In this document: one piece after another, positions 1 through 64,000 of the stretch
Layout of the letters: each line of letters starts with the position of its first letter
How positions within the stretch are numbered: the first letter of the stretch is position 1
From: Streptomyces dengpaensis
GTDB lineage: Bacteria > Actinomycetota > Actinomycetes > Streptomycetales > Streptomycetaceae
Assembly: GCF_002946835.1 (NCBI RefSeq)
Contig: NZ_CP026653.1
Location: 1 to 64,000, forward strand
Reading direction: 5' to 3'
Length of the DNA: 64,000 bases
The notes under the pieces: generated by a model
The model's database searches: none
Told to the model about the DNA's origin: nothing
What the model saw: only the letters and a program-made list of their open reading frames with translations
Program-made: the position numbers and the translations under genes

Positions 1-163
1 CCCGCGGAGCGGGATATGCCCCGGCAAGCCGGGGCATAGAGCGCGAATTGCGCAAGCGCAATTCGAATTCCGGCGCAAGCGCCGGAATGGAATTCCGTAA
101 ACGGAATTCCGAAAGGAAGTCAATTCGCGCAAGCGCGAATTGAGGGCACCCGCGCAAGCGCGG
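1..163. repeat. Left telomere: array of seven palindromes
   Basis: The first 13 nt fold as CCCGC-GGA-GCGGG, the palindrome that opens archetypal Streptomyces telomeres. Six more palindromes follow at 15-38, 45-64, 67-88, 89-110, 120-143 and 150-163. Each is a perfect inverted repeat around a central AA, with arms of 6 to 11 bp. In Streptomyces such arrays form the 3' single-strand overhang that is patched with a terminal protein. That the window begins exactly at palindrome I means base 1 is probably the physical end of a linear replicon. Palindromes II to VII do not look like the archetypal set, so this may be a divergent telomere type. Confidence 0.85.
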
Positions 164-190
164 TCGCCGCGGCTGGCAACAGGGGAAGGT

Positions 191-482
191 GCATCACGCG
201 CGGGCCTGTGTAGCTCCTGGGGTTCTAGGCCACCACCCCCGCAACGGCTGTGACGGATCGTCGGCCCGACAAGTGCCGGCCCCATCGCAGTGACGGGCTC
301 CGCTTACGCTCCACCCGAACCCCTCCCCTGCTCTCAACTGCCCGAACGGTCAATCTGACGACACCCCGTCAGCATACACTCTGACCCGGCGTCATGGGGG
401 AGAATCAGCCAAGTGTCATCCGGGAGGGCGAACCTGTCGCAAGGGTGATGCATCACAGGGGCTGGCTGTGTAGAGTCTGGGG
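191..482. repeat. Subtelomeric direct repeat pair and leader of the terminal helicase gene
   Basis: Two imperfect copies of a 32-33 bp unit occur at 191-222 and 450-482. They share GCATCAC, then CTGTGTAG, then CTGGGG. The second copy ends about 90 bp before the helicase start, and its TAGAGT could be a -10 element, so the unit may be a duplicated promoter or a binding site near the telomere. The rest of 164-570 shows no convincing gene. Confidence 0.45.
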
Positions 483-570
483 ACAGACAGCAACACCACC
501 CCGGACCCCTCACCCTCCGGGATTCCCTTTCAGATTGCGGGCAGCATTCCGCGAAAAGGAGAACACGGGA

Positions 571-2994
571 ATGGCCGTGAAACTGCGTGAACACCAGATT
601 GAGGCCGTTGCCGCCATTGTGCGCGGCCTCGATATCCCGCCGGGTGGAATCCCCGCCAATGGTCTGCGCGGTCAGGTGCACGCCGCGTGCGGGACGGGAA
701 AGACCATCATCGCGGCTTCGGCGGCAAAGCGGCTCGCACCCAAGGGGCGCATTCTCGTTCTGGTGCCGACGCTGGATTTGCTGAGCCAGACGGTTCAGGC
801 GTGGAATGCGGCCGGGCACAAGGGGCCTGCGGTCGCGGTGTGCTCGCTCCAGGACGACCCGGAATTGTGGGCGCTGAAAGTCCGGTCCACCACCAACCCC
901 GTGCAATTGGCGCTGTGGCACGGCACCGGGCAGGTCATCATCTTCGCCACGTACGCCAGCCTCGGGGTCCTGGCGGAGGCCTTCGAGGGCGTGTACGGGC
1001 AGAAGCTCGCTGCGATGGACCTGGTGTGTGTCGATGAGGCGCACCGGACCAGCGGTTCGATGGGTAAGGCCTGGGCGGCCGTGCACGACCAGGACGTCAT
1101 CCCGGCGGCGCGCCGGCTGTATCTGACGGCGACGCCGCGGATCTGGCAGGAGCGGCCCCCGAACTGGGAGGTTGCCGAGGGCGTGCGGGACCCGCTGCCG
1201 CAGGAGATGGCGGCCTCCATGGACGATGAGGAAGTCTTCGGGCCCGTCCTGTACAAGCTGTCGCTGGCGTCGGCCGTGTCCAGGGGGCTGCTGGCGCGGT
1301 ATCAGATCATCGTGCTGGAGCTGCAGGACCCGGTCGTCACGCCTGAGCGGCTGATGGGCGAGGACCGGCGCAGCGAGGAGGTGCGCGGGCAGCGCCTCGG
1401 GGCGCTCCAGGCGGCGCTCCTGCACACCATGGCCAGGCATTCCTTGCAGACGTGCATCACCTTCCACCACCGGACCATAGAGGCTCAGGCTTACGCGGAG
1501 GGCCTGGAGCGCGTGGCGGCCCGGTTGCACGAGGATCAGCCGGAGCGGTACCCGGCGGAGATCTGGGCTGACTGGCTGTGCGGGGAGCACGTGCCTGAGC
1601 GCCGGCGGGGAGTTCTGGGCAAGTTCGGGTCTACGGCGCTGCGTGCGATTCTCTCGAATTGCCGCGTATTGGGTGAGGGCGTTGATATTCGCGCCGTGGA
1701 TTCCGTGGCCCTTTTGGATCCCAAGGGAGCGCCGCACGATATCGTGCAGGCCATTGGGCGCGCTCTTCGGCAGAAGCCCGGAGAGGGCAAGTTGGCTTCT
1801 CTGATTGTGCCGATTTTCTTGCAGCCGGGAGAAGAGCCCGAGGATATGTTCACCTCCGGGTCTTACCGCCCTCTGGTGAGGGTTCTCGAAGGTCTTCGGG
1901 CTCACGATGAAGAGGCCGTGGAGCTGTTGGCGATCCCCCAGGAGCCTCAGAAGGCCATGGTGGAGCCGTCGACGAACATCGGCACGGCGCCCGAGAAGGG
2001 TGAGGAAGAATCGCGTCTGCTGCTTCGTTTTGCGGCTCCGCGTGACCCGGTGATGGTCGCGGACTGGGTTTCCTTCAACGTCATCGACACGGAGCGGCAG
2101 GACTGGGCGAGGGGCTGGCAGGCGCTCAAGAACTTCTCGGAGCGCGAGCTTCATGCCCGCGTGCCCTATGAACACCGGGAGGGGATGTTTCCGCTGGGGA
2201 CATGGGTGTCGGAACAGCGACGGGCGTACGGGGCCGGGCAGATGACCGGCAAGCGGGCGCAGCGGCTGGAGAAGCTGGGCATGGTCTGGTCGGTCGCCGA
2301 TGAGCGGTTCCAGGAGAACCTGGCGGCGGCCCGGGTGTACTACGAAGACCACTGGACCCTCTGTGCTCCGAGGTCCGCCGTGGCCCTGGACAAGCCGGTA
2401 GGACAGTGGCTCTCCAATTTGCGGCGGCCGGGTGCGCTCGCCGACAAGCCGGAGTGGGAGGCCGCGCTCCTGGCGGTCGATGAGGACTGGAACCCGGAGT
2501 GGCCGGCGGAGTGGCAGAGGCATTTCGCCGCGCTGCGCGAGCTGGTGCGTGACGAGGACGGCCCGGCGGAGGTTCTGCCGGGGTTCACGGTCCACGGGAT
2601 GGATGTGGGGAAGTGGCTGGCCCGGCAGCAAAAGCCCGAGGTGTGGGCGGACCTGGCGGAGGGTCAGCGCGAGCGCCTGGAGGGCGTCGGCGTCGTCCCG
2701 CTGGCCCCGGCCCCGGCTGCGGTGGAGCCGGTCGTGTCCGCGGAGCCGTCCACGGCGCCCGTGAGCGCATTCGAGAGGGGCGTTGCGGCCCTGGTGCAGT
2801 ACAAGGCGCGTACGGGGTCTGTGACGGTCCCTAGGGCCCATGTAGAGGCGTTGCCGGACGGGTCGGAGGTGAAGCTGGGGGTGTTCCTCAGCAACAGTAA
2901 GAGCCGTCGGGCCAAGCTGACCGTCGACAAGCTGCGTGCGCTGGCCGGCCTTGGGCTGGAGTGGGCGGCTGCGGTAGAGGAAGGCGTCGCGTGA
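571..2994 (+). CDS. Telomere-proximal superfamily II DEAD/DEAH helicase with helicase-associated (HA) repeats
   Basis: This 807-aa protein has a Walker A GTGKT near residues 41-45, DEAH near 155-158, a TAT motif near 185 and a motif VI region (QAIGRALRQ) near 392-400. The C-terminal half contains W-rich repeats resembling the helicase-associated (HA) domain. ATG 571 was chosen over the in-frame ATG 394 because AAAAGGAG lies just upstream of it. Helicase genes of this kind lie next to telomeres in many Streptomyces linear replicons; ttrA, implicated in transfer from chromosome ends, is the best known. Equivalence to ttrA is inferred from position and domain order only. The next gene is coupled by TGATG. 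Confidence 0.85.
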   Translation: MAVKLREHQIEAVAAIVRGLDIPPGGIPANGLRGQVHAACGTGKTIIAASAAKRLAPKGRILVLVPTLDLLSQTVQAWNAAGHKGPAVAVCSLQDDPELWALKVRSTTNPVQLALWHGTGQVIIFATYASLGVLAEAFEGVYGQKLAAMDLVCVDEAHRTSGSMGKAWAAVHDQDVIPAARRLYLTATPRIWQERPPNWEVAEGVRDPLPQEMAASMDDEEVFGPVLYKLSLASAVSRGLLARYQIIVLELQDPVVTPERLMGEDRRSEEVRGQRLGALQAALLHTMARHSLQTCITFHHRTIEAQAYAEGLERVAARLHEDQPERYPAEIWADWLCGEHVPERRRGVLGKFGSTALRAILSNCRVLGEGVDIRAVDSVALLDPKGAPHDIVQAIGRALRQKPGEGKLASLIVPIFLQPGEEPEDMFTSGSYRPLVRVLEGLRAHDEEAVELLAIPQEPQKAMVEPSTNIGTAPEKGEEESRLLLRFAAPRDPVMVADWVSFNVIDTERQDWARGWQALKNFSERELHARVPYEHREGMFPLGTWVSEQRRAYGAGQMTGKRAQRLEKLGMVWSVADERFQENLAAARVYYEDHWTLCAPRSAVALDKPVGQWLSNLRRPGALADKPEWEAALLAVDEDWNPEWPAEWQRHFAALRELVRDEDGPAEVLPGFTVHGMDVGKWLARQQKPEVWADLAEGQRERLEGVGVVPLAPAPAAVEPVVSAEPSTAPVSAFERGVAALVQYKARTGSVTVPRAHVEALPDGSEVKLGVFLSNSKSRRAKLTVDKLRALAGLGLEWAAAVEEGVA

Positions 2995-3383
2995 TGCCCG
3001 TACCCGAGGAAGAGCGGCGTGTGCAGGAGGCCGTGCGGCGGCACGTCCGCAACAGCGCCTTCGCGGAGGCGGAGAAGGTCATCTCGTTCGTGTTGTCCGA
3101 CCCTGGGGTGCAGGAGGCGAGGGCGCGGGTCGAGGCGGCGGAGACGCAGTTCGGCATGGAGCTGTGCGCCCGCCTCCAGCCGTTCCAGGACCGCTACGAC
3201 CGGGCCGTGCGCGACGGCGACTTGGCCGGGCTCACCGGGATCTGTGCGGGCAAACACGGCCGCTGGGGACGGGTCTGCGTCCTGCCCGACGGTCACGAGA
3301 CCTCGCTGGAGGAACCGCACTGGGGCCGCAACAGCGAGGGCCAGTCGATCGCATGGGTGGGCAGCGCACCCGACGACTTGTGA
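2994..3383 (+). CDS. Hypothetical protein coupled to the terminal helicase
   Basis: This 129-aa protein starts inside the helicase stop codon (TGATG), so it is translationally coupled and probably in the same transcript. It is charged and helical in its first two thirds, with a Trp- and Gly-containing C-terminal part (GRWGRVCVLPDG). I recognise no domain. Its place suggests a role with the helicase at the replicon end, but nothing in the sequence proves it. A strong terminator group follows at 3447-3586. Confidence 0.65.
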   Translation: MPVPEEERRVQEAVRRHVRNSAFAEAEKVISFVLSDPGVQEARARVEAAETQFGMELCARLQPFQDRYDRAVRDGDLAGLTGICAGKHGRWGRVCVLPDGHETSLEEPHWGRNSEGQSIAWVGSAPDDL

Positions 3384-3446
3384 GTGCACCAGGTCACGCC
3401 GCCGCCCATGGACCGAAGTTGGGGGCGATGTGACGCTGGCAGACAG

Positions 3447-3586
3447 GACCCCGGGCACGCTGTGCGGCCCGGGGTCTTCCGCTGACCCGGGGTCAGCGGC
3501 ACCGCCCCAGGGGCTACACGCACTCCAGTGCGATGCCGTGGGCCCGGAGTCGGCGGCATCGCACTGGTGTGCGTGTAGCCCCTGGG
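3447..3586. terminator. Tandem terminator hairpins and a 33-bp-arm inverted repeat between convergent genes
   Basis: Three stem-loops lie in a row. The first has 10-bp arms at 3447-3456 and 3467-3476. The second is a compact palindrome at 3481-3497. The third is a very long hairpin with 33-nt arms at 3506-3538 and 3554-3586, one mismatch and a 15-nt loop. They separate the rightward helicase operon from the leftward gene at 3636-4571, so a bidirectional terminator is the simplest reading. Confidence 0.75.
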
Positions 3587-3635
3587 AATCTTGGGCTGCT
3601 CCCCCTTCAGGCGAGAGCGGGCATCTGCCGCTTCA

Positions 3636-4571
3636 TCAGTTCAGGCGGTAGCCGAGGAGCGCGAGGCCGGCGGCCGCGGCTCGGTGTTGGTAGGCGCGCA
3701 GTCCGGGGGCGCCGGGGGGTGCGGGCTTGCGGGCGTTGCGGTGCCAGTGGCCGGTGAGCGCGGCGAGGAACGCGGTGGTGGTGTCGGAGTTCCTGGCAGT
3801 GGCGGGGTGGTCGCGGAGCAGCCGGGCGACGTCTGCGGGTGCGTGTCCGGCGAGGATGAGTTGCGGGGCGAGGGAGGCGGCGTCGACGCAGGCCGGGCCG
3901 GTGGTGGCGTGTGCCCAGTCCACGAAGGTCACGCCAAGGTGGTGGTCGCGGACCATGTTGTCGGCCCGCAGGTCGCCGTGGACGATGCGGTCGCCGTGCG
4001 CGAGGGCGGGCCAGGCGGCTTCGAGTTCGGTGAGCTGTGGAAGGCGGTCGCGGGCGGCGGGGGCGAGGTCGGCCGACGGATCGGCAAGCAGTTCGTCCCA
4101 GCCGTGCAGACTGGCCGCTGTTGAGGGCATGGTGCTCACCGCGGCGGCGTAGGAGGCCGGGGCCGGGCTGGAGGTGAGCTTGTCCAGCAGCGCCCACGTC
4201 TGTTCGGCATCACCGGACTGCGGAGAGAAGTCGGGGTGCGGTCCGTCCAGGTGGGCGATGACGACGGCCGTCCAGTCGGCCCCGCGATGGATGCCCAGTA
4301 GGTTCGGGACCGGAGCGCCGGGCGGCAGCGCGTCCAGGACGTCGGCCTCGTGGACGTTGGCAGCGGTCAGCGGGTCGTCGTCGGGGGCCGCTTTGACGAA
4401 GACCCGTCGGCCGCTCTCCAAGGTGAGCGCGGCAGCGAGCTGGTGGCCGAAGCCGCCTGCGGGAGTGACCGTGTCGGTGACGGATGAGCCGAGGGCGTCT
4501 TCGAGGCGGGCGCGCAGGGGCGTGGGGACGTCGGTCCATTGCAGACGGCCGCTGGTGGGCGGTACAGGCAT
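3636..4571 (-). CDS. Aminoglycoside phosphotransferase (APH)-family kinase
   Basis: This 311-aa protein carries the APH catalytic loop HGDLRADN followed by the metal-binding FVDWAHA, where the DFG-equivalent Asp is expected. The N-terminal lobe includes a Gly-rich GGFGHQ segment and a VFVKAA strand with a candidate ATP lysine. Such kinases phosphorylate small molecules, including antibiotics or metabolites; the substrate cannot be read from the sequence. A second, only distantly similar APH-type gene lies at 20612-21445. The ribosome binding site is weak. Confidence 0.8.
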   Translation of the reverse strand: MPVPPTSGRLQWTDVPTPLRARLEDALGSSVTDTVTPAGGFGHQLAAALTLESGRRVFVKAAPDDDPLTAANVHEADVLDALPPGAPVPNLLGIHRGADWTAVVIAHLDGPHPDFSPQSGDAEQTWALLDKLTSSPAPASYAAAVSTMPSTAASLHGWDELLADPSADLAPAARDRLPQLTELEAAWPALAHGDRIVHGDLRADNMVRDHHLGVTFVDWAHATTGPACVDAASLAPQLILAGHAPADVARLLRDHPATARNSDTTTAFLAALTGHWHRNARKPAPPGAPGLRAYQHRAAAAGLALLGYRLN

Positions 4572-4740
4572 CGGGGTAGCTCTCAGAGGTTCAGGAAACG
4601 GGTGGCGGGGTGATGGGGTGCGCGCCGAGCCGGACCGCGAGTCGGGCTGAGGAACGGGGTCCTCAGTGCTCCAGCTCGACGCCGGGTGCTCGTCGCCGCA
4701 TCACGCGCATTCGCCTGTGTCCTCTGGATCAGAAGTGCAA

Positions 4741-4764
4741 AGGGGCGCCTGTAGGGGCGCCCCT
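4741..4764 (-). terminator. Hairpin downstream of the leftward HAD operon
   Basis: Arms AGGGGCGCC (4741-4749) and GGCGCCCCT (4756-4764) are perfectly complementary. They lie about 20 nt after the stop of the HAD gene and upstream of the APH gene, in the right place to end the five-gene leftward operon. The surrounding 4572-4786 shows no convincing gene. Confidence 0.55.
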
Positions 4765-4786
4765 CCACTGTAGTGGGCCGGTCGGG

Positions 4787-5446
4787 TCACGTGCTGCCGA
4801 TTAGGGGCAGGTGGTGCATCAGGGACGGTCCGATGCTGGCGGGCTCGGGCAGGAGGTGATCGGCCCCGGCGGCGCGCAGGGCTGCGGGAGGGTGCCAGCC
4901 CCAGACCGCTCCGAGCGCGACGACTCCGGCGGCGCGGGCCGCGGTCATGTCGGTGGGGCTGTCCCCGACGTACACCGCGCGTTCTGGTGGGACGTCCAGC
5001 TGACTCAGGGCGGCGTGCAGTCCGTCCGGGGCCGGTTTGGGCCGGGTGTCCTGGCGGGTGATGACGACGTCCAGTAGTTCGGCCACCGTCGGCGGCAGCA
5101 GCCACCGCAGGCGGTCGGGGTCCTGGAGGGTGACCGCGCCGGTGGCCGTGCCCTGCGCGCGCAGGGCCAGCAGGCCGGAGAGCACGCAGGGGAACGGCTT
5201 CACGGGGTTGGCCGACATGGCGCCGTCCCACCAGCGGTCGCACGCGTCGTCGGGATCGGCGACGTCCAGGAGCGCCAAGACCTCGATGCGGGGGCGGCGC
5301 AGCGCGCCGGGCGGAAGGTCGCCCGGCGTCACGCGGCGCCCGAGAGCGCAGGTGGCGACCGCCGCGAGGGTGGAGCGCACCGCGTCGGCGCTGTCCAGCA
5401 GCACTCCGTCCAGGTCGAACAGTGCCGCTTGGCGGGAGTCCGTCAC
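4787..5446 (-). CDS. HAD-superfamily hydrolase (Gph/beta-PGM type)
   Basis: This 219-aa protein opens with FDLDGVLLDS, the HAD motif I with both catalytic Asp residues. It has a Thr in the phosphate-binding region and ends with motif IV GDSPTDMTAARAAG. It is expected to dephosphorylate a small phosphometabolite in the cytoplasm. GTG 5446 overlaps the stop of the upstream phosphoribosyltransferase gene (GTGA), so the two are coupled. It is the last gene of the five-gene operon running leftward from 8358. Neighbours that handle ribosyl or nucleotide groups suggest a sugar- or nucleoside-phosphate substrate, which is an inference. Confidence 0.85.
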   Translation of the reverse strand: MTDSRQAALFDLDGVLLDSADAVRSTLAAVATCALGRRVTPGDLPPGALRRPRIEVLALLDVADPDDACDRWWDGAMSANPVKPFPCVLSGLLALRAQGTATGAVTLQDPDRLRWLLPPTVAELLDVVITRQDTRPKPAPDGLHAALSQLDVPPERAVYVGDSPTDMTAARAAGVVALGAVWGWHPPAALRAAGADHLLPEPASIGPSLMHHLPLIGST

Positions 5447-5973
5447 CGGGCACCGTCCGGGTCTCGGACCAGGGCGCGCAGGACCAGGTGGTGGTCGGCG
5501 AGCAGGGCGGTGGCGCCCGCGTCCCGGTCCAGGACGCACACGGCCGTGCCGACCAGCGCGCCGCCGATGCGCAGCAGGCGGGCGCTGCGCAGGAGGCTGG
5601 TGCCGCTGCGGGCGGTGTCGTCCAGCAGGACGGTCCGCCGGCCTCCCAGGTCGGCGCCCTCGATCTGCTGCCACGTGCCGTGGCCCTTCGGTGCCGGGCG
5701 CAGGAAGGCGGCGGGCAGACCGGTGTGCAGGGACACCGCCGTGACCAGCGGGACCCCGGCCAGCGCCGGACCGGCCAGGGCCTCGGTGCCGTCGGGCAGC
5801 AGATCCGCGAGCGCGGCCGCGGTCTCCGTCAGCATCTGAGGGTCGCCGGCCAGCCGGTAGGGGTCGAAGTAGCTGTCGAGCGTGCCGCCGTCGGGGAGCT
5901 GGTACGGGCCCGGCCGGTAGGCGACGGTGGCGATCTTCTCCGCGAAGAGGGCGGTAGACGTGGACGGAGTCAT
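5443..5973 (-). CDS. Phosphoribosyltransferase (orotate PRTase-like)
   Basis: This 176-aa protein contains the PRPP-binding signature VLLDDTARSGTSLL and an upstream LPDGGTLDSYFDPYRL segment typical of the N-terminal region of orotate phosphoribosyltransferases (PyrE). Its context is not pyrimidine biosynthesis but a specialised operon, so it is probably a paralogue acting on another base. ATG 5973 overlaps the stop of the LOG-type gene (ATGA), and its own stop overlaps the HAD start. The usual PyrE length is about 180-210 residues, so it appears complete. Confidence 0.75.
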   Translation of the reverse strand: MTPSTSTALFAEKIATVAYRPGPYQLPDGGTLDSYFDPYRLAGDPQMLTETAAALADLLPDGTEALAGPALAGVPLVTAVSLHTGLPAAFLRPAPKGHGTWQQIEGADLGGRRTVLLDDTARSGTSLLRSARLLRIGGALVGTAVCVLDRDAGATALLADHHLVLRALVRDPDGAR

Positions 5974-6536
5974 GGCTCGCACCGCCCGGCGTCCAGGGCC
6001 TTGAGGTCGGCGGCGAGCGCTTCCATGTCGGGGAGTTCCCGCAGGAAGCCCAGCGGCCGGGTCGGGCTCTCGGTCAGCCATCCCTCCGCCCTCAGGAACG
6101 CGCTCAGGCGGCACGCGGCAGGCCCGAGCAGCCGTACGGGGACGGAGCGGATCGTGGTGGCGTAGTACAAGGCGGCGGTCAGTTCGTGCAGCGTGCCGAC
6201 CCCTCCGCCCATCGCCACGACCAGGTCCGCGTCATCGAGGTAGGCGTGCAGCCGACTGCCCATGGTCGGGGAGTGCACGGTGGTGGTGACGTGCGGGTTG
6301 AGCGCTCCCCAGTCGGGTCGGTCGGCCAGCGTGATCGCGGTGACCGGCACGCCGTGGCGGGCGGCGCCGCGCGCGGCGGCCTCCATCAGCCCGTTGTAGC
6401 CGCCGTGCCGCAGGGCGTACCCGGCGCGGGCCAGGGCGGCGCCGGCCGCCTCCGCTAACGGTTCCTCGCCGTCCGGCGGGACGACCCCGGCGAACAGGGC
6501 CACGGTCAGATCCGTGGCGTGGTCGGTGCTGTTCAT
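5970..6536 (-). CDS. LOG-family (SLOG/TIGR00730-like) nucleotide-processing protein
   Basis: This 188-aa Rossmann-type protein has the LOG signature MGGGVGTLHEL (consensus PGGxGTxxE) and an N-terminal GGYNGLMEAAARGA segment typical of the family. LOG enzymes hydrolyse nucleoside 5'-monophosphates to free base and ribose 5-phosphate; the substrate here is unknown. Codon 27 (6456-6458) is TTA, which in Streptomyces makes translation depend on the bldA tRNA. It overlaps both neighbours by four bases, so it is tightly coupled with the nucleotidyltransferase and the phosphoribosyltransferase. Confidence 0.8.
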   Translation of the reverse strand: MNSTDHATDLTVALFAGVVPPDGEEPLAEAAGAALARAGYALRHGGYNGLMEAAARGAARHGVPVTAITLADRPDWGALNPHVTTTVHSPTMGSRLHAYLDDADLVVAMGGGVGTLHELTAALYYATTIRSVPVRLLGPAACRLSAFLRAEGWLTESPTRPLGFLRELPDMEALAADLKALDAGRCEP

Positions 6537-7447
6537 GCCAGTCCTTCCTCGTGCTGCTGGTAGGCGCGGTACGCGGTGATCTGGTCGGTCAGCGAGTCGG
6601 CGGCGTGCGGGGCGATCCGCTGCGCGAGGCGCACGATGCGGTCCAGGGCGTCGTCGGCCTGCGCCACGGTGGGGACCGGCGGGCTGGTCAGCGCCTCGGT
6701 CAGCTCGGTCAGGCACTCCCGGCCGGTGGCGGTGCGGCCGACTTCGTCGTGCAGGTGGTACCAGCCGTGGTGCCGGGAGTGCGGGACCAGCGCGGTGCGG
6801 ATGACGTCCCGGCAGGTGGCGTTCAGGTCGTGCAGGAGGCCGTAGGCGATGTACTGCTGGCCCCGGGCCAGGCGCTTGCGGAGCATCGCGTGCAGCACCA
6901 TCGCCTGGACCAGGAGCTGGCCGCAGTCCGCCGGCGTCTGTGCGGCCCGGGCGAGTTCCTGTGCCGTGCGCTGCTGGGTGCTGGCGTCGGCGGGTTCGTC
7001 GGCGCCGGGGCCCTGCCACAGCAGGCGGGGGCCGATCCTGCGGCGCAGCGCGTCGACCGCGCTGGTCGGGCACAGGTACAGGTCGAGCTGGAGCAGATGG
7101 CCGTCGTGGGGCAGTAGGTAGACGAACCCGGCGCCGCCCAGGTTGCCGACGATGGTGTCCCGCCAGCCGGGCAGCAGCGTGCCGAACGTGGTGGACATCA
7201 GCGCGTCCAAGTTCCCCATCAGGGCAGGCAGCCGGTCGTCGCGGACGGCGACGACCAGGTCGACGTCGGAGAGCCGGTCAGCGGTCCCGGTGGCGAGCGA
7301 GCCGCGGACCAGCAGGTGGGTGACGGCCGTGGTGGCCGACAGGGCGTGGACCAGGTCGCCCAGGACGGCGAGCTGCACCGGCCGGTGGGCGTGCGCGAGT
7401 TCCTCGAGCGCGGTCAGCTCGCTCGGTGGAGATACCGAGGTGGACAT
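6533..7447 (-). CDS. Nucleotidyltransferase-fold protein
   Basis: This 304-aa protein has the pol-beta nucleotidyltransferase signature VRGSLATGTADRLSDVDLVV: GS, then DxD about ten residues on. A helical C-terminal half resembles the partner domain of antibiotic or tRNA nucleotidyltransferases. It could adenylylate a small molecule. ATG 7447 follows an AAGG-type site after a 38-nt gap from the hydroxylase gene, and its stop overlaps the LOG-type gene. The substrate is unknown. Confidence 0.75.
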   Translation of the reverse strand: MSTSVSPPSELTALEELAHAHRPVQLAVLGDLVHALSATTAVTHLLVRGSLATGTADRLSDVDLVVAVRDDRLPALMGNLDALMSTTFGTLLPGWRDTIVGNLGGAGFVYLLPHDGHLLQLDLYLCPTSAVDALRRRIGPRLLWQGPGADEPADASTQQRTAQELARAAQTPADCGQLLVQAMVLHAMLRKRLARGQQYIAYGLLHDLNATCRDVIRTALVPHSRHHGWYHLHDEVGRTATGRECLTELTEALTSPPVPTVAQADDALDRIVRLAQRIAPHAADSLTDQITAYRAYQQHEEGLA

Positions 7448-7485
7448 CAGTGTCCTGCCTTTCGGGTGAAGGGGATCGGTCCGGG

Positions 7486-8358
7486 TCAGGGGCGGGCGAG
7501 CAGGTGCGCCTTCGCCTCGCGCCACCGGCGCGCGTCGGCGTCCTGGCCGCGGCCCGTGTGGAGTTCGGCGATCAGGTCGTACGCGCCGCCCTCCGGCAGG
7601 GCGTAGGTGTAGAAGGCGCGCAGGAGCGTCTGTTCCGCCGCGTCGGTGAAGCCGAGTTCCGCGAGCTGTCCGGCCCGCCCCATCAGCGCGGCCCGGTCGG
7701 CCGCCGTCATCTCCGGCAGGTCCGTCGCGTCCCCGTCGCGCAGGTGCGGGCGTGCGGCGAGCGCCTCATAGGCGTCGTCCGCGTACACGTCGGCGATCAG
7801 GTGGAGCCGGTCCGGGCCCGTCGTGTTGCACACCCCGTGCGCCTGTGAGGGCGTCAGCCTCCACAGCGCCCCGGCCGCCATGTGGACCCGGGCCCCTGCG
7901 GTGACCAGGACGGCGGAGGGGTTGGTGACTAGCGGGATGTGCAGGCGGTGGCGGCCGGTGTCGCGCAGTTCGGCGTAGTCGCGGTGTTCCCACAGGTAGG
8001 AGTGGGGCTCCAGGCGGGCCAGGCGCACGTACATGAAGTCCAGCCCCAGCGAGTCGAGGAACCGCGCGGTCGCGGGCATGGCCTCCAGTAAGGAGGTGGG
8101 GCGTGGTCGTCCGTCGCCGATGACGACGTCGTGCGGGTCACCAGAGTCGGAGTGGTTCATCAGCGACGTGGTCCACCAGCCGCCGGACTGGTACTCGCCG
8201 TACGCGACGACACCGCGCGTCGGCGCCCCGAGCGCTTCGGCCCGCATCTGCTCAACCATCGTCTCCTCCAGGTCGATCAGCCGGGCGACCTGGTCGAGCA
8301 CCTCCGCCCGCCCGGGGCCGGTCTGCGCCGCCGCGGCGGCGGGGAGCGTGGTCACCAT
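7486..8358 (-). CDS. Aspartyl/asparaginyl beta-hydroxylase-like 2OG-Fe(II) oxygenase
   Basis: This 290-aa protein shows the double-stranded beta-helix iron site: HRD at residues 125-127 (HxD), a distal His174 in QAHGVCN, and Arg184 ten residues later as candidate 2-oxoglutarate ligand. The segment LHIPLVTNPSAVLVTAG is typical of the Asp/Asn beta-hydroxylase family (PF05118). It would hydroxylate an amino-acid residue or small molecule. Codon 90 (8089-8091) is TTA. AGGAGG lies about six bases before ATG 8358, and this is the first gene of the leftward operon, divergent from the regulator at 8566. Confidence 0.8.
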   Translation of the reverse strand: MVTTLPAAAAAQTGPGRAEVLDQVARLIDLEETMVEQMRAEALGAPTRGVVAYGEYQSGGWWTTSLMNHSDSGDPHDVVIGDGRPRPTSLLEAMPATARFLDSLGLDFMYVRLARLEPHSYLWEHRDYAELRDTGRHRLHIPLVTNPSAVLVTAGARVHMAAGALWRLTPSQAHGVCNTTGPDRLHLIADVYADDAYEALAARPHLRDGDATDLPEMTAADRAALMGRAGQLAELGFTDAAEQTLLRAFYTYALPEGGAYDLIAELHTGRGQDADARRWREAKAHLLARP

Positions 8359-8448
8359 CGGGGTCCTCCTGACACGTCGTCGGACGCGGCCCTGACGGGC
8401 AGCCGTGCAAGGACACCGCAGGCGTGAACTGCCTCCTAGACCAGTGGC

Positions 8449-8488
8449 GTTGCCGCCCGTTGCGGGTGGTTGCCGCCGGTTGCCGTTC
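8449..8488. promoter_or_regulatory. Four helically phased GTTGCSG direct repeats in a divergent promoter
   Basis: The heptamer GTTGCCG, or GTTGCGG in copy 2, starts at 8449, 8459, 8469 and 8479. The spacing is exactly 10 bp, so all copies face the same side of the helix. They lie between the leftward operon (start 8358) and the XRE/TPR regulator (start 8566). The natural reading is a cooperative operator, possibly for that regulator. No binding is shown by sequence alone. Confidence 0.6.
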
Positions 8489-8565
8489 ACCCCGGGCGGC
8501 CTTCCCCCGCCCGCCGGGAGCCGGAAGACTGGAGGCGCCCGTGCCCGCGAAAGGGAGGGTCGTCC

Positions 8566-9939
8566 GTGACCGCTGACGCCGAGGCCGCCTTACGCCACCC
8601 GCTGGCCTACCTGCTGACCCTGCGCGGCCAGAACGCGGAGGCATACCTGTGCCGGGTCGCCGACCAGCACCAGCGCATGGGATACGGGCAGCTGGCGTAC
8701 CGCAAGGAGAAGGCGTCCCGCTGGATCGCGGGCATCTACGCGCCCAACTACCACACCCAGCTCGCCATGGCCGCACTCGAAAACATCCCGCCCGAGGCGA
8801 TCCACGCCCACGGCTGGCCGGGCTGGCTCCTTCTTGCCCTGCCGGACCACACCCTCTTCACCCTCCCGTGGACGACCACGGGCGCGGTGCATGCACTGGA
8901 GATCACAGGAGGTCCGGTGGACCGCAGGCAATTTCTGATCACGACGTCCGTCACCCTGGGCACCACCGTGGCGCAATGGTCCGCCGCCGCCCCAGCCGGA
9001 GCCGCCCCCACCGCCGGCCGCCACATCGGCGCCGACGTCCCCGACCACTTCGAGCGCCGACTCGACAGCCTGCGCCGCCTCGACGACACCGTGGGCTCCG
9101 GCGACGTCTACGACGCGGCCCGCTCCGAACTCCGGCTGATCACCGCCACCCTCAAAAACGCGTCCTTCGGCGAAGGCGTCGAACGCCGTCTCTTCGGGGT
9201 CGCGGCGGAAGCGTCCCGCAGTGCGGGCTGGACGGCCTACGACAGCGGGAAGGCCGCCGCCGCCGAACGCCACTACTCCACAGCCCTGCGGGCCGCAGCC
9301 AGCGCCGACGATCCCGTGATCGCAGCCAACACCCTCGCGTTCTGGGCCATCCAGCACTACTCGACCGGCGACCCCCGGGGCGCGGTCGACCTCATCGAGG
9401 CCGCCCTGTCCCAGGCACCGAGGATCGGCTCACCCCGCCTGATCTCCATGCTGCACGCCCGCGCCTGCCGCGCCCACGCGCACGCCGGCGACACCCGGTC
9501 CGCCGACCGCTCCGCCAACGCAGCCCTGGACGCCTACCAGCACGCCGGGCCCATCGAGGACGACCTCCCGTGCGTCTACTGGTACAACCTCGGGGAAGCC
9601 CACCAGCTCATCGGCAGCTCCGCCCTGAATCTCGGTCACCCCAAACGGGCTGTCGGCCACTTCCTGGACGCCTCCGACGCGCACACCAGCCAGGAGGCGT
9701 ACAACGGCGACGCCTTCCCGCGCGGCCACGCCATCTACCTCGCCCGCCTCGCCGAAGCCCACCTCGGTCTCGGCGACGTCGACGCCGCCGTGGCCACCGC
9801 CCACGAGGCGGTCGACCGGATGGGCGGCGTCACCTCCGCACGCGGCACCAGCACCCTGGAAGACCTCCGCAAGAAACTCGCCCGCCGCCGCGGCATCCCC
9901 GCCGTCGCCGACTTTTTGGACTACACCGATACCAAATAA
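8566..9939 (+). CDS. XRE-type/TPR transcriptional regulator
   Basis: This 457-aa protein has an N-terminal helix-turn-helix-like segment (RKEKASRWIAGIYAPNY, about residues 46-62) followed by many TPR-like helical pairs, a layout common in Streptomyces regulators of specialised metabolism. An internal RRQFL followed by a hydrophobic stretch resembles a twin-arginine motif. GTG 8566 has a good GGGAGG site; codon 9 (8590-8592) is TTA, so synthesis should need bldA. It is divergent from the hydroxylase operon and is the likely controller of it and of the genes from 10099. Confidence 0.75.
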   Translation: MTADAEAALRHPLAYLLTLRGQNAEAYLCRVADQHQRMGYGQLAYRKEKASRWIAGIYAPNYHTQLAMAALENIPPEAIHAHGWPGWLLLALPDHTLFTLPWTTTGAVHALEITGGPVDRRQFLITTSVTLGTTVAQWSAAAPAGAAPTAGRHIGADVPDHFERRLDSLRRLDDTVGSGDVYDAARSELRLITATLKNASFGEGVERRLFGVAAEASRSAGWTAYDSGKAAAAERHYSTALRAAASADDPVIAANTLAFWAIQHYSTGDPRGAVDLIEAALSQAPRIGSPRLISMLHARACRAHAHAGDTRSADRSANAALDAYQHAGPIEDDLPCVYWYNLGEAHQLIGSSALNLGHPKRAVGHFLDASDAHTSQEAYNGDAFPRGHAIYLARLAEAHLGLGDVDAAVATAHEAVDRMGGVTSARGTSTLEDLRKKLARRRGIPAVADFLDYTDTK

Positions 9940-9974
9940 GCCCCCCACCCCCGACGCCCCGGGCCGTTGGTACA

Positions 9975-9994
9975 GCGCCCGTAAAGCCGGGCGC
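9975..9994 (+). terminator. Hairpin after the XRE/TPR regulator gene
   Basis: Arms GCGCCCG (9975-9981) and CGGGCGC (9988-9994) flank a TAAAGC loop about 35 nt after the regulator's stop. No U-tract follows, as is usual in this GC range. The region to 10098 otherwise holds only the leader of the aminotransferase gene. Confidence 0.45.
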
Positions 9995-10098
9995 GAGCCC
10001 GGGCAACGTCGGTTACCGGCGTTTCATACGGGCGCGGTGGTCGAGCGCGGGCCAGTAGTGTCTGTGACCTCCAGTGGTGACGGACAGGGAGCGCGCGA

Positions 10099-11403
10099 AT
10101 GCAGCCTGATGAACCATCCCGGTGGGGTGCCGATCCATGGCTCGGCCACTACGCGCAGCGGGCGGCGGGGATGGTCGCGTCCGAGGTGCGGGCCCTGTTC
10201 GCGGTGGCGTCGCGCCCTGAGATCGTGTCGCTGGCTGGCGGGATGCCCAACGTGAGTGCCCTGCCCATCGATGCCGTGGCCGCGCTGATGGCCGACCTGG
10301 TGACGGAGCGAGGGCAGGTCGCGCTGCAGTACGGGTCCGCCCAGGGAGATCCGAGTCTGCGAGAGACGATCTGCACGGTGATGGCCGAAGAGGGCATCGA
10401 CGCTCACCCGGATGACGTGGTGGTCACTGTCGGTTCGCAGCAGGCGCTGGACCTGGTCGCGCGCGTGTTCCTCGATCCGGGCGACACGGTGGTCACCGAG
10501 GGCCCGACCTACGTCACCGCCTTGGGGACGTTCGCCGCGTACCAGGCCCGTGCCGTCCACGTGGCCATGGATGAGCGGGGGGTGCTGCCCGAGGCGTTGG
10601 CGGAGACGTTCGCCCGGCTGGAGCGCGCCGGGCGGCCGGCGAAGCTGTTCTACACGGTGCCCACCTTCCAGAACCCGGCCGGTGTCACGCTGGCTGCTGA
10701 GCGGCGTTTACGCGTCCTGGAGGTGTGCCGCCGGGCCAAGGTGCTGGTGCTGGAGGACAACCCCTACGGCCTGCTGCACCTGGAGGGTGAGCCGATGCGG
10801 GCCCTGCGCGCTGATGCCCCCGCGGACGTTGTCTATCTGGGGTCGTTCTCCAAGACTCTGGCGCCGGGGCTGCGGGTGGGCTGGGCGCTGGCGCCGTCCG
10901 CGGTGCGGGACAAGCTGGTGCTGGCTGCCGAGAGCGCGATGCTGTCCCACTCCGCTTTCGCCCAGCTCGCCGTGGACCGGTACCTGCGCACCCAGCCGTG
11001 GCAGGAGCAGCTGAAGGCGTTCCGGGAGATGTACCGGGAGCGGCGTGATGCGATGCTCGATGCCCTGGAGCAGCGCATGCCGGCGGGGGTGTCGTGGACG
11101 CGGCCGGGCGGTGGTTTCTTCGTATGGGTGACGCTGCCTGAGGGGCTGGACTCCAAGGCCATGCTGCCCCGGGCGGTCCAGGCGAGGGTGGCTTACGTGC
11201 CCGGCACTGGCTTCTATGCCGACGGCGCCGGCCGACGGGCCATGCGTCTGTCGTACTGCTATCCGCCGCCGGAGCGCATCCGGGAGGGCGTAGGGACCCT
11301 GGCTGAGGTGATCGGCACCGAGCTGGAGCTGTGGGAGACCTTCGGCACCACCGCGCACCCGCACAGCCAAGGCCCGCAGACCCCGGGCCCGGACCACTCC
11401 TGA
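10099..11403 (+). CDS. PLP-dependent aminotransferase, class I/II (2-aminoadipate/MocR-type)
   Basis: This 434-aa fold-type I aminotransferase has the PLP lysine in SFSKTLAPGLRVGW (K252), an upstream VLEDNPYG with the PLP-nitrogen Asp, and a C-terminal RLSYCYPP substrate-carboxylate Arg region. It resembles LysN/2-aminoadipate and aromatic transaminases rather than full MocR regulators, because no N-terminal GntR domain is present. Codon 204 (10708-10710) is TTA, suggesting bldA dependence. The ligase gene follows 30 nt on and is probably co-transcribed. The amino-acid substrate is unknown. Confidence 0.85.
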   Translation: MQPDEPSRWGADPWLGHYAQRAAGMVASEVRALFAVASRPEIVSLAGGMPNVSALPIDAVAALMADLVTERGQVALQYGSAQGDPSLRETICTVMAEEGIDAHPDDVVVTVGSQQALDLVARVFLDPGDTVVTEGPTYVTALGTFAAYQARAVHVAMDERGVLPEALAETFARLERAGRPAKLFYTVPTFQNPAGVTLAAERRLRVLEVCRRAKVLVLEDNPYGLLHLEGEPMRALRADAPADVVYLGSFSKTLAPGLRVGWALAPSAVRDKLVLAAESAMLSHSAFAQLAVDRYLRTQPWQEQLKAFREMYRERRDAMLDALEQRMPAGVSWTRPGGGFFVWVTLPEGLDSKAMLPRAVQARVAYVPGTGFYADGAGRRAMRLSYCYPPPERIREGVGTLAEVIGTELELWETFGTTAHPHSQGPQTPGPDHS

Positions 11404-11433
11404 CGCCCCGACAGCCAGAGGAACGGAATCAGC

Positions 11434-12390
11434 ATGAGCGACCTGAACGTCATCGTCATCGCCGGGGGTCTGTCACCGGAGCGCGAGGTGTCATTGCGCT
11501 CCGGGGCGAGGGTGGCCGACGCGCTGCGCCGGGCCGGGGTCGAGGTGGAACTCCGCGACGTCGGCAAGGACCTGCTGCCCGCACTGGCACAGGACCCGCC
11601 GGGCGTGGTCTTCCCTGTCCTGCACGGCATCGCCGGGGAGGACGGGACCATAAAGGAGGTCCTGGAGCTGGCCGGGGTGCCCTATGTCGGCGCCCGCCCG
11701 CAGGCGTGCCGTACGGCGTTCGACAAGACCACCGCCAAGGCGATCCTGGAACAGGCCGGGCTGAAGACACCTGAGTCGGTGACGCTGCCGAAGCAGGCGT
11801 TCCACGACCTGGGCGCGGCCGCGCTGACGGCCCAGGTGGTGGAATGGCTGGGTCTTGAGCTGTTCGTCAAGCCGCGTGCGTGCGGCAGCGCGTTCGGCGT
11901 GAGCCGGGTGGAGTTGGCGGAGGACCTGCCGCAGGCCCTGATGGCCTGCTTCGCGTACCACGATGAGGCGCTGATCGAGCGGCGTGTGACGGGCACGGAG
12001 ATCGCCGTGGCAGTGGCCGATCTCGGTGACGGGCCGCGCGCGCTGCCCGTGGTGGAGATCGTCGCGGACGGCCTGTACGACTACACCGCCCGCTACACGC
12101 CCGGCGCGGTCGAGTTCCACTGTCCGGCCCGTCTGTCCGCCGAAGTGGCGCAGGAGGCCGCCCGGGTGGCCGTCGCCGCTCACGAGGCGCTGGGGCTGCT
12201 GGACCTGTCGCGCACGGACGCGATCGTCACCGAGGACGGGGAGGTCTTCGTCCTGGAGACGAACGTCGCCCCCGGGATGACCGAGACCAGCACCTATCCC
12301 ATGGCGCTCGCGGAGGCCGGCCTGGACTTCGGGGGCTTCTGCCGCGATCTCGCAGCCCAGGCAGCCATGCGAAACGGCCTGTCTGCCTGA
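11434..12390 (+). CDS. D-alanine-D-alanine ligase-like ATP-grasp enzyme
   Basis: This 318-aa protein shows the Ddl pattern: GGLSPEREVSLRSG at the N-terminus, then VFPVLHGIAGEDGTIKE, a KPRACGSAFGV ATP-grasp loop and a C-terminal ETNVAPGMTETS metal/substrate segment. Ddl enzymes join two D-amino acids with ATP. Next to an aminotransferase and away from cell-wall genes, it more likely builds a dipeptide-like metabolite or gives resistance to a cell-wall inhibitor. Which of these holds is not decided by the sequence. Confidence 0.8.
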   Translation: MSDLNVIVIAGGLSPEREVSLRSGARVADALRRAGVEVELRDVGKDLLPALAQDPPGVVFPVLHGIAGEDGTIKEVLELAGVPYVGARPQACRTAFDKTTAKAILEQAGLKTPESVTLPKQAFHDLGAAALTAQVVEWLGLELFVKPRACGSAFGVSRVELAEDLPQALMACFAYHDEALIERRVTGTEIAVAVADLGDGPRALPVVEIVADGLYDYTARYTPGAVEFHCPARLSAEVAQEAARVAVAAHEALGLLDLSRTDAIVTEDGEVFVLETNVAPGMTETSTYPMALAEAGLDFGGFCRDLAAQAAMRNGLSA

Positions 12391-12399
12391 CAGACGGCG

Positions 12400-12448
12400 C
12401 ACGACGGCCGCCGCACCCCGCTGTGCCCGGGGTGCGGCGGCCGTCGTG
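12400..12448. terminator. Bidirectional terminator, 21-bp perfect stem
   Basis: Arms at 12400-12420 and 12428-12448 are perfectly complementary with a 7-nt loop. The hairpin lies exactly between the stop codons of the rightward ligase gene and the leftward methyltransferase gene, so it should end transcription from both sides. Confidence 0.85.
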
Positions 12449-12452
12449 TTGG

Positions 12453-13232
12453 CTACTGGCTCTGTCCGGCGAGCCGGTACAGGGAGATGTGGCGGGCGCT
12501 GGTGTCCGTGTCGTACGGGGTGCGGTCCCAGTCCTCCCACCGCTCCCGCAGCAGCAGCCCCGCCTCACCGGCGAGCGCGTCGATCTGCTCGGGCCGCCAG
12601 TAGCGCATCTGGCCGGGCAGCACGCGCACCGGCTCTCCGTCGCGCAGGACGATCTCGGAGTAGTGGAACTCCTGCTCGTCGTCGTGGTTTTCGGCGGCGA
12701 AGACCACCACGGTGTCCACGGTCCGCCGCTTGAGCGCAACCACGCTGCGCCCCTCGGGGAACACTCCCGGATGCGGTCCGTCGGGCAGGCGCTGGCCGGG
12801 CCGCGGGACGAAGGTCTCGATCAGGAGCGTGCCGGTGTCGGTGAGCATGCGGGCCGCGTTGTGCAGGAACGCCCGCTGGGTTGTCTCGGAGGCCAGCAGG
12901 AAGAACGTGTTGAACAGGGCGCATACGAGATCGACGCGCTGGCCGGCCACGTAGTGGGCGGCGTCTGCGGTGATCGGGGTGATGGGCAGGGTGGCGGTCT
13001 TCTTCGCCAGCTGGCGGGTCATCTCCTCGGACGCGTCGACCGCGAGGACCGGAACGTGCTCGGCCAGCGGCAGGGTGACCCGCCCGGTGCCGGAGCCGAT
13101 CTCCACGGCGGGCGTGGCACCTGCCAGCTTGGCCAGTAATCGGATCTGCGCGGGCGGCGGCACGAAGTCGCTGTAGAGGGCGTCGTATTCGTCGGCGGTG
13201 CGGTCGCCGTAGGTGTCGCTGCCGTACGTCAT
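12453..13232 (-). CDS. Class I SAM-dependent methyltransferase
   Basis: This 259-aa protein has motif I VEIGSGTGRVTLPLA with the following acidic LAVDASEEM, and a later LICALFNTF-like motif IV region (DLVCALFNTFFLLAS). These define a Rossmann-fold methyltransferase. The start DTYGDRTADEYDALY is typical of small-molecule methyltransferases of this group. It is convergent with the aminotransferase-ligase pair and may act on the same product or be unrelated. The substrate is unknown. Confidence 0.8.
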   Translation of the reverse strand: MTYGSDTYGDRTADEYDALYSDFVPPPAQIRLLAKLAGATPAVEIGSGTGRVTLPLAEHVPVLAVDASEEMTRQLAKKTATLPITPITADAAHYVAGQRVDLVCALFNTFFLLASETTQRAFLHNAARMLTDTGTLLIETFVPRPGQRLPDGPHPGVFPEGRSVVALKRRTVDTVVVFAAENHDDEQEFHYSEIVLRDGEPVRVLPGQMRYWRPEQIDALAGEAGLLLRERWEDWDRTPYDTDTSARHISLYRLAGQSQ

Positions 13233-13329
13233 GGAGATTCCCTTCGTCGGACGGTTGGGAGATGGCTGTCTTCGGGGCCTGTCAGTACGAGGTCACCCGC
13301 CCACGCTGTGCGGGGCACCGTTGCGCCGG

Positions 13330-13506
13330 TCACCGGGCGCTCTCCTGCGACGTCTCGCTCTGTGCCTGGCGACGGCGGCGCTGGATGGCGTCGATCGCCC
13401 TCACGCTGCCCTCGCCGTCTTCGATGCGGGCCCGGTAGTCCGCCCAGTCGCGGGCGGTCCAGTCGTCCAGCCCGGCCGGGAAGTCGTCGGTGCCGGCGCG
13501 GGTCAC
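13330..13506 (-). CDS. Small hypothetical protein, coupled
   Basis: This 58-aa protein starts at GTG 13506, which overlaps the stop of the preceding small gene as GTGA. It begins TRAGTDDFPAGLDDWTARDW and continues with a charged helix (DYRARIEDGEG) and a basic RRRRQ segment. I recognise no family. Coupling and acidic/basic helix patterning support a real gene. Confidence 0.5.
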   Translation of the reverse strand: MTRAGTDDFPAGLDDWTARDWADYRARIEDGEGSVRAIDAIQRRRRQAQSETSQESAR

Positions 13507-13733
13507 TGGTCGACGTCCACGGCCGCGACGCCGTACATGGACGCGCACGGGGTGCAGGCGTACAGGGCGTCGTCGCGCAGTATCGGCACCGGGAACCTGG
13601 GGTCGGGGGTTCCGCTGCACCAGCAGCACGAGCGGCCTGCGAGCTGCTGTGTGCTCAGCCGCTCGCGGTGGATCGCCGGGGCGTCGACGTAGGCGCCGGC
13701 AACTGGCTTGGGCGGCGTGCTGCGCGTCGTCAT
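13503..13733 (-). CDS. Small Cys-rich (zinc-binding candidate) protein
   Basis: This 76-aa protein has CCWCSGTPDPRFPVP and, further on, YACTPCASMYG. Together they make two Cys pairs spaced like a small zinc ribbon. ATG 13733 gives MTTRSTPPKP; an upstream in-frame ATG at 13781 is less likely. It is coupled by GTGA to the 58-aa gene downstream. The function is unknown; proteins of this size and pattern often sit near XRE/TPR regulators in Streptomyces. Confidence 0.6.
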   Translation of the reverse strand: MTTRSTPPKPVAGAYVDAPAIHRERLSTQQLAGRSCCWCSGTPDPRFPVPILRDDALYACTPCASMYGVAAVDVDQ

Positions 13734-13903
13734 ATCGGGGTGCCTCGCGCTCGCGGTCGGGAAGCTGCTTGTGGCGGCCATCTCCCACGGGGGAACGAGA
13801 GACGGCCGCCGGCGCCTTGGGCGTTCACCGGGGCGCGTGTCCAGTCCAACGCCGGAGCGAGGTCAACGGTGAGGAAAAGTGGGCTGGTTGCTACTCGCGG
13901 TGA

Positions 13904-13989
13904 CCGGAAATTTCTGGGGGTGGGATCCTCGCAACCCGTCCACGCTGCATGATCACGCGGCTACGGTGAGTGCGTGGAAGGAAATTTCC
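13904..13989. promoter_or_regulatory. Repeated GGAAATTTC palindromes in a divergent promoter region
   Basis: CCGGAAATTTCTGG (13904-13917) and GGAAATTTCC (13980-13989) share the near-palindromic core GGAAATTTC. The first lies between the divergent small genes (start 13733) and the XRE/TPR gene; the second overlaps that gene's first codons. This fits an autoregulatory operator pair. It is also one of the few A+T-rich words in the region. Confidence 0.4.
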
Positions 13990-15236
13990 GGTTGCAGGCC
14001 CACATGACCGAACACGCTTTCAAACAGGGCACGTTGGCCGACAGGGTGAACGATGAGCTGAAGGCGGCCGGTCACAAAGGGACCGTCGGTGACCGCACGG
14101 TCCGCAACTGGGTAACCGGAAAAACCCGCTGGCCGCACGAGCGCCAGCGAGACGCCCTCACGGCAGTATTCGGCTGCACACCCGTCTGCCTCGGCTTCTA
14201 TCCCCCCGGCACGCCCGCCCCGCCCTACGAGGACCCCTCAGTCATGCTCCGCCGCCGCTTTTGCACCGCCGCCACATCCGCGCTCGCAGCCACCGCCCTG
14301 CCAGCCGCCGGCACCCGTCCCACCACGGTGGGCACCTCCGATGTGCTCCGCCTGCGGGACGGCCTGGACCGGCTCACCGTGCTCGATCAGAAGCGCGGCG
14401 GACACGCCGCCCTCGAGCGCGCCGCGCTCGCCGGCGCAGCCGAGACTGTCGGCCTCCAGGACCACGCCGCCTCACAGACGATCCGGCAGCGGCTGTTCGG
14501 TGTCGCCGCCGACTACACCACGGCCGCCGCCTGGTCGTGCATCGACGCCCGCCAGCTCGATCGCGCCCGCAGCCACGTGAACGAGGCGCTGAGGCTGGCC
14601 GGGCTGTCGCAGGACCCCGTGGCAATCATGCGAGTGTGGAACTCCACCTCGATCCTTGCGCACCAGCTCGGTCACTACGCCGAAGGTGTCGCAGCGGCAC
14701 AGGCGGCTCAGTCCTGCGCGATCACGCGCCGCGATCCGCTGTTCGGATCCCTCGCGCACGCCCGGGCCGCAATCGGGCACGCCTACCGGGACGACCGGCA
14801 GGCCGCCATCCGCTCGATCGGATACGCCGAAGAGGCCCTGACGCGAACCGAGGCACGCCCCCGCCCGTCCTGGATCGCCTTCTACGGGCCCGCGGAACTG
14901 CACGCCCTGACCGGGATCGTCCGCAGCCGTCTCGGACAGAGCGCGGAAGCGGAAGCAGCCTCGCACCGCGCCCTGTCCGCGCTACCGGCCCCCTACCGGC
15001 GCAACCGCGCCATGACCACCGTGGACCTCGCCATCGCCCAGCTCCACCAGGGCGACGCCGAACAGGCCTGCGCCACGACCGAGGACGCCTTCACCCTGAT
15101 GTCCGGCAGCCCCCTGCCCGGCCGACTGCGCGTCCAGCTGGGCGACTTCTACCGTGATCTCCTCACGCTCGCGCCCTCCACCACCGTGGCGCGCGAGTGG
15201 GCCGACCGTTACCGATCCGAATGGAGCCCCGCGTGA
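13974..15236 (+). CDS. XRE-type/TPR transcriptional regulator
   Basis: This 420-aa protein has an N-terminal HTH-like part (LADRVNDELKAAG, then DRTVRNWVTGK) at about residues 20-45, then TPR-like helices. The internal segment RRRFCTAATSALAATALPAAG parallels the RRQFL segment of the regulator at 8566, so the two share architecture though not close identity. GTG 13974 is the longest plausible start; ATG 14004 is an alternative. The stop overlaps the GNAT gene's start (GTGA), so regulator and acetyltransferase form an operon. Confidence 0.7.
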   Translation: MEGNFRLQAHMTEHAFKQGTLADRVNDELKAAGHKGTVGDRTVRNWVTGKTRWPHERQRDALTAVFGCTPVCLGFYPPGTPAPPYEDPSVMLRRRFCTAATSALAATALPAAGTRPTTVGTSDVLRLRDGLDRLTVLDQKRGGHAALERAALAGAAETVGLQDHAASQTIRQRLFGVAADYTTAAAWSCIDARQLDRARSHVNEALRLAGLSQDPVAIMRVWNSTSILAHQLGHYAEGVAAAQAAQSCAITRRDPLFGSLAHARAAIGHAYRDDRQAAIRSIGYAEEALTRTEARPRPSWIAFYGPAELHALTGIVRSRLGQSAEAEAASHRALSALPAPYRRNRAMTTVDLAIAQLHQGDAEQACATTEDAFTLMSGSPLPGRLRVQLGDFYRDLLTLAPSTTVAREWADRYRSEWSPA

Positions 15237-15766
15237 CCACGGCACCCGCCATCGACCTGCGCCGCTACGGACACAACGACCTGCCCGACATCCGGCAGAC
15301 CCTGCTTGACGTCCATGCCGACGCCTACTTCGAGCGGCGGCACGAAGAGTTCGTACAGCGCTTCCCCTGGTTCGTGGACCACTGGGGAGGCCGTGAAGGA
15401 TTCGCGTGCGTGATCGCCTACGAGGACGGTGAGCCCATCGGGTTCACCTACGGGGCGCCGGGCGAGCCGGGCCGCGAATGGTGGCGCGAGTACCTGGCCG
15501 AAGAGCCGGCCGACCCGTCGACGTTCTCCGTCTCGGAACTGATGCTCAGGCCGAAATGGCGCAAGCAGGGACTCGGCAAACGGCTGCACACCGCGCTGCT
15601 CGCCGACCGGCCAGAAGCCCTGGCCGTGCTCACGGTGGACACCAAGCGGCCCCGGCTCCAGGCGCTGTACGAGGGCTGGGGATACAAGAAGATCGGCGAG
15701 CGCCAGCCGTTCCCGGACTCCCCGCTGTATGCCGTGATGCTGCTCAACCGCACGCACCCGGCCTGA
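15233..15766 (+). CDS. GNAT-family N-acetyltransferase
   Basis: This 177-aa protein has the acetyl-CoA binding motif A as ELMLRPKWRKQGLGKRLH (R/Q-x-x-G-x-G/A type). The C-terminal strand region LYEGWGYKKIGERQP is typical of GNAT motif B. It acetylates an unknown amine. GTG 15233 overlaps the regulator's stop; ATG 15221 is a possible alternative start. The operon ends at the hairpin 15786-15810. Confidence 0.8.
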   Translation: MTTAPAIDLRRYGHNDLPDIRQTLLDVHADAYFERRHEEFVQRFPWFVDHWGGREGFACVIAYEDGEPIGFTYGAPGEPGREWWREYLAEEPADPSTFSVSELMLRPKWRKQGLGKRLHTALLADRPEALAVLTVDTKRPRLQALYEGWGYKKIGERQPFPDSPLYAVMLLNRTHPA

Positions 15767-15785
15767 ACCAACACCACCAGCTTGC

Positions 15786-15810
15786 GGCCCGCTCCCACCC
15801 GGAGCGGGCC
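15786..15810 (+). terminator. Terminator hairpin after the GNAT gene
   Basis: Arms GGCCCGCTC (15786-15794) and GAGCGGGCC (15802-15810) form a perfect 9-bp stem about 20 nt after the stop. The 130 nt that follow, up to the next leftward gene, show nothing else. Confidence 0.7.
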
Positions 15811-15939
15811 GTCGTCGTCTGCGCGCGTGGCCGAACCTGCCCCGGTCTCACGCGCTGCCGAAGCGGGTGAGACCGAGCACGACCGGGGCCTCCCCCGCAG
15901 GTCCGTCTTCGACCCAGAACCGGTGAGCGGACAGCGTGG

Positions 15940-16356
15940 TCAGGCGTCCGGGGCGATGATCTTGTTACCGCTGCTGAGGTGCGGGCGGACCGTGTATTCA
16001 CCGTCCGGCGACGGCCGGTGCGGTCCCCCGTCCTCGGGCTCGCTCACGCCGATGACGGGCCAGAACTTGCCTTCCCCGTCCATGACCCAAGCGGCAATGG
16101 GCGCGGTGTACGGCGCGAAGGGTCCGAACTGATCGGCCTGCACCCTCCACCCGGGCGTGGCCGGCAGGACCGAGACCACCCGGTGGTACGGCACCAGTTC
16201 CTTGAACCCCGGCACCTTCGTGACGGGGACCAGCTTGGGGCTGTCGACCATCGCCACCATCGCTTCGTCCTTCGGCCCCCACTTCTCCACGGGCAGCGAA
16301 TATTCCCGCTCCCCCTCAACGATCTTCGCGCCCCACCCCGTCGGGCTCCACTTCAT
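15940..16356 (-). CDS. Hypothetical protein
   Basis: This 138-aa protein starts MKWSPTGWGAKIV and is rich in beta-prone segments and prolines (VLPATPGWRVQADQFGP). I recognise no family. It is preceded by the hairpin array at 16499-16757, which would lie in its 5' leader or end the upstream transcript. Frame, start region and length are consistent with a real gene. Confidence 0.6.
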   Translation of the reverse strand: MKWSPTGWGAKIVEGEREYSLPVEKWGPKDEAMVAMVDSPKLVPVTKVPGFKELVPYHRVVSVLPATPGWRVQADQFGPFAPYTAPIAAWVMDGEGKFWPVIGVSEPEDGGPHRPSPDGEYTVRPHLSSGNKIIAPDA

Positions 16357-16498
16357 GGCCGGTCCTCCCCTGTGATCGATCTACGGCTGAACGACGCTAC
16401 CCATCCGGCGGCCGCGGTAGTGCGGCTTCGCCGTCAGAGCTCATGCGCTGAGGATGGATCAGGCCAGGTCGGCGGTCTCGGTGGAGCCGTGCCTCGTG

Positions 16499-16757
16499 CG
16501 CGCGCAGCGCGCTCCTTTGCCCCGCAGGGGCGGGCCCAGGCGCGTAGCGCCTTTTGAAGGGCCCGGCGCGTAGCGCCCCGCCCGGAGGGCGGGAAGTACG
16601 GCCTGTGCCCGAAGGGCACTTCAATGGGCCGGTTTCCTTTTCTGGTCGCCCGTGGCCGAAGGCCACTTCAGGGGCGGCCCGGCCCGCAGGGCCGTCCAAT
16701 ACGCGCGTGCTGGGGCTTGGCGGCCAGGAGTCGGCTGCCAAGCCCCGGCACACGCGT
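16499..16757. repeat. Array of short hairpins with GNA triloops
   Basis: Stem-loops occur at 16499-16512, 16519-16531, 16539-16551, 16565-16577, 16577-16593, 16605-16619, 16652-16666 and 16681-16693. Their central triplets are GCA, GCA, GTA, GTA, GGA, GAA, GAA and GCA, so the loops are of GNA type. The array ends in a larger inverted repeat with 21-nt arms at 16701-16721 and 16737-16757 (two mismatches), a plausible terminator for the gene at 16763. GNA-closed hairpins are also how telomeric palindromes of linear Streptomyces replicons fold. The rest of 16357-16762 has no credible gene. Confidence 0.7.
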
Positions 16758-16762
16758 CATGG

Positions 16763-17107
16763 TCATCTGGCCGGCGTGTGGCGCTTGCGTTGCAGGGCGG
16801 CGTGGCGGTAGCCGACGCAGGTGGCAAACGCTCCGCTGTCGATGTCCTGTTCAACCGCCTGCTGCAGCAGCTGCACGGCCTGGGGCCCGCTGGTCACGTA
16901 GCCGAGGTGACGCAGTCCGTGGGGGTCCAGGCAGAGGCTCACCTCCGTGAGCCCGCCGCGGTAGAACAGCGGGTCGAGGTCGAGCCTGCCGGCCAGGACC
17001 GGCGAGCCGAACTCCTCCAGGCCGACGTCGCAGAACACCTCTCGTACGTCCTGCATGTCGTTGTGCGTGGCGTTGTTCGGGAATGCCTGGATGGTGTAGG
17101 CCGTCAT
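16763..17107 (-). CDS. Hypothetical protein between two hairpin elements
   Basis: This 114-aa protein (MTAYTIQAFPNNATHNDMQD) starts at ATG 17107 behind a good AGGGAGG site. It lies between the hairpin array downstream and the large cruciform element upstream (17137-17386). It contains acidic and hydrophobic stretches (VREVFCDVGLEEFG, LLQQAVEQDI) and no motif I know. If the cruciform is transcribed it would form this gene's 5' leader. Confidence 0.7.
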   Translation of the reverse strand: MTAYTIQAFPNNATHNDMQDVREVFCDVGLEEFGSPVLAGRLDLDPLFYRGGLTEVSLCLDPHGLRHLGYVTSGPQAVQLLQQAVEQDIDSGAFATCVGYRHAALQRKRHTPAR

Positions 17108-17136
17108 GGCTGCCTCCCTGGGGGTTCCCGCGGATG

Positions 17137-17386
17137 CGGGGTGTGGGGGAAGCGGGACACAGCGGGTGCGGGTGCTGAAGTCCCCGGTGCGCGAGCGAAA
17201 GCGAGCAGGGGACTTCACTCCTGGCCGGTGCGCGAGCGTCAGCGAGCAGGCCAGGAGCGGTCCGCGCTTGCGCGGACTGGATTGCGGTGAACGCGTCCGA
17301 AGGACGCCCGCAATCCACCCGCAGGGCCGCCCGCGGCCCGAAGGGCGGCACCCGCACCCGCTGTGTCAGGCTGCCCCCACACCCCG
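17137..17386. repeat. Large cruciform: 39-nt outer stem enclosing five hairpins
   Basis: Outer arms 17137-17175 and 17348-17386 match at 36 of 39 positions. Inside lie stems at 17176-17185/17208-17217, 17218-17226/17249-17257, 17260-17277, 17279-17316 (with an inner GAA-closed stem) and 17324-17339. The first two inner hairpins have entirely different stems but almost the same 22-nt loop, differing at two bases; both loops contain GCGAGC twice. It could be a structured RNA leader for the gene at 16763-17107 or a DNA-level structure such as a replication, recombination or transfer site. Confidence 0.8.
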
Positions 17387-17460
17387 AAAAACTGCTGGCG
17401 AGCAGCCCTCGGACGATACCTACTCGAACCAGCGTCGTTGACCGGTGTGACCCCCGAGCC

Positions 17461-17497
17461 GGGCCCCAGGGATGTCATCGCTGATTCCCTGGGGCCC
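17461..17497 (-). terminator. Terminator hairpin after the FtsK-like operon
   Basis: Arms GGGCCCCAGGGA (17461-17472) and TCCCTGGGGCCC (17486-17497) form a perfect 12-bp stem. It starts about 20 nt beyond the stop of the leftward gene at 17517, the place expected for its terminator. Confidence 0.75.
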
Positions 17498-17516
17498 GTG
17501 GTCTGTCCGGGCCGGG

Positions 17517-18347
17517 TCAGATCTCCCCGGCCGCCGTGGCGGTGACCCACGCGGCGGCTTCGGCGTCAGTCAAGAACAGCACCTGCGTCTGGTCGGCCGT
17601 GAAGCCCTGCACGGCATGGAAGCGCCCGCGGTGCGTGCTGGCCTTCGGGGCGGGGCCGATGTGCGGGGCGAGGCGGGTGAAGGTGCTGGTGGGAACTCGC
17701 CCCAGGAGCACGGTGGAGAACTGCTCGTGCCCTCCCGGGCCAAGGGTGCCGGCGGTGGGGTAGCCGTCGAAGAGGACGTGGATGCGTGCCTGGCGGCCCG
17801 CGAAGAGGAGCTCGTGGAGGGCGTCGACGGCCGGGGACGTCTTCGGGTCGTCCTCCTGGCGGACCGTGTCCCAGTGGCGGGTGAGCTTGCGCAGGGTGTG
17901 GTCGGCTCCCTCGAACACCACCGCCAGGCGCGGCAGGTCGTCGGCGTCACCGTGCTGGTCGGCGTGGTCGATACGGCGCTTGAGTTCGGCCGCGAGTGCG
18001 ACCAGGGCGTCGTGGATGTCGGCGAGGTCGGCGCGGTACGTCACCGCCGGCAGTCCCTTCGCCCACCGGTGGGAGACCCGCTTGCGGTCGAGGACCAGGG
18101 CGTGGGCGCCGTGGCGCAGGAGCTGGGCGGTGAGGGTGCGCAGGAGGGTCGTGGTGCCGCCGCCACCGGCGGTGCAGGCCAGGACGTGCGGCGATTCGGT
18201 GTCCAGGTCGACGGACACCGGCTGCCCGTCGGTGCCGAGACCGATGAGGACCTCGGAGGCGGGCAGCGTCTGAAGCCGCTCGCGGATGCCGGGGTCGGTC
18301 AGGCGCAGCAGGTCGGGGAGTGTGGTCTTCGCGGTCGTCTTGAACAT
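17517..18347 (-). CDS. Truncated FtsK/SpoIIIE-like paralogue with degenerate Walker A
   Basis: This 276-aa protein aligns by eye with the ATPase part of the next gene: SPHVLACTAGGGG against SPHILVNASTGGGKS, RVSHRWAKGLPAVTY against RISHPWANGIPGVTY, and QVLFLTDAEA against QVLFFTDAEA. The catalytic P-loop Lys is replaced by Thr (GGGGTT, residues 61-66), so ATP hydrolysis is doubtful. An acidic residue remains at the Walker B position (VVFEGAD). It lacks the N-terminal domain and the C-terminal HTH-like part of its neighbour. It may be a regulatory subunit of mixed rings or a decaying duplicate. Confidence 0.75.
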   Translation of the reverse strand: MFKTTAKTTLPDLLRLTDPGIRERLQTLPASEVLIGLGTDGQPVSVDLDTESPHVLACTAGGGGTTTLLRTLTAQLLRHGAHALVLDRKRVSHRWAKGLPAVTYRADLADIHDALVALAAELKRRIDHADQHGDADDLPRLAVVFEGADHTLRKLTRHWDTVRQEDDPKTSPAVDALHELLFAGRQARIHVLFDGYPTAGTLGPGGHEQFSTVLLGRVPTSTFTRLAPHIGPAPKASTHRGRFHAVQGFTADQTQVLFLTDAEAAAWVTATAAGEI

Positions 18348-18461
18348 GGTGCGTGTTCCTTTTCTGTGCGGTGCCTGGTGAACCGGGTGTTCTCCAGGCG
18401 GGGATCAGTGGTGGCCGGGGCCAGACAGCCGGGCCGCGGACGTCGGCGGCCTGCGGGGCTG

Positions 18462-20360
18462 TCAGTCCAGGTCGGTGGAACCGACGGCAGAGCGGGGCCG
18501 GTTGCGTGCCCAGCGCTTCAGATCGCCGACCCGGTAGAGGAGTTCGGCGCCGCGCTTGCCCGCCGGGGCCGGGAAGCTGCGGTCGTTGGCACGGGCGTAG
18601 CGCAGGGCGGCGACGGTGATCTCCGGCAGGTGCTCTTCGTGGGCCTGCCGCAGTCCCACCGCCTGGTCGTTGACCGGGGCCGGATTCGCCGGCGGGGTTG
18701 CCGTTGCGGTGATGTCGGCCGGGTCGGCGGCGGTAGCCCGCTGCGCGGGCAGGGCGTCCTGTGTCGGCGCCTCCGGGCCGGTGGAGGAAGGCTGCGTCTG
18801 GGTGGCCTGCGGGTCCTCAGCGGGCCCCGGGAGCTGCACAGGGGCAGGCGTCGCCGGGACGGCGGGCGTCTTCTTCCCCCGGGACGGCGGTCGGCTGGTG
18901 GCCCACTCGCGGGCTTCGGCGTCGGTGAAGAACAGCACCTGCGTCTCCCGGGCGGTGCCGCCGATGACGACCTGGGCACGGCCGGGGTGCTTGGTGGACT
19001 TCGGCGCCGGGTGGACCTCGGGGGCGAGCATGCGCCAGGCGTTCACGCTGTAGCGGGCGAGGATGCGGGTGGCAAACTGCTCGCGAACCTCCGGGCCTCC
19101 CAGAGCGCGGGCGGTGGCGGACTGGGCGACCAGGAGCACGTGCATGCGGACCTGGCGGCCCATGTAGAGGATCTCGTTGAGCGCGTCGATGGCCGGGGAG
19201 ACCTTCGGGTCGCCAGACTCACGGATCCGCTCCCAGTAGCGCGCCAGCTGCTTCATCGTGGCGTTGACCTCTTCGAGGAGGATCAGCAGCCGCGGGCCGA
19301 TGGCGTCCGGGTCGGCGCCGATGCCGAGTTCGTCGGCGACGCGCACCCGGCGCCGGCCTTCCATGCCGAGCTCGATCAGGGCGTCGTGGATGTCGGCGAT
19401 GTCGCGGCAGTAGGTAACGCCGGGTATGCCGTTCGCCCACGGGTGGGAAATCCGCTTGGTGTCGAGGATGTACACGAGCGAGCCGTGGCGGAGCATCTGG
19501 CAGGCGATGCAGCACAGGGTCACCGACTTGCCGCCACCCGTGCTCGCGTTGACCAGGATGTGCGGCGATTCGGCGTCCAGGTCCACGCTGACGGTCTTGC
19601 CGCCGGTGCCGATGCCGATGACCGGCGCGGACTCCGGGGCTTTCGCGACCAGGTCGCGTATGGACGCGTCCTTGAAGGCGGCCTTCTTCGGGGGCTTGCG
19701 GGTCTTCTTCACCAGCAGGTGCGGCTTGCGTCCGGCCGGGTTCCAGGAGAACGTCACGCCCTCCAGGGCGAGTTTCTGGGTGATGAGGTCGGCGACCAGG
19801 TCGCGGGAGAACCGCAGGTGCACCGGCAGGTCGACGCGTATCTGCGCGTCGTCGTCGCTGAAGTTCTTCGGCACGTGGAGGTAGCGGCGCGGGTCGGTCT
19901 GCTCCGCGATCCCCAGCGGCTGCGCGAGCGCCAGGTGCAGCGGCGTCACCCACTCGCGCATCAGCTCCCGCCGCTCACGGGTCAGCAGCCCGTATGCCAG
20001 ACCGCCGACGGCCGCGGCGGAGGCCGCGCCGATCCCGCCCGGCTGGAGCGTCTGGAGGGTGGCGTCCCGGTGCTCCCACCAGAACCGGGCGGTCTCCTGG
20101 TTCTCCCACGTCCACCAGCCGCCCGAGCCGGCCGCGCTGAGGAAGGTCATCCGGAGGGCGAGGCGCTGCCACCCGGCCCGGTACGACGAACGGGCCACAC
20201 TGCCTTCGACCTTCGGCAGGACGCGGGTACCGGGGTGCCAGAACGTGGCGTCGGTCCGCTTCACACCGTCCATGTCCCGGCCGCCCAGGAACCGGCCGAT
20301 GCCGAACGCGAGGGCTTCGGTGGTCTCCTCAACCTGCCTGTCGAACTTCGTCTGCGCCAT
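18462..20360 (-). CDS. FtsK/SpoIIIE-type DNA translocase (plasmid transfer type)
   Basis: This 632-aa protein has Walker A NASTGGGKSV (271-280), Walker B LLILLEEVN (about 358-366) and a hydrophobic segment near 105-125. The C-terminus has an MerR/AlpA-like DNA-binding appearance (EITVAALRYARANDR, then YRVGDLKRWARNR). This layout matches FtsK-domain transfer proteins of actinobacterial plasmids and integrative elements. ATG 20360 has GAAGGG upstream; the longer in-frame start is less likely. It precedes the truncated paralogue by 114 nt and is probably co-transcribed with it. A role in conjugative dsDNA transfer is inferred. Confidence 0.8.
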   Translation of the reverse strand: MAQTKFDRQVEETTEALAFGIGRFLGGRDMDGVKRTDATFWHPGTRVLPKVEGSVARSSYRAGWQRLALRMTFLSAAGSGGWWTWENQETARFWWEHRDATLQTLQPGGIGAASAAAVGGLAYGLLTRERRELMREWVTPLHLALAQPLGIAEQTDPRRYLHVPKNFSDDDAQIRVDLPVHLRFSRDLVADLITQKLALEGVTFSWNPAGRKPHLLVKKTRKPPKKAAFKDASIRDLVAKAPESAPVIGIGTGGKTVSVDLDAESPHILVNASTGGGKSVTLCCIACQMLRHGSLVYILDTKRISHPWANGIPGVTYCRDIADIHDALIELGMEGRRRVRVADELGIGADPDAIGPRLLILLEEVNATMKQLARYWERIRESGDPKVSPAIDALNEILYMGRQVRMHVLLVAQSATARALGGPEVREQFATRILARYSVNAWRMLAPEVHPAPKSTKHPGRAQVVIGGTARETQVLFFTDAEAREWATSRPPSRGKKTPAVPATPAPVQLPGPAEDPQATQTQPSSTGPEAPTQDALPAQRATAADPADITATATPPANPAPVNDQAVGLRQAHEEHLPEITVAALRYARANDRSFPAPAGKRGAELLYRVGDLKRWARNRPRSAVGSTDLD

Positions 20361-20611
20361 GCCGTCCAACGCCCTTCGTACCGGGTGTGCGTAAGGCGCG
20401 ACGGTGCCGCCTGAAGCGGACACCCACGCCGGACGGCAACGCTAAAACGGTTCTCCTGTGGATAAAGTCCGCAAACAGGGCGGGAAGATTTAGATATTTT
20501 TCGACGCGAAAGCAGGCAAACCGATTGGGGGATTACGCCGGGCCCCGGATCGCGAGACGCTGCCCGCACGTCCGCGCGGATCCGGCCCCGCCGGCCGCCC
20601 CGTTCTCCAGA

Positions 20612-21445
20612 TCAGCGGCAGCGCAGTTCCTGCGCCCAGTTGCGGAGTGGGCCATCGAGGGCGAGGTTGTCGCCGCGGCTCACCGTCTGCAGGAGCATGG
20701 CGCACACGGTCGCTTCGGCAGCGAGGCCGGCCGGGGTACCCAAGACGGGGAAGGCGGTGCGGACACGGGCGGCGGTGTCCGGCCGGAGCAGCGAGTAGGC
20801 ATAGAGGGTGGCGCCATCGAAGCCCACCGGAGCTCGCCCCCAGGCCTCCCAATCAAGGATCCGCAGAGGCGCGGCGAGGTTCGCCCAGTGCAGGTCCGCG
20901 TGGGCGATGCTGACGCCGGGCGCGGGCGGGGCCGGGATGCCGACGAACTCGGGGACGGCCCGGTCCATGTACTGCTGGCGTACGGCGACGCGGTCCGTGT
21001 CGGCGGCCGACACCTTCTCCAGCGCCTCGGTGAGGTCTGTCCACCAGGAATCCGGCAGCTTGGGGTCGTGCTGGAGGATCGGATCGTCGGACAGGACCGG
21101 CTCATCGACGCGCTCCGACAGCTCCGCCCGGTAGGCGGCGTGGTCGTCGACGACGTCGTGGACGCCCAGGAGGGCGGGCCGGTGCCCGTCGAGGTCACCG
21201 AAGGCGCGCTGTGCGTCGGCGGCGCCGTCCCATAGCTTCCCGGCTGCCTTGTCCGTCCGTGTGGACACGAGCCGCAGCCAGACCGGCTGGCCGGCAGTCG
21301 TACGCGCCGGAGCACCCAGGGTGCGACCGGCCCACCCCCAGAACTCCCCGCCCGGCTCCACCTGTACGGCCAGGGCCATGGCGGCGTGTGCGTGGTGGGC
21401 ACGCATGCGCTGTTCGGTGTCCGGGTCAGGAGGGGGCGAGTACAC
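20612..21445 (-). CDS. APH-family phosphotransferase
   Basis: This 277-aa protein has IAHADLHWANL as the catalytic loop (HxDLxxxN) and ILDWEAWG as the metal-binding Asp motif, both characteristic of the aminoglycoside/choline kinase fold. GTG 21445 follows GGGAG by about six bases. The substrate is unknown. The 250 nt between it and the FtsK gene hold a short A+T-rich stretch (around 20485-20500) that may be the FtsK promoter; no gene is visible there. Confidence 0.75.
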   Translation of the reverse strand: MYSPPPDPDTEQRMRAHHAHAAMALAVQVEPGGEFWGWAGRTLGAPARTTAGQPVWLRLVSTRTDKAAGKLWDGAADAQRAFGDLDGHRPALLGVHDVVDDHAAYRAELSERVDEPVLSDDPILQHDPKLPDSWWTDLTEALEKVSAADTDRVAVRQQYMDRAVPEFVGIPAPPAPGVSIAHADLHWANLAAPLRILDWEAWGRAPVGFDGATLYAYSLLRPDTAARVRTAFPVLGTPAGLAAEATVCAMLLQTVSRGDNLALDGPLRNWAQELRCR

Positions 21446-21562
21446 CAGTGATCTCCCATAACTGGACGGTGCTCAAGGGCGGTTGGGCAACGGCGTCGAC
21501 AGTGGCACAGAGCTACAACGAATGTGAGGGCGTGTCAGTGGCGCGGCTTACCGTGCGTGCCC

Positions 21563-23134
21563 ATGACACGTCGCACCCGTTTCCTGGTCACCGAGCACCC
21601 GGCCATCGCCGCTCAGTGGCATCCGGACCTGAACGCCGACCTGGACCTGTCGCGGATCGGCCCCGGCTCCCACAAGGAGGCGTTCTGGCTGTGTGACGCC
21701 GGGCATGTCTGGCAAGCGCAGGTGCATTCCCGGGTTGCGGGCAGCGGCTGCCCGCAGTGCGCCGGGTACGTACCGCGAGGGCGGACCTCGCTCAGTGAGC
21801 GCGCCCCGCACCTGGTGACTGAGTGGCACCAGCGCAACGACGTCTCGCCGGATGAAGTCGGGCCGGGGTCCCAGCGCAAGGTCTGGTGGCTCTGCCCGGC
21901 CGGACACGAGTACCAGGCGCGGATATGCAACCGCAGCCGCGGCACCGGCTGTCCGGACTGCGCCCGGGCCGGCCGCGATGAACCTGCCGGGCTCCTGGCT
22001 GACATGCCGGAGCTGTTCGCGCAGGTGGACCTCGATGCCGCCCCGGCTGATGTGGCGGAGCTGTTGGTCAACTCGCGCATCCGGCTGGGATGGCGCTGCC
22101 CTGTGGGTCACCGGTGGGAAGCCAAGGTGAGCCACCGCGCCATCACCGGATCCGGGTGCCCGGACTGTGCGGGGAAGCGGCGCGCCCCGGCTCTGCCGGA
22201 CGCGAGGCCGGAGTTGGCAGCGGAGTGGCACCCTGTACGCAACGACACCCTGACCGCCGGTGCTGTCACCGCTGGGTCTCACCGCGTGGCCTGGTGGAGA
22301 TGCACGGTGTGCGCCGGCGATTTCCGGGCCAAGGTGTTCCACCGGGTCCGCGGCCTGGCGAAATGCCCGGCCTGTTCTGGCCGTGTGCGCTATCGGGACC
22401 TCGCTCACGAAGGCCCCGGGATCGCCGCCCTGTGGCACCCACACCTGAACGGTGCGCTGACGCCCGCCGCGGTGACCGCCGGTTCCAACGCTCCGGCCTG
22501 GTGGTTGTGCCCCGCCGGGCACGAGCCATGGTCGGCGCAGGTCGCTCACGTGTTCATGGGCAGGCAAGGCTGTCCGCGCTGCCGAAAGCGGACCAGCGTC
22601 TCCAGACAGGAGACGGAGCTGTTCGCGGAGCTGCAGCACGTTCTGACGAACGGGGAGCAGCAGTACCCGCTCCGTACCCCGCAGGCACGGTTCCGTCTCG
22701 ACATGCTCTTCCCGTCGGAAGGAGACCGGGCCGTCGTGGTGGAGTTCGACGGCTCGTACTGGCACCGCGACGCCGATGAGCGTGACCGATCCAAGGCGGA
22801 AGCCGTAGAACGCCACCGGCCCGCCTGGACGGTCGTACGGGTCCGTGAAGAACCGCTTCAGCTCACCCGACGCAGCGACGTCGCCGTCCCGTTGCTCGCT
22901 GACCCGTTCACGGCCGCCAGCATCGTCATCGAGCACCTCATGTCGGTGGTGTCATGGCCTGACGAGACGCGCCAGCGCGCTCGCGCCTACGTCAAGGGCG
23001 GGCGCCGCATGGAAGCGGAGCTGGCAGAGCGGCTGATCGCAGAACGCCGGCCCTCTGCCTCGCCGACCGCTGAACAGACCGCGCCACATCCCACCTCAGC
23101 CCGGATATCCGGTGTCCAGTCACCCCTGTGGTGA
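21563..23134 (+). CDS. Zinc-ribbon repeat protein with C-terminal PD-(D/E)XK-type nuclease candidate
   Basis: This 523-aa protein has five to six tandem units of about 65 residues, each with an EWHP-like start and a later WxCxxGH...GxxCPxC zinc ribbon, as in PF14311/DUF4379 treble-clef arrays. After the last unit (CPRCRKR) comes RLDMLFPSEGDRAVVVEFDG-YWH, which fits the D...ExD/K core of Vsr/DUF559-like endonucleases. The layout suggests a DNA- or RNA-guided or base-specific nuclease, possibly for defence. ATG 21563 was chosen; an upstream in-frame GTG at 21524 exists. Confidence 0.75.
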   Translation: MTRRTRFLVTEHPAIAAQWHPDLNADLDLSRIGPGSHKEAFWLCDAGHVWQAQVHSRVAGSGCPQCAGYVPRGRTSLSERAPHLVTEWHQRNDVSPDEVGPGSQRKVWWLCPAGHEYQARICNRSRGTGCPDCARAGRDEPAGLLADMPELFAQVDLDAAPADVAELLVNSRIRLGWRCPVGHRWEAKVSHRAITGSGCPDCAGKRRAPALPDARPELAAEWHPVRNDTLTAGAVTAGSHRVAWWRCTVCAGDFRAKVFHRVRGLAKCPACSGRVRYRDLAHEGPGIAALWHPHLNGALTPAAVTAGSNAPAWWLCPAGHEPWSAQVAHVFMGRQGCPRCRKRTSVSRQETELFAELQHVLTNGEQQYPLRTPQARFRLDMLFPSEGDRAVVVEFDGSYWHRDADERDRSKAEAVERHRPAWTVVRVREEPLQLTRRSDVAVPLLADPFTAASIVIEHLMSVVSWPDETRQRARAYVKGGRRMEAELAERLIAERRPSASPTAEQTAPHPTSARISGVQSPLW

Positions 23135-23210
23135 CCGCCCCGGGGTGCGCGCCGTCGTCGTCAGTACGGTGGCATCGCGCAGTCGAGCGGGCTCGCGAGC
23201 GGCTGTCCGA

Positions 23211-23480
23211 TCAGCCTTCCTCCAGCAAGGCGTCGATGTTGCGGCCGTGCCGCAGGACATCGAGCCGCGCGGCGGCCAGGTCACGCCGGGTTGCCTCAAC
23301 GAACGTCTCGCCCATCTGAATCTGCCAGCGCAGATCGTCCATGCGCTCCCCCAGCGCCGCGATGACATCGGGCAGCCGGCCCGCGACCACGTCCTCGCTC
23401 CGGAGCCGCTCAAGGGTCTCGAAGTCCCCGGCCATTCCAGCGGCCACAAGCTGCTGCAGGCGGCTCTCGTCGATCGTCAT
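23211..23480 (-). CDS. Small coiled-coil hypothetical protein
   Basis: This 89-aa, almost wholly helical protein (DESRLQQLVAAGMAGDFETL; EATRRDLAAARLDVLRHG) is likely a coiled coil. It lies 6 nt after the 120-aa gene and reads in the same direction. It has no recognisable family. It is convergent with the zinc-ribbon nuclease gene across a 76-nt gap that shows no clear terminator. Confidence 0.6.
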   Translation of the reverse strand: MTIDESRLQQLVAAGMAGDFETLERLRSEDVVAGRLPDVIAALGERMDDLRWQIQMGETFVEATRRDLAAARLDVLRHGRNIDALLEEG

Positions 23481-23486
23481 ACCGGC

Positions 23487-23849
23487 TCAACGACTCATCG
23501 CGGTCGCGGTATTGATCTCGTCACAGTCGTCGTCGCAGGTCTCGGCTGTGAGGTGGCCGCAGTCCTTGAAGCGGAGGGGGGTGTGCTCGCCCGGACTGTG
23601 TTCCGCCGGGGTCTCAGCGGCCGGCGGTGCGAGAGAGAGCCGGATGGTCCCGTCGGCGTGTGAGTCGAAGACCACGTCCAGGAGGTCGCCGCCGGGGGCG
23701 CGGGTCGACGTCGTCAGCAGGTGTTCCGCCTCCAGGACCAGGGCCCCGCCCATGGATTTGATCACGGCCACGAGCAGCTCGTGTGAACGCCTGTCCCGAG
23801 GAATTCGGTGTCCCTGCTCTGGCCCGCTGGCCTTCAGTTCCGCAGTCAT
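23487..23849 (-). CDS. Hypothetical protein with acidic Cys-containing tail
   Basis: This 120-aa protein has a helical start (RRSHELLVAVIKSMGGALVLE) and a C-terminal CGHLTAETCDDDCDE segment that could bind metal. It belongs to the leftward series 25715-23211. No family is recognised. Confidence 0.6.
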   Translation of the reverse strand: MTAELKASGPEQGHRIPRDRRSHELLVAVIKSMGGALVLEAEHLLTTSTRAPGGDLLDVVFDSHADGTIRLSLAPPAAETPAEHSPGEHTPLRFKDCGHLTAETCDDDCDEINTATAMSR

Positions 23850-23929
23850 GTCTGCTCAACGACGCTCCGGCTCTGAAGGTGCCGCGCAGGGGTCGAGAGC
23901 GGACGGCGGCCCGCCTGGTGCGGTCAGCG

Positions 23930-24502
23930 CTATCGGGTGCTGAAGCCGCGCACGTCGATGTCGGAGGGAGCGAGGCTGCTGTGGTGGCCGATGGCCTCCG
24001 TGATGCCGTCGGGAGACAGCCGCGGGTCGCAGGTGATGTGCCCTGCGGTGCACCGCAGGATGGCGAGGCCGGCCGCGGGGTCGGCGGTCAGCCGGTGGCC
24101 GGTGCGGGCTTGGCAGCGGCGACAGACCAGGGGCAGGCGGCTGAGTCCGCCGTCGAACACCAGCCAGACGGTTCCGGCGACCTCGAGGTGCTGGCGGCCC
24201 CAGGATGTCGTGCCGTCCTGGTCCTCACGGACGGCGTTAACGGCGAGGACCAGGGCGTCGGTGTCCTCAGCCGGTACGGGCAGGCTGCGGGCGTGCGGGG
24301 AACGGTGGGTGCCGTCCTCAGCGATGGTGCCGGTGCGGACCTGTACGGCGCCCGCGTCCTGGTGCACGGCAACCGCGAGCCACCAGGCCTGCGGGGCATG
24401 AACGATGCGGGCCTCAGCGCCGTCCGGCACGGTGCGGACGGAGCCGGACCATCCCAGGGCCGTGACGATCCGCCCGGCCGCCTCCTGCGCCGGCGTCACC
24501 AC
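23930..24502 (-). CDS. Hypothetical protein with a CxxC/CxAGH zinc-ribbon-like part
   Basis: This 190-aa protein contains LPLVCRRCQARTGH followed about 20 residues later by AILRCTAGHITCDP, a plausible four-ligand zinc site. Two adjacent GTG codons (24502 and 24499) are equally good starts and overlap the end of the upstream gene. The N-terminal half looks like an alpha/beta domain (GSVRTVPDGAEARIVHAPQ). The function is unknown. Confidence 0.65.
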   Translation of the reverse strand: MVTPAQEAAGRIVTALGWSGSVRTVPDGAEARIVHAPQAWWLAVAVHQDAGAVQVRTGTIAEDGTHRSPHARSLPVPAEDTDALVLAVNAVREDQDGTTSWGRQHLEVAGTVWLVFDGGLSRLPLVCRRCQARTGHRLTADPAAGLAILRCTAGHITCDPRLSPDGITEAIGHHSSLAPSDIDVRGFSTR

Positions 24503-24996
24503 GGCTCGACCTGAACGCGCGCGAGGTCCTTCAGCAGCTGCTGGTGGCGCGCGTCCGCCATCGAGTGCGCGCGGTCGCGGATCGTCGGGTGCGGCTGCCC
24601 GTGGCCGTCGGCGTCCTGGACGTGGTGGTGGAGCACGCGCTGCGCGGCTTCCTGCACGGCGGTGAACTCGCCGGTGCCGTACGCGGCGAGCAGCTGCTCG
24701 CGCTCACTGCTGCCGAGCGCGTCGGCGGGAGAGTCCTGCAGGGCGGAGAGGACGTGGCCCTGAAGCGTGTTGAGGACGCTGTCCTGACCGGCGGGGGCGG
24801 CCAGGAGCAGGGAGGCGACCTGCGGGCCGCTCAGACCGGCACCGGCCGCCAGCGCGTGGACGGCGGCCGCCAGGAGCACCGTCGTCTCCCGTCCGTCCGG
24901 GGGTGGCTCCTGGCTGTGCGCCAGGTGCCACGTCACCAGTTCCTCAGCAGCCGACAGGCTGTACTCCCACGTCGTACGCGGCGGCAGGGCAGTCAT
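24496..24996 (-). CDS. Hypothetical helical protein
   Basis: This 166-aa protein starts at ATG 24996 (MTALPPRTTWEYSLSAAEEL). The in-frame extension to 25629 is a shadow of the next gene and was discarded. It is predominantly helical, His- and Gln-rich near the end (VLHHHVQDADGHGQPHP). It overlaps the next gene's start by a few bases, so the two are probably coupled. I see no motif. Confidence 0.65.
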   Translation of the reverse strand: MTALPPRTTWEYSLSAAEELVTWHLAHSQEPPPDGRETTVLLAAAVHALAAGAGLSGPQVASLLLAAPAGQDSVLNTLQGHVLSALQDSPADALGSSEREQLLAAYGTGEFTAVQEAAQRVLHHHVQDADGHGQPHPTIRDRAHSMADARHQQLLKDLARVQVEPW

Positions 24997-25040
24997 GTCG
25001 GCGAGTATCCCAGGCGGCGCGGGCGCGGCAGGCCGCTTGT

Positions 25041-25715
25041 TCAGCTGGCTTCGGCCACCGTGACGAGGCCGTATCCCTGGTACCAGCGGGGATCGCGGAC
25101 GGGCACGGGCGACATCCCGAGGGAGGGGGCGACTTCGGCCAGGGAGCGGTAGTCGCCCCTGCGTCCCGGTGCCTGCCGCAGCCGGTAGTCCTGCACCGTG
25201 CTGTACGAGCCTTCGGCGAGGTGCGGCGAGTGGCGTGCGTGCCACAGCAGGCTGGTGAACGCGCGGTACACCGAGCGGCGTACCCGGGCCCACTGCTCCG
25301 GGTCGCTGTCGAGCACGCGCATCAGGGCGTGCCAGCGGTCGGCGTACGGTCCGGTGGGGGCCGGCCACCCGGTGGTGCCGGGCGTGAGCCTGTCCCCGTT
25401 CTCGTCTTCGTCCTCGATCAGGTTGCGCAGCTCGGAGGCGAGCGCGTCCAGGTCCAGGTCGCCGATCGCGGCGCCGGTCCATCCCATCGTGAGCCGGAGG
25501 GATTCCGCGACCGCGGCGACCAGGTGGTCGCGGGCCTGCTGGTCGCCCGCGAGCAGAAAGCCGCGGTCGGCCAGCACGGGAGGGTCCTGCTCCTGGTGCC
25601 AGCGGACGATCGCTTCCGCCCAGGGCCACGCGTCGCTGTAGGCATCAGTGCCGTCGTGGGCGGCCCGGTAGGTGTCGGCGAAGCCGGGGAGGACGGCATG
25701 GGGGTCATAGGCCAT
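25041..25715 (-). CDS. Hypothetical protein, copy 1 of a tandem paralogue pair
   Basis: This 224-aa protein shares with its upstream neighbour the blocks WPWAEA, AVAESLRLTM, GWPAPTGPYADRW and VRDPRWYQG in the same order and spacing. The pair clearly arose by tandem duplication. The family is unknown to me. ATG 25715 was chosen because the preceding in-frame ATG extension is compositionally unlike the rest. Confidence 0.7.
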   Translation of the reverse strand: MAYDPHAVLPGFADTYRAAHDGTDAYSDAWPWAEAIVRWHQEQDPPVLADRGFLLAGDQQARDHLVAAVAESLRLTMGWTGAAIGDLDLDALASELRNLIEDEDENGDRLTPGTTGWPAPTGPYADRWHALMRVLDSDPEQWARVRRSVYRAFTSLLWHARHSPHLAEGSYSTVQDYRLRQAPGRRGDYRSLAEVAPSLGMSPVPVRDPRWYQGYGLVTVAEAS

Positions 25716-25785
25716 GGCCGCAGTCTGCCCCACCGCCGTCCTCGTCATCCGGGGAACGGGTACCGCAGGTGCGTTCGCCTCTGGG

Positions 25786-26433
25786 TCAGGCTGCCTCGGG
25801 CACGGCCGTCAGGCCGTCGATGCCCTGGTAGGCGAGCGGGTCCCTGACCGTGACCGGCGTCGTGATGCCGATGATGGGCGCGGTGTCGGCGACGGCGGTG
25901 TAGCTGGAGTTGTAGGTGTTGGTGCGGTACCGGAGGGCGGTGCCCCGGTCCATGGCTTTCGCGGTGTGGAACAGCAGACCGAGCAGCACGTGATCCGCCG
26001 CCGTAGCCAGTCGGCGGGTGCGCCTGGGATCGCCGGACAGAAACGCCGCCCGCCAACGGTCGGCGTACGGGCCGGTGGGCTCGGGCCATCCGGGCGTTCC
26101 CGGCTCCGGACAACTCGCGTTCGTCGCCCAGGGCTCCGCCCAGTAGCCCAGCTCGTTGCGGGCGGTTTCCACGGCCAGGTCTGCCGGCAGCCGGTTGTGG
26201 CGGACCATGCTCAGGCGCAGCGTCTCGGCGACGGCGGCCGGGACGTGCTCGATGTCGCCGTCGTCCAGGCAGGCGTTGCGCAGGCTCCATCCGAGGTTCT
26301 GCTCGTTCGCCCGGGACCAGGCCAGGGCGGCTTCGGCCCACGGCCAGCAGTCGGTGTAGGGGTGGCGGCCGGTCCGGGCGAGGTACCGCTCGGCGTGGGC
26401 GGGCACCTTCATGGTCGTCTCGCTGCTGCTCAC
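25786..26433 (-). CDS. Hypothetical protein, copy 2 of a tandem paralogue pair
   Basis: This 215-aa protein has the same blocks as its neighbour (WPWAEA, AVAETLRLSM, GWPEPTGPYADRW, VRDPLAYQG) but has diverged strongly elsewhere. GTG 26433 is preceded by AGGGGG; ATG 26412 (MKVPAHAER) is an alternative. It is followed 70 nt later by copy 1. The function is unknown. Confidence 0.7.
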   Translation of the reverse strand: MSSSETTMKVPAHAERYLARTGRHPYTDCWPWAEAALAWSRANEQNLGWSLRNACLDDGDIEHVPAAVAETLRLSMVRHNRLPADLAVETARNELGYWAEPWATNASCPEPGTPGWPEPTGPYADRWRAAFLSGDPRRTRRLATAADHVLLGLLFHTAKAMDRGTALRYRTNTYNSSYTAVADTAPIIGITTPVTVRDPLAYQGIDGLTAVPEAA

Positions 26434-26573
26434 TGCGTCGCGCCCCCTGTTCAACGGCCGTGGTCGTGGGTTCTTCGCTGGAGTTTCTCACCAACGCCGG
26501 TGAGCGGGCGAGGCGTTCGGCGGGCGCGGCGTCGCCTGGCCCGCAGTCGCACGGGGCGGGTCTGTCCTCTGGC

Positions 26574-27254
26574 TCAGGCCGCCGCGGTGACGGTGGCGGC
26601 CTGAGCCAGCGGGACGACGGCGATCGGGCTCCAGGTGATGTGCCGGCGGTCGTGGCGCTGGGCGACCAGCGACAGGTGGGTGGCCCGCAGCACGACCGGG
26701 CCGCCGGGGTGGTCGGACAGCCACGCCTTCATCGCCCGGCGGTCGGCCCGCTCGAGGCCGCCGACCCCGTACGCGAGCGAGACGTGGGGATAGTAGGCCC
26801 CGGCCGGAATCTTCGGGAAACGGCCGCCGGTGACGCCGGCGTCGACGGCGGTGGTCAGCTCCCACAGGCGGCGGGCCGGTGCGCCGGGCCGCGCCGGGCA
26901 CTCCACCGCGACCGTGCCGACCGAGGGACGGTCGTAAATCAGGTCGAACGGCTCGATCGCGGCGCAGGCCTCGCCGACCCGGTCGACGATCGTGGTGAGC
27001 TCCGCGTTCGTGTACTGGTCGACCGGACCGCCGTGCATGACCGTGGTGTGGATCCAGGGGGCAGGAACCGGCGCGAGGCCCGGGCGGTGGCTCAGCTCCC
27101 GGTACGGGGCCACAAGGTGTTCCTCCACCAGGGCCGCGTCATGGAGCAGATGCCAGTGCAGGTCATCCCGGCCCGCAGGCCAGGCGTGCCGACGGCTCTC
27201 CACCCGGGCATAGAAGTCCCCTATGTGCGCAGCCACGAACTCCCCCTCATCCAC
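26574..27254 (-). CDS. 2H phosphoesterase (LigT/2'-5' RNA ligase-like)
   Basis: This 226-aa protein carries two HxT/S motifs, WIHTTVMHG (about residue 68) and YPHVSLAYG (about residue 157), spaced as in the 2H phosphoesterase superfamily. Members cleave or form 2',5' or 2',3'-cyclic phosphodiesters in RNA or nucleotides. It heads the leftward series of hypothetical genes down to 23211 and may act in RNA-end processing or nucleotide signalling; neither is shown. Confidence 0.75.
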   Translation of the reverse strand: MDEGEFVAAHIGDFYARVESRRHAWPAGRDDLHWHLLHDAALVEEHLVAPYRELSHRPGLAPVPAPWIHTTVMHGGPVDQYTNAELTTIVDRVGEACAAIEPFDLIYDRPSVGTVAVECPARPGAPARRLWELTTAVDAGVTGGRFPKIPAGAYYPHVSLAYGVGGLERADRRAMKAWLSDHPGGPVVLRATHLSLVAQRHDRRHITWSPIAVVPLAQAATVTAAA

Positions 27255-27439
27255 GGCAGGTCTGTGATCGTCACGCTACCGGCGGCCGTCGAACAGGCGT
27301 AGTGCGGCAGGGACTTGCACCAGGTGCTTCCGGGCGCAGTCGCCGGACTGATCCCAGCGGCTCTCACGGCTTCCCCCCGGATGAGGCCGTGATCTCCGTA
27401 CGGCGGACAGGGAACGGTGATCACTACGAGGATGGCGAG

Positions 27440-27841
27440 ATGCACTCACATCTGCGTTTCACAGCCTGGTTCAAGGACCCCGCGCCGGATGCCGAGAAGG
27501 ACGACGTGATCAGTCGGCCGGTCGTGGGATGGCGGGAGTCGGACGGCGCCGCGATGGTGCTGCTGGACGAGAAGTCCGGCCGCATGGTGCCGGCAGCGGA
27601 GCAGGACGGGTTCCGGGAGATTGAACAACTCCCGGATGTACAGCCGCTGGGAGTAATACCGGGCAACGGCTGGCGGGTGTCCAAGGCCAAGCAGGGGCCG
27701 GTCCGGGACTCCGCACGTCCGGTGGCGGCCTTCATCGTCTACGCCGACCACGTGGTGCCGGTGGTCGACCTGCCGACGGGCGGTGACTACCGAGGTGCCT
27801 GGAAGGCCCACGAGTGGCAGCTCCTGGAGCCGAACGAGTAG
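27440..27841 (+). CDS. Hypothetical protein
   Basis: This 133-aa protein starts at ATG 27440 (MHSHLRFTAWFKD) just behind GAGGATGGCGAG; the longer frame upstream overlaps the divergent promoter and was not used. It has a beta-rich look (VPVVDLPTGGDYRG) and ends in WQLLEPNE. No family is recognised. Confidence 0.6.
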   Translation: MHSHLRFTAWFKDPAPDAEKDDVISRPVVGWRESDGAAMVLLDEKSGRMVPAAEQDGFREIEQLPDVQPLGVIPGNGWRVSKAKQGPVRDSARPVAAFIVYADHVVPVVDLPTGGDYRGAWKAHEWQLLEPNE

Positions 27842-28005
27842 ACGCTGAAACCCGGATCAGGGCCGTGGCTCCTGGCCGTCGCACCGTCGTCGGCCCGGCG
27901 CGGCGGCCCCGCCCGGCGCCTGGCGCCGGTTGTGGAGCGGCGGGGCTCAGGCGGGCGCTGCGTCAGCACGCGCGTCTACCGCGGTTCGCTCATGTACCCG
28001 GTCGG

Positions 28006-28263
28006 GTGAAGGCACCGCGCCTGGAGAACTTCCGCGGGTGTCGGCACGTCGTGCTGTACGTGAGGCAGATCAATGACGCGCACGTGGCCGCGCCGGGCCT
28101 GGCTGTGGTGGAGGTCGCGGCCGCCGATGACAAGACCGCGTTCGCCATCCAGGAGCTACTCGCCGGGCGGTGCGCGGTAGCGCCGGCGGACCGTACGACC
28201 CGGGAGCCTGACGAGCCCGGCGTGCGGCTGCGGTTCTTCCTGGACCTGCACCAGACCCCCTGA
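28006..28263 (+). CDS. Small hypothetical protein
   Basis: This 85-aa product from GTG 28006 (VKAPRLENFRGCRHVVLYVR) has an alternating strand-helix pattern (VVEVAAADDKTAFAIQELLA). The upstream part of the frame is Arg/Pro-rich and looks non-coding, so this start is a compromise. It has no clear ribosome binding site. It lies about 90 nt before the Ku gene and could be co-transcribed with it. Confidence 0.45.
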   Translation: MKAPRLENFRGCRHVVLYVRQINDAHVAAPGLAVVEVAAADDKTAFAIQELLAGRCAVAPADRTTREPDEPGVRLRFFLDLHQTP

Positions 28264-28350
28264 CACGTAGGCCCGTGGCAGGCGCCAGGGCGTGCTCGTG
28301 CCGGGCCGCGGCGGGACTCCTAGGCTGGTAGTGCTCGAGGTCCTGGAGGT

Positions 28351-29232
28351 GTGCCATGCCCCGCGAGTATCTTCAACGGCTTCGTGTCGTTCGGGCTCAT
28401 CAGCGTGCCGATCACTGTCCTGAGCGCGACCGAGGACCACAGCGTGCGCTTCCGGAGGATCCACACCTGCGACAACGCTCTGGTGCGCAACCGCTACTGG
28501 TGCGAGCAGGAGGACCGTGAGGTCAGCTTCGGCGAGATAGGGCGCGGCTTCGAGCTGCCGGACGGCCGGGTCATCCCGGTCACGGACGAAGAGCTGCGGG
28601 ACCTGCCGCTGCCCACGGCGCGCGCCATCGAACTGATCGCGTTCATCCCGGCCGCCGCCGTCGATCCGCTGCGCATCGGTGCCGGGTACTACCTCCAGCC
28701 TCAGGGGGCCGTCGCGGCGAAGCCGTACCTGGTGCTTCGCCGTGCCCTGGAGCGGGCTTCGCGGGTCGCAGTCGCGCGGTATGCGTGGCATGGCCGTGAG
28801 CGGCTCGGTCTGCTGCGGGTCCGCGGGGACGTGATCGCGTTGCACGGTCTTCTGTGGCCGGACGAAATCCGTGACCCCGCCGCCGTGGTCCCGCCGCCGG
28901 TCCATCTGGAGGAAGACGAGATCGACGAAGCCGTTGCGCTGATCGAGGCCATGGCCCGCGGCGACCTCACCGGCCCGGAGTTCACCGACGGGTACACCGA
29001 GGCCCTGCACTCGGTGATCGAGGCCAAGAGGGAAGACCGCCCGCCGCCGCAGGCCCCGGCGCTGGTGTCCGTGTCGGGGCAGCCGGTGGACCTGATGGCC
29101 GCGCTGCAGGAGTCCGTCAGCAAGGCCCGGGCGGCGCGTGGCGAGACGGACGCTTCCGAGGCGCCCTCCCCGAAGGCTTCCTCGAGGACCGCCGGGAGCG
29201 CGGGCGGCCGACGCGGTGCGCGAGCACGCTGA
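28351..29232 (+). CDS. ku: Ku-type DNA end-binding protein (start or frame questionable)
   Basis: This 293-aa Ku homologue has the family start FNGFVSFGLISVPITVLSAT, the central EVSFGEIGRGFELPDGRVI and LPLPTARAIELIAF, and a Ser/Ala/Arg-rich tail. Ku binds DNA ends for non-homologous end joining with LigD. The open frame begins only at GTG 28351 (VPCPASIFNG), directly on the GGAGG. A better-placed ATG at 28356 is out of frame; removing one G near 28365 would restore the typical MPRSIFNGF. So the gene may have a 1-nt insertion, natural or a sequence error, or use the GTG. Terminal Ku genes are common on linear Streptomyces replicons. Confidence 0.8.
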   Translation: MPCPASIFNGFVSFGLISVPITVLSATEDHSVRFRRIHTCDNALVRNRYWCEQEDREVSFGEIGRGFELPDGRVIPVTDEELRDLPLPTARAIELIAFIPAAAVDPLRIGAGYYLQPQGAVAAKPYLVLRRALERASRVAVARYAWHGRERLGLLRVRGDVIALHGLLWPDEIRDPAAVVPPPVHLEEDEIDEAVALIEAMARGDLTGPEFTDGYTEALHSVIEAKREDRPPPQAPALVSVSGQPVDLMAALQESVSKARAARGETDASEAPSPKASSRTAGSAGGRRGARAR

Positions 29233-29292
29233 CCTGCCGTGGTCGGGGCCGTGGCCGGGGTGCCCGCCGCCATGGTCGGCCTCTGCGGGTGC

Positions 29293-29697
29293 CTAGCCGG
29301 CGGTGTGGTCGGGGTCGGGGAGCCCCGGCGGAAAGTGCCGCTCCAGGATCTCCGCCCACTTGTGCAGGACAACGAACCCGGTGGTGTCGGCCTGCGCCTG
29401 GGCAAGCTCGGTCAAGGCGTCGACGAAGGGCTGGGCAGCGGTGCCCGGCGGCAGGGAGGCAGCGGCCTCCTTCAGCCTCTCGTGAGCGGCCGGGAACACG
29501 CCCTTGGCCCACGCGTCCTGTTCCTTGATCCGCCGGGAGCCCGCCTCAATGTTGATCTGCATGATGGTCCACGTCGGGCAGTCTGGCGTGTGCCACATCT
29601 GGATGGGCAGTCCGACCCCGACACAGGTGTTCTCAGGGCCGGGCCCCGCCTTGCAGTCCGGGCACAGCTCGCCTTCCGTCTTCGCAAAACCCTGCAT
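29293..29697 (-). CDS. Hypothetical protein with Cys pairs
   Basis: This 134-aa protein (MQGFAKTEGELCPDCKAGPG) has a CPDC pair and two later Cys residues (TCVGVG, DCPTW), followed by a helical half (KEAAASLPPG; LTELAQAQAD). ATG 29697 has GGAAGG upstream. It converges with Ku across 60 nt. The function is unknown. Confidence 0.65.
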   Translation of the reverse strand: MQGFAKTEGELCPDCKAGPGPENTCVGVGLPIQMWHTPDCPTWTIMQINIEAGSRRIKEQDAWAKGVFPAAHERLKEAAASLPPGTAAQPFVDALTELAQAQADTTGFVVLHKWAEILERHFPPGLPDPDHTAG

Positions 29698-29838
29698 CGC
29701 CGTACTTCCCTTCCTGCCTGGGAGGGCAGAGCCTGCCATGAGCAATCACCGGCTGGCCAGGACTTTCGGCCAGGCAGCGACCAGGTCGGTGACCTCACGG
29801 TATGGCCATCAGCGGGGGCCGTCGTCCAAGGTGGGGCG

Positions 29839-30063
29839 ATGAGCGAGCTCCGACCCGGTGACATCACCGACGAGATGCGCAAGGCCATGGACACGGCCCG
29901 GCGGCAGGGACTGCAGAAGGACCTGCGCACCCTCGCGGCCAGCATCCGGGCCGACGCCGAAGGCCGGTACAACGACGCGCAGCCCGGATGGCAGGCCGGA
30001 GTCGAGTGGACGCTGCTGTGGATCGAGAACACCGCCAGCCATCTGACCGAGGGCAGGCCGTAG
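29839..30063 (+). CDS. Small hypothetical protein
   Basis: This 74-aa helical protein (MSELRPGDITDEMRKAMDTA) ends WTLLWIENTASHLTEGRP. GGGGCG just before ATG 29839 may serve as a weak ribosome binding site. It is divergent from the gene at 29293 and has no recognised family. Confidence 0.6.
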   Translation: MSELRPGDITDEMRKAMDTARRQGLQKDLRTLAASIRADAEGRYNDAQPGWQAGVEWTLLWIENTASHLTEGRP

Positions 30064-30172
30064 CCGGTGACGGCCGGGGGTGAAGAGCACGCTTACGTGC
30101 CGTGGCCGGGGTCGGCAGCTCCGGCAGGAGCCGCTGGCGCGCGGCCGTACGGGTGAGGCCACAATCTCCGCC

Positions 30173-30940
30173 ATGTCAGAAACCTTCTGGGACGCCCTCG
30201 GCGCGATCAGCACCACCCTGGCCTTCGGCGTCGTCGCGTGGCAGGGATACCTCACGTACGGAGCACTGAAGGTCAGCCAGCTCATGACCGCCGACGCCAT
30301 CCGCAGCCGGCTCGACTCCCAAGCCCCGGCAGTCACCCTCCAGCTCACTCCCCCGCCGTGGGATCCGCAGGCGTGGAACAGCAGCGGAATGCCGTGCAAT
30401 CCCTGGCCGCAGGGGCACACCTGGCACTTCCCCGCGGAGCAGGAGGGATCCAACCGTCTCGTTCTGCAGCAGGTCCTGGTCCTGGAGAACCTCAGCGACC
30501 GGCGCGTGCAGGCACGGTTCGACGGCGACCTGGTCGTGGCCGATGAGGACAGGCGGCCCACTGCCGCCGGCGTCATCCTCCTGGAACCCGGCGAGACAAG
30601 CCGCGAGGTCTACCTGCAGCGCGAATTCACCATCAAGGAACTCTCGGAGAACTTCACGGCGAAGCAGGCCGGGCAGGAGCTGCCACACAAGGTGCTCGGC
30701 ACGGTGACGGCGGAGGACGACCGCGACAACGGGAGCACGGATCGCTGGGAACTGGTGCTGACCGGCTGCCCGGTCGAGCCGGTCCCCGACCGGGAGGGCC
30801 TGTGGAGGATCGCGCCGTGGCACCTGACCGAGGGATCGGGGCTGCGCACCCTGGACTACAGCCTGCTGCCGTCACGGCAGCGCATCCACTGGGTCTCGCG
30901 CACCAGGGGAATCCAGCTTCCCGCCCCGGAGGGCGCGTAG
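30173..30940 (+). CDS. Hypothetical protein with N-terminal membrane anchor
   Basis: This 255-aa protein begins with one hydrophobic segment (LGAISTTLAFGVVAWQGYLT, about residues 9-28) followed by a soluble domain with beta-strand-rich stretches. This resembles small membrane-anchored proteins of unknown role in Streptomyces. ATG 30173 lies after a GGTGAGG-like site. Regulation and partners cannot be read from the sequence. Confidence 0.65.
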   Translation: MSETFWDALGAISTTLAFGVVAWQGYLTYGALKVSQLMTADAIRSRLDSQAPAVTLQLTPPPWDPQAWNSSGMPCNPWPQGHTWHFPAEQEGSNRLVLQQVLVLENLSDRRVQARFDGDLVVADEDRRPTAAGVILLEPGETSREVYLQREFTIKELSENFTAKQAGQELPHKVLGTVTAEDDRDNGSTDRWELVLTGCPVEPVPDREGLWRIAPWHLTEGSGLRTLDYSLLPSRQRIHWVSRTRGIQLPAPEGA

Positions 30941-31035
30941 CGATGTGACGCCCGCTGACCGGCCGTGGTCGGGCCTGTGGCCGGGGCACCCAGGGCCGTG
31001 GTCCGGGCCGGGTCGGGCTCGTGGTCGGGTGACGG

Positions 31036-31332
31036 TCAGGGTGTGTCGCCGGTGAAGTAGAAACGGCAGCTCACACCCGGGCCGGGTGTGCGGGGTTCGC
31101 CGGGGTGCGGGTCGTACAGGACACGGCCCTCGGGGAAGCGCCCGAGCTCGGTCGACAGGGCCACCCCGTCGTCGACTTCCACGGGCCGCCATCCGTGGAT
31201 GTCCAGCAGCAGGCCGTCCAGCGGCCCGCCGACCAGTTCGGCGTAGGTCCGGTGCGGGAGCGGGCCGGGGTTGGGGGCGTCGTGGTCCGCGCCGTAGACA
31301 CGGCGGTTCAGCAGTTGCTCGTCTCCGTTCAT
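31036..31332 (-). CDS. Hypothetical plasmid-type protein
   Basis: This 98-aa protein contains YAELVGGPLDGLLLDIHGW, a block I have seen in small hypothetical proteins of actinobacterial plasmids and phages (from memory, not searched), and ends CRFYFTGDTP. It is downstream of the replication-relaxation gene but separated from it by a terminator. The function is unknown. Confidence 0.6.
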   Translation of the reverse strand: MNGDEQLLNRRVYGADHDAPNPGPLPHRTYAELVGGPLDGLLLDIHGWRPVEVDDGVALSTELGRFPEGRVLYDPHPGEPRTPGPGVSCRFYFTGDTP

Positions 31333-31375
31333 CCCCCGAGCGTCGCAGCCGCCACTGACAGCACCCCGCGGGGCA

Positions 31376-31422
31376 GCGGGTCCGGCCCGCGCCCGAGTTC
31401 ACCCAGGCCGGGCCGGACCCGC
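31376..31422 (-). terminator. Terminator hairpin after the replication-relaxation gene
   Basis: Arms at about 31376-31389 and 31409-31422 pair over 14 bp (GCGGGTCCGGCCCG with CGGGCCGGACCCGC). The stem lies immediately after the stop of the leftward gene ending at 31428. Confidence 0.7.
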
Positions 31423-31427
31423 CGTGC

Positions 31428-32531
31428 TCACCGTGCCTTCGGCAAAGCGGCCAGAGAGCGGCGTTCCTCTCCCTCGCCGCGGCCGGCCACTCGCCACACC
31501 GGCTCAACGGGGCCGTGCTGGGTCAGCTGCGCCAGCGTCGTGGTCGCCACGATGATCCGGTAGTTCAACCCGTGGACGTGCTGGACACGCTGGTGGAAGA
31601 CCGCTTCCCGGGTGGCCGGGGCCGCGCGGCGCGGGGCGGGAGCGAACACGAACAGCAGCGGCGGGAAGCCCCGCTCCTCGAGGTACGGACTGTACGTCTC
31701 CTGCCAGTGGGCACGCGGGAGACGGGCGGCGTTGCCGCGTCCGGTCGCCGGGGCGCTGCGGTAGGCGTCGTAGCGCTCCAGCTTGGCGACCAGCCGGGCG
31801 TACGACATGGTGCGGTCGATCTCCACGAACGCGCTGAGGCCGTTCCACAGGAGGACGACAGCGTCGGGGACCAGGGAGCCGGCCGGGGTGGGGTGGGCGG
31901 CTTCGAGGCGCCAGTCCGTGTGGTCGGCCGCCTTCGCCTGGTGGAAGGCGACGACGGTGTCGACCAGGGCGAGGCCGTGCTCGCGCAGGCCCGTCTTCGC
32001 GGCCGCGCGCCGCCCGGTGGTCCGTCCGGCCTTCGGCGGGAGCTGCCCGGATGCGGCCGCTTCGGCCAGGCCTGCGGGGGTGCAGTACCAGTAGCTCTGC
32101 TGGGCACGGTTGGTCCGGCCGACCAGAGAGTCCGCGTGCAGGTTGCGCAGCGCGCGGCGTACGTAGTCGGTGCCCTGATGGTCCGGCAGCAGCAGGGCCT
32201 TGAGCTGGTGGGGCGTGGCCAGGCGCAGCTGGGCGAGCGCCAGGAGGACGTCGCCCCGGATCTCGGCTCCGGCCCGGGCGGCGGGCTTCTGCGGCCGGGA
32301 CGCTATCTCCTTGAAGTTATTAATAGAGGAGATAGAGGAGTTGCAATCGGCCGTGGCCGCTCGACAAGGGGTCTGATCAGCAACAACCGTCAGACGGCGG
32401 CCAAAAGCTACGGGGCTTACAGCGTGGCTTGCCGTGTGGCTCGCCGCGGGGCCGGCTGTCGCGGCGGTGTCCGCCGGGGTCGGCGGCGTCGGCTGGGTCG
32501 GCTGGGTCGGCGGAACGGGGGCGGTGGTCAT
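31428..32531 (-). CDS. Replication-relaxation family protein (PF13814-like)
   Basis: This 367-aa protein has a Pro/Thr-rich N-terminal tail, then a winged-helix-like part (LALAQLRLATPHQLKALLLP; YVRRALRNLHADSLV) and a domain with VPDAVVLLWNGLSAFVEIDR whose D...E core recalls nuclease-type folds. These match the replication-relaxation family of actinobacterial plasmids, thought to act in replication or mobilisation. A tract of low GC (32305-32345) lies inside the coding region. The repeat-rich non-coding zone 32532-33702 directly upstream makes a rep-plus-origin arrangement plausible. Confidence 0.75.
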   Translation of the reverse strand: MTTAPVPPTQPTQPTPPTPADTAATAGPAASHTASHAVSPVAFGRRLTVVADQTPCRAATADCNSSISSINNFKEIASRPQKPAARAGAEIRGDVLLALAQLRLATPHQLKALLLPDHQGTDYVRRALRNLHADSLVGRTNRAQQSYWYCTPAGLAEAAASGQLPPKAGRTTGRRAAAKTGLREHGLALVDTVVAFHQAKAADHTDWRLEAAHPTPAGSLVPDAVVLLWNGLSAFVEIDRTMSYARLVAKLERYDAYRSAPATGRGNAARLPRAHWQETYSPYLEERGFPPLLFVFAPAPRRAAPATREAVFHQRVQHVHGLNYRIIVATTTLAQLTQHGPVEPVWRVAGRGEGEERRSLAALPKAR

Positions 32532-33702
32532 CTCGTCCTCGGATCTCCCCGGCCGGTGAGGGCCGGATCGGTGACAGGTCCGGCCCGCACGCACAAGGAC
32601 GTGCGGGCCGAAGCCACCGTGAGAAGGCCCCCCTTGTCCGCGACCTGACGTTCCCGGCCCCGAGCTGTCCGATTTGACCTGGACTGTTGGTCGACCGGAC
32701 GGGTTTGTCCGTGACCGACGTCACGGCGGTGTGCCTGTCGCGGAGCTGGTCCTCTGTCCACAGGAGAGGGGCACGCACCGTAGGGCGACCGGCCGGGCGC
32801 AGTAGGCGCCGGGCCCCCGAACTCAGCAGCGGCCGGAGCGGAGCGGTACGCCGGGGCAGGGCACGGGGACGGAGATTTCTCCCGCCCCGGGCGCTGTCCT
32901 GTTCGGGCGAGATGTCGCACGTAGCGAACCTGGTCAAGGAACGACGCACCGGCCTGGTCCCGGCGGTGGACATCGGATGCTGTGCACTCCCCCGCCCCCG
33001 ATGTCGTTCACTCCCGGCCGATGTCGTGCATCGGACGGGAGTGAACCGTCCGGGCATCGGATGCGATGGCACGCACCGAGGGCCGTTCATTCACCGCGGT
33101 GTCGTTCACTCCCGCATCAGTGGTGCGCATCGTCGGTGCAGTGGTGCGCATCGCGGTGCGGGTCGGTGCGTGCATCGTCGGTGCGGTGGTGCGGTCGGTG
33201 CGCGCACCGGCCATTCAGCGGCCCGCGTCGTGGCGCGCGGCGCGGTCCGGGTGGTGCGTGATGCCGCCGCCAGGAAGGGGGCTGATCGAGCCGGGTTCCT
33301 ATATCACACGACCCCTTGTCCGCTACCTTGACCGATCCTCGATTGTGCGGCAGGTCACACGAAATTGGTGTGCGGGCGGCACCGAAGGGCGGGCGCGGTG
33401 CTCAGGTCGGACGGGTGCGCAGCGGCCGGGTCGGGTGCGCGGGTGCGGCGTGCCGAGGTGGTGGTGCGCCGCACTTGACCGCACCGGTGCGCGCACTCAT
33501 CGCCTCCCGTGCGCGCGCCGCGGTGCGGTGGCCGGGCATGCGGCGCACCACGATGCGCACCGGTGCGCACGTCCGGGAGTGAACGGCATCGTCGGTGCGC
33601 GCACCGGTGCGCCCGATGAAGTTCATCGTCATCGTCGGTGCGCGCGATGAAGTTCACCGCCGACATCGGGTGCGCGCACTGGGCGCCGGGGATGTCCCGC
33701 AC
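32532..33702. other. Non-coding repeat-rich region, candidate replication origin
   Basis: No credible gene is seen in about 1.17 kb. GTTCACTCCCG occurs at 33006-33016 and 33104-33114, and inverted at 33036-33046 and 33574-33584. CATCGTCGGTGC occurs four times (33128, 33173, 33587, 33630). GGTGCGC palindromes are scattered through it. TTGTCCG followed by a GACC-like word occurs at 32634, 32705 and 33316. A leader hairpin has arms 32581-32591 and 32600-32610. Iterons beside a replication-type gene fit an origin of replication, but a partition or transfer site is possible. Confidence 0.55.
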
Positions 33703-33897
33703 TCACCGGTGGCGGCGGCGCGGGCGCGCGGTGCTCCACGAGTTCGGCCGGCCACCGGGGTACTGCCGTGAACGGCGCCGGACCGGCGCCGGCTTCGGTG
33801 CCGGGTACAGCGCCACGCGCAGCCGGGACGCGTCGGCGAGCTGCTTCAGGCGCTCCAGTCGTTCCGGTGAGATGTGCGGCGGGATCGGGTCAACCAT
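33703..33897 (-). CDS. Small basic hypothetical protein
   Basis: This 64-aa product from ATG 33897 (MVDPIPPHISPERLERLKQL) has one helix and a very basic, Arg/Pro-rich tail. The longer frame to 34059 is possible. It adjoins the repeat region, and a DNA-binding role is conceivable but unproven. Moderate confidence that it is a gene at all. Confidence 0.4.
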   Translation of the reverse strand: MVDPIPPHISPERLERLKQLADASRLRVALYPAPKPAPVRRRSRQYPGGRPNSWSTARPRRRHR

Positions 33898-34060
33898 GCG
33901 GGCCTCCGCGCTCAAAGGGGTCGGTCCCCGCACCTTCGCCTCCCCGGCCGCCTCCAGGGCGTGCGCGTCGTCCGCGTCCCGGCGGGTGCTCCGGTGACTT
34001 CGCGCTCCGTCCCGTGAGGCGGAGCGCGCCGCCGGCCCGGCGTGCTGGGTGGCGGACACG

Positions 34061-34097
34061 CGGACGCCCCACGGCGGTCTGGTCCGTGGGGCGTCCG
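34061..34097 (-). terminator. Terminator hairpin after the gene at 34112
   Basis: Arms CGGACGCCCCACGG (34061-34074) and CCGTGGGGCGTCCG (34084-34097) are perfectly complementary over 14 bp, just beyond the stop of the leftward gene. Confidence 0.75.
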
Positions 34098-34111
34098 GGG
34101 TGTGGCGGCGG

Positions 34112-34843
34112 TCAGCTCTCCAGCATGGCCTGGAGGTCGCTCAGCGTCAGCTCGTTCGTGCCGCGATCCGCGGCCTTGCTCTGCGTCCAGGCGACGATCG
34201 CCGGGTGCGCGTCCTCGTACGGGGTGCCGGCGGGCGTGGTCCCTCCGTCGTTTCTGGCGAGCTGGGTGAGGTAGGCGGCCAGGGCGTGCGGGCCGCCGCC
34301 GTTGTAGCCGATGTTGTAACCGAGGGCGTGCTTCTGCGGCAGGATCGACAGATCGCCCTTGTCGGTCCGGGCCCAGAACAGGCCGCGGCCTGTGTGGAAG
34401 CTGCTGAAGATGTCGTCGGGGCGCAGTTCGAGCGGGGCGTAGGTCTTGTAGCTCCACTGGTCCGTGCCGCCGGTGCCCACGTGCTTGAAGTGCGCGCCGA
34501 CGACGGGCAGCCCGAACTCGGGGTCGTAGAAGGCCCGGCGGCAGGTACAGCCCGATCCGGAGACGGCCGCCGGGCTGTTCTTGTCCTCCGTGACGCACGG
34601 GTGGAACAGGGACGGGATCTTCGTCGGCTCCACGAGCGTGCAGTGCATCGCGTTCGGCTCGCAGCGCTCCAGCCTGCTCAGCCACTCCTGAAAGTGAGGT
34701 GTCACGGTCTGGGACGCCTCGATGTCCAGCTCGGCATTCAGCGACGACGAAGCGACGCCAAGGCGGGCCTCGGTGTAGAGGACGAAGTGCAGGTAGCCCG
34801 TGGTCGGGTCGGTCAGGTTCAGGTCGACTGGCTCGAAGGTCAA
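34112..34843 (-). CDS. Hypothetical protein
   Basis: This 243-aa protein (MTFEPVDLNLTDPTTGYLHF) has several Cys residues in its centre (SGSGCTCRRAFYDPEFG) and aromatic-rich beta segments (FHTGRGLFWARTDKGD). I recognise no domain. It starts 37 nt after the upstream gene's stop and probably shares its transcript. Confidence 0.65.
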   Translation of the reverse strand: MTFEPVDLNLTDPTTGYLHFVLYTEARLGVASSSLNAELDIEASQTVTPHFQEWLSRLERCEPNAMHCTLVEPTKIPSLFHPCVTEDKNSPAAVSGSGCTCRRAFYDPEFGLPVVGAHFKHVGTGGTDQWSYKTYAPLELRPDDIFSSFHTGRGLFWARTDKGDLSILPQKHALGYNIGYNGGGPHALAAYLTQLARNDGGTTPAGTPYEDAHPAIVAWTQSKAADRGTNELTLSDLQAMLES

Positions 34844-34880
34844 CGTGGCGCTCCAATGCGGGCGGTGCTGGGCGGTGGGG

Positions 34881-35465
34881 TCAGGAGACGCGGTGCTCGG
34901 GACGCAGGGTCAGGCCTCGGTCGAAGAACTGCGCGGTGTCCTCCGGTCCGAGTCCAAGAGCGCGGGAGACGGCTGTGCCTTCGTCGTCGCGGACGAAAGC
35001 GAGCAGGATCTTGCGGCTGGCGGGGTCGGCCATGACCCGGCGGGCGGCTTCGACGGTGTGGGCGACGCAGCCAGTGGTGCCGTCTTCGACGATGTCCCGA
35101 CGCGTCTTGTCGTCCCAGACGTTGAGCTGGAGGTTGGCGCCCTCGGTGGAGCAGTCCTCCTTGGAGTCCGCGCCGAGCACGCACCGTCCGAGCATCGCGG
35201 CGTGCGCGTGGCGCTGGAGGTGGACGGCCGTGCCCAGGAGCCGGTCGACTTCCTTCGCCGTGTTCTCCCGTGCCTTCTCGGGGCTGACGAGCGAGGTCTT
35301 CGGGTCGTAGGGCTGTACCCGGATCCTCAGCGCCGCCAGGCTCCGGGCGAGGTCGTCGGCGACGCTGAGCAGGCCCACCAGGTTGACGTCGCCGCGTCGG
35401 CGGGGCGGGGGCAGTTCGTCGGGGTAACTGTCGAGCGGTTCCAGCGGTTCGTGCAGGTCGGTCAA
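34881..35465 (-). CDS. Hypothetical protein, TTG start
   Basis: This 194-aa protein starts at TTG 35465, the only codon placed correctly behind the strong GGGAGG. The upstream open frame is the shadow of the relaxase gene. It has helical segments (GLLSVADDLARSLAALRIRV; HLQRHAHAAMLGRCV) and a conserved-looking GTTGCVAHTVEAARRVMADP. It is downstream of the relaxase by about 100 nt and may be a relaxase-linked accessory; no family is known to me. Confidence 0.6.
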   Translation of the reverse strand: MTDLHEPLEPLDSYPDELPPPRRRGDVNLVGLLSVADDLARSLAALRIRVQPYDPKTSLVSPEKARENTAKEVDRLLGTAVHLQRHAHAAMLGRCVLGADSKEDCSTEGANLQLNVWDDKTRRDIVEDGTTGCVAHTVEAARRVMADPASRKILLAFVRDDEGTAVSRALGLGPEDTAQFFDRGLTLRPEHRVS

Positions 35466-35572
35466 GGGTTCCTCCCGTGCCGGGTGCCAACGCCCCTGAT
35501 TCTCAGTCCGGGCCGCCAGGGCGCGCGGGTGAAGGCGGAGATCGGCCACGCCCTGGCCGGTTGGTATCCCCT

Positions 35573-37516
35573 TCAGCGGCCACGGCCCGGCCCACTGCCC
35601 TGGTCGGGCCGGGGCCTGTGCTGCTGCTGGTCGGCGGGACCGGCCGCGTCCGCGGCAGGCTGCTCCGACAGCTCGGGCTGCCCGGAGTGCTTGCGCTGCT
35701 GTTCGGCGACGGCGCGGCCACGGGCGTCGGACTCGAGCTTGAGGGCGGCGATCCGGGCGAGGTACGTCGGCGAGCTCATCCACGTCTCCGAGTCGGTCGT
35801 GCGGCCTTCCAGTGGGTCGGTCGTGCGGCCCTCCAGCAACTCGGGCATCGCGGCTTGCTGGTGGGCCTGGATCGCGTCGGCCCGCTGTGCCGGGGTGAGG
35901 GCGGCGTCCCGGCCCGGGTGGTCGACGGCGTGCGGCGCGGCCGCCTCCTGGTCGTGGTTTTGGTTGTGGTCGTCGGTGTGCCCGGTGGCCGATGCGGGCG
36001 CGGCGGGGGCTTCGTCCCGCGCCGGGGGTGCGGTGCGGGCGGCGCGGATCGCGTTCCGCAGGGCGAGGCTGGCGACCCTGGCCCGCTCGTACCTGCTCGA
36101 CTCCCGGGGTGGCATGCCGTCGGTCCCGGCGATCCACCACCGGATGGGCCAGGCGAAGTCGGCCGTGTAGGAGAGCTGGTCCGGCGACGGGGCCCGCCGG
36201 CCCTTCTGGGGCACGGTGAGCTGACGGCTGTGGCGGGTCAGGGCCAGGTCGGCGATGGAGTCGTCCAGGCCGGGCTCGAATGCGCGGCCGCGCAGGGTCT
36301 CCAGGAGGTGTCGGCGGGCTTCGGCCAGGACGTGGCGGCGGGCGAAGGTGCGGCGCACGGTGAAGACGATCGCGGCGACGTCGACGGCGGCGAGCGCGGT
36401 GTCCACCCGCGGGCTCACCCGGGCCCGGATCGCCGCACCGGCCGCCCGGCACCGCTCCAGGAGCCCTTCGACCATCTGTTTGCCGAAGCGTAGGAGCGCG
36501 GACGCGCGCCACCACGCCAGCAGCTGCGCCAGGGGGCGCGGGGTCTTCTTGTCCGGGCGGGTCTCCTGCGCCGCCCACCAGCCGAGTCCGTGGCGGGCAC
36601 GTTCGTCGGGCAGCCGCCCGTGCTTGGCGACGTACCGGGCGGTGAGGCCCTCCAGTTCGTCCTCGATCCGTCGGCGGCGGGTGGAGGACCAGTCGATGAG
36701 TTCCTGGTCCACGCCGGCTATTTCCATGACCGGGCGCAGTCCCGGCGTCACCTCGCGCGGCACGGTCGCCAGCCCCAGTTCCTCGCACACCTCGGTGGTC
36801 ATGGCGAGCGTGTACAGCGTCCCGGCCGCCACCACGTGCTGATAGAGGCGGACCGTGTCTATCGCGTACCAGGAGCCGTCCGGGCGCTGCACGCGGTTCA
36901 GGATCAGGCAGTGCTCATGGAGCAGGGGGAATCCGTCCCGGTTGTCGAAGTGACGGAACGCGGCAACGACCAGGGCGGGGGCCTTGGCGCGCTGGCGGCC
37001 GGAGGACCACCGGGTCTCCGCGACCTCATCCTCCAGCCAGCGCAGCACGGTGGCGATGGCCCGCTCATGCGCCCGCTCGATGACCTGCCGGGTGTGGTCG
37101 TCTCCCAGCGCCCACAGCACGATCAGGGACGCCTGCGCCCGGAAGACGAACTCGACAGCGAGCAGTGGGGTCTGCCCGCGCTGCTCGATCTCTTCGATCG
37201 GCTGCCCGAGGACGGTGGCCAGCCGTGCCGTCTCCGGGCTGGCGCCGTCGTCCAGGAGCTTGCGCTCCATGCGGTCGGCGTCCGGATGCCGGAGCTCGCC
37301 GTACATCAGCTCCAGCTGCCGTTCCGTCACGACCGAACCCGCGGTGAGACCGAGAGCAGCGAGCCCCCGCCCCATCCACACCCCGGGCGGGAGCCCGGCC
37401 ATCTCCTGAGCGTCCTTCAGCGCCTGGCGGGCCGGACGGCGGCCGTCGCCGAAGGCCACCCCACGCACGAAGTACCGCCACGCGTTCCGCCTTTGAACCT
37501 TCGCAACACTGAGCAT
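35573..37516 (-). CDS. MobF-type (TrwC-like) relaxase lacking the helicase domain
   Basis: This 647-aa protein has the three-His metal site of TrwC relaxases, FRHFDNRDGFPLLHEHCLIL (His189, His200, His202), and an N-terminal candidate catalytic Tyr in RNAWRYFVRGV (Tyr15). Relaxases nick oriT and lead single-stranded DNA into the recipient. MobF proteins normally carry a C-terminal helicase and are about 1000 residues or more. Here the C-terminus is a disordered Glu/Pro/Gln-rich tail with no Walker motifs. ATG 37516 gives the family-like MLSVAKV; a GTG at 37531 is possible. The ribosome binding site is poor. Confidence 0.8.
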   Translation of the reverse strand: MLSVAKVQRRNAWRYFVRGVAFGDGRRPARQALKDAQEMAGLPPGVWMGRGLAALGLTAGSVVTERQLELMYGELRHPDADRMERKLLDDGASPETARLATVLGQPIEEIEQRGQTPLLAVEFVFRAQASLIVLWALGDDHTRQVIERAHERAIATVLRWLEDEVAETRWSSGRQRAKAPALVVAAFRHFDNRDGFPLLHEHCLILNRVQRPDGSWYAIDTVRLYQHVVAAGTLYTLAMTTEVCEELGLATVPREVTPGLRPVMEIAGVDQELIDWSSTRRRRIEDELEGLTARYVAKHGRLPDERARHGLGWWAAQETRPDKKTPRPLAQLLAWWRASALLRFGKQMVEGLLERCRAAGAAIRARVSPRVDTALAAVDVAAIVFTVRRTFARRHVLAEARRHLLETLRGRAFEPGLDDSIADLALTRHSRQLTVPQKGRRAPSPDQLSYTADFAWPIRWWIAGTDGMPPRESSRYERARVASLALRNAIRAARTAPPARDEAPAAPASATGHTDDHNQNHDQEAAAPHAVDHPGRDAALTPAQRADAIQAHQQAAMPELLEGRTTDPLEGRTTDSETWMSSPTYLARIAALKLESDARGRAVAEQQRKHSGQPELSEQPAADAAGPADQQQHRPRPDQGSGPGRGR

Positions 37517-37659
37517 CCAGGCAGGGAACACCGGCTCTGACCTGCGAAAAAGACCCGATCCCGTGGGGCGGGAGGGTTCACCGGAACTTCACGGCCGCTC
37601 CCGTACGGCGGGCACCGAACGCACTCCCGCGCCCGCCTCACGGCCCATGCAAATGCTGC

Positions 37660-37850
37660 GCAGCGGACAACCGCCTACGCCTCACACACACCAACAAACG
37701 ACAGACAACCGACTCCACCGCCAAAGAGCGCACACCCACGTACCACTCCCCCACACAACGACCAACGACGTCCCGCCCCGCACCACGTCACCGACTCCCC
37801 TCACCCCGAGCAAGACACCCACCGCCCCCGGCAACCCCGGGGGCTTCGTG
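37660..37850. other. G-poor, C/A-rich tract upstream of the relaxase, candidate oriT
   Basis: The + strand here is mostly C and A with few G, including CTCACACACACCAACAAACG, unlike the rest of the window. It lies between the divergent relaxase and RelE/ParE-like genes, where oriT usually sits. A hairpin with arms GCCCCCGG (37824-37831) and CCGGGGGC (37837-37844) precedes the toxin-like gene's ribosome binding site. No gene is seen in 37532-37867. Calling it oriT is an inference from position and strand bias. Confidence 0.35.
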
Positions 37851-37867
37851 TTTCCCGGAGGACCGAC

Positions 37868-38161
37868 GTGCCGACGTACGAAGCCCTGCCCCGCTTCACC
37901 ACCGACCACCACCGGCTCACGCCCGTACAGCGCCACGCGTTCCGCCAGGCCGTCAACGCCTTCGTCGACGACCTCCGCACTGGCGGCCCATTCCGCACCG
38001 GCCTCCGCGTGAAGGGCGTACGGCGCGCGCCCGGCGTCTTCGAACTCACCTGGGACGGCAACGGCCGCGCCACGTGGTCTTACGGCCGGCCGATAGTTCC
38101 AGGCGCCCCGCACGTCATCTGGCGCCGCATTGGCACCCACTCGATCCTCACCAGCCCTTGA
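37868..38161 (+). CDS. RelE/ParE-like toxin candidate
   Basis: This 97-aa protein (MPTYEALPRFTTDHHRLTPV) has the RelE/ParE pattern: a helical first half, then LRVKGVRRAPGVFELTW, ATWSYGRPI and a terminal HVIWRRIGTHSI strand. GTG 37868 follows GGAGG closely. No antitoxin-like gene is adjacent; the repeat region and parA follow. It may be an orphan toxin, or the ParA N-terminal RHH-like part may serve a related role. Confidence 0.55.
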   Translation: MPTYEALPRFTTDHHRLTPVQRHAFRQAVNAFVDDLRTGGPFRTGLRVKGVRRAPGVFELTWDGNGRATWSYGRPIVPGAPHVIWRRIGTHSILTSP

Positions 38162-38199
38162 CCCGCGGTGAGGCACACCGGCTCCCTGAGCTGCATGCC

Positions 38200-38276
38200 T
38201 CAGGTTGAGCGGGACAGCCAGGCGCGTACCGTCCCGCTCAACCTGAACCGCTTCGGGCGGATCCGCCCGAAGCGGT
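38200..38276. promoter_or_regulatory. Inverted repeat and 30-bp perfect palindrome upstream of parA
   Basis: Arms TCAGGTTGAGCGGGAC (38200-38215) and GTCCCGCTCAACCTGA (38231-38246) are perfect. They are followed at once by a 30-bp uninterrupted palindrome at 38247-38276 centred on CGGATCCG. They may be a terminator for the toxin-like gene, a partition site or an operator for parAB. The remaining 38277-38447 holds only the parA leader. Confidence 0.65.
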
Positions 38277-38447
38277 GAGCCGCCGACCTGCGGCGTCTCA
38301 GTCAACCTGGGCCATCAAGGGCAGATGGCTCGGGTCTAGCGGGACTGGCTCACCTACGGCGAGATCGGGCACATCGATCGAGTGAAGCAGCGTCAAAGTT
38401 CACAGACCGGACGTCGCCGTTCGCGGCAGAGTCAGTATGGTGACGTC

Positions 38448-39731
38448 ATGGCCTCTCCATACCCTGACGGGGACCGGGAAAAGGTGGCGTCCAAGCTCCC
38501 TCCGGCCCTCCAGCAAGAACTCAAGATCCGCTGTGCCGAACTCGGCTTGGACATTCAGGACGCCGCCACCACGGCCATCATCAACTGGCGCAGCGGTAGC
38601 AGTCCCGTCCCCGAGGTAGACACCACAGGCGCAAGGTCGTTCTCCACGTGGCTGCCGACCGGCTTGTACGACGACTTCAAGGGGACCTGTACCGAACGCG
38701 ATCTGTCGTTCATCCAGGGCCTCGCGCAGAGCATCCGGGCCTGGCTGGAGGACAACCCGTCCCCTAAGCAGGTCGGCCTTCCCACCGCCCCGCGCCGGAT
38801 CATCGTGTGCAATCAGAAGGGCGGTGTCGGCAAGACCACGATCTCCGCAGGCATCGCAGAGGCTCACGCCGAGACCGCAGGTATCGGAGCCAAATGCCTC
38901 CAGAATTTCGTGGGCGCTCTCACCGAAACCGAGCTTGAGCGGCTGAACCGCACTCGCGAGCAGCTTCTGGCGGTCATCGCCGACTACATGGCGGGCGGTC
39001 AGCGAGTCCTCCTCGTCGACTACGACCCACAGCTGCACCTCAGCAACCAGCTCGGCATCCCACCCATTGCCGTGGGGGAAGACAGTCTGGTCACGCACAT
39101 GACCGGAGATCCCAAGGGAGACATCAGGGATCTGGTCGTCACTATCGACGATCCCCGATTCGCAGGCCGGCTTCACGTCCTGCCGGGCACCCGGGAGGGT
39201 TTTCTGCTCGACTCTAAGCTGGCGCTCACGGCTGCTCAGTCCCGGGGATTCCAGAAGGAGTCAGCGCTCGAGCGTGCCCTGCACCCGCTTGAGGCCGACT
39301 ATGACGTCATCGTCATCGACTCTCCGCCCAGCCTCGGACTCAGCATGGACGCCGGCCTCTACTACGGGCGCAGGCGACCGAACGAGAAGGTGGGACGTTC
39401 CGGGGTGCTTATCCCCGTGCAGTCCGAGGACAGTTCCGCCGACGCCTACGAGATGCTCGTCGACCAGATCGGTGACCTGGAGGCCGACCTGCATCTTGAG
39501 ATCGACCGACTTGGCATCGTGGTGAACCTCTTCGACAGCCGTCGCGGCTACATCGCCACGTCGTCGCTTGAGGAATGGCACAACGTGGAGGACCAGAACG
39601 TAATCGCCGTGGTGGACGATCTCAAGGAGCAGCGCGAGAGCGTCCGGCTCAAGAGACCGCTGTTGTCCTACGTGCCGGAGAGCAAGCAGGCCAACGTCAT
39701 GCGGCTGATCGTGGCAGGAGCCGGTAAGTGA
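38448..39731 (+). CDS. parA: ParA-type partition ATPase with extended N-terminus
   Basis: This 427-aa Walker-type ATPase has KGGVGKTT (residues 124-131), a VDYDPQ Walker A' motif and IVIDSPPS as Walker B. The first 110 residues contain two helix-rich units (VASKLPPALQQELKIRCAEL and STWLPTGLYDDFKGTCTERD) that look like ribbon-helix-helix or other DNA-binding modules. About 35 extra residues separate Walker A and A' compared with usual ParA. ATG 38448 is one option; an upstream in-frame ATG at 38382 is possible. It overlaps parB by four bases. Confidence 0.9.
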   Translation: MASPYPDGDREKVASKLPPALQQELKIRCAELGLDIQDAATTAIINWRSGSSPVPEVDTTGARSFSTWLPTGLYDDFKGTCTERDLSFIQGLAQSIRAWLEDNPSPKQVGLPTAPRRIIVCNQKGGVGKTTISAGIAEAHAETAGIGAKCLQNFVGALTETELERLNRTREQLLAVIADYMAGGQRVLLVDYDPQLHLSNQLGIPPIAVGEDSLVTHMTGDPKGDIRDLVVTIDDPRFAGRLHVLPGTREGFLLDSKLALTAAQSRGFQKESALERALHPLEADYDVIVIDSPPSLGLSMDAGLYYGRRRPNEKVGRSGVLIPVQSEDSSADAYEMLVDQIGDLEADLHLEIDRLGIVVNLFDSRRGYIATSSLEEWHNVEDQNVIAVVDDLKEQRESVRLKRPLLSYVPESKQANVMRLIVAGAGK

Positions 39732-40765
39732 GCAAGAAGGATCAGCTGGGACGTGGTGCTTCGTTCCGGGGCACGTCCGAGCGCAGCGCCCGCCGGACCG
39801 CCATCGACCGGACCATCCGCAGCGGTGATCCGGCCGACACTTCGGCCCTGACCGACCTACCGGTCCCGGCGATCAGCGACAACCCGGACAACCCGCGCAA
39901 TCATCTCCGCAACCTGGAAAACACCGTTGAGTCGGTACGCGAGGTCGGTGTCATCCTGCCGATTGTGGTGGGCACTGTCGACGCATATGTCCGCAGCCGA
40001 CCTGACCGCACCGATGATCTGGCTTCTGGTTCCCAGTACGTGGTCATCGACGGCCACCGGCGTCTGGAAGCTGCACGCCAGGTCGGCCTGGCCACCATCC
40101 CCGTACGGGTGGACGACGCACGGCTGAGCACTGACGAGAAGCTGCTGGAGTCCGCGTTCATCGCGAACTACCACCGCGAGGGCATGACAGACCTCGAGGA
40201 AGCCCATGCGCTGAAGCAACTGGTCGATTACTACGGAGGCTCACAGACGAAGGCATGCAAACGGCTGTCCATGTCTGCTTCTACGCTCTCAAGCAAGCTG
40301 TCGCTTCTGAAACTGTCCCCTGAGTTGCAGAAAGACCTGATGACAGGGGAGCGGAAGACCGAGCACGTCCGCAACCTGAGCAAGCTGCCGCCGGAAGCTC
40401 AGAAGGCCAAGGCGAACGAGCGAGCCGAGGCGTCACAGCGCAGGTCACGAACCCGGCACACACCGGTCGCTAAGACCACAGATTTTCACGGCGTGAAAAA
40501 TAACGGCGCGGTAACGGTCAATGCGCAGGGTGCACCGCCGGTCGCCACCAACAGGCATGGCGCGCCCGAGGAGACCATCCCGGAGCAGCGGGACACGGAC
40601 GCTGGCGCGGGCCAGGAAGGTCGTACCGCGCTGAAGGAGTTCCCGTACCACGACGGGGCGGAGGCAGCGATCCTGCTCCTGCAGGAGATGCCACCGGAAG
40701 AACGCGACAAGGTCTTGGAGATGCTCCTTCGGGACCGTGAGGAACGCCGGGCGCACTCCAACTGA
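39728..40765 (+). CDS. parB: ParB-type partition protein
   Basis: This 345-aa protein has the ParB N-terminal CTPase-like domain (ISDNPDNPRNHLRNLENTVE, then IDGHRRLEAARQVG) and a central helix-turn-helix (GSQTKACKRLSMSASTLSSK). A Gln/Asp-rich linker and a helical C-terminal dimerisation part follow. It binds parS and is loaded onto DNA to work with ParA in segregation. GTG 39728 overlaps the parA stop. The parS-like site 40483-40499 lies inside its own coding sequence. Confidence 0.9.
   Translation: MSKKDQLGRGASFRGTSERSARRTAIDRTIRSGDPADTSALTDLPVPAISDNPDNPRNHLRNLENTVESVREVGVILPIVVGTVDAYVRSRPDRTDDLASGSQYVVIDGHRRLEAARQVGLATIPVRVDDARLSTDEKLLESAFIANYHREGMTDLEEAHALKQLVDYYGGSQTKACKRLSMSASTLSSKLSLLKLSPELQKDLMTGERKTEHVRNLSKLPPEAQKAKANERAEASQRRSRTRHTPVAKTTDFHGVKNNGAVTVNAQGAPPVATNRHGAPEETIPEQRDTDAGAGQEGRTALKEFPYHDGAEAAILLLQEMPPEERDKVLEMLLRDREERRAHSN
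40483..40499. promoter_or_regulatory. parS-like palindrome inside parB
   Basis: TTTTCACG-G-CGTGAAAA is a perfect inverted repeat around one base. It differs from the chromosomal parS consensus (TGTTTCACGTGAAACA) mainly by the extra central G and outer bases. It is in an A+T-rich patch of the disordered linker region of parB. Plasmid ParB proteins recognise their own variants, so this is a plausible cognate site. Confidence 0.5.
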
Positions 40766-40787
40766 TCGCAGCGCCCTGAAACACAAA

Positions 40788-40832
40788 AAGGCCCGTACTC
40801 CCCGCCGATGGATCGCGGGGAGTACGGGCCTT
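40788..40832 (+). terminator. Terminator after parAB
   Basis: Arms AAGGCCCGTACTCCCCGC (40788-40805) and GCGGGGAGTACGGGCCTT (40815-40832) form an 18-bp perfect stem shortly after the parB stop. It also lies beyond the end of the leftward transfer gene train at 40854, so it can end both. Confidence 0.9.
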
Positions 40833-40853
40833 CTTGGCGGCGGGCGCTACAGA

Positions 40854-40985
40854 TCAGGGTGCCCAAGTTGCTGGCACGGCTCCGTGGTCGGGGTTGGGGA
40901 TGCCGGCGGCGGTCACCGGTGCGGCGGGGTGCATGGTGCCGTCGTCGCCCTCGCTGGTCGTGATCTCGTACAGAGTCGTGGTCAC
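40854..40985 (-). CDS. Small hypothetical protein, last gene of the leftward train
   Basis: This 43-aa protein (VTTTLYEITTSEGDDGTMHP) starts at GTG 40985, overlapping the stop of the 226-aa gene as GTGA. It has no motif. Coupling and the terminator immediately downstream support it as the final gene of the long leftward transcript. Confidence 0.55.
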   Translation of the reverse strand: MTTTLYEITTSEGDDGTMHPAAPVTAAGIPNPDHGAVPATWAP

Positions 40986-41662
40986 GCGCTCGCCCCCGCG
41001 ATGGCGTCGGCCAGGAGCGCGGCGACGTCGGTCTCGTATGGGTCGCGGTAGGAAGCGTGGTCGCTGACATGGAACGGCGCGTTCTTCGCAGTGACCGTGA
41101 AGCCGGGGATCACGGTGGCCGCCCGGCCTGCCAACTCGGTGTTGAGGCGGTCGGCGTCGCGGGAGGCGAGCCAGGTCTGGAAGTAGGGACCGAGGCGGAG
41201 CAGCGTGTGGCCGGTGTTGTCGCTGCGGCGGGCTTCGACGTGGACGCCGTAGTGGGCGGGGGCCATGCCGACGTCGTCGGGGAGGGGCAGGTCCGCCGCG
41301 GCGTGGGTGAGCATCGTGTAGGCCGGCTGCCAGATGCCGAGGATCGCGGCTGTCTCGCAGCGGAGCCAGCCGCGGTCGGTGTAGCCGAGCTGGTGGCCGT
41401 GGAGGTAGGCCGCGGCGTGCGGGGTGTCGGGGTGGACCAGGGTGACGGCGATCAGGTCGGGGCCGTGGTCGTCGCCGGGGATGGGGTGGGCGCGCTCGAT
41501 GAACGGGCCGACCCGTACGGCGATGTCCTGGTTGCAGCCCGGTGTCCAGGGCTGCGGGTTCTTGCGGGCGGCGAGCATCGCACGGAACGCGTCGACGACG
41601 GCCTGGTCCTCGGGGGAGAGGGCGCCGGGCGCGTGGCCGCAGCGGCGGAAGAAGCGCTTCAT
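40982..41662 (-). CDS. Hypothetical protein
   Basis: This 226-aa protein (MKRFFRRCGHAPGALSPEDQ) is alpha/beta in appearance, with segments such as GPDLIAVTLVHPDTPHAAAY and NTGHTLLRLGPYFQTWLASR. ATG 41662 overlaps the stop of the RapZ-C-like gene by four bases, so expression is coupled. I do not recognise the family. Confidence 0.65.
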   Translation of the reverse strand: MKRFFRRCGHAPGALSPEDQAVVDAFRAMLAARKNPQPWTPGCNQDIAVRVGPFIERAHPIPGDDHGPDLIAVTLVHPDTPHAAAYLHGHQLGYTDRGWLRCETAAILGIWQPAYTMLTHAAADLPLPDDVGMAPAHYGVHVEARRSDNTGHTLLRLGPYFQTWLASRDADRLNTELAGRAATVIPGFTVTAKNAPFHVSDHASYRDPYETDVAALLADAIAGASA

Positions 41663-42102
41663 CGGGTGGGCTCCTGCTCGGGGGTGGTGGTGTGGGTGCC
41701 GCCGTGCGTGGTGAGCACGCGCGGCAGGTGGCGGTGAAGGTGCTCGACTTCGACTTGGCGGCCGCGGCCGTTCAGCGCGTGGGCCAGGAGTTCCGTGAGG
41801 GCGCATGCACGGTGCTTGCCGCCTGCGCATCCGATCGCGATGTGGCGGGGGCCGGCGGGGAGGTCAGCGTAGTCGGCGAGGTTGGCGAGGAGTTCGCGGG
41901 CGCCGGGGGTGTTGCGGACGATGTCCTGGACGCGGGGGTCGAGGCCGTCCAGGTCGAGGATGTCGCGGGCGGCGGCTGGGTCGCGGAGCCGGTCGCGGAC
42001 GTCCTCGATGCGGTCGGCCTGTGGCGGAACGGGACGGCCGTCGGTGTCGCGGGGCAGGTGGAGGTAGCCGAACGACGTCAGCTTGATGACGGGCTTGGGC
42101 AT
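41659..42102 (-). CDS. Stand-alone RapZ C-terminal-domain protein
   Basis: This 147-aa protein contains IAIGCAGGKHRACALTELLA, matching the GCxGGxHRS signature of the RapZ/YvcJ C-terminal domain, and SFGYLHLP near the start, another RapZ-C hallmark. RapZ binds nucleotides or glucosamine-6-phosphate and, in E. coli, guides RNase E to a small RNA. The N-terminal P-loop kinase domain of full RapZ is absent. Its job on a plasmid is unknown; it may sense a nucleotide-like ligand. Coupled to the next gene by ATGA. Confidence 0.75.
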   Translation of the reverse strand: MPKPVIKLTSFGYLHLPRDTDGRPVPPQADRIEDVRDRLRDPAAARDILDLDGLDPRVQDIVRNTPGARELLANLADYADLPAGPRHIAIGCAGGKHRACALTELLAHALNGRGRQVEVEHLHRHLPRVLTTHGGTHTTTPEQEPTR

Positions 42103-42136
42103 GCGGAGCTCCGTTTCAGCGGGGCGAGTTGGGGCG

Positions 42137-42173
42137 CCGGGGCGGCCGGGCTCAAGGTCGACGGCCGCCCCGG
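42137..42173 (-). repeat. Intercistronic hairpin, CGGCCG type
   Basis: Arms CCGGGGCGGCCG (42137-42148) and CGGCCGCCCCGG (42162-42173) pair perfectly with a 13-nt loop. The hairpin fills the gap between two genes of the leftward train. A close relative lies at 43771-43811 and a decayed one at 42931-42971. Confidence 0.7.
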
Positions 42174-42177
42174 GCGT

Positions 42178-42900
42178 TCACTGGTGGGTGGAGGTGTCCG
42201 TGTCGGTCGTCGCTGGCTGGGCAGCGCTCGCCTCGAGTTCGGCGTGGCGCTGCTGGACGTACTCGGTGGCCTGGTGGTCGGCCAGGAGGGTCTTGATCAG
42301 GTCGGCCTGGTAGTCCATGCCGGCGCTGACGCCCTTGTGGAAGCGGCAGGAGTCCTGGGCTTCGGCGCAGGCCGGGCAGTCCTCCCAGCTCTGTTCGTCG
42401 TAGGGCGCGGTCTCCGGTCCGGGGAGCTGCGGCGTGGCCGGGCCGTTGGGGGCGGGGAAGAGGTAGGTGCGGGTGAAGAGGTCCTCGCGCCAGGTGGGCG
42501 GCAGCCCGGTGAGGAAGGCGGCGAGGGCTTGCGCGATGGCGGGGTAGTGGTCGTACAGCGATGCCCACAGCCGTTTGGCCTCGGTGTCCGGGTCGGTCGC
42601 CGCATTCAGCCAGTCGGCCTCCCGGGCGTAGGCGCGGAGCTTCTCGCGCCGTTCCTCCCAGTGGCTGGTGTCGATTCCGGCTTGGATGGCCGCGCCCAGG
42701 ACCCGGGTGTCGTTGAGGAAGTCCGGGGACTGCTGGCGGTGGGCGAGGTCTTCGGCGGCGGCCGGGTCGCGGTCGGCGAGTGCGGCCAGGGCCTGGTCGG
42801 TGAGGAGCGCCGAACGCTGCGTCCACATGTCCGCGTTGGCGTAGGCGGCACTCAGCAGCCGGGTGCGCAGGCGGGTGAGGCTGCTGGTGGTGTCCGTCAT
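42178..42900 (-). CDS. Hypothetical protein with a Cys-rich C-terminal part
   Basis: This 240-aa, mainly helical protein (MTDTTSSLTRLRTRLLSAAY) has a CPACAEAQDSCRFHKG segment near residue 180 that could bind zinc. Hairpins flank it on both sides. It has no known family that I can name. It belongs to the leftward train. Confidence 0.65.
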   Translation of the reverse strand: MTDTTSSLTRLRTRLLSAAYANADMWTQRSALLTDQALAALADRDPAAAEDLAHRQQSPDFLNDTRVLGAAIQAGIDTSHWEERREKLRAYAREADWLNAATDPDTEAKRLWASLYDHYPAIAQALAAFLTGLPPTWREDLFTRTYLFPAPNGPATPQLPGPETAPYDEQSWEDCPACAEAQDSCRFHKGVSAGMDYQADLIKTLLADHQATEYVQQRHAELEASAAQPATTDTDTSTHQ

Positions 42901-43029
42901 GGGGGCTCACTTTCGGGTGAGGGGCTGGTGCTGCGTTGCGGCCGGAGTCGGTGTCGACGGCTGCCCCGCAGGCATGAAGGGCGATCCCGGCCGGGCCGGG
43001 CGTGGTCAGCGGGCCGTGAGGGCAGCGCG

Positions 43030-43278
43030 CTAGTCCTGTTCGATGACCGCGCCGTCGGCCGGAGCACCCCGAGTGAGGCCCCGGAACGGCCGGACGACGA
43101 TCGATCCGTCGGCGCGGCGGATGGCCACGTTGCGCGGCCCGGCGGCCGGTCGCCGACCAGGCCACTGGAAGTGCAGCCAGTTGCCGGTGACGTCAGGAGC
43201 GCGGCGGGCGCAGTACGGGATGACCACGGTGACTGGCTGGCCTCGTTCGAGGTACATCCGGCCGGTCATGCCGCTCAC
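43030..43278 (-). CDS. Small hypothetical protein
   Basis: This 82-aa protein starts at GTG 43278 overlapping the upstream stop (GTGA). It reads like a small beta-barrel (GQPVTVVIPYCARRAPDV; NVAIRRADGSIVVRPF). No family is recognised; it is probably co-translated with the 2-deoxyribosyltransferase-like gene. Confidence 0.6.
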   Translation of the reverse strand: MSGMTGRMYLERGQPVTVVIPYCARRAPDVTGNWLHFQWPGRRPAAGPRNVAIRRADGSIVVRPFRGLTRGAPADGAVIEQD

Positions 43279-43700
43279 GGGCAGGGCGCCGTCTCGGGTG
43301 TGGTGTGGGTGTAGCGGATGGGCTTGCCGACGCTGCGGGCGTAGTCGATCTCACGGCGGGTGCTGTCGCCGATGTAGCCGCCCGGGTTGACGACCAGGAC
43401 CTCGTCCGCCATGTCGATCTTCCGCAGGTGCAGGGTGTCCAGCACCTGCTTGAGCTGGTCGGCCCGCTGCGGATCGGCCCACAACGGGTGGGTGGCCTTC
43501 ATGTTGCAGCCGGGTGCGAGGACGATCCGGCCGGCCGCAGTCTCGTACAGGTTGGCCTCTTGAAGCTGCTCCCAGTACCTGGTGGATCCGCACAGAACAA
43601 CGATCTTCGGGCGGCGTGCGGCCTCCCGGTCGCGTACGTATCCGTCGATGCCGCGGGCAGTGATGTGGCAGACGGTCTTCCAGAATTCGCGGGCACTCAT
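43275..43700 (-). CDS. Nucleoside 2-deoxyribosyltransferase-like protein
   Basis: This 141-aa protein contains VVLCGSTRYWEQLQEANLYE, later LHLRKIDMADEVLVVNPGGY and STRREIDYARSVGKPIRY. This order, a CGS strand-loop, then a DMADEVLV-type acid and a TxxEIxYA helix, fits the nucleoside 2-deoxyribosyltransferase-like/DUF4406 fold. Such proteins bind nucleosides or nucleotide sugars. ATG 43700 was chosen. Its role on the plasmid is open; nucleotide salvage or defence-linked sensing are both possible. Confidence 0.7.
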   Translation of the reverse strand: MSAREFWKTVCHITARGIDGYVRDREAARRPKIVVLCGSTRYWEQLQEANLYETAAGRIVLAPGCNMKATHPLWADPQRADQLKQVLDTLHLRKIDMADEVLVVNPGGYIGDSTRREIDYARSVGKPIRYTHTTPETAPCP

Positions 43701-43770
43701 GTGATTCCTCTTCTGTGGGATGCCTGGGTCTGACGTGCCGGAATAGGTGGTGGGGCTGGTCAAAGGGGTG

Positions 43771-43811
43771 CTGCGGGGCGGCCGGAGTCGGTGTCGACGG
43801 CCGCCCCGCAG
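43771..43811 (-). repeat. Intercistronic hairpin, CGGCCG type
   Basis: Arms CTGCGGGGCGGCCG (43771-43784) and CGGCCGCCCCGCAG (43798-43811) are perfect. The 13-nt loop GAGTCGGTGTCGA is the same as in the partly decayed copy at 42931-42971, so the two arose by duplication of an intercistronic unit. Confidence 0.75.
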
Positions 43812-43825
43812 GTATGAGGGGTGGT

Positions 43826-45082
43826 TCAGCTGGCAGGGCGGCCTGGCATGAGGAGGTCGTCGAACTGCTGGAATTTCTCTTCGCGGGTGCCGGTGACGGT
43901 CGCGTGCATCACCTGGGCTGGCTGGTTGGGGTCGGGTCCGGCCTTGCGTGAGAACACCGCCGCGCACAGCGGCTGTGCGACCCCGGGGAACACGCGGGTC
44001 GGCACGGTCGGCTGCATCCCCTCCGGTGTCAGTTCGATGACCAGTCCCTGGTCGGCGGTCCGGCGCAGTGCGGCGCGCATGCCGTCGAAGGCTTGGGAGT
44101 CGAGCCAGGCGGCGGGGGAGAGGAAGGCGACGACGCCGGTGTGCAGGCGGGTTTCGAAGACACGCCACAGAGCCCAGCGCCAGAAGTAGACGTGCAGGTT
44201 GGAAAGGGCGTACTCCAGACGGCCCCGCCCGGGATAGCGGAACTCGTCGAGGCTGGGCCGCCACAGTTCGTCCGCGGCTCGTGCCTGGCCCCGGCGGGGC
44301 CTGCGGGCCTCGATCCAGGGGGCGGCTCCTTTGGCCTTGTCCTTGTACGGGGGGTTGCCGACGATCGCCAGCGGGCGAGGCGAGTTGAGGCGTCCCGCCA
44401 GTGCGGGAGGGACGTCTCCGGCGAGCGCGTCACCGACGATGATGTTGTTGTCGAGCCAGCCGATCGGCGGGAAGCCGCCGGCCTCCAGCCAGCACGCGGA
44501 CTTGGCGAGGTCGACAGCGACCGGGTCGGTGTCGATGCCGTAGACGCAGGAGCGCATGACGTCGGCCGTGACGGCCTGGACGGTGAGGCGGGCGGGATTG
44601 TGGGTGCCGTACAGCAGGCCGACGTAGGCGGAGGCGAGGATGCGTGCTGCGGCGATGAGGAACACTCCGCCGCCGCACGCCGGGTCCAGCACCGAAAGGT
44701 TGAGGACGTCGGCGGGGTCGTCGTCCAGGTGCAGGTCGGTGATGGTGCTCAGGGCGGCGCGGGTCAGGGGGTGGGCGATCTGGGGCGGGGTGTACCAGGT
44801 GCCGGACGCGCTGCGGGTCTCGGAGGCGAGTAACTGCTCGCGCAGGCTGCCGAGTTCCGCCGCACCCCAGGTGGTGATGCCGTCGAGGTCCTGGAGGAGC
44901 TTGCGGATCCGGTGCGCGGTGTCGACGGGCAGGTCGACGGGCCAGGGTTCGGCGAACCCGCGGGCGGCGGCGACCGTGTTCACCGCGAGCCGGATGATCT
45001 GGCGGTGGCCGTCGTCGCCGGGCGCTTCTGCCGCAAGAGATTCAAGGGTGCTTGCGGGGATGTTCGTACGGGGGCCGGCCAT
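43826..45082 (-). CDS. N6-adenine DNA methyltransferase
   Basis: This 418-aa protein has the SAM motif LDPACGGGVFLIAAARIL and the catalytic NPPY in AIVGNPPYKDKAKG, the order of gamma-class N6-adenine methylases of Eco57I/type IIG style. An LSPAAWLDSQAFDGM segment further on is common in these enzymes. No restriction domain and no specificity subunit are adjacent, so it is probably an orphan modification enzyme. It may protect incoming DNA during transfer or regulate plasmid genes. ATG 45082 is preceded by AAGGAGG-like sequence. Confidence 0.8.
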   Translation of the reverse strand: MAGPRTNIPASTLESLAAEAPGDDGHRQIIRLAVNTVAAARGFAEPWPVDLPVDTAHRIRKLLQDLDGITTWGAAELGSLREQLLASETRSASGTWYTPPQIAHPLTRAALSTITDLHLDDDPADVLNLSVLDPACGGGVFLIAAARILASAYVGLLYGTHNPARLTVQAVTADVMRSCVYGIDTDPVAVDLAKSACWLEAGGFPPIGWLDNNIIVGDALAGDVPPALAGRLNSPRPLAIVGNPPYKDKAKGAAPWIEARRPRRGQARAADELWRPSLDEFRYPGRGRLEYALSNLHVYFWRWALWRVFETRLHTGVVAFLSPAAWLDSQAFDGMRAALRRTADQGLVIELTPEGMQPTVPTRVFPGVAQPLCAAVFSRKAGPDPNQPAQVMHATVTGTREEKFQQFDDLLMPGRPAS

Positions 45083-45157
45083 GAAGGGTTCCTCCTTGTC
45101 GCAGGCCAAAGGAGCGCCGCACCCGTGTGGAAGGCGGGCACGGCGCTCGGGGTGGTG

Positions 45158-45343
45158 TTACTGGGGTGGGGTGTCGTCGGTGACCACGAGGAACTGGTCA
45201 CCGACGAGGTCCATCACGACCTGGACGTCCGTGCCCTGAGCTCGTTGGGCGGCGGCGTACTCTTCCGCCGGCCACGAACCGCGGGGTGCTCCGGCGGGGA
45301 ACCGCTCCAAGACGGTGCGGGACTGCGCGGTGGTCGTGGTCAT
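45158..45343 (-). CDS. Small hypothetical protein
   Basis: This 61-aa protein (MTTTTAQSRTVLERFPAGAP) starts at ATG 45343 overlapping the upstream stop (TGATG). Its second half is strand-like and acidic (VQVVMDLVGDQFLVVTDD). A hairpin with arms 45112-45119 and 45141-45148 follows. The function is unknown. Confidence 0.55.
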   Translation of the reverse strand: MTTTTAQSRTVLERFPAGAPRGSWPAEEYAAAQRAQGTDVQVVMDLVGDQFLVVTDDTPPQ

Positions 45344-45813
45344 CACGCGTCACCGCCGTTCCCGCTCTCGTGGATCTCGATCAGCGTGCCGATGGCGTCG
45401 GGGTTCTCCGCGATGCCGACCCACTGCCCTAGGGCGGTGAAGACGGGCACGGCGTCGGTGTCGGCGTCGAACACCACGACGTAGTCGCCGTACCTGTCGA
45501 GGACCATCTCCTGCAGTGCCCGCGCCGGTGCGGTGGCCAGGACCTCCAGGGCGTCGACGGTGAGCTGCGCGGCTTCGCCTGTGTCGGAGGGCTGGACCAG
45601 GGTTCCGGAGAGGTGCAGCAGGTCGCCGGGCTGTATCTCGGTGAGGAGCGCATAGGCGATGCGGGGCTCTTCAGTCGTGCAGGAGAACACCGTGTCGTCC
45701 TCGGGGTCGTCGGTGGGTGAGGAGATCACCTCGAACCGGGCAGTTCCCGGGCAGGTGCCGGGGGTGGGGACGGCGTAGAGGAAGCCGTCGATGGTGAGGG
45801 GCTTGGTGTCCAT
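45343..45813 (-). CDS. Hypothetical beta-rich protein
   Basis: This 156-aa protein (MDTKPLTIDGFLYAVPTPGT) has OB-fold-like features: RFEVISSPTDDPEDD, then LHLSGTLVQPSD and LTVDALEVLATAPA. It could be a small nucleic-acid-binding protein, but the assignment is only suggestive. It is coupled to the Lsr2-domain gene by TGATG at its start and to the 61-aa gene at its end. Confidence 0.6.
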   Translation of the reverse strand: MDTKPLTIDGFLYAVPTPGTCPGTARFEVISSPTDDPEDDTVFSCTTEEPRIAYALLTEIQPGDLLHLSGTLVQPSDTGEAAQLTVDALEVLATAPARALQEMVLDRYGDYVVVFDADTDAVPVFTALGQWVGIAENPDAIGTLIEIHESGNGGDA

Positions 45814-46697
45814 CAGCTCGCCGCCGCCAGGTTGGTGGTGCGGTGGGCGGCGTCGTACGCGTCCATGACCTTCTTGGCCGGGTTGCCCCGGTCGGCGACC
45901 TGGTGGCCGTTGGCCCGTGCCCAGGTCCGGATCGCGGCCAGTTCCTCCGAGCTGCGCTTGCCGTTGGGCTCCGGGGCAGCGGCCACGGCGGTGGTGGTGG
46001 CCTGGTCCTCGGTGGCGGCGCGGCCGCCGGTCTTCACCTGGCGCAGCTGTGCCTGCGCGGCCTCCAGTTCGGCCCTGGCGTTGGCGACTCGCTGCTCTGC
46101 CGCGCGTTGTGCGGCGTCGGCGGTACGGCGTTCGGTCAGCTCGGTGAGGTCGCTGCGGACGCGGGCGGCCCGGTTGCGGATGGTGGCGGCCGGGTGGTTC
46201 TCCGCCCACGCGAGCAGGGCCTCGATCTGGTCGGCGTCCATCGTGTTGTCGGGTGCCGGGACGTCCGTCTCCGGGGTGCCGGTGCTGTCCTGCGTGTCCG
46301 CGTCGGTGGCGGGCAGTCCGGCGTTCTGGAGGGCGTCGGCGATTCCGGCGTGCTGGACGGCGTCGGCGAGTTCGCTCTCCGACAGTCCGAGGGTGTCGCG
46401 GACGCGCTCGGGGCTGTCGCCGTTGTTGAGCATGGAGGCGGCGGTGGCGGTGAAGGCGTTGGCGGGCATCGGGTCTCCGGGCGTCGGGGTGTCGTCGGGG
46501 GTGGTGAGGTGGGGGAGTAGGCGTACGAGGTCGTCTTCGTCGCAGGGCAGTCCGAGCGCGCCCAAGAGGTCGGCGAGGTCGTCCTTGTCGCGGGCCTGGT
46601 GGGCGACCACCAGGGAGGCAGCAGCGCTCTGTCCGCTGCCGAGGGGGGTGAGTTCGAGGGCCTCGGCTTCGAGGGCCTCTTTCTGGTCGGTGAACAT
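45813..46697 (-). CDS. Protein with C-terminal Lsr2 DNA-binding domain
   Basis: This 294-aa protein ends with EELAAIRTWARANGHQVADR followed by AKKVMDAYDAAH, the Lsr2 DNA-binding domain with its RGR-like AT-hook replaced by RGN. Lsr2 proteins silence A+T-rich foreign DNA in actinobacteria. Normal Lsr2 is about 110 residues; here a long N-terminal part has an acidic region, a helical pair and a coiled coil (about residues 190-230). It may be a plasmid-borne silencer or modulator that limits the fitness cost of the plasmid. AGGAGGG precedes ATG 46697. Confidence 0.75.
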   Translation of the reverse strand: MFTDQKEALEAEALELTPLGSGQSAAASLVVAHQARDKDDLADLLGALGLPCDEDDLVRLLPHLTTPDDTPTPGDPMPANAFTATAASMLNNGDSPERVRDTLGLSESELADAVQHAGIADALQNAGLPATDADTQDSTGTPETDVPAPDNTMDADQIEALLAWAENHPAATIRNRAARVRSDLTELTERRTADAAQRAAEQRVANARAELEAAQAQLRQVKTGGRAATEDQATTTAVAAAPEPNGKRSSEELAAIRTWARANGHQVADRGNPAKKVMDAYDAAHRTTNLAAAS

Positions 46698-46708
46698 GAC
46701 CGGCCCTC

Positions 46709-46882
46709 CTACGCGGCGGTGGTGCGGGGCTTGCGTTGCGCGAGGTCCAGGAGCTCGCGGTTGCGCTTCTTCTGGGCGTCGGTGAGCGGCCGGGCCTTCG
46801 CGCCGTGGCGATGCCAGAGCGGGGACGCGGGCGGCTCGGGGTAGGCGAGGGCGTGGTCGACCTCGCGTGGGGTGCTGCTCAA
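46709..46882 (-). CDS. Small basic hypothetical protein, TTG start
   Basis: This 57-aa protein starts at TTG 46882 (LSSTPREVDHALAYPEPPAS) with GGAGG directly upstream. It ends in a basic helix (TDAQKKRNRELLDLAQRK). It sits just before the Lsr2-domain gene and is likely co-transcribed. No family is recognised. Confidence 0.5.
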   Translation of the reverse strand: MSSTPREVDHALAYPEPPASPLWHRHGAKARPLTDAQKKRNRELLDLAQRKPRTTAA

Positions 46883-46905
46883 AGGAGCCTCCAGATGGAG
46901 GGAGT

Positions 46906-47193
46906 TCAGGCGTGGTCGTCGCCTTGGCCCTTGGACTTGGGCTTGGCGTCGGAGGCGAACCGCCCGAGGCGGGCCTCAACGGGGTTGGCGGTGATCCAGT
47001 CCTCGGCGCACGCCTTGTGCACGGGCTCCCCGGAGTGGGAGCGCATGGGCGTGGGCCTGCCGCACAGTGCGCAGGAGCGGTCCTGCCAGCGGTCGAAGTG
47101 CTGGTTGTCGCGCCAGTCGAGAAGTTCACCGGGAGCCGGGATCAGGCCCGGCTCGAACTGTGGCTTCTCTTTCTTGCGTCCCGTGCGGGTCAC
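46906..47193 (-). CDS. Small Cys/His-containing protein (treble-clef candidate)
   Basis: This 95-aa protein starts at GTG 47193 overlapping the ASCH gene's stop (GTGA). It holds CALCGRPTPMRSHSGEPVHK followed by AC, a CxxC...HxxC arrangement like a treble-clef or HNH-type zinc site. The tail is Lys/Gly-rich (KPKSKGQGDDHA). It could bind nucleic acid. Confidence 0.6.
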   Translation of the reverse strand: MTRTGRKKEKPQFEPGLIPAPGELLDWRDNQHFDRWQDRSCALCGRPTPMRSHSGEPVHKACAEDWITANPVEARLGRFASDAKPKSKGQGDDHA

Positions 47194-47633
47194 GGCCGGA
47201 AGTCGGGCAGCTGCTGGAAGACGTGCGTCAGCAGGTCCGGCTTCGGCTTCCAGGCCGGGAGCGCGCCCGTGGCGGGCACGGGCAGGGCGAGCTCCTGGAC
47301 GTCGGCGAAGACCAGGTGGTGCCCGCCGCGCTGCGCCCAGGGACTGGTGCATTTCTCGGGCCCCTGGTCGGGGTGGCAGCCGGTGAGGCGGGCGACGCCG
47401 ATGACCGCGCCCAGGTGCAGTTCGCGGCCTCGGATCGCGGTGGCGACCAGCGGGTCGCGCAGGGCGGGGCGCTCCAGCTTCAGCCCGGCGTGGATCAGGA
47501 TCCAGCCGCCTTGCCACGGCCAGTTCACGGGCCTGTTCTCCGGGTTCTTCCCGGCGAGGATGCAGGTCGCCCAGGGCTGGCGGATCGTGATGCCGCGGAT
47601 CCAGTCGCCCTCGGGCAGGGTGGCGATGCTCAC
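47190..47633 (-). CDS. ASCH-domain (PUA-like) protein
   Basis: This 147-aa protein begins near GITIRQPWATCILAGKNPEN, the ASCH signature (xRQPWAxxIxxGxKxxExR), followed by GGWILIHAG. ASCH domains bind RNA or modified bases; some members are nucleases of the YqfB type. GTG 47633 was chosen; further in-frame GTG codons lie upstream. It is coupled by GTGA to the small Cys/His protein. The role is unknown. Confidence 0.7.
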   Translation of the reverse strand: MSIATLPEGDWIRGITIRQPWATCILAGKNPENRPVNWPWQGGWILIHAGLKLERPALRDPLVATAIRGRELHLGAVIGVARLTGCHPDQGPEKCTSPWAQRGGHHLVFADVQELALPVPATGALPAWKPKPDLLTHVFQQLPDFRP

Positions 47634-47784
47634 GTGGCTCGCCCCCACAGTGCGCGCTGCCCGATTCGGGCCTGAACGCGCAGGACGGAGTCCATACTTG
47701 GGATCTCCCTCTCGTCTCGTACGGGATGGATGGCCCGGGGCGGGCGGTTGGTTTGGACGCCTTGTCGTCCGTCCCGGGGTGTAG

Positions 47785-48096
47785 CTACAGCTCGAAGTCA
47801 CCGTCGTCGGCGAGGCGGCTCAAGCTGTACGGGGTGTTCCATTGGCCGACAGTCGCGGCGGGCCAGTCGAGCTCCCAGCCGGGCCGGTAGCCGCGGGCTC
47901 CCCAGCCGTCCGGCCGGTTGCCGGGAATCTCGAGTCCGGCCTCCTGCGTGGCGCGTGCCGCGTCGTAGACCTCGTGCGCGATCCGTACGGCGGCGCTGCG
48001 GCTGTCGGCGGGGCCGGCGAAGACGTGCACACCGCTCAGGCCGGGCTGGACGGTGCTCCTTATCGGGACGTCGACCTCGAAGTAAGGCAGGCCCAT
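47785..48096 (-). CDS. Small hypothetical protein
   Basis: This 103-aa protein starts at ATG 48096 (MGLPYFEVDVPIRSTVQPGL), nine bases after GGGAG; the in-frame ATG at 48105 lies directly on that site and is less likely. It has a strand-helix pattern (GVHVFAGPADSRSAAVRIAH). A hairpin with arms near 48144-48157 and 48165-48179 separates it from the upstream gene. Confidence 0.6.
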   Translation of the reverse strand: MGLPYFEVDVPIRSTVQPGLSGVHVFAGPADSRSAAVRIAHEVYDAARATQEAGLEIPGNRPDGWGARGYRPGWELDWPAATVGQWNTPYSLSRLADDGDFEL

Positions 48097-48204
48097 GACG
48101 TCCATCTCCCTTCGTTCATCTCGTGGTTGAGGGGCCACTGCGACCGCCCCGGCCCCGGCGATTGCGGGGTCCGGGGCGGCACAGAGTGCGCTCAACGCGC
48201 GGGG

Positions 48205-48492
48205 TCAGCGAGTGGCTTCGACGGCGTTGCGCAGATGGGTGCGCGCCTGCGCCAGCAGCTCACGCTGGTCGTCTCCGGGGCCGTTCAGCGCCTCGGTGAG
48301 GTGGACGACTGCGTCGTCCAGGTCCACGCCGGCGGGGTTGAGGACGTCACGGACGCGTGCGACCAGGTCGATGAACTCGTTCGGCGACGGGTCGTGTGGT
48401 GCGTCCTCGGAGATGAGGGCGGCGAGATCCCGGGTGAAGCAGGCGCTGAGCGCGGCGAACGTGTTCTTGGTGGGCTGGGCGGGAACGGCCAC
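48205..48492 (-). CDS. Small helical hypothetical protein
   Basis: This 95-aa protein (MAVPAQPTKNTFAALSACFT) is nearly all helix, with heptad-like spacing in FIDLVARVRDVLNPAG and LLAQARTHLRNAVEA. AAGGAGG precedes the start. The upstream gap holds a hairpin (48527-48533/48542-48548). The function is unknown. Confidence 0.6.
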   Translation of the reverse strand: MAVPAQPTKNTFAALSACFTRDLAALISEDAPHDPSPNEFIDLVARVRDVLNPAGVDLDDAVVHLTEALNGPGDDQRELLAQARTHLRNAVEATR

Positions 48493-48582
48493 AAGGCCTC
48501 CTTGGTAGTCGAGCTGGAGGGTGATGGGCCGCCTGGGGCCCGGCGGCCGTGTGGACGGTGCTGCTCGGTCGTCGCCGCGGGG

Positions 48583-48900
48583 TCAGTCGCCGACCATGCC
48601 GCGGAACTCCTGCGTCATCTCCTGGACGACGGGCGCGAGGAGTTTGTCGGCCTTGCGCAGGAACACGGTGCGCTCGTTGTCGTCGGTTGAGAGGTGGGCC
48701 TCGTGGAGGAAGGCCGAAGCGGTCCTCACGTCTTCGTGACCGTCGATGCCGGCCAATGAGAAGTTGCGGGCCGCAGTGCCGAGCTGATCGGCGAGGGTGC
48801 CGATGTCGGTGGCCTGGTCCTTGTCCTTCTCTGCGACGTAGGCGGTGTCGGCGGCGTAGCGGCGGATGAGGTCGTCGGCGGTGATCGTGGCGGTGGTCAT
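48583..48900 (-). CDS. Small helical hypothetical protein
   Basis: This 105-aa protein (MTTATITADDLIRRYAADTA) is helical throughout (FLHEAHLSTDDNERTVFLRK). It looks like a short cytoplasmic helical bundle and is in line with its neighbours in the leftward train. No family is recognised. Confidence 0.6.
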   Translation of the reverse strand: MTTATITADDLIRRYAADTAYVAEKDKDQATDIGTLADQLGTAARNFSLAGIDGHEDVRTASAFLHEAHLSTDDNERTVFLRKADKLLAPVVQEMTQEFRGMVGD

Positions 48901-48910
48901 CTGGGTTCTC

Positions 48911-49273
48911 CTACTCGGGAGCTCGGGCCGTCGCGTTCGACGGCGAAGAGTCGGGCTGTGGGGTGTTCTTGCCGGGTACGGCCGGGGGCGGGACTGACTG
49001 TGTGTCGCCTCCCGTGCGGTGCTGCCGGTCGGCGAGGGCCAGGAATTCGAATCCGAGGTCCGGCGCGGACAGGATCGTGCGGAGGATCGAGGCGAAGCCG
49101 TCGCGCTCGATGGGGTTGAGGCGGTCCCACACGGCGTGTGCGTCGGTGTGGACGCCTACGGCCTGGAGGTAGGCCTCTTCCGTGGTGACGGTGTACGTGG
49201 CTCCACACCGGCCGCACCGGTAGGTGGCCTGGTCCCAGCCGGAAGCAGATCCGAGAGTGGGCTCGGTGGTCAT
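48911..49273 (-). CDS. Hypothetical protein with N-terminal CxxC
   Basis: This 120-aa protein starts at ATG 49273 overlapping the kinase-like gene's stop (TGATG). YRCGRCGATYTV near residues 18-29 is half of a zinc ribbon. A helical middle (VWDRLNPIERDGFASILRTI) and a disordered Pro/Ser-rich tail follow. Confidence 0.6.
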   Translation of the reverse strand: MTTEPTLGSASGWDQATYRCGRCGATYTVTTEEAYLQAVGVHTDAHAVWDRLNPIERDGFASILRTILSAPDLGFEFLALADRQHRTGGDTQSVPPPAVPGKNTPQPDSSPSNATARAPE

Positions 49274-50220
49274 CCGCGGGCGGCCTCCAGCGCCTGTGCG
49301 GCGTGGTCGTCGGCCTCCTGGTCGACGTCGTCGAAGCTGCCGTGGACGGTGCAGACGATGTCCTCGTGGTTGTCCAACTGGCCGGTGAGCGCGCGGTGCA
49401 GGCAGCCGATGCTCCAGGCCGGCGCCCACGCATAGCCGCCGCACTCGGGGTCGAACGGGCAGGGCACCATGACGTCGAAGCCGTAGTCGCCCTCTCCGTC
49501 GACGTCGGTGCGCAGGGCGAGGGTGAGGTACAGCTGACCGAGGCGGATCTCCGCGACCCGGTCGCCGCCCGCGACGTCGGAGCCGTCCTTCCACTGCCAC
49601 AGGGGCAGGATCTCGGGGCCGAAGACGCGGCGGACCAGGAGCAGGTCGCCCAGGCCGTCGCCGCCGTCCAGTCCAAGGTCGGCGCTGCGGGCCTCGCTCA
49701 GGCGGCGCAGGTACGGCTCCAGCCGGTTGAGGCCCCCAACGAAGAAAGTCTCGTTGAAGCCCTCAGCCCGCAGCGACTGGACCGAGTGGACCATCGCCTT
49801 GTGCTGGGTGCGGACGGTGTCCTCGGGCACGCGCCGGTTGTCCGGGCGGCCGTCCTGCCGGGCGATGCAGAGCGAGAGGGGCGTCGCGACGATGACCGCG
49901 ATGGTCGGCATCCCGTGCCGCTTCGCGGCCATGACCAGGTCGACCCGTACCGGCTGTTCGAGATTGGTCGCGTCGATCACCGTGTTCAGCTTCCGGGCCA
50001 TCCGGCGTTCCAGGATGAGCTTGAGAACGTCAGCGGCGTCGCCTGTGGCGTCCTGGCAGCCCGGATCGTCGCTGATAACGCCGCGCAGGCCATCGAGCGA
50101 GAGGACCTGGGAGGCGGGCCAGGTGCTGGCCAGCGTCGTCTTCCCCGCTCCAGAGGCACCGATCAGCACGATCAGGGCGTTGTCCGGCAGCTCCGGGTAC
50201 TGCGGCATCGGCGCGGTCAT
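49270..50220 (-). CDS. P-loop kinase (polynucleotide-kinase-like)
   Basis: This 316-aa protein has Walker A LIGASGAGKTTLA (about residues 18-30), then VIDATNLEQPVR and RVPEDTVRTQH, an order typical of T4 polynucleotide kinase/Zeta-like P-loop enzymes. The C-terminal 130 residues form a separate domain with Cys pairs (CPFDPECGGYAW). It could phosphorylate a nucleic-acid end or a small molecule. Both ends are coupled to neighbours (GTG-type at 50220 side, TGATG at 49273). Confidence 0.7.
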   Translation of the reverse strand: MTAPMPQYPELPDNALIVLIGASGAGKTTLASTWPASQVLSLDGLRGVISDDPGCQDATGDAADVLKLILERRMARKLNTVIDATNLEQPVRVDLVMAAKRHGMPTIAVIVATPLSLCIARQDGRPDNRRVPEDTVRTQHKAMVHSVQSLRAEGFNETFFVGGLNRLEPYLRRLSEARSADLGLDGGDGLGDLLLVRRVFGPEILPLWQWKDGSDVAGGDRVAEIRLGQLYLTLALRTDVDGEGDYGFDVMVPCPFDPECGGYAWAPAWSIGCLHRALTGQLDNHEDIVCTVHGSFDDVDQEADDHAAQALEAARG

Positions 50221-50567
50221 TCGAAGTCTCCTTGCGGGTGGAGGGAGTTGGCAGCCCAGATGAGGCGCTGCCCGGCGTTGTCGGTGATCAGGGTGGCGGC
50301 CTCGTGCAGCGGGCATGAGGCGTCGCCGTCGCGGTCGGGCTCGATGCGTTCGGCTCGCTTCGCGGCGGCGGTGAGCAGCTGCGCGACGGACGCCATGAAC
50401 CCGCCGGGCGGGTCGGTGTCCTCGCTCAACTCGCGCAGGATCTCGGCGAGCTCCGCCGGGTCGACGTCGTCGGCGCTCAGGTCGTCCTCGATCTGCTGGA
50501 GGGCGAGCTGGGCGATCGCGGCGGAGGCACGGACGCGGTCGATGCGCGTACGGGTCTGCGCGGTCAC
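50217..50567 (-). CDS. Small hypothetical protein
   Basis: This 116-aa protein starts at GTG 50567 overlapping the upstream stop (GTGA). It has acidic helices (IEDDLSADDVDPAELAEILR) and a CPLHEAATLI segment. It overlaps the kinase-like gene's start by four bases, so these three genes form a translationally coupled block. Confidence 0.6.
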   Translation of the reverse strand: MTAQTRTRIDRVRASAAIAQLALQQIEDDLSADDVDPAELAEILRELSEDTDPPGGFMASVAQLLTAAAKRAERIEPDRDGDASCPLHEAATLITDNAGQRLIWAANSLHPQGDFE

Positions 50568-51148
50568 CGGCGGCCGCCGGGGCGGGTGGTGAGCCACGTG
50601 GTGACGGCGGCGGCGCCGACACCGATGCCCCGGTGCAGGGCCGCGTCCAGCTCCATCCACGCGCTGCCCGGCCCGGTGAGCTCCGAGGTGGCCTTGCCGT
50701 CGTCGTCGACGCGGGCGGCCTTGCAGTGCTCGATGTAGCCGGTCTTGTTGGTCTTCTTCGCCAGCCACAGCAGCAGCGCGCCGCGGTCGATCGCGGCGTG
50801 CGTCCCGGCGTTGATGGCCGCGCCGGCGAGCAGCGCGGTGGGCGTGACGCGGTAGCCGAACGCGCGGGTGATCGCGATGGTCGCCCCGAGCTGCACAGCG
50901 GTGTAGGACGCGACGTGGCAGGCCACGGCACGCCTGCCGAGGGCGCTGGCGGTCATGGTCGGGCGGGTGGAGTCCGGGTCGGCGGGGGTGCCGTCGGCGT
51001 GGACCAGGTCCTCGCCGTACAGCCGCTTCCGCGACGCCGTTTTCGATCCCTGGACCCAGTGGTCACAGGCGGGGTGCAGCTCGCCGAAGGTGGCCAGCAG
51101 CGTGCCGAACAGGGCCAGGCGCTCGGTGGTGAGGGGCAGACGGGGCAT
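50564..51148 (-). CDS. Membrane-associated hypothetical protein
   Basis: This 194-aa protein has several hydrophobic helices (TERLALFGTLLATFGELHPA; VASYTAVQLGATIAITRAFG; ALLAGAAINAGTHAAI). The early HPACDHWVQGSKTASRK resembles small DUF3307-type membrane proteins, though this match is weak. AGGAGA lies before ATG 51148. The next gene is coupled by GTGA. A perfect 14-bp hairpin (51189-51225) lies upstream. Confidence 0.6.
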   Translation of the reverse strand: MPRLPLTTERLALFGTLLATFGELHPACDHWVQGSKTASRKRLYGEDLVHADGTPADPDSTRPTMTASALGRRAVACHVASYTAVQLGATIAITRAFGYRVTPTALLAGAAINAGTHAAIDRGALLLWLAKKTNKTGYIEHCKAARVDDDGKATSELTGPGSAWMELDAALHRGIGVGAAAVTTWLTTRPGGRR

Positions 51149-51188
51149 GCTGGAGTTCTCCTGATCTCGTAGAGAGTGAAGGGGAGTT

Positions 51189-51225
51189 GGGGCGGCTGGC
51201 GCGGTACGAGCGCGCCAGCCGCCCC
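51189..51225 (-). repeat. Intercistronic hairpin with 14-bp arms
   Basis: Arms GGGGCGGCTGGCGC (51189-51202) and GCGCCAGCCGCCCC (51212-51225) are perfect. It fills the gap between two leftward genes, like the other hairpins of the train. Confidence 0.75.
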
Positions 51226-51234
51226 TTCGCGCTG

Positions 51235-51726
51235 TCACGGTCGGGCGTCGCCCCAGGCGCGCAGACGGCGCTGGCTGTCGCAGTCGGGCCAGCCGCTGTC
51301 GTGCGGGAAGCGGCCGCCGGTGGCGCGCAGGTCGGTGAGGACCTGCAGGAGGTCGCGCTCGCCGTCCAGGACGGTGTCGACGTATCCGTTTCCGCAGGTG
51401 CAGGGCGCGATGAGGGTGAGGACGTCCTGCTCCTGGTCGTCGTCGCTGGAGTGGTGCAGCCACAGGCCGCCGTCCAGGTAGGCGACGGCGCTCGGCTCCA
51501 GCACGGCGCCCGGCACGGCGGGCCGGCCGGACCAGTCGTCGTCGTCCAGGGCCTTGCCGAGGGTGTCGGGGTAGGCGTTCCAGACGTGGTCCAGGGCGGC
51601 TGTTTCGGCGTTGTCGCGCTGTTCGTCCTCGCCCTGCACGCCGATCTCAAGGGCGATGTCGAAGAGGAGGGCGAGCGGTGAGTCCGCGCCGGCGGCGACG
51701 GTGGGCGGGGTGAGGGTCTCGGTCAT
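51235..51726 (-). CDS. Hypothetical protein
   Basis: This 163-aa protein starts at ATG 51726 (MTETLTPPTVAAGADSPLAL) with AAGGAG upstream. It contains an acidic middle (HHSSDDDQEQDVLTLIAPCT) and CTCGNGYVDTVLDGERD. No family is recognised. A hairpin (51778-51813) lies in the preceding gap. Confidence 0.6.
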   Translation of the reverse strand: MTETLTPPTVAAGADSPLALLFDIALEIGVQGEDEQRDNAETAALDHVWNAYPDTLGKALDDDDWSGRPAVPGAVLEPSAVAYLDGGLWLHHSSDDDQEQDVLTLIAPCTCGNGYVDTVLDGERDLLQVLTDLRATGGRFPHDSGWPDCDSQRRLRAWGDARP

Positions 51727-51825
51727 GTGCGGCTCCTTCGGGGTTTTCGGAGCGACCGGGCTGTCCGGTCCTCCGCACCGCCCCGGCCAGCGCTTGTCAG
51801 CTGGTCGGGGCAGCACGGGGATCCG

Positions 51826-52113
51826 TCAGAACGGGGGTTCGTCGTACGGGACGGTGGGGCGCGGCAGGAGCCGAAGCGTCAGCTCGCGCCGCTCTGCCCA
51901 GCAGCCGCACGGCTCCATCTCCGGGTTCGCGCCACCGACCCACCAGCCGCCCGCGCCCCGGCAGTCGGGGCAGGAGCGGCGGGCGACGGGGGCGAGGTGG
52001 ATGCGGTGCCGGTCGGCGTACAGCTCCCAGTGGCTGGCCTTGAGCACGACCGCGGCCGCGGCGACCGTGACGGGCACGACGGCCGCGACCAGGGCGGCGG
52101 TTCGGGCGCGCAC
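51826..52113 (-). CDS. Small membrane-anchored zinc-finger protein
   Basis: This 95-aa protein from GTG 52113 begins with one transmembrane helix (TAALVAAVVPVTVAAAAVVL). It continues to CPDCRGAGGWWVGG followed by PCGCW, a DnaJ-like Cys4 zinc finger. It starts two bases after the stop of the upstream gene. The combination suggests a membrane-tethered nucleic-acid- or protein-binding module. Confidence 0.6.
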   Translation of the reverse strand: MRARTAALVAAVVPVTVAAAAVVLKASHWELYADRHRIHLAPVARRSCPDCRGAGGWWVGGANPEMEPCGCWAERRELTLRLLPRPTVPYDEPPF

Positions 52114-52115
52114 GG

Positions 52116-52646
52116 TCAAGGCCGGTCGAAGGGCTGGACGGTGAAGCGGGTGCCCTTGCCGGAGCTGACGGGCGTCGCGGTGAGGAAGCCGGGGTCGGCC
52201 TGCGCGAGATCGGTCAGCAGCGCCTTGATCCAGTCGGTGGGGCGCTGGAGCTCGATCCGGATCGCGTTGAAGTCGGAGATGTGCACCGGGTGCGGGGCCT
52301 TGCCGTAGCGGCGTGCCCACAGCCGGGTGCGGATCAGCTTCGCGGCCGCGGCGTCGGTGGGCCGGGCGGGGATGCCGCGCGGCACCGCCCGGCAGGCCGT
52401 GGCGTGCGCGTTGGCGGCCTGGGCGGCGTCCGGCTCCGTCATCACGTTGCCGGAAGCGTTCCGGTCCTCGCGGTAGGTGCAGCCCAGGCAAGCCGCGGCG
52501 TAGCGCGCGGTGCCCCGGTCGGCGTCGGCGGTGTAGACGAGGACGGTCGCGCCCTCCATCGCCCGATAGCGCTGAGAGACGAGCGTGCCCTCCGGCGTCC
52601 AGGTCTCGGGCGCGGCGGTGGGGGCGGGGCGGGTGAACAGAGCCAT
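52116..52646 (-). CDS. Hypothetical protein
   Basis: This 176-aa protein (MALFTRPAPTAAPETWTPEG) has ACLGCTYRED and a later HATACRAVP, possible metal ligands, plus a C-terminal RIELQRPTDWIKALLTDLAQ helix. AAGGAGAG precedes ATG 52646. I recognise no family; it belongs to the leftward train and may be transfer-related. Confidence 0.65.
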   Translation of the reverse strand: MALFTRPAPTAAPETWTPEGTLVSQRYRAMEGATVLVYTADADRGTARYAAACLGCTYREDRNASGNVMTEPDAAQAANAHATACRAVPRGIPARPTDAAAAKLIRTRLWARRYGKAPHPVHISDFNAIRIELQRPTDWIKALLTDLAQADPGFLTATPVSSGKGTRFTVQPFDRP

Positions 52647-52674
52647 GGTGACTCTCCTTCGAGGGGTTCGTTGA

Positions 52675-53142
52675 TCAGGCGGCGAGCCGGTGGATGACCG
52701 GGGCCGTGGAAGCGAGGTAGGTGTCGGGGCTGGGCTCGAAGCCCCTGGCGCAGGGGTCGCAGCAGCCCTGGGTGCGCAGCGGGAGGCAGAACCAGTACCG
52801 GCGCCTGCATTCGGGGCAGGTGGATCTTGCGGCCATCGCCCGGTCCAGTGCCCATTCCTGAGCGAGCGTCGGAACACGCTTGGGCACGGCCAGGTCGACG
52901 CGGAGCAGGAAGCCGCGGGTGGGGTGAATGCACGACCACTGCGGCCGGTACGAGCACCACTTGCAGCGCAGGATCGCGACCGGACCGTCGTTGCCGCCCG
53001 GACTGAGGTTCATGTCCCGTAACTGGCGCCGGGTGACCAAGCCCTCCGGGACAGCGCCGCGGTCATGCTCCGGCAGGATTGCGTCGCTGCGCGGCACCCG
53101 CTTCACCTCGCGGGGAGGCCGCTTCTTCCGGGGGCGCGGCAT
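52675..53142 (-). CDS. Cys-rich plasmid-type hypothetical protein
   Basis: This 155-aa protein has a basic start (MPRPRKKRPPREVKRVPRSD), a TRRQLRDMNLSPGG block, then CKWCSYRPQWSC and CPECRRRYWFCLPLRTQGCC. These make two zinc ribbons. From memory, proteins of this pattern occur on many Streptomyces plasmids. ATG 53142 overlaps the stop of the 35-aa gene (TAATG). Confidence 0.65.
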   Translation of the reverse strand: MPRPRKKRPPREVKRVPRSDAILPEHDRGAVPEGLVTRRQLRDMNLSPGGNDGPVAILRCKWCSYRPQWSCIHPTRGFLLRVDLAVPKRVPTLAQEWALDRAMAARSTCPECRRRYWFCLPLRTQGCCDPCARGFEPSPDTYLASTAPVIHRLAA

Positions 53143-53249
53143 TACCTGTTCCAGGCGCCGGGCAGCCGGTCGGGGCGGTGCGGGTAGCGGGGCCCGGGAC
53201 GCTGCGGGCGGGGCCGGGCGATCCGGCGGCGCGGGCGGGGAATGAGCAC
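53142..53249 (-). CDS. 35-aa Arg/Pro-rich peptide, coupled
   Basis: GTG 53249 follows a perfect GGAGG at eight bases. The frame encodes VLIPRPRRRIARPRPQRPGP and ends in TAA overlapping the next gene's ATG (TAATG). It may act only to couple translation, or as a basic nucleic-acid-binding peptide. Its size makes the call uncertain. Beyond it, 53250-53375 shows no gene. Confidence 0.4.
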   Translation of the reverse strand: MLIPRPRRRIARPRPQRPGPRYPHRPDRLPGAWNR

Positions 53250-53375
53250 GAGCAGTTCCTCCAGTCGTCGGTGGACAGCGCTGCACCCCGCCGACGTCGT
53301 GCTGGTGTCGGCGGGCGCGGCAGGTGGTGCGGCTGGGCTATGCGGCGAGGCGTGGGCCGTGCGCGTGGGGTGCTC

Positions 53376-53579
53376 TCAGGGCGTGGTCGACGCGGGCATG
53401 GTGTGGCCCGGCCGGGGCGTCTCCGGCTGCTGCTCCGGGGCGCCGTGCAGGTGGGTGCCGACCAGGTAGCCGATCAGCAGCCCGGTGACGCCGAAGACCT
53501 TGTGGCGGTTGACCTTCCACCAGGTCGGTGCCGGGGGCTCGGTGAGCACGCCTATGACAGCCGGTGCTTTCGCAGCCAA
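53376..53579 (-). CDS. Small single-span membrane protein, TTG start
   Basis: This 67-aa protein starts at TTG 53579 with AAGGAG upstream. It has one hydrophobic helix (KVFGVTGLLIGYLVGTHLHG, about residues 28-47) and a Pro-rich tail. It belongs to the set of small membrane proteins near the transfer ATPase and is a Spd-like candidate by context only. Confidence 0.55.
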   Translation of the reverse strand: MAAKAPAVIGVLTEPPAPTWWKVNRHKVFGVTGLLIGYLVGTHLHGAPEQQPETPRPGHTMPASTTP

Positions 53580-53689
53580 AACGGGATCTCCTTGTCGCTC
53601 GGGGTGGTTCGTGGCGGCCGGTCGGCCTGTCCGGCCCTCGCCCGGCCCCGCGGCTGCGGGTGGGCGAGGGCCAGGCGGAGCGACCGGGG

Positions 53690-54484
53690 TCAGCGCTGGA
53701 GCGGGTGGATGTTGTCGGGTTCGTCGCCGAAGTCGTCGCCCACCGGGGCGGGGAGGGTGGCGTGGATGTGGAGCGCAGGGTTGAACTGGGGCTGGAACTG
53801 CGGCGGGTGGTTGTGGACGATGGGCCGCAGGGTCAGGCCCCGCAGGGCGAAGATGCTGGCCAGCGCCCACATGAGGGCGGCCAGCCCGGTGGCGGCGGCG
53901 CGGCCTCCGGCCGGGGCGGCGGACCAGATCATGGCGAGGCTTGCACAGCCCCACAGCGCCCAGGCAATGCGGGCGCCCGCGTTTTTGCAGAAGCCGCCGA
54001 TGAGTGCGAGCACTCCGGCGAATTGCCAGAAGACGTACAAGGCGGCCGGGGCGACGGCCAGGTGCGCGGCCTGGTCGGCAAGGAACACCCGCACGGGGTG
54101 GTCGACCGTGCCCCACAGGCCGCTGCCGTCACCGGCGCTGGTGGCCGGGACTGCGGACAGGCCCTTGAGCGTGGCGCTGGCGATGTCGCCGGCGGCGTCC
54201 AGCATCATGACGATGAGGCTGATCCCGGTGAACAGTCCAGCCGCCTTGATCCAGTTGGCGACCTCGTGCCAGCCGGCGTGCCGGGCCCGGAAGACCTCAT
54301 CCCACCGCTGGTAGAGGAAGCCGCCTTCCTTCCAGGACTCCTTCCACGCGGCGCGCAGCTTCGCGAGCCGCCTGTTGCCGTGCTTGCCGTCCAGCTCGAG
54401 GACCGGCGGCGGGGGCATCTGGTCGATCAGGTCGAAGAAGGACGGGTTGTCCTGGCCGTTGACCGGCTTGTCGTTGGTGGGCAT
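53690..54484 (-). CDS. Multi-span membrane protein of the transfer cluster
   Basis: This 264-aa protein (MPTNDKPVNGQDNPSFFDLI) has about four transmembrane helices, including LFTGISLIVMMLDAAGD, ALYVFWQFAGVLALIGGF and RIAWALWGCASLAMIWSAAP, then a His/Pro/Gln-rich cytoplasmic tail. AAGGAG precedes ATG 54484. Its place beside the FtsK-like ATPase suggests a spread or mating-channel component (Spd-like). No family name is certain. Confidence 0.65.
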   Translation of the reverse strand: MPTNDKPVNGQDNPSFFDLIDQMPPPPVLELDGKHGNRRLAKLRAAWKESWKEGGFLYQRWDEVFRARHAGWHEVANWIKAAGLFTGISLIVMMLDAAGDIASATLKGLSAVPATSAGDGSGLWGTVDHPVRVFLADQAAHLAVAPAALYVFWQFAGVLALIGGFCKNAGARIAWALWGCASLAMIWSAAPAGGRAAATGLAALMWALASIFALRGLTLRPIVHNHPPQFQPQFNPALHIHATLPAPVGDDFGDEPDNIHPLQR

Positions 54485-54546
54485 GGCGTAGCTGCTCCTT
54501 CGGCGAAGGGGTCGGTGAGTGGGCAGTGCGGGCTGGCCGGAGCCGG

Positions 54547-55038
54547 TCAGCGGATCTCGTTTCGGGTGCGGGCGAAGAACGCCCCGCGCGTGGTGCTGTT
54601 GTTGTGGATCTCGGTGTGGTGGGTGACCGGACCCTCGAAGACGTTCTTGGTGACGGCCGCGCGGGCCTTGCTGATCGCGCCGCCGATGGCGGTGGCGGCC
54701 ATGGCCAGGCCCGCGAACGGCAGGGTGACCATGAGGACGCCGTTCAACGTGACGGAGGCCAGGCCCTGGAGCACGAGCCAGGCACCGCAGCCGATGCCGG
54801 TGACGCCGGCGCCCACGCCGATCGAGGCCACCGCGATCCCGGCCGCCCAGGCCGGGACGATCCGCTGGTCGTCCTGCTTCACGGGCGGGGTGGTGCCGAA
54901 GGCCGGCGGCTCGGTGTCGTCGCGGAACGAGGTGGGGTGGTGGCGTACGGGCTTGCTCGCCCAGTCGTCGATCAGGCGGCGGGCTTCGGCCGCGGCCTCG
55001 GACTCGGGCATGCCGTGCTGGGTGTTCAGGGGGTCCAT
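54547..55038 (-). CDS. Two-span membrane protein of the transfer cluster
   Basis: This 163-aa protein has a soluble N-terminal 65 residues and two transmembrane helices (AWAAGIAVASIGVGAGVTGI; LNGVLMVTLPFAGLAMAATA), then a short polar tail. A 26-nt-arm hairpin (55115-55172) lies upstream. It is a likely partner of the other small membrane proteins of the transfer train. Confidence 0.65.
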   Translation of the reverse strand: MDPLNTQHGMPESEAAAEARRLIDDWASKPVRHHPTSFRDDTEPPAFGTTPPVKQDDQRIVPAWAAGIAVASIGVGAGVTGIGCGAWLVLQGLASVTLNGVLMVTLPFAGLAMAATAIGGAISKARAAVTKNVFEGPVTHHTEIHNNSTTRGAFFARTRNEIR

Positions 55039-55114
55039 CGGGTTCTCCGATCACGCGGGAGGGGAGCGCCCTCCTGGCCGTGGTGGCCGGGAGGGCGCGT
55101 GGGGGAGTGGCCGC

Positions 55115-55172
55115 GCGCAACGGCGAAGGGCGCCGCCGGAGTCGTGTCCGGCGGCGCCCTTCGGCGTTGCGC
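55115..55172 (-). terminator. Long intercistronic hairpin, 26-nt arms
   Basis: Arms 55115-55140 and 55147-55172 match at 25 of 26 positions with a 6-nt loop. It is the strongest stem in the transfer train. It lies between the leftward genes 54547 and 55424 and just upstream of the rightward mini-gene at 55261, so it may attenuate or end the leftward transcript there. Confidence 0.75.
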
Positions 55173-55260
55173 AGCAGGTGAGTTGGGGCTGGCGGGTGGG
55201 TAGTCACCGCACCTGCGCCCCGGGCATCCTCGATCCAACAGGCGCGGGGAAGGGGATCGG

Positions 55261-55422
55261 GTGGAGTTCGTCTTCGAGTGCGGGTGGTGCGGCGGGGACA
55301 ACTTCTTCGTGGGCAAGCAGGTCGGCTTCTGGGTCGACAAGTGGGAGGTGCCCTCGGAGTGGGACTGCCGCTTCTGCGACGGACTCAACTACACGCCCGA
55401 CCCGCCGTGGACCGAGGCGTAG
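55261..55422 (+). CDS. Small zinc-ribbon protein on the opposite strand
   Basis: This 53-aa protein (VEFVFECGWCGGDNFFVGKQ) has CGWC and, 30 residues later, CRFC, a compact zinc ribbon rich in Trp and Phe. GTG 55261 has GGGGAAGGGG upstream. It is the only rightward gene inside the long leftward train, tucked between two membrane-protein genes with a strong hairpin upstream. It may be a moron-like gene with its own promoter. Confidence 0.65.
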   Translation: MEFVFECGWCGGDNFFVGKQVGFWVDKWEVPSEWDCRFCDGLNYTPDPPWTEA

Positions 55423-55423
55423 T

Positions 55424-55612
55424 TCAGAAGCTGGAGATCAGCCCGGCGAGCGAGGCGAGGCCGCTGTTGATCGTCGGGGCCAGGCCGGTCGCGGCGAGGG
55501 TGAAGCCGAACAGCGTGCAGGCCAGCGCGGAGCCGATCCGGACGTATCCGCCCTTGACCAGGACGACGACGATGATGCCCAGCAGCACGGCGGCGGAGAT
55601 GGAGAGGGCCAC
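55424..55612 (-). CDS. Small two-span membrane protein
   Basis: This 62-aa protein is almost wholly hydrophobic (ISAAVLLGIIVVVLVKGGYV; GSALACTLFGFTLAATGLAP) and forms two transmembrane helices. It resembles the tiny membrane proteins that accompany transfer ATPases in Streptomyces. It follows the ATPase gene directly in the leftward train. Confidence 0.7.
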   Translation of the reverse strand: MALSISAAVLLGIIVVVLVKGGYVRIGSALACTLFGFTLAATGLAPTINSGLASLAGLISSF

Positions 55613-55688
55613 AGCGGATGGTGCTCCTTCGGGATCGGGTGGGGCCGGCCGTGCTCGGGCGGGCCGGCCCCGGGATGGGTGGGTGTGA

Positions 55689-57833
55689 TCAGGCGTCGGT
55701 GAGGCTCTTGATGGCCTCCAGCGCCTGGCGGGCTGAGGTGACCTTCTCGGAGCGGCCGCCGGATCCGGATCCGCGCTTGCCGCCGCCGCCCTTGCCGCCT
55801 CCCCCGCCGCGCCGGCGGGAGCGGCCGTCGCCGTCGCCGTCGTCCTCGTCGGGCTCGGGCCAGAACTCGCCGGGCCGCACGGGCTCGTTCCAGTCGAACC
55901 ACAGGCCGCGCTTCTCCAGCTCGCTGATCTCGTAGTCGGTGAGCCGGTTGACCTCGTCGGGGAACAGGTTGGACAGGTCGGTGTCGAAGTCCGCGTACAG
56001 CGACCGCATGAGCACGGCGCGGCCGTTGTCGAGGACGATGACGGCGACGCCGCCCGTGCTGACGCCGTTCTCCGGGTCGGCCTCGCCCTTGATTGCCCGC
56101 TCGATCGCGGAGCCTTCCTGGCGGGAGTAGCGGGCCGGGATGGTCGGCACGTCGTAGGCGTTCTCCATGGTGCCCTCCGCGGCCTTGCGGGTGGCGCCGG
56201 GCGAACCCATGTTGAAGATCACGGGCCTGCTGTTCTGCCGCAGGTTGTCCTTCATCTCCGTGGAGAACCCGTTGTGCGCGAACGGCGACTGGCCCGCCGG
56301 GTTGAAGCCGATGCCGTACTTCAGCCCGGTGACCGTGAGGTCCTCACCGTCCTTCTGGATGAACTCGCCGAAGTCCCCGTCCTGCGCCGCAGTCATGAAC
56401 TCATCCGCGTACACGTTCAGCTGCCGGTAGGGGCAGCGCGTATCGCCCGGCTTGTAGTCGTGCGGCTGGCCGTCGTGCGGCCAGGGCATCTCCGCCCTGA
56501 TCTCGCACAGCGCCTTCGCCGCGCGCACCTGGCGTGCCATCCACAGCGCGTTCGAGCCCTGCCGGTCGATGTACTTCCCGAGCACGGTGGTCTTTTCGTC
56601 CTTGCGGACGGTGGACAGCCACACCACCTGGCCGTCCAGGGACTGGGCGGCCATGTTGATCGCGAAGTACTGCGTCTTGCCGGAGCGGGACACCCCGAGG
56701 GTGAGGCCGTGGGCTGCGGCGTTCTTGTCGTGCTGGTACACCATGGTCTTCACCGGCTGGCCGGTGATGGTGAACCCGCACACGTACATGCCCTTGGCGT
56801 CGGGGGTGAGCAGCTCGCGGGTGGCGGGGAAGATCGCGCTGAGCGGTGGGGTGTCGAACGCGCTGATCAGGAACTCGTTGCCGTCGATGAGGACGAACAC
56901 GCAGGAGTCGTCCTCGGGCAGGTTCAGCGCGCGGCAGACCTTGGCCAGGTCGATGCGCGGGGTGTCGGTGGAGTCGGCCATCTTCGCCCGGTAGAAGGTC
57001 ACCCCGCGTTCGTCGTCGCGGGTCTTGTGGACCAGCTCGGAGCCGGGGGCGCCGCCCTTGGGCCCGCCGACCTTGTCCGTCCAGCGCTCCTGCGGGGTCG
57101 GCTTGGTGCGGCGGCGCTGGTTGGCGTCGGGGGTGATGCGGGCCTCCATCCAGCCCGGTCCGCCCTGGCGGCCGGGCTGGATCGCGACCTCCGCCAGGAC
57201 GACGTCGCTGGAAGGCACAGCAAACGGGGCGGCGACCGCGGCCTCCGTAAGACCGGTGATCGGCCGTCCGGTCTCCGAGGCGCGCAGCAGGATCGTCATG
57301 TCGTGCCGCATACCGGGGTGCCGGGTGGCCTTGACGACGTGCGTACGGCCGGGCATCCCGGCGTTCTCCCACATCATCCGCACCTCGCGGGTGAGCAGGT
57401 CTGCGCCGTCGTCCGGCACGACCAGGGACGGCTCCGCGGCTTCGGCTACCTGCAGCTGCGGGGCCGGGGCGGCGAGGGCGGGACGGTGACGGCGGCGGGT
57501 GTGCCGGGAGAACGGCATCACCAGGTAGCCGGCCGCCGCCCATCCGGCGGCGAGCAGTCCGTCCATCCAGTACGGGCCCCAGCCGGTGGTGGTCTTGGCG
57601 GCGACGTCGACGGCGGCGGCCAGGACCAGCGGGGACCAGCGCAGGATCTTGCGTCCGGCGCCGTGCTCATCGCTCTTGGCGGCCAGGAACCAGGCGCCGA
57701 TCCCGGCGGCTCCGGCCAGCTGGACGACCTGGTTGACGGGGCTTTCGGGATAGACGTTGGGGGCCACGGCCAGCACAGGCGCGGCGAGGGTGTAGGCGAG
57801 GCGTTCGAGCGTGACACTGCGCGGCGTGGTCAC
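55689..57833 (-). CDS. FtsK/TraB-like conjugative DNA-transfer ATPase
   Basis: This 714-aa protein has two or more N-terminal membrane segments (about residues 35-55 and 90-108), Walker A LGVSRSGKTQYF (380-387) and a Walker B-like NVYADEFM (about 470). A Gly/Arg/Lys-rich linker and a short helical C-terminus (SARQALEAIKSLTDA) follow. It fits the membrane-bound FtsK-type translocases that move plasmid dsDNA between mycelia. GTG 57833 has AAGGAG at the right distance. It is distinct from the FtsK-like gene at 18462. A recognition-sequence candidate lies at 61680-62235. Confidence 0.8.
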   Translation of the reverse strand: MTTPRSVTLERLAYTLAAPVLAVAPNVYPESPVNQVVQLAGAAGIGAWFLAAKSDEHGAGRKILRWSPLVLAAAVDVAAKTTTGWGPYWMDGLLAAGWAAAGYLVMPFSRHTRRRHRPALAAPAPQLQVAEAAEPSLVVPDDGADLLTREVRMMWENAGMPGRTHVVKATRHPGMRHDMTILLRASETGRPITGLTEAAVAAPFAVPSSDVVLAEVAIQPGRQGGPGWMEARITPDANQRRRTKPTPQERWTDKVGGPKGGAPGSELVHKTRDDERGVTFYRAKMADSTDTPRIDLAKVCRALNLPEDDSCVFVLIDGNEFLISAFDTPPLSAIFPATRELLTPDAKGMYVCGFTITGQPVKTMVYQHDKNAAAHGLTLGVSRSGKTQYFAINMAAQSLDGQVVWLSTVRKDEKTTVLGKYIDRQGSNALWMARQVRAAKALCEIRAEMPWPHDGQPHDYKPGDTRCPYRQLNVYADEFMTAAQDGDFGEFIQKDGEDLTVTGLKYGIGFNPAGQSPFAHNGFSTEMKDNLRQNSRPVIFNMGSPGATRKAAEGTMENAYDVPTIPARYSRQEGSAIERAIKGEADPENGVSTGGVAVIVLDNGRAVLMRSLYADFDTDLSNLFPDEVNRLTDYEISELEKRGLWFDWNEPVRPGEFWPEPDEDDGDGDGRSRRRGGGGGKGGGGKRGSGSGGRSEKVTSARQALEAIKSLTDA

Positions 57834-57915
57834 CAGCTGCTCCTTCGGGAACGGGGCACGGGCGGCCCCGCATGTCGCGGAGCCGCCCGTGGCGGGGTGG
57901 GTTGGGGGAGTGGGG

Positions 57916-58335
57916 TCAGCGGTTGAAGAAGGCCGGCTTGGGGGTCTTCTCGCGCCGGTTGGAGCGGATGTCGTCCAGCGCGCCGTACAGCTTGGAGTGG
58001 GTGCGCTTGGTCTCGTAGGTGAGGTCGGCGGTCTCCTGGGCGGTGTCGTGGAGCCTGCGGACCTGGATCGCGGCACCACCCAAGGCGAGCGAAACGTTGT
58101 TGGTCAGCTCCACGAACTTCACGTCCAGGTCGGCGTTGGCGATGTCGCGGGCGACGCCCTCGGTGCGGGTGGCGTTGGCCTGCATGCTGCGCCGCAGCGA
58201 CTCGAGGTCGAGGGTGGCGTCGTCCATGGCCTTGCCTAGCTTGTCCAGCTTGGCCTGGACGGCCTTGTAGCGGTTGTCGCCGTCGGCCGGTGCGGGCGCC
58301 GCGCCGCTGGCGCGGGGTGCGAGATCGCTGCTCAT
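57916..58335 (-). CDS. Coiled-coil protein of the transfer cluster
   Basis: This 139-aa helical protein (NRYKAVQAKLDKLGKAMDDA; LRRSMQANATRTEGVARD) has a heptad-like pattern over most of its length. It lies between the disordered 730-aa protein and the ATPase and may bridge them. A hairpin (57857-57866/57882-57891) lies downstream. No family is recognised. Confidence 0.65.
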   Translation of the reverse strand: MSSDLAPRASGAAPAPADGDNRYKAVQAKLDKLGKAMDDATLDLESLRRSMQANATRTEGVARDIANADLDVKFVELTNNVSLALGGAAIQVRRLHDTAQETADLTYETKRTHSKLYGALDDIRSNRREKTPKPAFFNR

Positions 58336-58357
58336 CAGCGGGTGTCCCTTCCTGCTT

Positions 58358-60550
58358 CTAGTCGTGGTGGGCGGCGGCCGACGCGAACTTCAGGCCCGCG
58401 TCATCCTTGGCGTCCATGTCCTGGCCGTACACGCGAGCGACCATGGCGGCCGCGAGCATGGCGGCCTCGTTGGCGATGCCGCACTCGATCGCGCAGCGTT
58501 CGGCCTGCTGCTTCATGCGCCCCGCGGCGTCGGCGAGGTCCGTGATCAGGTCGGTGACGGCGGTGGAGATGTTGTGGTCGCCGACCAGGTCGGCGGCCAT
58601 CTCCCGCAGGGCGTCGGCGACCTTGCCGAGCGCCTCCGCGAGGGATTCGGCCCGTTCCTTGTCGATGCCGGCCTGGATGGCGATGTTCGCCATCTCCATC
58701 AGGTACTCGTCGAACGTGATGTCCGTGCGGTGCTGGGCAGCCAAGGTGCCCTGCCCGGACGGCCTGCTGACCTCCGCGCTGCTCACGCTGCTCCCTTCGC
58801 TGGTCGGTCGGCTGGTGCCGGGCCGCTTCGTGTGCGGCTCGGGGGCGGGCGGCAGGCCCTTGGTGCCGGTCGTCATGGCCGCGGGCTTGTCGGGGACGAT
58901 GTCCGCGTCGACGATGTCGTCCTCACCCTTGGCGTCGGTGCGCGGCGGGCGGGTGGGCCGGTCGGTCCACTCCCACGTCGGGGTGGAGTCCTCCTCGCCG
59001 AACGGGCTGTCCGCCGGACGGCCACGCCGACCGGCGCGACCCGTACGACCACGCCCCGCCCGCCCGGTCCGGCCGGTACGGCGAGTACGTCCACGCCGTC
59101 CGGCCCTGCCCGTGCCGCCGGTGCGCCGGCGCCAGAACCGACGACGCTTCTTCGCATCGCCAGACGCCCCGTCACCGGCAGTGGAGTCCTTACCCGGCTC
59201 ATCGCCCGCCTTGCCGTCCTTAGCGGCGCTGGAGGCCCCGTCAGAGCCGTCCTTGGCGGCCTTCCCGTCGGTGCCGCCGTCGGTGCCCTTGCCGTCGTCG
59301 GTGCCCTTGCCCTTGGAGTCCTTGTCCTTGGTCAGGCTCACCTTCTCGGTGCCGTCCTTGGCGTCCTTCGCGTCCTTCGCGTCGGCGCGGCGTTTGTCGA
59401 AGCGGCGCTGGGCTTCCTCCGTGAGGGCCGCACCGAGGGTGGTGCGGCCGGGGTCGGCCGACGCCGCGGCTTCCCGCTTCGCCTTCCGCGCCTCCCCCCG
59501 CTCCGCTTTCTTGGCCCGGCGGTCCTCCCATTCCTTCTGCCGGTTGGCGCGGGCCTGGTCGCGGTCCTTGGTCCGGTCGGCGACGCCGGCGGTGTGCCCG
59601 GCGCTGCGCCGCTCCTGCCGCCCGGCCTGCCGGACCCCGGCGCGCTCCTGACGGCCGCGGGCGCGCTCAGCGCGGGCGCCGGAGGCCGGGCCGTTCTGGC
59701 CCCGGCCGCCGTCGCCCCTTGAGCTGCCAGAGCCCGTCTGGGAGCCTTTCGAGCCCCCGGATGCCCCGTTGCGCCCGGAACCGGCTGCGCGGCCGCCAGA
59801 GCCCGCCTGAGAGCCCTTCGTGCCGCCCTTGCCGCCCCCGGTCGACCCGGATCCCGAACGCCCGGCGCTGCCGCCGGAGTTGGACCCACGAGAGGCGGGC
59901 CCCTTCGAGCCGGAACCGGAGTTGTTGCGGGACGGACCGCTGCCGCCCCCGCCGCGCGAGGGCCCGCCGCCACCGCCACCGCCGGCCTTCGAGCGGCCCT
60001 TGTCCGCCCCCAGGCCGGAGCCGGACGACTTCATGCGGTCGGCGTCGGCCTTTGACCGCGCCGCCGCCTTGTCGCCCTTCGCTTTCATCATCGCGGTGTG
60101 GAGCTTTCCGTTCTGCTCCATCATCGCGACTTCCTGCGCGGTGCGGCCCTCCAGCAGCGCAGCCTTCCGCGCTATTTCAGCCTCACGGAAAGGCGATTCG
60201 CTTTCATGATTGGCCCGCGCCATTTCCAGCCGGAATTCCAGCCAGTCACCGAGACGGTCAGCAAGGGAACGAGGCTGGACATATTCGCCTTCCTCGTATT
60301 CGCCTTCCTCTTCTCCGGCTTCCGGCGGGGTAATTCCGTCCGAGCGCAGCGCCGCCGCCGGGTCCGGAGCTGCCGGAATCGTCGGCAGTTCCATCGTCGT
60401 TTCTTCCGGCGACTCCGGCGGCGCGGGGGGAATGTCCTCCGGCGGCGGAATGGTGTCGGCGTAATCCGGCATCGGCGGTGGCACGTACGAGGAATCACCG
60501 CGCCAGGGGCCGCGGACCAGGATCCCGTTCGGGTCGTCCACGTCGGACAC
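58358..60550 (-). CDS. Large low-complexity protein of the transfer cluster
   Basis: This 730-aa protein has a Pro/Glu-rich start, a helical segment (RLGDWLEFRLEMARANHESE), and then about 350 residues of Gly/Ser/Arg/Lys/Asp-rich sequence with (G)n-S-x repeats, KDAKDAKDG and TGRAGR units. A helical C-terminal domain follows (EYLMEMANIAIQAGIDKERA; DALREMAADLVGDH). GTG 60550 has GGAGGGAGG upstream. The middle is surely disordered and very basic; it could bind DNA or the cell wall. It is common for long disordered proteins to sit in Streptomyces transfer operons, but the role is unknown. Confidence 0.7.
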   Translation of the reverse strand: MSDVDDPNGILVRGPWRGDSSYVPPPMPDYADTIPPPEDIPPAPPESPEETTMELPTIPAAPDPAAALRSDGITPPEAGEEEGEYEEGEYVQPRSLADRLGDWLEFRLEMARANHESESPFREAEIARKAALLEGRTAQEVAMMEQNGKLHTAMMKAKGDKAAARSKADADRMKSSGSGLGADKGRSKAGGGGGGGPSRGGGGSGPSRNNSGSGSKGPASRGSNSGGSAGRSGSGSTGGGKGGTKGSQAGSGGRAAGSGRNGASGGSKGSQTGSGSSRGDGGRGQNGPASGARAERARGRQERAGVRQAGRQERRSAGHTAGVADRTKDRDQARANRQKEWEDRRAKKAERGEARKAKREAAASADPGRTTLGAALTEEAQRRFDKRRADAKDAKDAKDGTEKVSLTKDKDSKGKGTDDGKGTDGGTDGKAAKDGSDGASSAAKDGKAGDEPGKDSTAGDGASGDAKKRRRFWRRRTGGTGRAGRRGRTRRTGRTGRAGRGRTGRAGRRGRPADSPFGEEDSTPTWEWTDRPTRPPRTDAKGEDDIVDADIVPDKPAAMTTGTKGLPPAPEPHTKRPGTSRPTSEGSSVSSAEVSRPSGQGTLAAQHRTDITFDEYLMEMANIAIQAGIDKERAESLAEALGKVADALREMAADLVGDHNISTAVTDLITDLADAAGRMKQQAERCAIECGIANEAAMLAAAMVARVYGQDMDAKDDAGLKFASAAAHHD

Positions 60551-60676
60551 GATGCACCTCCCTCCTGGACTTGACAGAGCGTGGGGTCTTGTGTGCACGC
60601 GTGTGCACGTGCACGTGTGCACGCTTTACACGCGCGAGGCCCCGCCGGAGCCCGGCGGGGCCTTCGCTGGTGACGT

Positions 60677-60985
60677 TCAGTGACGCGGGGGGTGCTTCGC
60701 GAGGACCTGCTCCGCGTACTGCAGGAGGTCGCTCCAGATCCGTCCGTCGCCCTCCGCTCGCTTGTCCATCGCGGTGATGAACAGGCGGCAGATCTGCGCG
60801 AATCCGACGTAGACGTCGCCGCGACCGGCTTTGACGTCCTTGGCGATTCGGGATCGTGCCAGGCGGAGCCAGAATTCCATCTGCCCCGCCTCGCCGCGAG
60901 ATTCGCGGGCTTTGTCCGCCTCTTCCTTCAGCCAGTTCCTGCGCCGTTCGATGGAGCGTTCAGCGCTGCTGAGGGGGCGGTTCAC
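60677..60985 (-). CDS. Small helical protein of the transfer cluster
   Basis: This 102-aa protein (MNRPLSSAERSIERRRNWLK) is helical with a basic N-terminus and GFAQICRLFITAMDKRAEGD. ATG 60985 overlaps the stop of the upstream gene (ATGA), so the two are coupled. The function is unknown. Confidence 0.65.
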   Translation of the reverse strand: MNRPLSSAERSIERRRNWLKEEADKARESRGEAGQMEFWLRLARSRIAKDVKAGRGDVYVGFAQICRLFITAMDKRAEGDGRIWSDLLQYAEQVLAKHPPRH

Positions 60986-61461
60986 GCCGACTCCCTGTTA
61001 CCCAGGTCGTAAATCGACGTAGGAGCACTATAGCCGGGATTCTGGCGCTGCGCACCCTGCTGCGGCGGGTTGGGTGCGGCCTGGAGCTGCTGCGGGTTCT
61101 TCTTCCGCTGCCTTTCCAGCTCTTTTTCCTTCCTGTCCTTGGCCGTATTCACAACGGCCTCGTCGTGGGAGCGGCGCTTATAGGCGCTCTTTTCCAGGCC
61201 CTCGGTGAGGTTGTTCAGGTTCTTGAGGACGTTCCCGAGGGCCTTTTCGACGGGCATCGCGCGCAGCCTCGCGTGGTACCAGCGGTCACCCTCCACGTGC
61301 GTCTTGCGCAGGTGAACGCGGGTCTCGATCGCCAGGGTCTCCAGGTTCTTGCCGATGTCCAGCAGGACCCGCTGAACCTCGGCCAGGTACCGGGCGGTTG
61401 CCTCCGGGCTCTGCGCCACGTCGCGCAGAGGTACGTGCTTCTGGTCGTCGTTGCTGTTCAT
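60982..61461 (-). CDS. Coiled-coil protein of the transfer cluster
   Basis: This 159-aa protein has a helical N-terminal two thirds (ATARYLAEVQRVLLDIGKNL) and a Lys/Arg/Gln-rich tail ending in a Pro/Gln-rich segment (QQLQAAPNPPQQGAQRQNPG). It lies directly downstream of the SpdB-like gene, separated by a hairpin region. It may assist the membrane complex. No family is recognised. Confidence 0.65.
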   Translation of the reverse strand: MNSNDDQKHVPLRDVAQSPEATARYLAEVQRVLLDIGKNLETLAIETRVHLRKTHVEGDRWYHARLRAMPVEKALGNVLKNLNNLTEGLEKSAYKRRSHDEAVVNTAKDRKEKELERQRKKNPQQLQAAPNPPQQGAQRQNPGYSAPTSIYDLGNRESA

Positions 61462-61611
61462 GCGAGAAGACCTCCAGGTCTCGGGGTTGGGGAAGGGGAA
61501 AATCCGCGATCCCCGAGGCTGTTGCGCGGGGTTGGGGCGGTACTCGGTCGTGCCTGGCCCGCGCCCCGCTCGGGGCGGGCACGGGCGAGCGGCCTGCCGG
61601 CCGTGGCCGTC

Positions 61612-61646
61612 ACCGGTCCGCGCTCGGGGTGCGAGCGCGGGCCGGT
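61612..61646 (-). repeat. Intercistronic hairpin downstream of the SpdB-like gene
   Basis: Arms ACCGGTCCGCGCTCG (about 61612-61626) and CGAGCGCGGGCCGGT (about 61632-61646) match at 14 of 15 positions. A further GC-rich stem lies around 61565-61590. The 61462-61679 gap otherwise has no gene. Confidence 0.6.
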
Positions 61647-61679
61647 GGCGACCATGAGCGGCAGGGGTTCCGCCAGGGG

Positions 61680-62235
61680 GTGAGCGCGTCGGCGCTCACC
61701 GGGCGCTCACCTACGCGCCCGGGGCGGCCTCTTCGACCTGAGCGCGCAGGCGCTGAGCGGTCGGGCGGGAGACCGGCTTGTCGGACAGGCCCGCGTCGGT
61801 GAGCGCGTCGCGGATCTCCGTCCACTCGGGACGGCGCCCGAGCTCGGTGTAGAGCAGACGGATACGAGCGTGGCGACGCTCGGTAAGCGCCTCCGTCTCG
61901 CTGCGCGTACGAGCGTCCTCCGCTCGCTGAGCGTCCGTCTCCTCTGTGGCGCGCTCACCCTCGTGAGCGCCAGAGGTGAGCGCCGGGCGCTCACGCTCAC
62001 CGCGAACCTCCCTGGAGGTGAGCGCGCTCACGTCGGGGTGAGCGTGCTCGGTTTCCTCCACGCGCTCGGTGGTGTGAGCGTCCTCGGGGGTGAGCGTGTC
62101 GGCGAGCGCGGCGGGCGCCGTGTCGAGCTTGAGCGCCATCCGCTGGTCCAGCGGAGCCTTCCAGCGCCACAGCCAACCGTGCTCTTCCTTGAGCTGCGCT
62201 CGCAGGTACGTCTGCTCCTGGAGGCGGGTGAGCGC
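61680..62235. repeat. Cluster of GTGAGCGC octamers, candidate clt/TRS locus
   Basis: GTGAGCGC or its complement occurs exactly at 61680, 61692, 61703, 61799, 61951, 61963, 61976, 61987, 62018, 62024 and 62228. One-mismatch GTGAGCGT copies lie at 62038, 62074 and 62090. The first three are in non-coding DNA after the SpdB-like gene; the others lie in its 3' end. TraB-type ATPases of Streptomyces recognise clusters of an 8-bp sequence (TRS) in the clt locus, so this is a candidate recognition site for the ATPase at 55689. Confidence 0.6.
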
Positions 62236-63879
62236 CTCCTGGTAGGAGGTGATCTCCCACAGGATCATCCGGCGGCGAAGGCGGGCGGTGGGGATTGGGG
62301 CGAGGATCCAGCGGGAGCGGCGCACCGTCTCCATCCGCTTCTTGCCGGTGACCGCGCCGATCCGCGTGGCGTACACGTGGGAGGCGATCTCCGAGAACAC
62401 CACCCACAGCAGTGTGAGGGCGGCGTGCCCGAGGCGCCCCGACATGCTGTCGGAGGCGTGCCAGTTCAGGTAGACGGTCACGGCCGTCAGCGCCCTGGGT
62501 ACCCACCGGATCCAGCGCAGCTCCATGCCCATGCGGATCAGGACCAGGTTGGCGCCGGTGAAGGCGGGGATGGAGACGTCGATGCCGACCGGCAGCAGCC
62601 ACGGCCACTCCCAGCCCCACCCGGCCGCCTTGGTCTCCAGCGCGGTGTAGGAGGAGAGCAGACCGATGGTGGAGACGGCTGCGGCGGCCAGCACGATCGC
62701 GACGACTCCCACCAGCTCCCACCCGGTCAGCGGCGGCACGGCGCCGGCGGGCCGGGCGTCGTTGCGTGCCTTGCGCCGTGCGGCGCGCGACTCGGTCCGG
62801 ATCTCCCGGCGACGGGCCCGCTGCACGGTGCGCTGCGTCGCTGCCTCCATGACCCGGTCCGCTTCGGCTCGGGCCTGGGCGGCGGCGGCCTGGTCGGCCG
62901 TGGCCTTCGCCGCTGCCTCCCGGGCCGTCTTCGCATCGGCTTCGGCCTGTTCGCGCAGCCGGGCGACGTCCTTGTCGGCGGCGGCCCGCAGTTCCTCAGC
63001 GGTGGACCGGGCGTCGGCCAGGGCGCGGTCGGCGTCCTGGCGAAGGCCGGCGGCCACCTTCTCGGCTCCGGCCCGCACCTGCACGGCCTGGTCGTCAGCG
63101 CTCTCGCGCATCCGGTCGGCCTCGCCCCGCGCCCGTTCCAGCACATGTTCGGCGTCGGTGGTGGCCCGGGTGCGGGTCTCCGCCGCGGTGCGCTCCGCAC
63201 CGGCCAGCAGCTCGGTACGCGCGGTCTCCGCGTCGGCGAGGGCCTTCGCGGCGGCCTGCGCGGCCTCGGTCTGGACCTGCTCCGCCTGGGCGGCCGCCGT
63301 GGTGGTGACCTCCTGCGCCTGGCGGTGCGCGTCGGCGAGCAGCTGCTCGACAGCCGCCTTGGCGTCGGCGAGGACCTGGTCGGCCTCACCGGCCGCCGTC
63401 GTCGTGACGGTGTCGGCCTTGCGGCGCGCGTCGGCGAGCAGCTGCTCCGCCGTCGCTTCGGCGTCGGCCCGACGCTGGTCGGCGTCGGCGACCGCCGTGG
63501 CGGCGGCCTCCGTGCGGACCCTGTCGGCTTCCTTCATCGCGTCAGCGATGATCTGCGCCTGCTCAGCGTTGACCGCCTCGGTGAATGAGGCGGCCTCCGT
63601 ACGGGCGCCTTCCATCAGTTCGTCGGCGCGCTCCTGGCCGTCGGCGAGGATGCGGGCTGCGTCGTCGGCGGCCAGGTCCCGGAGGTCGGCGGCGCGGTCG
63701 ACGGCGTCGGCCAGGACCGGGTCGGCCTCCGGGTACACCACCGGAGCGGTGTTCTCGGGTGCGGTGGCCTGGGCGGGGATGGAGGCCGGCGGCGTCGGAG
63801 CCTTGGCGCGCCCGTTGGCGCGGGGCTTCGCGGCCGGGGCGGCCTGGCGCCTGCGGCGGGTGGCGGTCTTGGGTGCCAC
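61711..63879 (-). CDS. DUF2637/SpdB-like membrane protein with long coiled-coil stalk
   Basis: This 722-aa protein starts at GTG 63879 behind GAGAGGA. Residues about 60-360 are Ala/Glu/Asp/Arg-rich with repeats such as EQLLADARRKADTV and DQVLADAKAAVEQL, surely a long coiled coil. Four transmembrane helices follow at about 380-530, with WLLPVGIDVSIPAFTGANLV typical of DUF2637 (SpdB family). The C-terminal 60 residues (YTELGRRPEWTEIRDALTDA) look DNA-binding. SpdB proteins aid intramycelial plasmid spread. As the first gene in view it may head the transfer operon. Confidence 0.8.
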   Translation of the reverse strand: MAPKTATRRRRQAAPAAKPRANGRAKAPTPPASIPAQATAPENTAPVVYPEADPVLADAVDRAADLRDLAADDAARILADGQERADELMEGARTEAASFTEAVNAEQAQIIADAMKEADRVRTEAAATAVADADQRRADAEATAEQLLADARRKADTVTTTAAGEADQVLADAKAAVEQLLADAHRQAQEVTTTAAAQAEQVQTEAAQAAAKALADAETARTELLAGAERTAAETRTRATTDAEHVLERARGEADRMRESADDQAVQVRAGAEKVAAGLRQDADRALADARSTAEELRAAADKDVARLREQAEADAKTAREAAAKATADQAAAAQARAEADRVMEAATQRTVQRARRREIRTESRAARRKARNDARPAGAVPPLTGWELVGVVAIVLAAAAVSTIGLLSSYTALETKAAGWGWEWPWLLPVGIDVSIPAFTGANLVLIRMGMELRWIRWVPRALTAVTVYLNWHASDSMSGRLGHAALTLLWVVFSEIASHVYATRIGAVTGKKRMETVRRSRWILAPIPTARLRRRMILWEITSYQEALTRLQEQTYLRAQLKEEHGWLWRWKAPLDQRMALKLDTAPAALADTLTPEDAHTTERVEETEHAHPDVSALTSREVRGERERPALTSGAHEGERATEETDAQRAEDARTRSETEALTERRHARIRLLYTELGRRPEWTEIRDALTDAGLSDKPVSRPTAQRLRAQVEEAAPGA

Positions 63880-63970
63880 GGTGGTGTCCTCTCTTACGTT
63901 CCGGCGCCTCGTGCAAGAGGTCACCGCGGGTCGGCGTCGGTCGGTAGGGTCGTGACCAGGCCCTCCGGGA

Positions 63971-63993
63971 CCCCGGCAGCTCAAATGCCGGGG
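63971..63993. other. Hairpin upstream of the transfer operon
   Basis: Arms CCCCGGCA (63971-63978) and TGCCGGGG (63986-63993) are perfect with a 7-nt loop. It lies about 90 nt upstream of the SpdB-like start, in the likely promoter or leader region, or it ends a transcript from beyond the window. The 63880-64000 stretch has no gene. Confidence 0.5.
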
Positions 63994-64000
63994 ACTCGGA

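Follow-up and report, generated by a model that had tools for sequence, protein, structure and literature searches.

The window analyzed here, a stretch of 64,000 nucleotides read on its forward (+) strand, is the left part of a complete 92,208-bp linear plasmid of Streptomyces dengpaensis (contig NZ_CP026653.1). Its subject is a long inverted repeat that encloses five hairpins (the five-arm element) and lies beside a small gene and an array of further hairpins. The features referred to below were as follows:

1–13, + strand: left telomere start CCCGCGGAGCGGG; the same 13 nt occur inverted at the contig end
16488–16709, + strand: GNA array, 8 hairpins with GNA triloops, the conserved partner structure
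16696–16762, no strand: 30-nt inverted repeat I2, between the array and the cargo gene; not terminator-like by scan
16763–17107, − strand: cargo gene, 114 aa, function unknown
17137–17175, + strand: left half of the outer stem of the five-arm element, placed from inverted repeat I1 and relatives
17176–17217, + strand: arm 1, a stem, GGTGC/A bulge, and inner hairpin with tandem G·A and GAAA loop
17218–17257, + strand: arm 2, a different stem with the same inner motif as arm 1 and GTCA loop
17259–17277, + strand: arm 3, a hairpin with g(CTTG)c loop
17278–17316, + strand: arm 4, a stem, 5-nt bulge TGAAC, and inner hairpin with GAA triloop
17318–17347, + strand: arm 5, a hairpin with GCA/GAA internal loop
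17348–17386, + strand: right half of the outer stem, placed from inverted repeat I1
17517–18347, − strand: FtsK/TraD-like ATPase fragment or paralogue; Pfam and NCBIfam matches below cut-off, 46% identity to the next gene
18462–20423, − strand: coupling-protein-like ATPase; E 2e-12, 28% identity to a T4SS coupling protein
35573–37330, − strand: TrwC-type (MOBF) relaxase gene; PF08751, E 9.7e-53

The initial annotation, made from the sequence alone, had described a 39-nt outer stem around five hairpins. This was confirmed by the inverted repeat and by RNA and DNA folding compared with shuffled sequences. The outer arms (17137–17175 and 17348–17386) are 39 nt each and 92% complementary. The + strand of 17100–17420 folded as RNA at −224.2 kcal/mol (z −11.9), a value equaled by 0 of 100 shuffles, and with DNA parameters 17137–17386 folded at −116.2 kcal/mol versus a shuffle mean of −66.5 (sd 3.5, n = 60). 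The cruciform is genuine and far above chance. The element had also been placed just upstream of a small gene, and indeed only 29 nt separate the start codon of the gene at 16763–17107 (− strand) from the outer stem.

Arms 1 and 2 had been thought to carry a nearly identical 22-nt loop on unrelated stems. The repetition is real, being a 26-nt direct repeat at 17184 and 17225 with 92% identity, but it is not an open loop. The repeated inner motif is a GGTGC/A bulge followed by the hairpin GC-GA-GC-(GAAA or GTCA)-GC-GA-GC, in which tandem G·A pairs are possible; in most relatives the equivalent inner stem is Watson-Crick paired and usually closes with a GNA triloop. The window contained no third copy of the motif with three or fewer mismatches, and the sole further match in the whole genome had two mismatches, which is chance level (a reversed-pattern control gave 2 and 3 matches).

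A conserved fold family and its partner array

Relatives were sought by distant blastn of the window element against 72,556 plasmid records, with two of the relatives reused as queries. The window query matched 5 records and the two relatives 16 and 13. All were from Streptomyces, including one labelled [Kitasatospora] papulosa, which is Streptomyces by its taxonomy line. The same five arms were kept in 12 aligned full-length elements, except that arm 2 of locus L013 lacked the inner bulge; shortened copies were found at L046, L115, L116, and L095. In a core alignment of eight sequences, 22 of 52 pairs had two-sided compensatory change. A search of 295 genomes with one DNA sequence matched 57 genomes but gave only two matches longer than 100 nt beyond the window's own genome; therefore, a covariance model was used. 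Over 66 loci, some of which are the same DNA retrieved twice, the model gave 53 matches, 38 of them distinct. The initial annotation had allowed that no related elements might exist; this covariance search in relatives showed that they do.

In the family alignment 98.3% of the cells were paired, and 30 of 52 pairs had two-sided compensatory change. Two-sided cells numbered 252 versus 82.4 in shuffles, with 0 of 500 shuffles reaching the observed value, and sliding the alignment by 1–3 columns reduced pairing to 36–46% of cells. Because the members share ancestry, the counts of elements are not independent. These results demonstrated a conserved fold family supported by compensatory change. The earlier proposal of a constant part on freely varying stems held throughout the family for the inner motifs: GGTGC...A and GGTGAAC persist in arms whose stems covary.

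All matches with a named organism were in Streptomyces. Model R1 matched 9 of the 392 genus genomes and 8 of the 197 order genomes, the latter spanning six genera of which one had a match; the two samples overlap, each includes the window's own genome, and the strict filters drop weak matches. A pattern scan of one genome per species (84,980 species), which overlooks members departing from the pattern, gave 35 stretches. The model confirmed 22, all titled Streptomyces; the other 13 (11 non-Streptomyces and 2 Streptomyces) were discarded for want of a model match. The loop pattern also occurred in four stretches of viral contigs, none with the fold or a model match. Rfam had no match in the window at the curated score and nothing near the gathering score at E 5. 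Two loci, L109 on an IMG/VR contig and L100 on an S. griseoluteus contig, had the same element model score and the same neighbor genes; the former contig may be a phage or a mislabelled plasmid. L091 (Streptomyces sp. TRM68367, 7100–7480) carries the window's five arms at 99.6% identity; this copy is a natural truncation without the left outer arm, cargo gene, and array. L091 also lacks the 17517–20423 stretch, leaving a gap between matches to 17510 and 20615.

The closeness of the element to a GNA array had been pointed out at the outset, and comparison of homologues showed that the array is the second half of the same module. Window positions 16480–16720 contain 8 GNA hairpins, whereas 2,000 shuffles gave a mean of 0.019 and a maximum of 1. 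Perfect hairpins with five or more pairs and a GNA triloop were tallied in the 6 kb on each side of 34 elements, excluding the element itself. The element's strand had 186 to the left versus 7 to the right, and the opposite strand 48 versus 5, with 46 of the 48 at ten loci having a telomere-like left end. The array accompanies 28 of 33 elements, on the same strand and 340–1,700 bp distant. Three of the five elements without one (L092, L048, and L094) have too little left DNA to show it, and it is absent at L055 and L045. The array itself covaries: in 16 sequences 97.2% of cells were paired, with 66 two-sided cells versus 20.3 in shuffles. With the window array as query, 12 plasmid records matched (some of them near duplicates), and 11 also hold a five-arm element, on the same strand in 11 of 11; in the twelfth, NZ_CP116356, the first 14 kb gave no five-arm match. 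L122 (5183–5550) holds an array some 5 kb in from a linear plasmid's left end, with no five-arm match in the 14 kb covered. We conclude that the five-arm element and the GNA array form one two-part module on one strand.

The hairpin loops of the module fell into few types. In 33 elements, 159 of 165 loops were c(GNA)g (96), c(GNYA)g (33), or g(CNNG)c (30), and none was GNRA; the GAAA loop of window arm 1 is outside this count because its stem is too short. In the right flanks, used as a control, these three classes accounted for 18 of 673 loops. In the arrays, which were selected by GNA clusters, 178 of 182 loops were c(GNA)g or c(GNYA)g. The three classes are motifs known from very stable DNA hairpins and from Streptomyces telomeres; they appear in the titles of two papers, Yoshizawa 1997 and Nakano 2002, cited in PMC11101458 and PMC5090098. 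Work on Streptomyces telomeres describes hairpins with GNA loops (PMC4513846, PMC8743542), six telomere classes with 3–4-nt loops of which GAA, GGA, and GTA are commonest (PMC8743542), and palindromes with sheared G:A pairs that are bound by Tap (PMC4513846).

Wobble pairs in the elements were more often G·T than A·C on the + strand (71 versus 5, or 19 versus 5 without two constitutive wobble pairs), and the same bias was seen in folds made without G-U (43 versus 17). The minimum free energy (MFE) was lower on the + strand in 27 of 33 elements. A contrary sign came from the free MFE folds, with 99 G-U pairs on + versus 132 on −, and for the array neither wobble (5 to 3) nor DNA energy (−73.1 and −73.0) told the strand. 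The loops resemble those found in stable single-stranded DNA rather than those of RNA. Both the loop types and the bias toward one strand speak against the structured RNA suggested initially, which is nevertheless a possible reading.

The bracketed genes and their plasmids

The genes between array and element (cargo genes) are on the − strand and differ between plasmids. Type A plasmids have a 393-aa protein there, and a T4SS-bearing linear lineage has acidic Zn-ribbon proteins; L100, L086, and L081 share a family of 123–125 aa, L093 has a protein of 118 aa, and L010 one of 68 aa. The window's cargo protein had no match in Pfam (longer reading), PADLOC, or NCBIfam, and none of the cargo proteins submitted to these (8 proteins to PADLOC) received a name. 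One cargo protein model (pLDDT 75) had no PDB match at E 0.001; a second (pLDDT 31) was unusable. At L055, L045, and L091 no cargo gene was detected.

In spite of this diversity, 14 cargo genes at 13 loci begin 63–67 nt from the element core (the window, two at L110, L099, L092, L074, L078, L108, L094, L048, L049, L010, L107, and L093), the start codons of unannotated genes having been chosen by script. Larger distances were found for type A (169–200 nt), L100, L086, and L081 (183–184), L104 and L076 (124), and L084 (81); those at L090 and L056 were ambiguous and are outside these counts. That the element serves its left-hand gene is best shown by L110 (genome G447, contig 3), where two elements 985 bp apart each precede a different gene; at L049 the same two genes lie within one three-gene run behind a single element. 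These results show that cargo is exchanged behind a constant element whose orientation to it is also constant.

A block of genes is kept in the type A loci (L008, L009, L011, L042, L043, L044, and L052). It encodes an HTH protein, an adenylate-kinase-like protein, and the 393-aa protein, with the array between the latter two; L010 has a relative of the HTH gene close to its element. A reading of the element as part of a replication locus, drawn from this constant block, was abandoned when the element was found ahead of unrelated genes at other loci.

A link to a transfer site had been suggested for the element, and it is supported only by context: the plasmid is linear and has a TrwC-type relaxase gene, and a distant coupling-protein homologue lies beside the element. 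The two adjoining FtsK/TraD-like paralogues (17517–20423) are 46% identical. In all eight replicons with both features, most of them related type A plasmids (W01, W02, W04, W05, W06, W10, G486, and the window plasmid), the relaxase gene is on the − strand and the element on the + strand. The MobF query found nothing in W03, W07, W08, W09, W11, and W12 and also missed the window's own relaxase. The coupling-protein gene of W01 is on the + strand. Transferred strands in F and R388 have a layout that, if valid here, would make + the transferred strand. In seven replicons the element lies about 12, 13, 14, 20, 33, 55, and 57 kb along + from the relaxase gene; the window's element is on the opposite side of that gene. 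These distances of 12–57 kb and the window's arrangement give no clear support to a position in the leading region.

Among linear replicons, those with the nearer end to the left of the element are the window plasmid, L091, the T4SS lineage (L049, L110, and others), the chromosome end L056, and L010 (96 kb); NZ_CP116356 has it to the left of the array, and L044 and L045 have it to the right of the element. The left end of the window begins with CCCGCGGAGCGGG, which we take to be the archetypal telomere start. At the termini (window 1–200; the end of contig C2, L054) hairpin loops read CAAG on the 5' strand and CTTG on the opposite strand, as in arm 3. The palindromes GATCGGCTTCGCCGATC and GACGGCGTTTCACGCCGTC characterize a family of ends of linear plasmids, comprising the left ends of L049 (1–220), L110 (1–230), L104, L078, L084, and L099 and the right end of L121. 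The gene adjoining the left telomere of the window (766–2994) encodes a helicase with helicase-associated (HA) domains; similar telomere-near helicases occur in other Streptomyces replicons. The same plasmid carries an N-6 DNA methylase gene (Pfam N6_Mtase, 43826–44983).

Proposed action of the module and its alternatives

Our preferred explanation, which we hold tentatively, is a two-part single-stranded DNA module whose five-arm fold starts early expression of the cargo on the transferred strand. Of the models considered, this one accommodates the most facts. Both folds would form on the + strand once it is single-stranded, a state that conjugative transfer of that strand would most probably bring about. 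The five-arm fold would then lie directly upstream of the bracketed gene or genes, whose template is the same + strand, and RNA polymerase or a primase could start there, leftward, before a complementary strand exists. The bracketed genes would thereby be made early in the recipient and may aid establishment, while the array might mark or protect the other end of the unit. Single-stranded DNA arising in conjugation is the proposed acting form and RNA synthesis the proposed output, and the whole hints at a switch that acts while the plasmid enters a new cell.

Promoter and terminator scans bear on this proposal. Neither a sigma-70-type promoter nor a terminator was found in window positions 16400–17600, and TTGAC-N15-19-TANNNT, read leftward, was present at 0 of 33 loci between 210 nt to the left and 60 nt to the right of the core. 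The motif is of the actinobacterial type, and, as Streptomyces promoters vary, the test is a weak one. This negative result leaves a standard polymerase start unsupported and makes a classical Frpo (the folded promoter of F-like plasmids, discussed below) less likely; the preferred explanation is weakened, and explanations by priming or by an mRNA leader are strengthened. Other points against the preferred explanation are the position relative to the relaxase gene, the larger number of G-U pairs on − in free MFE folds, and the nearer end to the right at L044 and L045.

The first of these is that the folded + strand is a start for the complementary strand or a telomere-like site for a primase or Tap/Tac-like proteins, the cargo being merely adjacent. 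The lack of a promoter motif and the set of two elements suit priming, a second-strand primer site fits nearly as well as an RNA start, and the loops are those of the 3' strands of Streptomyces telomeres, whose hairpins are described as bound by Tap (PMC4513846, PMC8743542). The fixed 63–67 nt to the starts of differing genes and the doubling at L110 point instead to the gene, and we consider this explanation unlikely.

Somewhat more improbable is that the element, folded on the − strand, forms the 5' leader of the cargo mRNA and acts on translation or stability. Its place close upstream, at a constant distance from where the cargo begins, would be as expected, and the element often lies downstream of same-strand genes with no promoter motif in between. 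In a − strand RNA, however, the loops would be UNC and the tandem G·A would be T·C; the excess of G·T over A·C is on +, and the array beyond the cargo would need a separate explanation.

A recombination site (attC-like folded single-stranded DNA or a cruciform) at the ends of exchangeable cassettes would account for constant ends with differing genes inside and for the gene order permuted between L049 and L110, but the two ends are structurally unlike, and neither an empty site nor a constant recombinase was found in the annotated regions examined, which makes it very unlikely. A non-coding RNA transcribed rightward from the + strand, although in keeping with the bias to + and the strong covariation, is hardly to be expected with only 29 nt between cargo start and element in the window and with GNYA rather than GNRA tetraloops (save GAAA in window arm 1).

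A broader proposal is an undescribed class of internal, telomere-like, paired single-stranded DNA folds that bracket exchangeable genes, in which the upstream fold would be a portable RNA start without −35 and −10 and the cargo a hidden store of establishment or counter-defence functions. Taken as a whole we regard it as doubtful, while preferring the narrower start of early cargo expression. Expression from incoming plasmids before they are double-stranded is known mainly from F-like plasmids. The present family has strong evolutionary evidence, belongs to another phylum, occurs on linear and circular plasmids, and has loops that obey the rules of stable DNA hairpins. If the preferred explanation is true, single-strand movement of these Streptomyces plasmids becomes testable, and the bracketed genes become candidates for establishment or counter-defence functions.

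Comparison with known systems

Rolling-circle plasmids have single-strand origins (sso, sti) that are strand-specific folds acting on single-stranded DNA. The element is similar in that respect, but its plasmids are of 51–685 kb, linear or circular, and no rolling-circle Rep came to notice in association with it. Integron attC sites combine a folded single strand with exchangeable genes, as does the module, whose two ends are unlike and which forms no cassette row; neither an integron integrase nor a cassette row was present among the annotated features of the examined regions. Streptomyces theta plasmids of the pWTY27 type have replication iterons and a long inverted repeat bound by RepA (PMC3583192). 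They resemble the element in having a long inverted repeat near a plasmid gene; the element differs in having no described iterons and in its varying neighbor genes.

The 3' overhang folds of Streptomyces telomeres, as described in PMC4513846 and PMC8743542, are similar in their packed hairpins, GNA or 4-nt loops, and stems kept by paired changes. On one strand the element likewise has hairpins whose loops are GNA or 4 nt long, but it is not at a replicon end: it is internal (17 kb inside the window plasmid), is also present on circular plasmids, brackets genes, and differs in the order of hairpins and in their stems.

The element also resembles Frpo/ssi of F-like plasmids, Frpo being a folded single-strand promoter that starts RNA synthesis on its own strand (PMC11541004). 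Both are plasmid-borne folded DNAs upstream of small genes with the structured strand as template, and for both a use before the second strand exists is proposed. The element too forms a stable fold on the template strand of its gene. It differs in its five arms, outer stem of about 39 nt, partner array, and GNA-type loops, in that no −35/−10 was found in it, and in distances from the relaxase gene that give no clear support to a leading-region position. It was not classed as Frpo because the promoter feature, when scanned for, was not found; nevertheless, the best reading is that the module would work like Frpo. A literature search by title or abstract opening, with most subscription papers outside its scope, found no description of the element. 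Strand-specific DNA folds on plasmids are already a known kind, and it is the combination of a five-arm fold, partner array, DNA-type loops, and exchangeable cargo that appears to be new to description.
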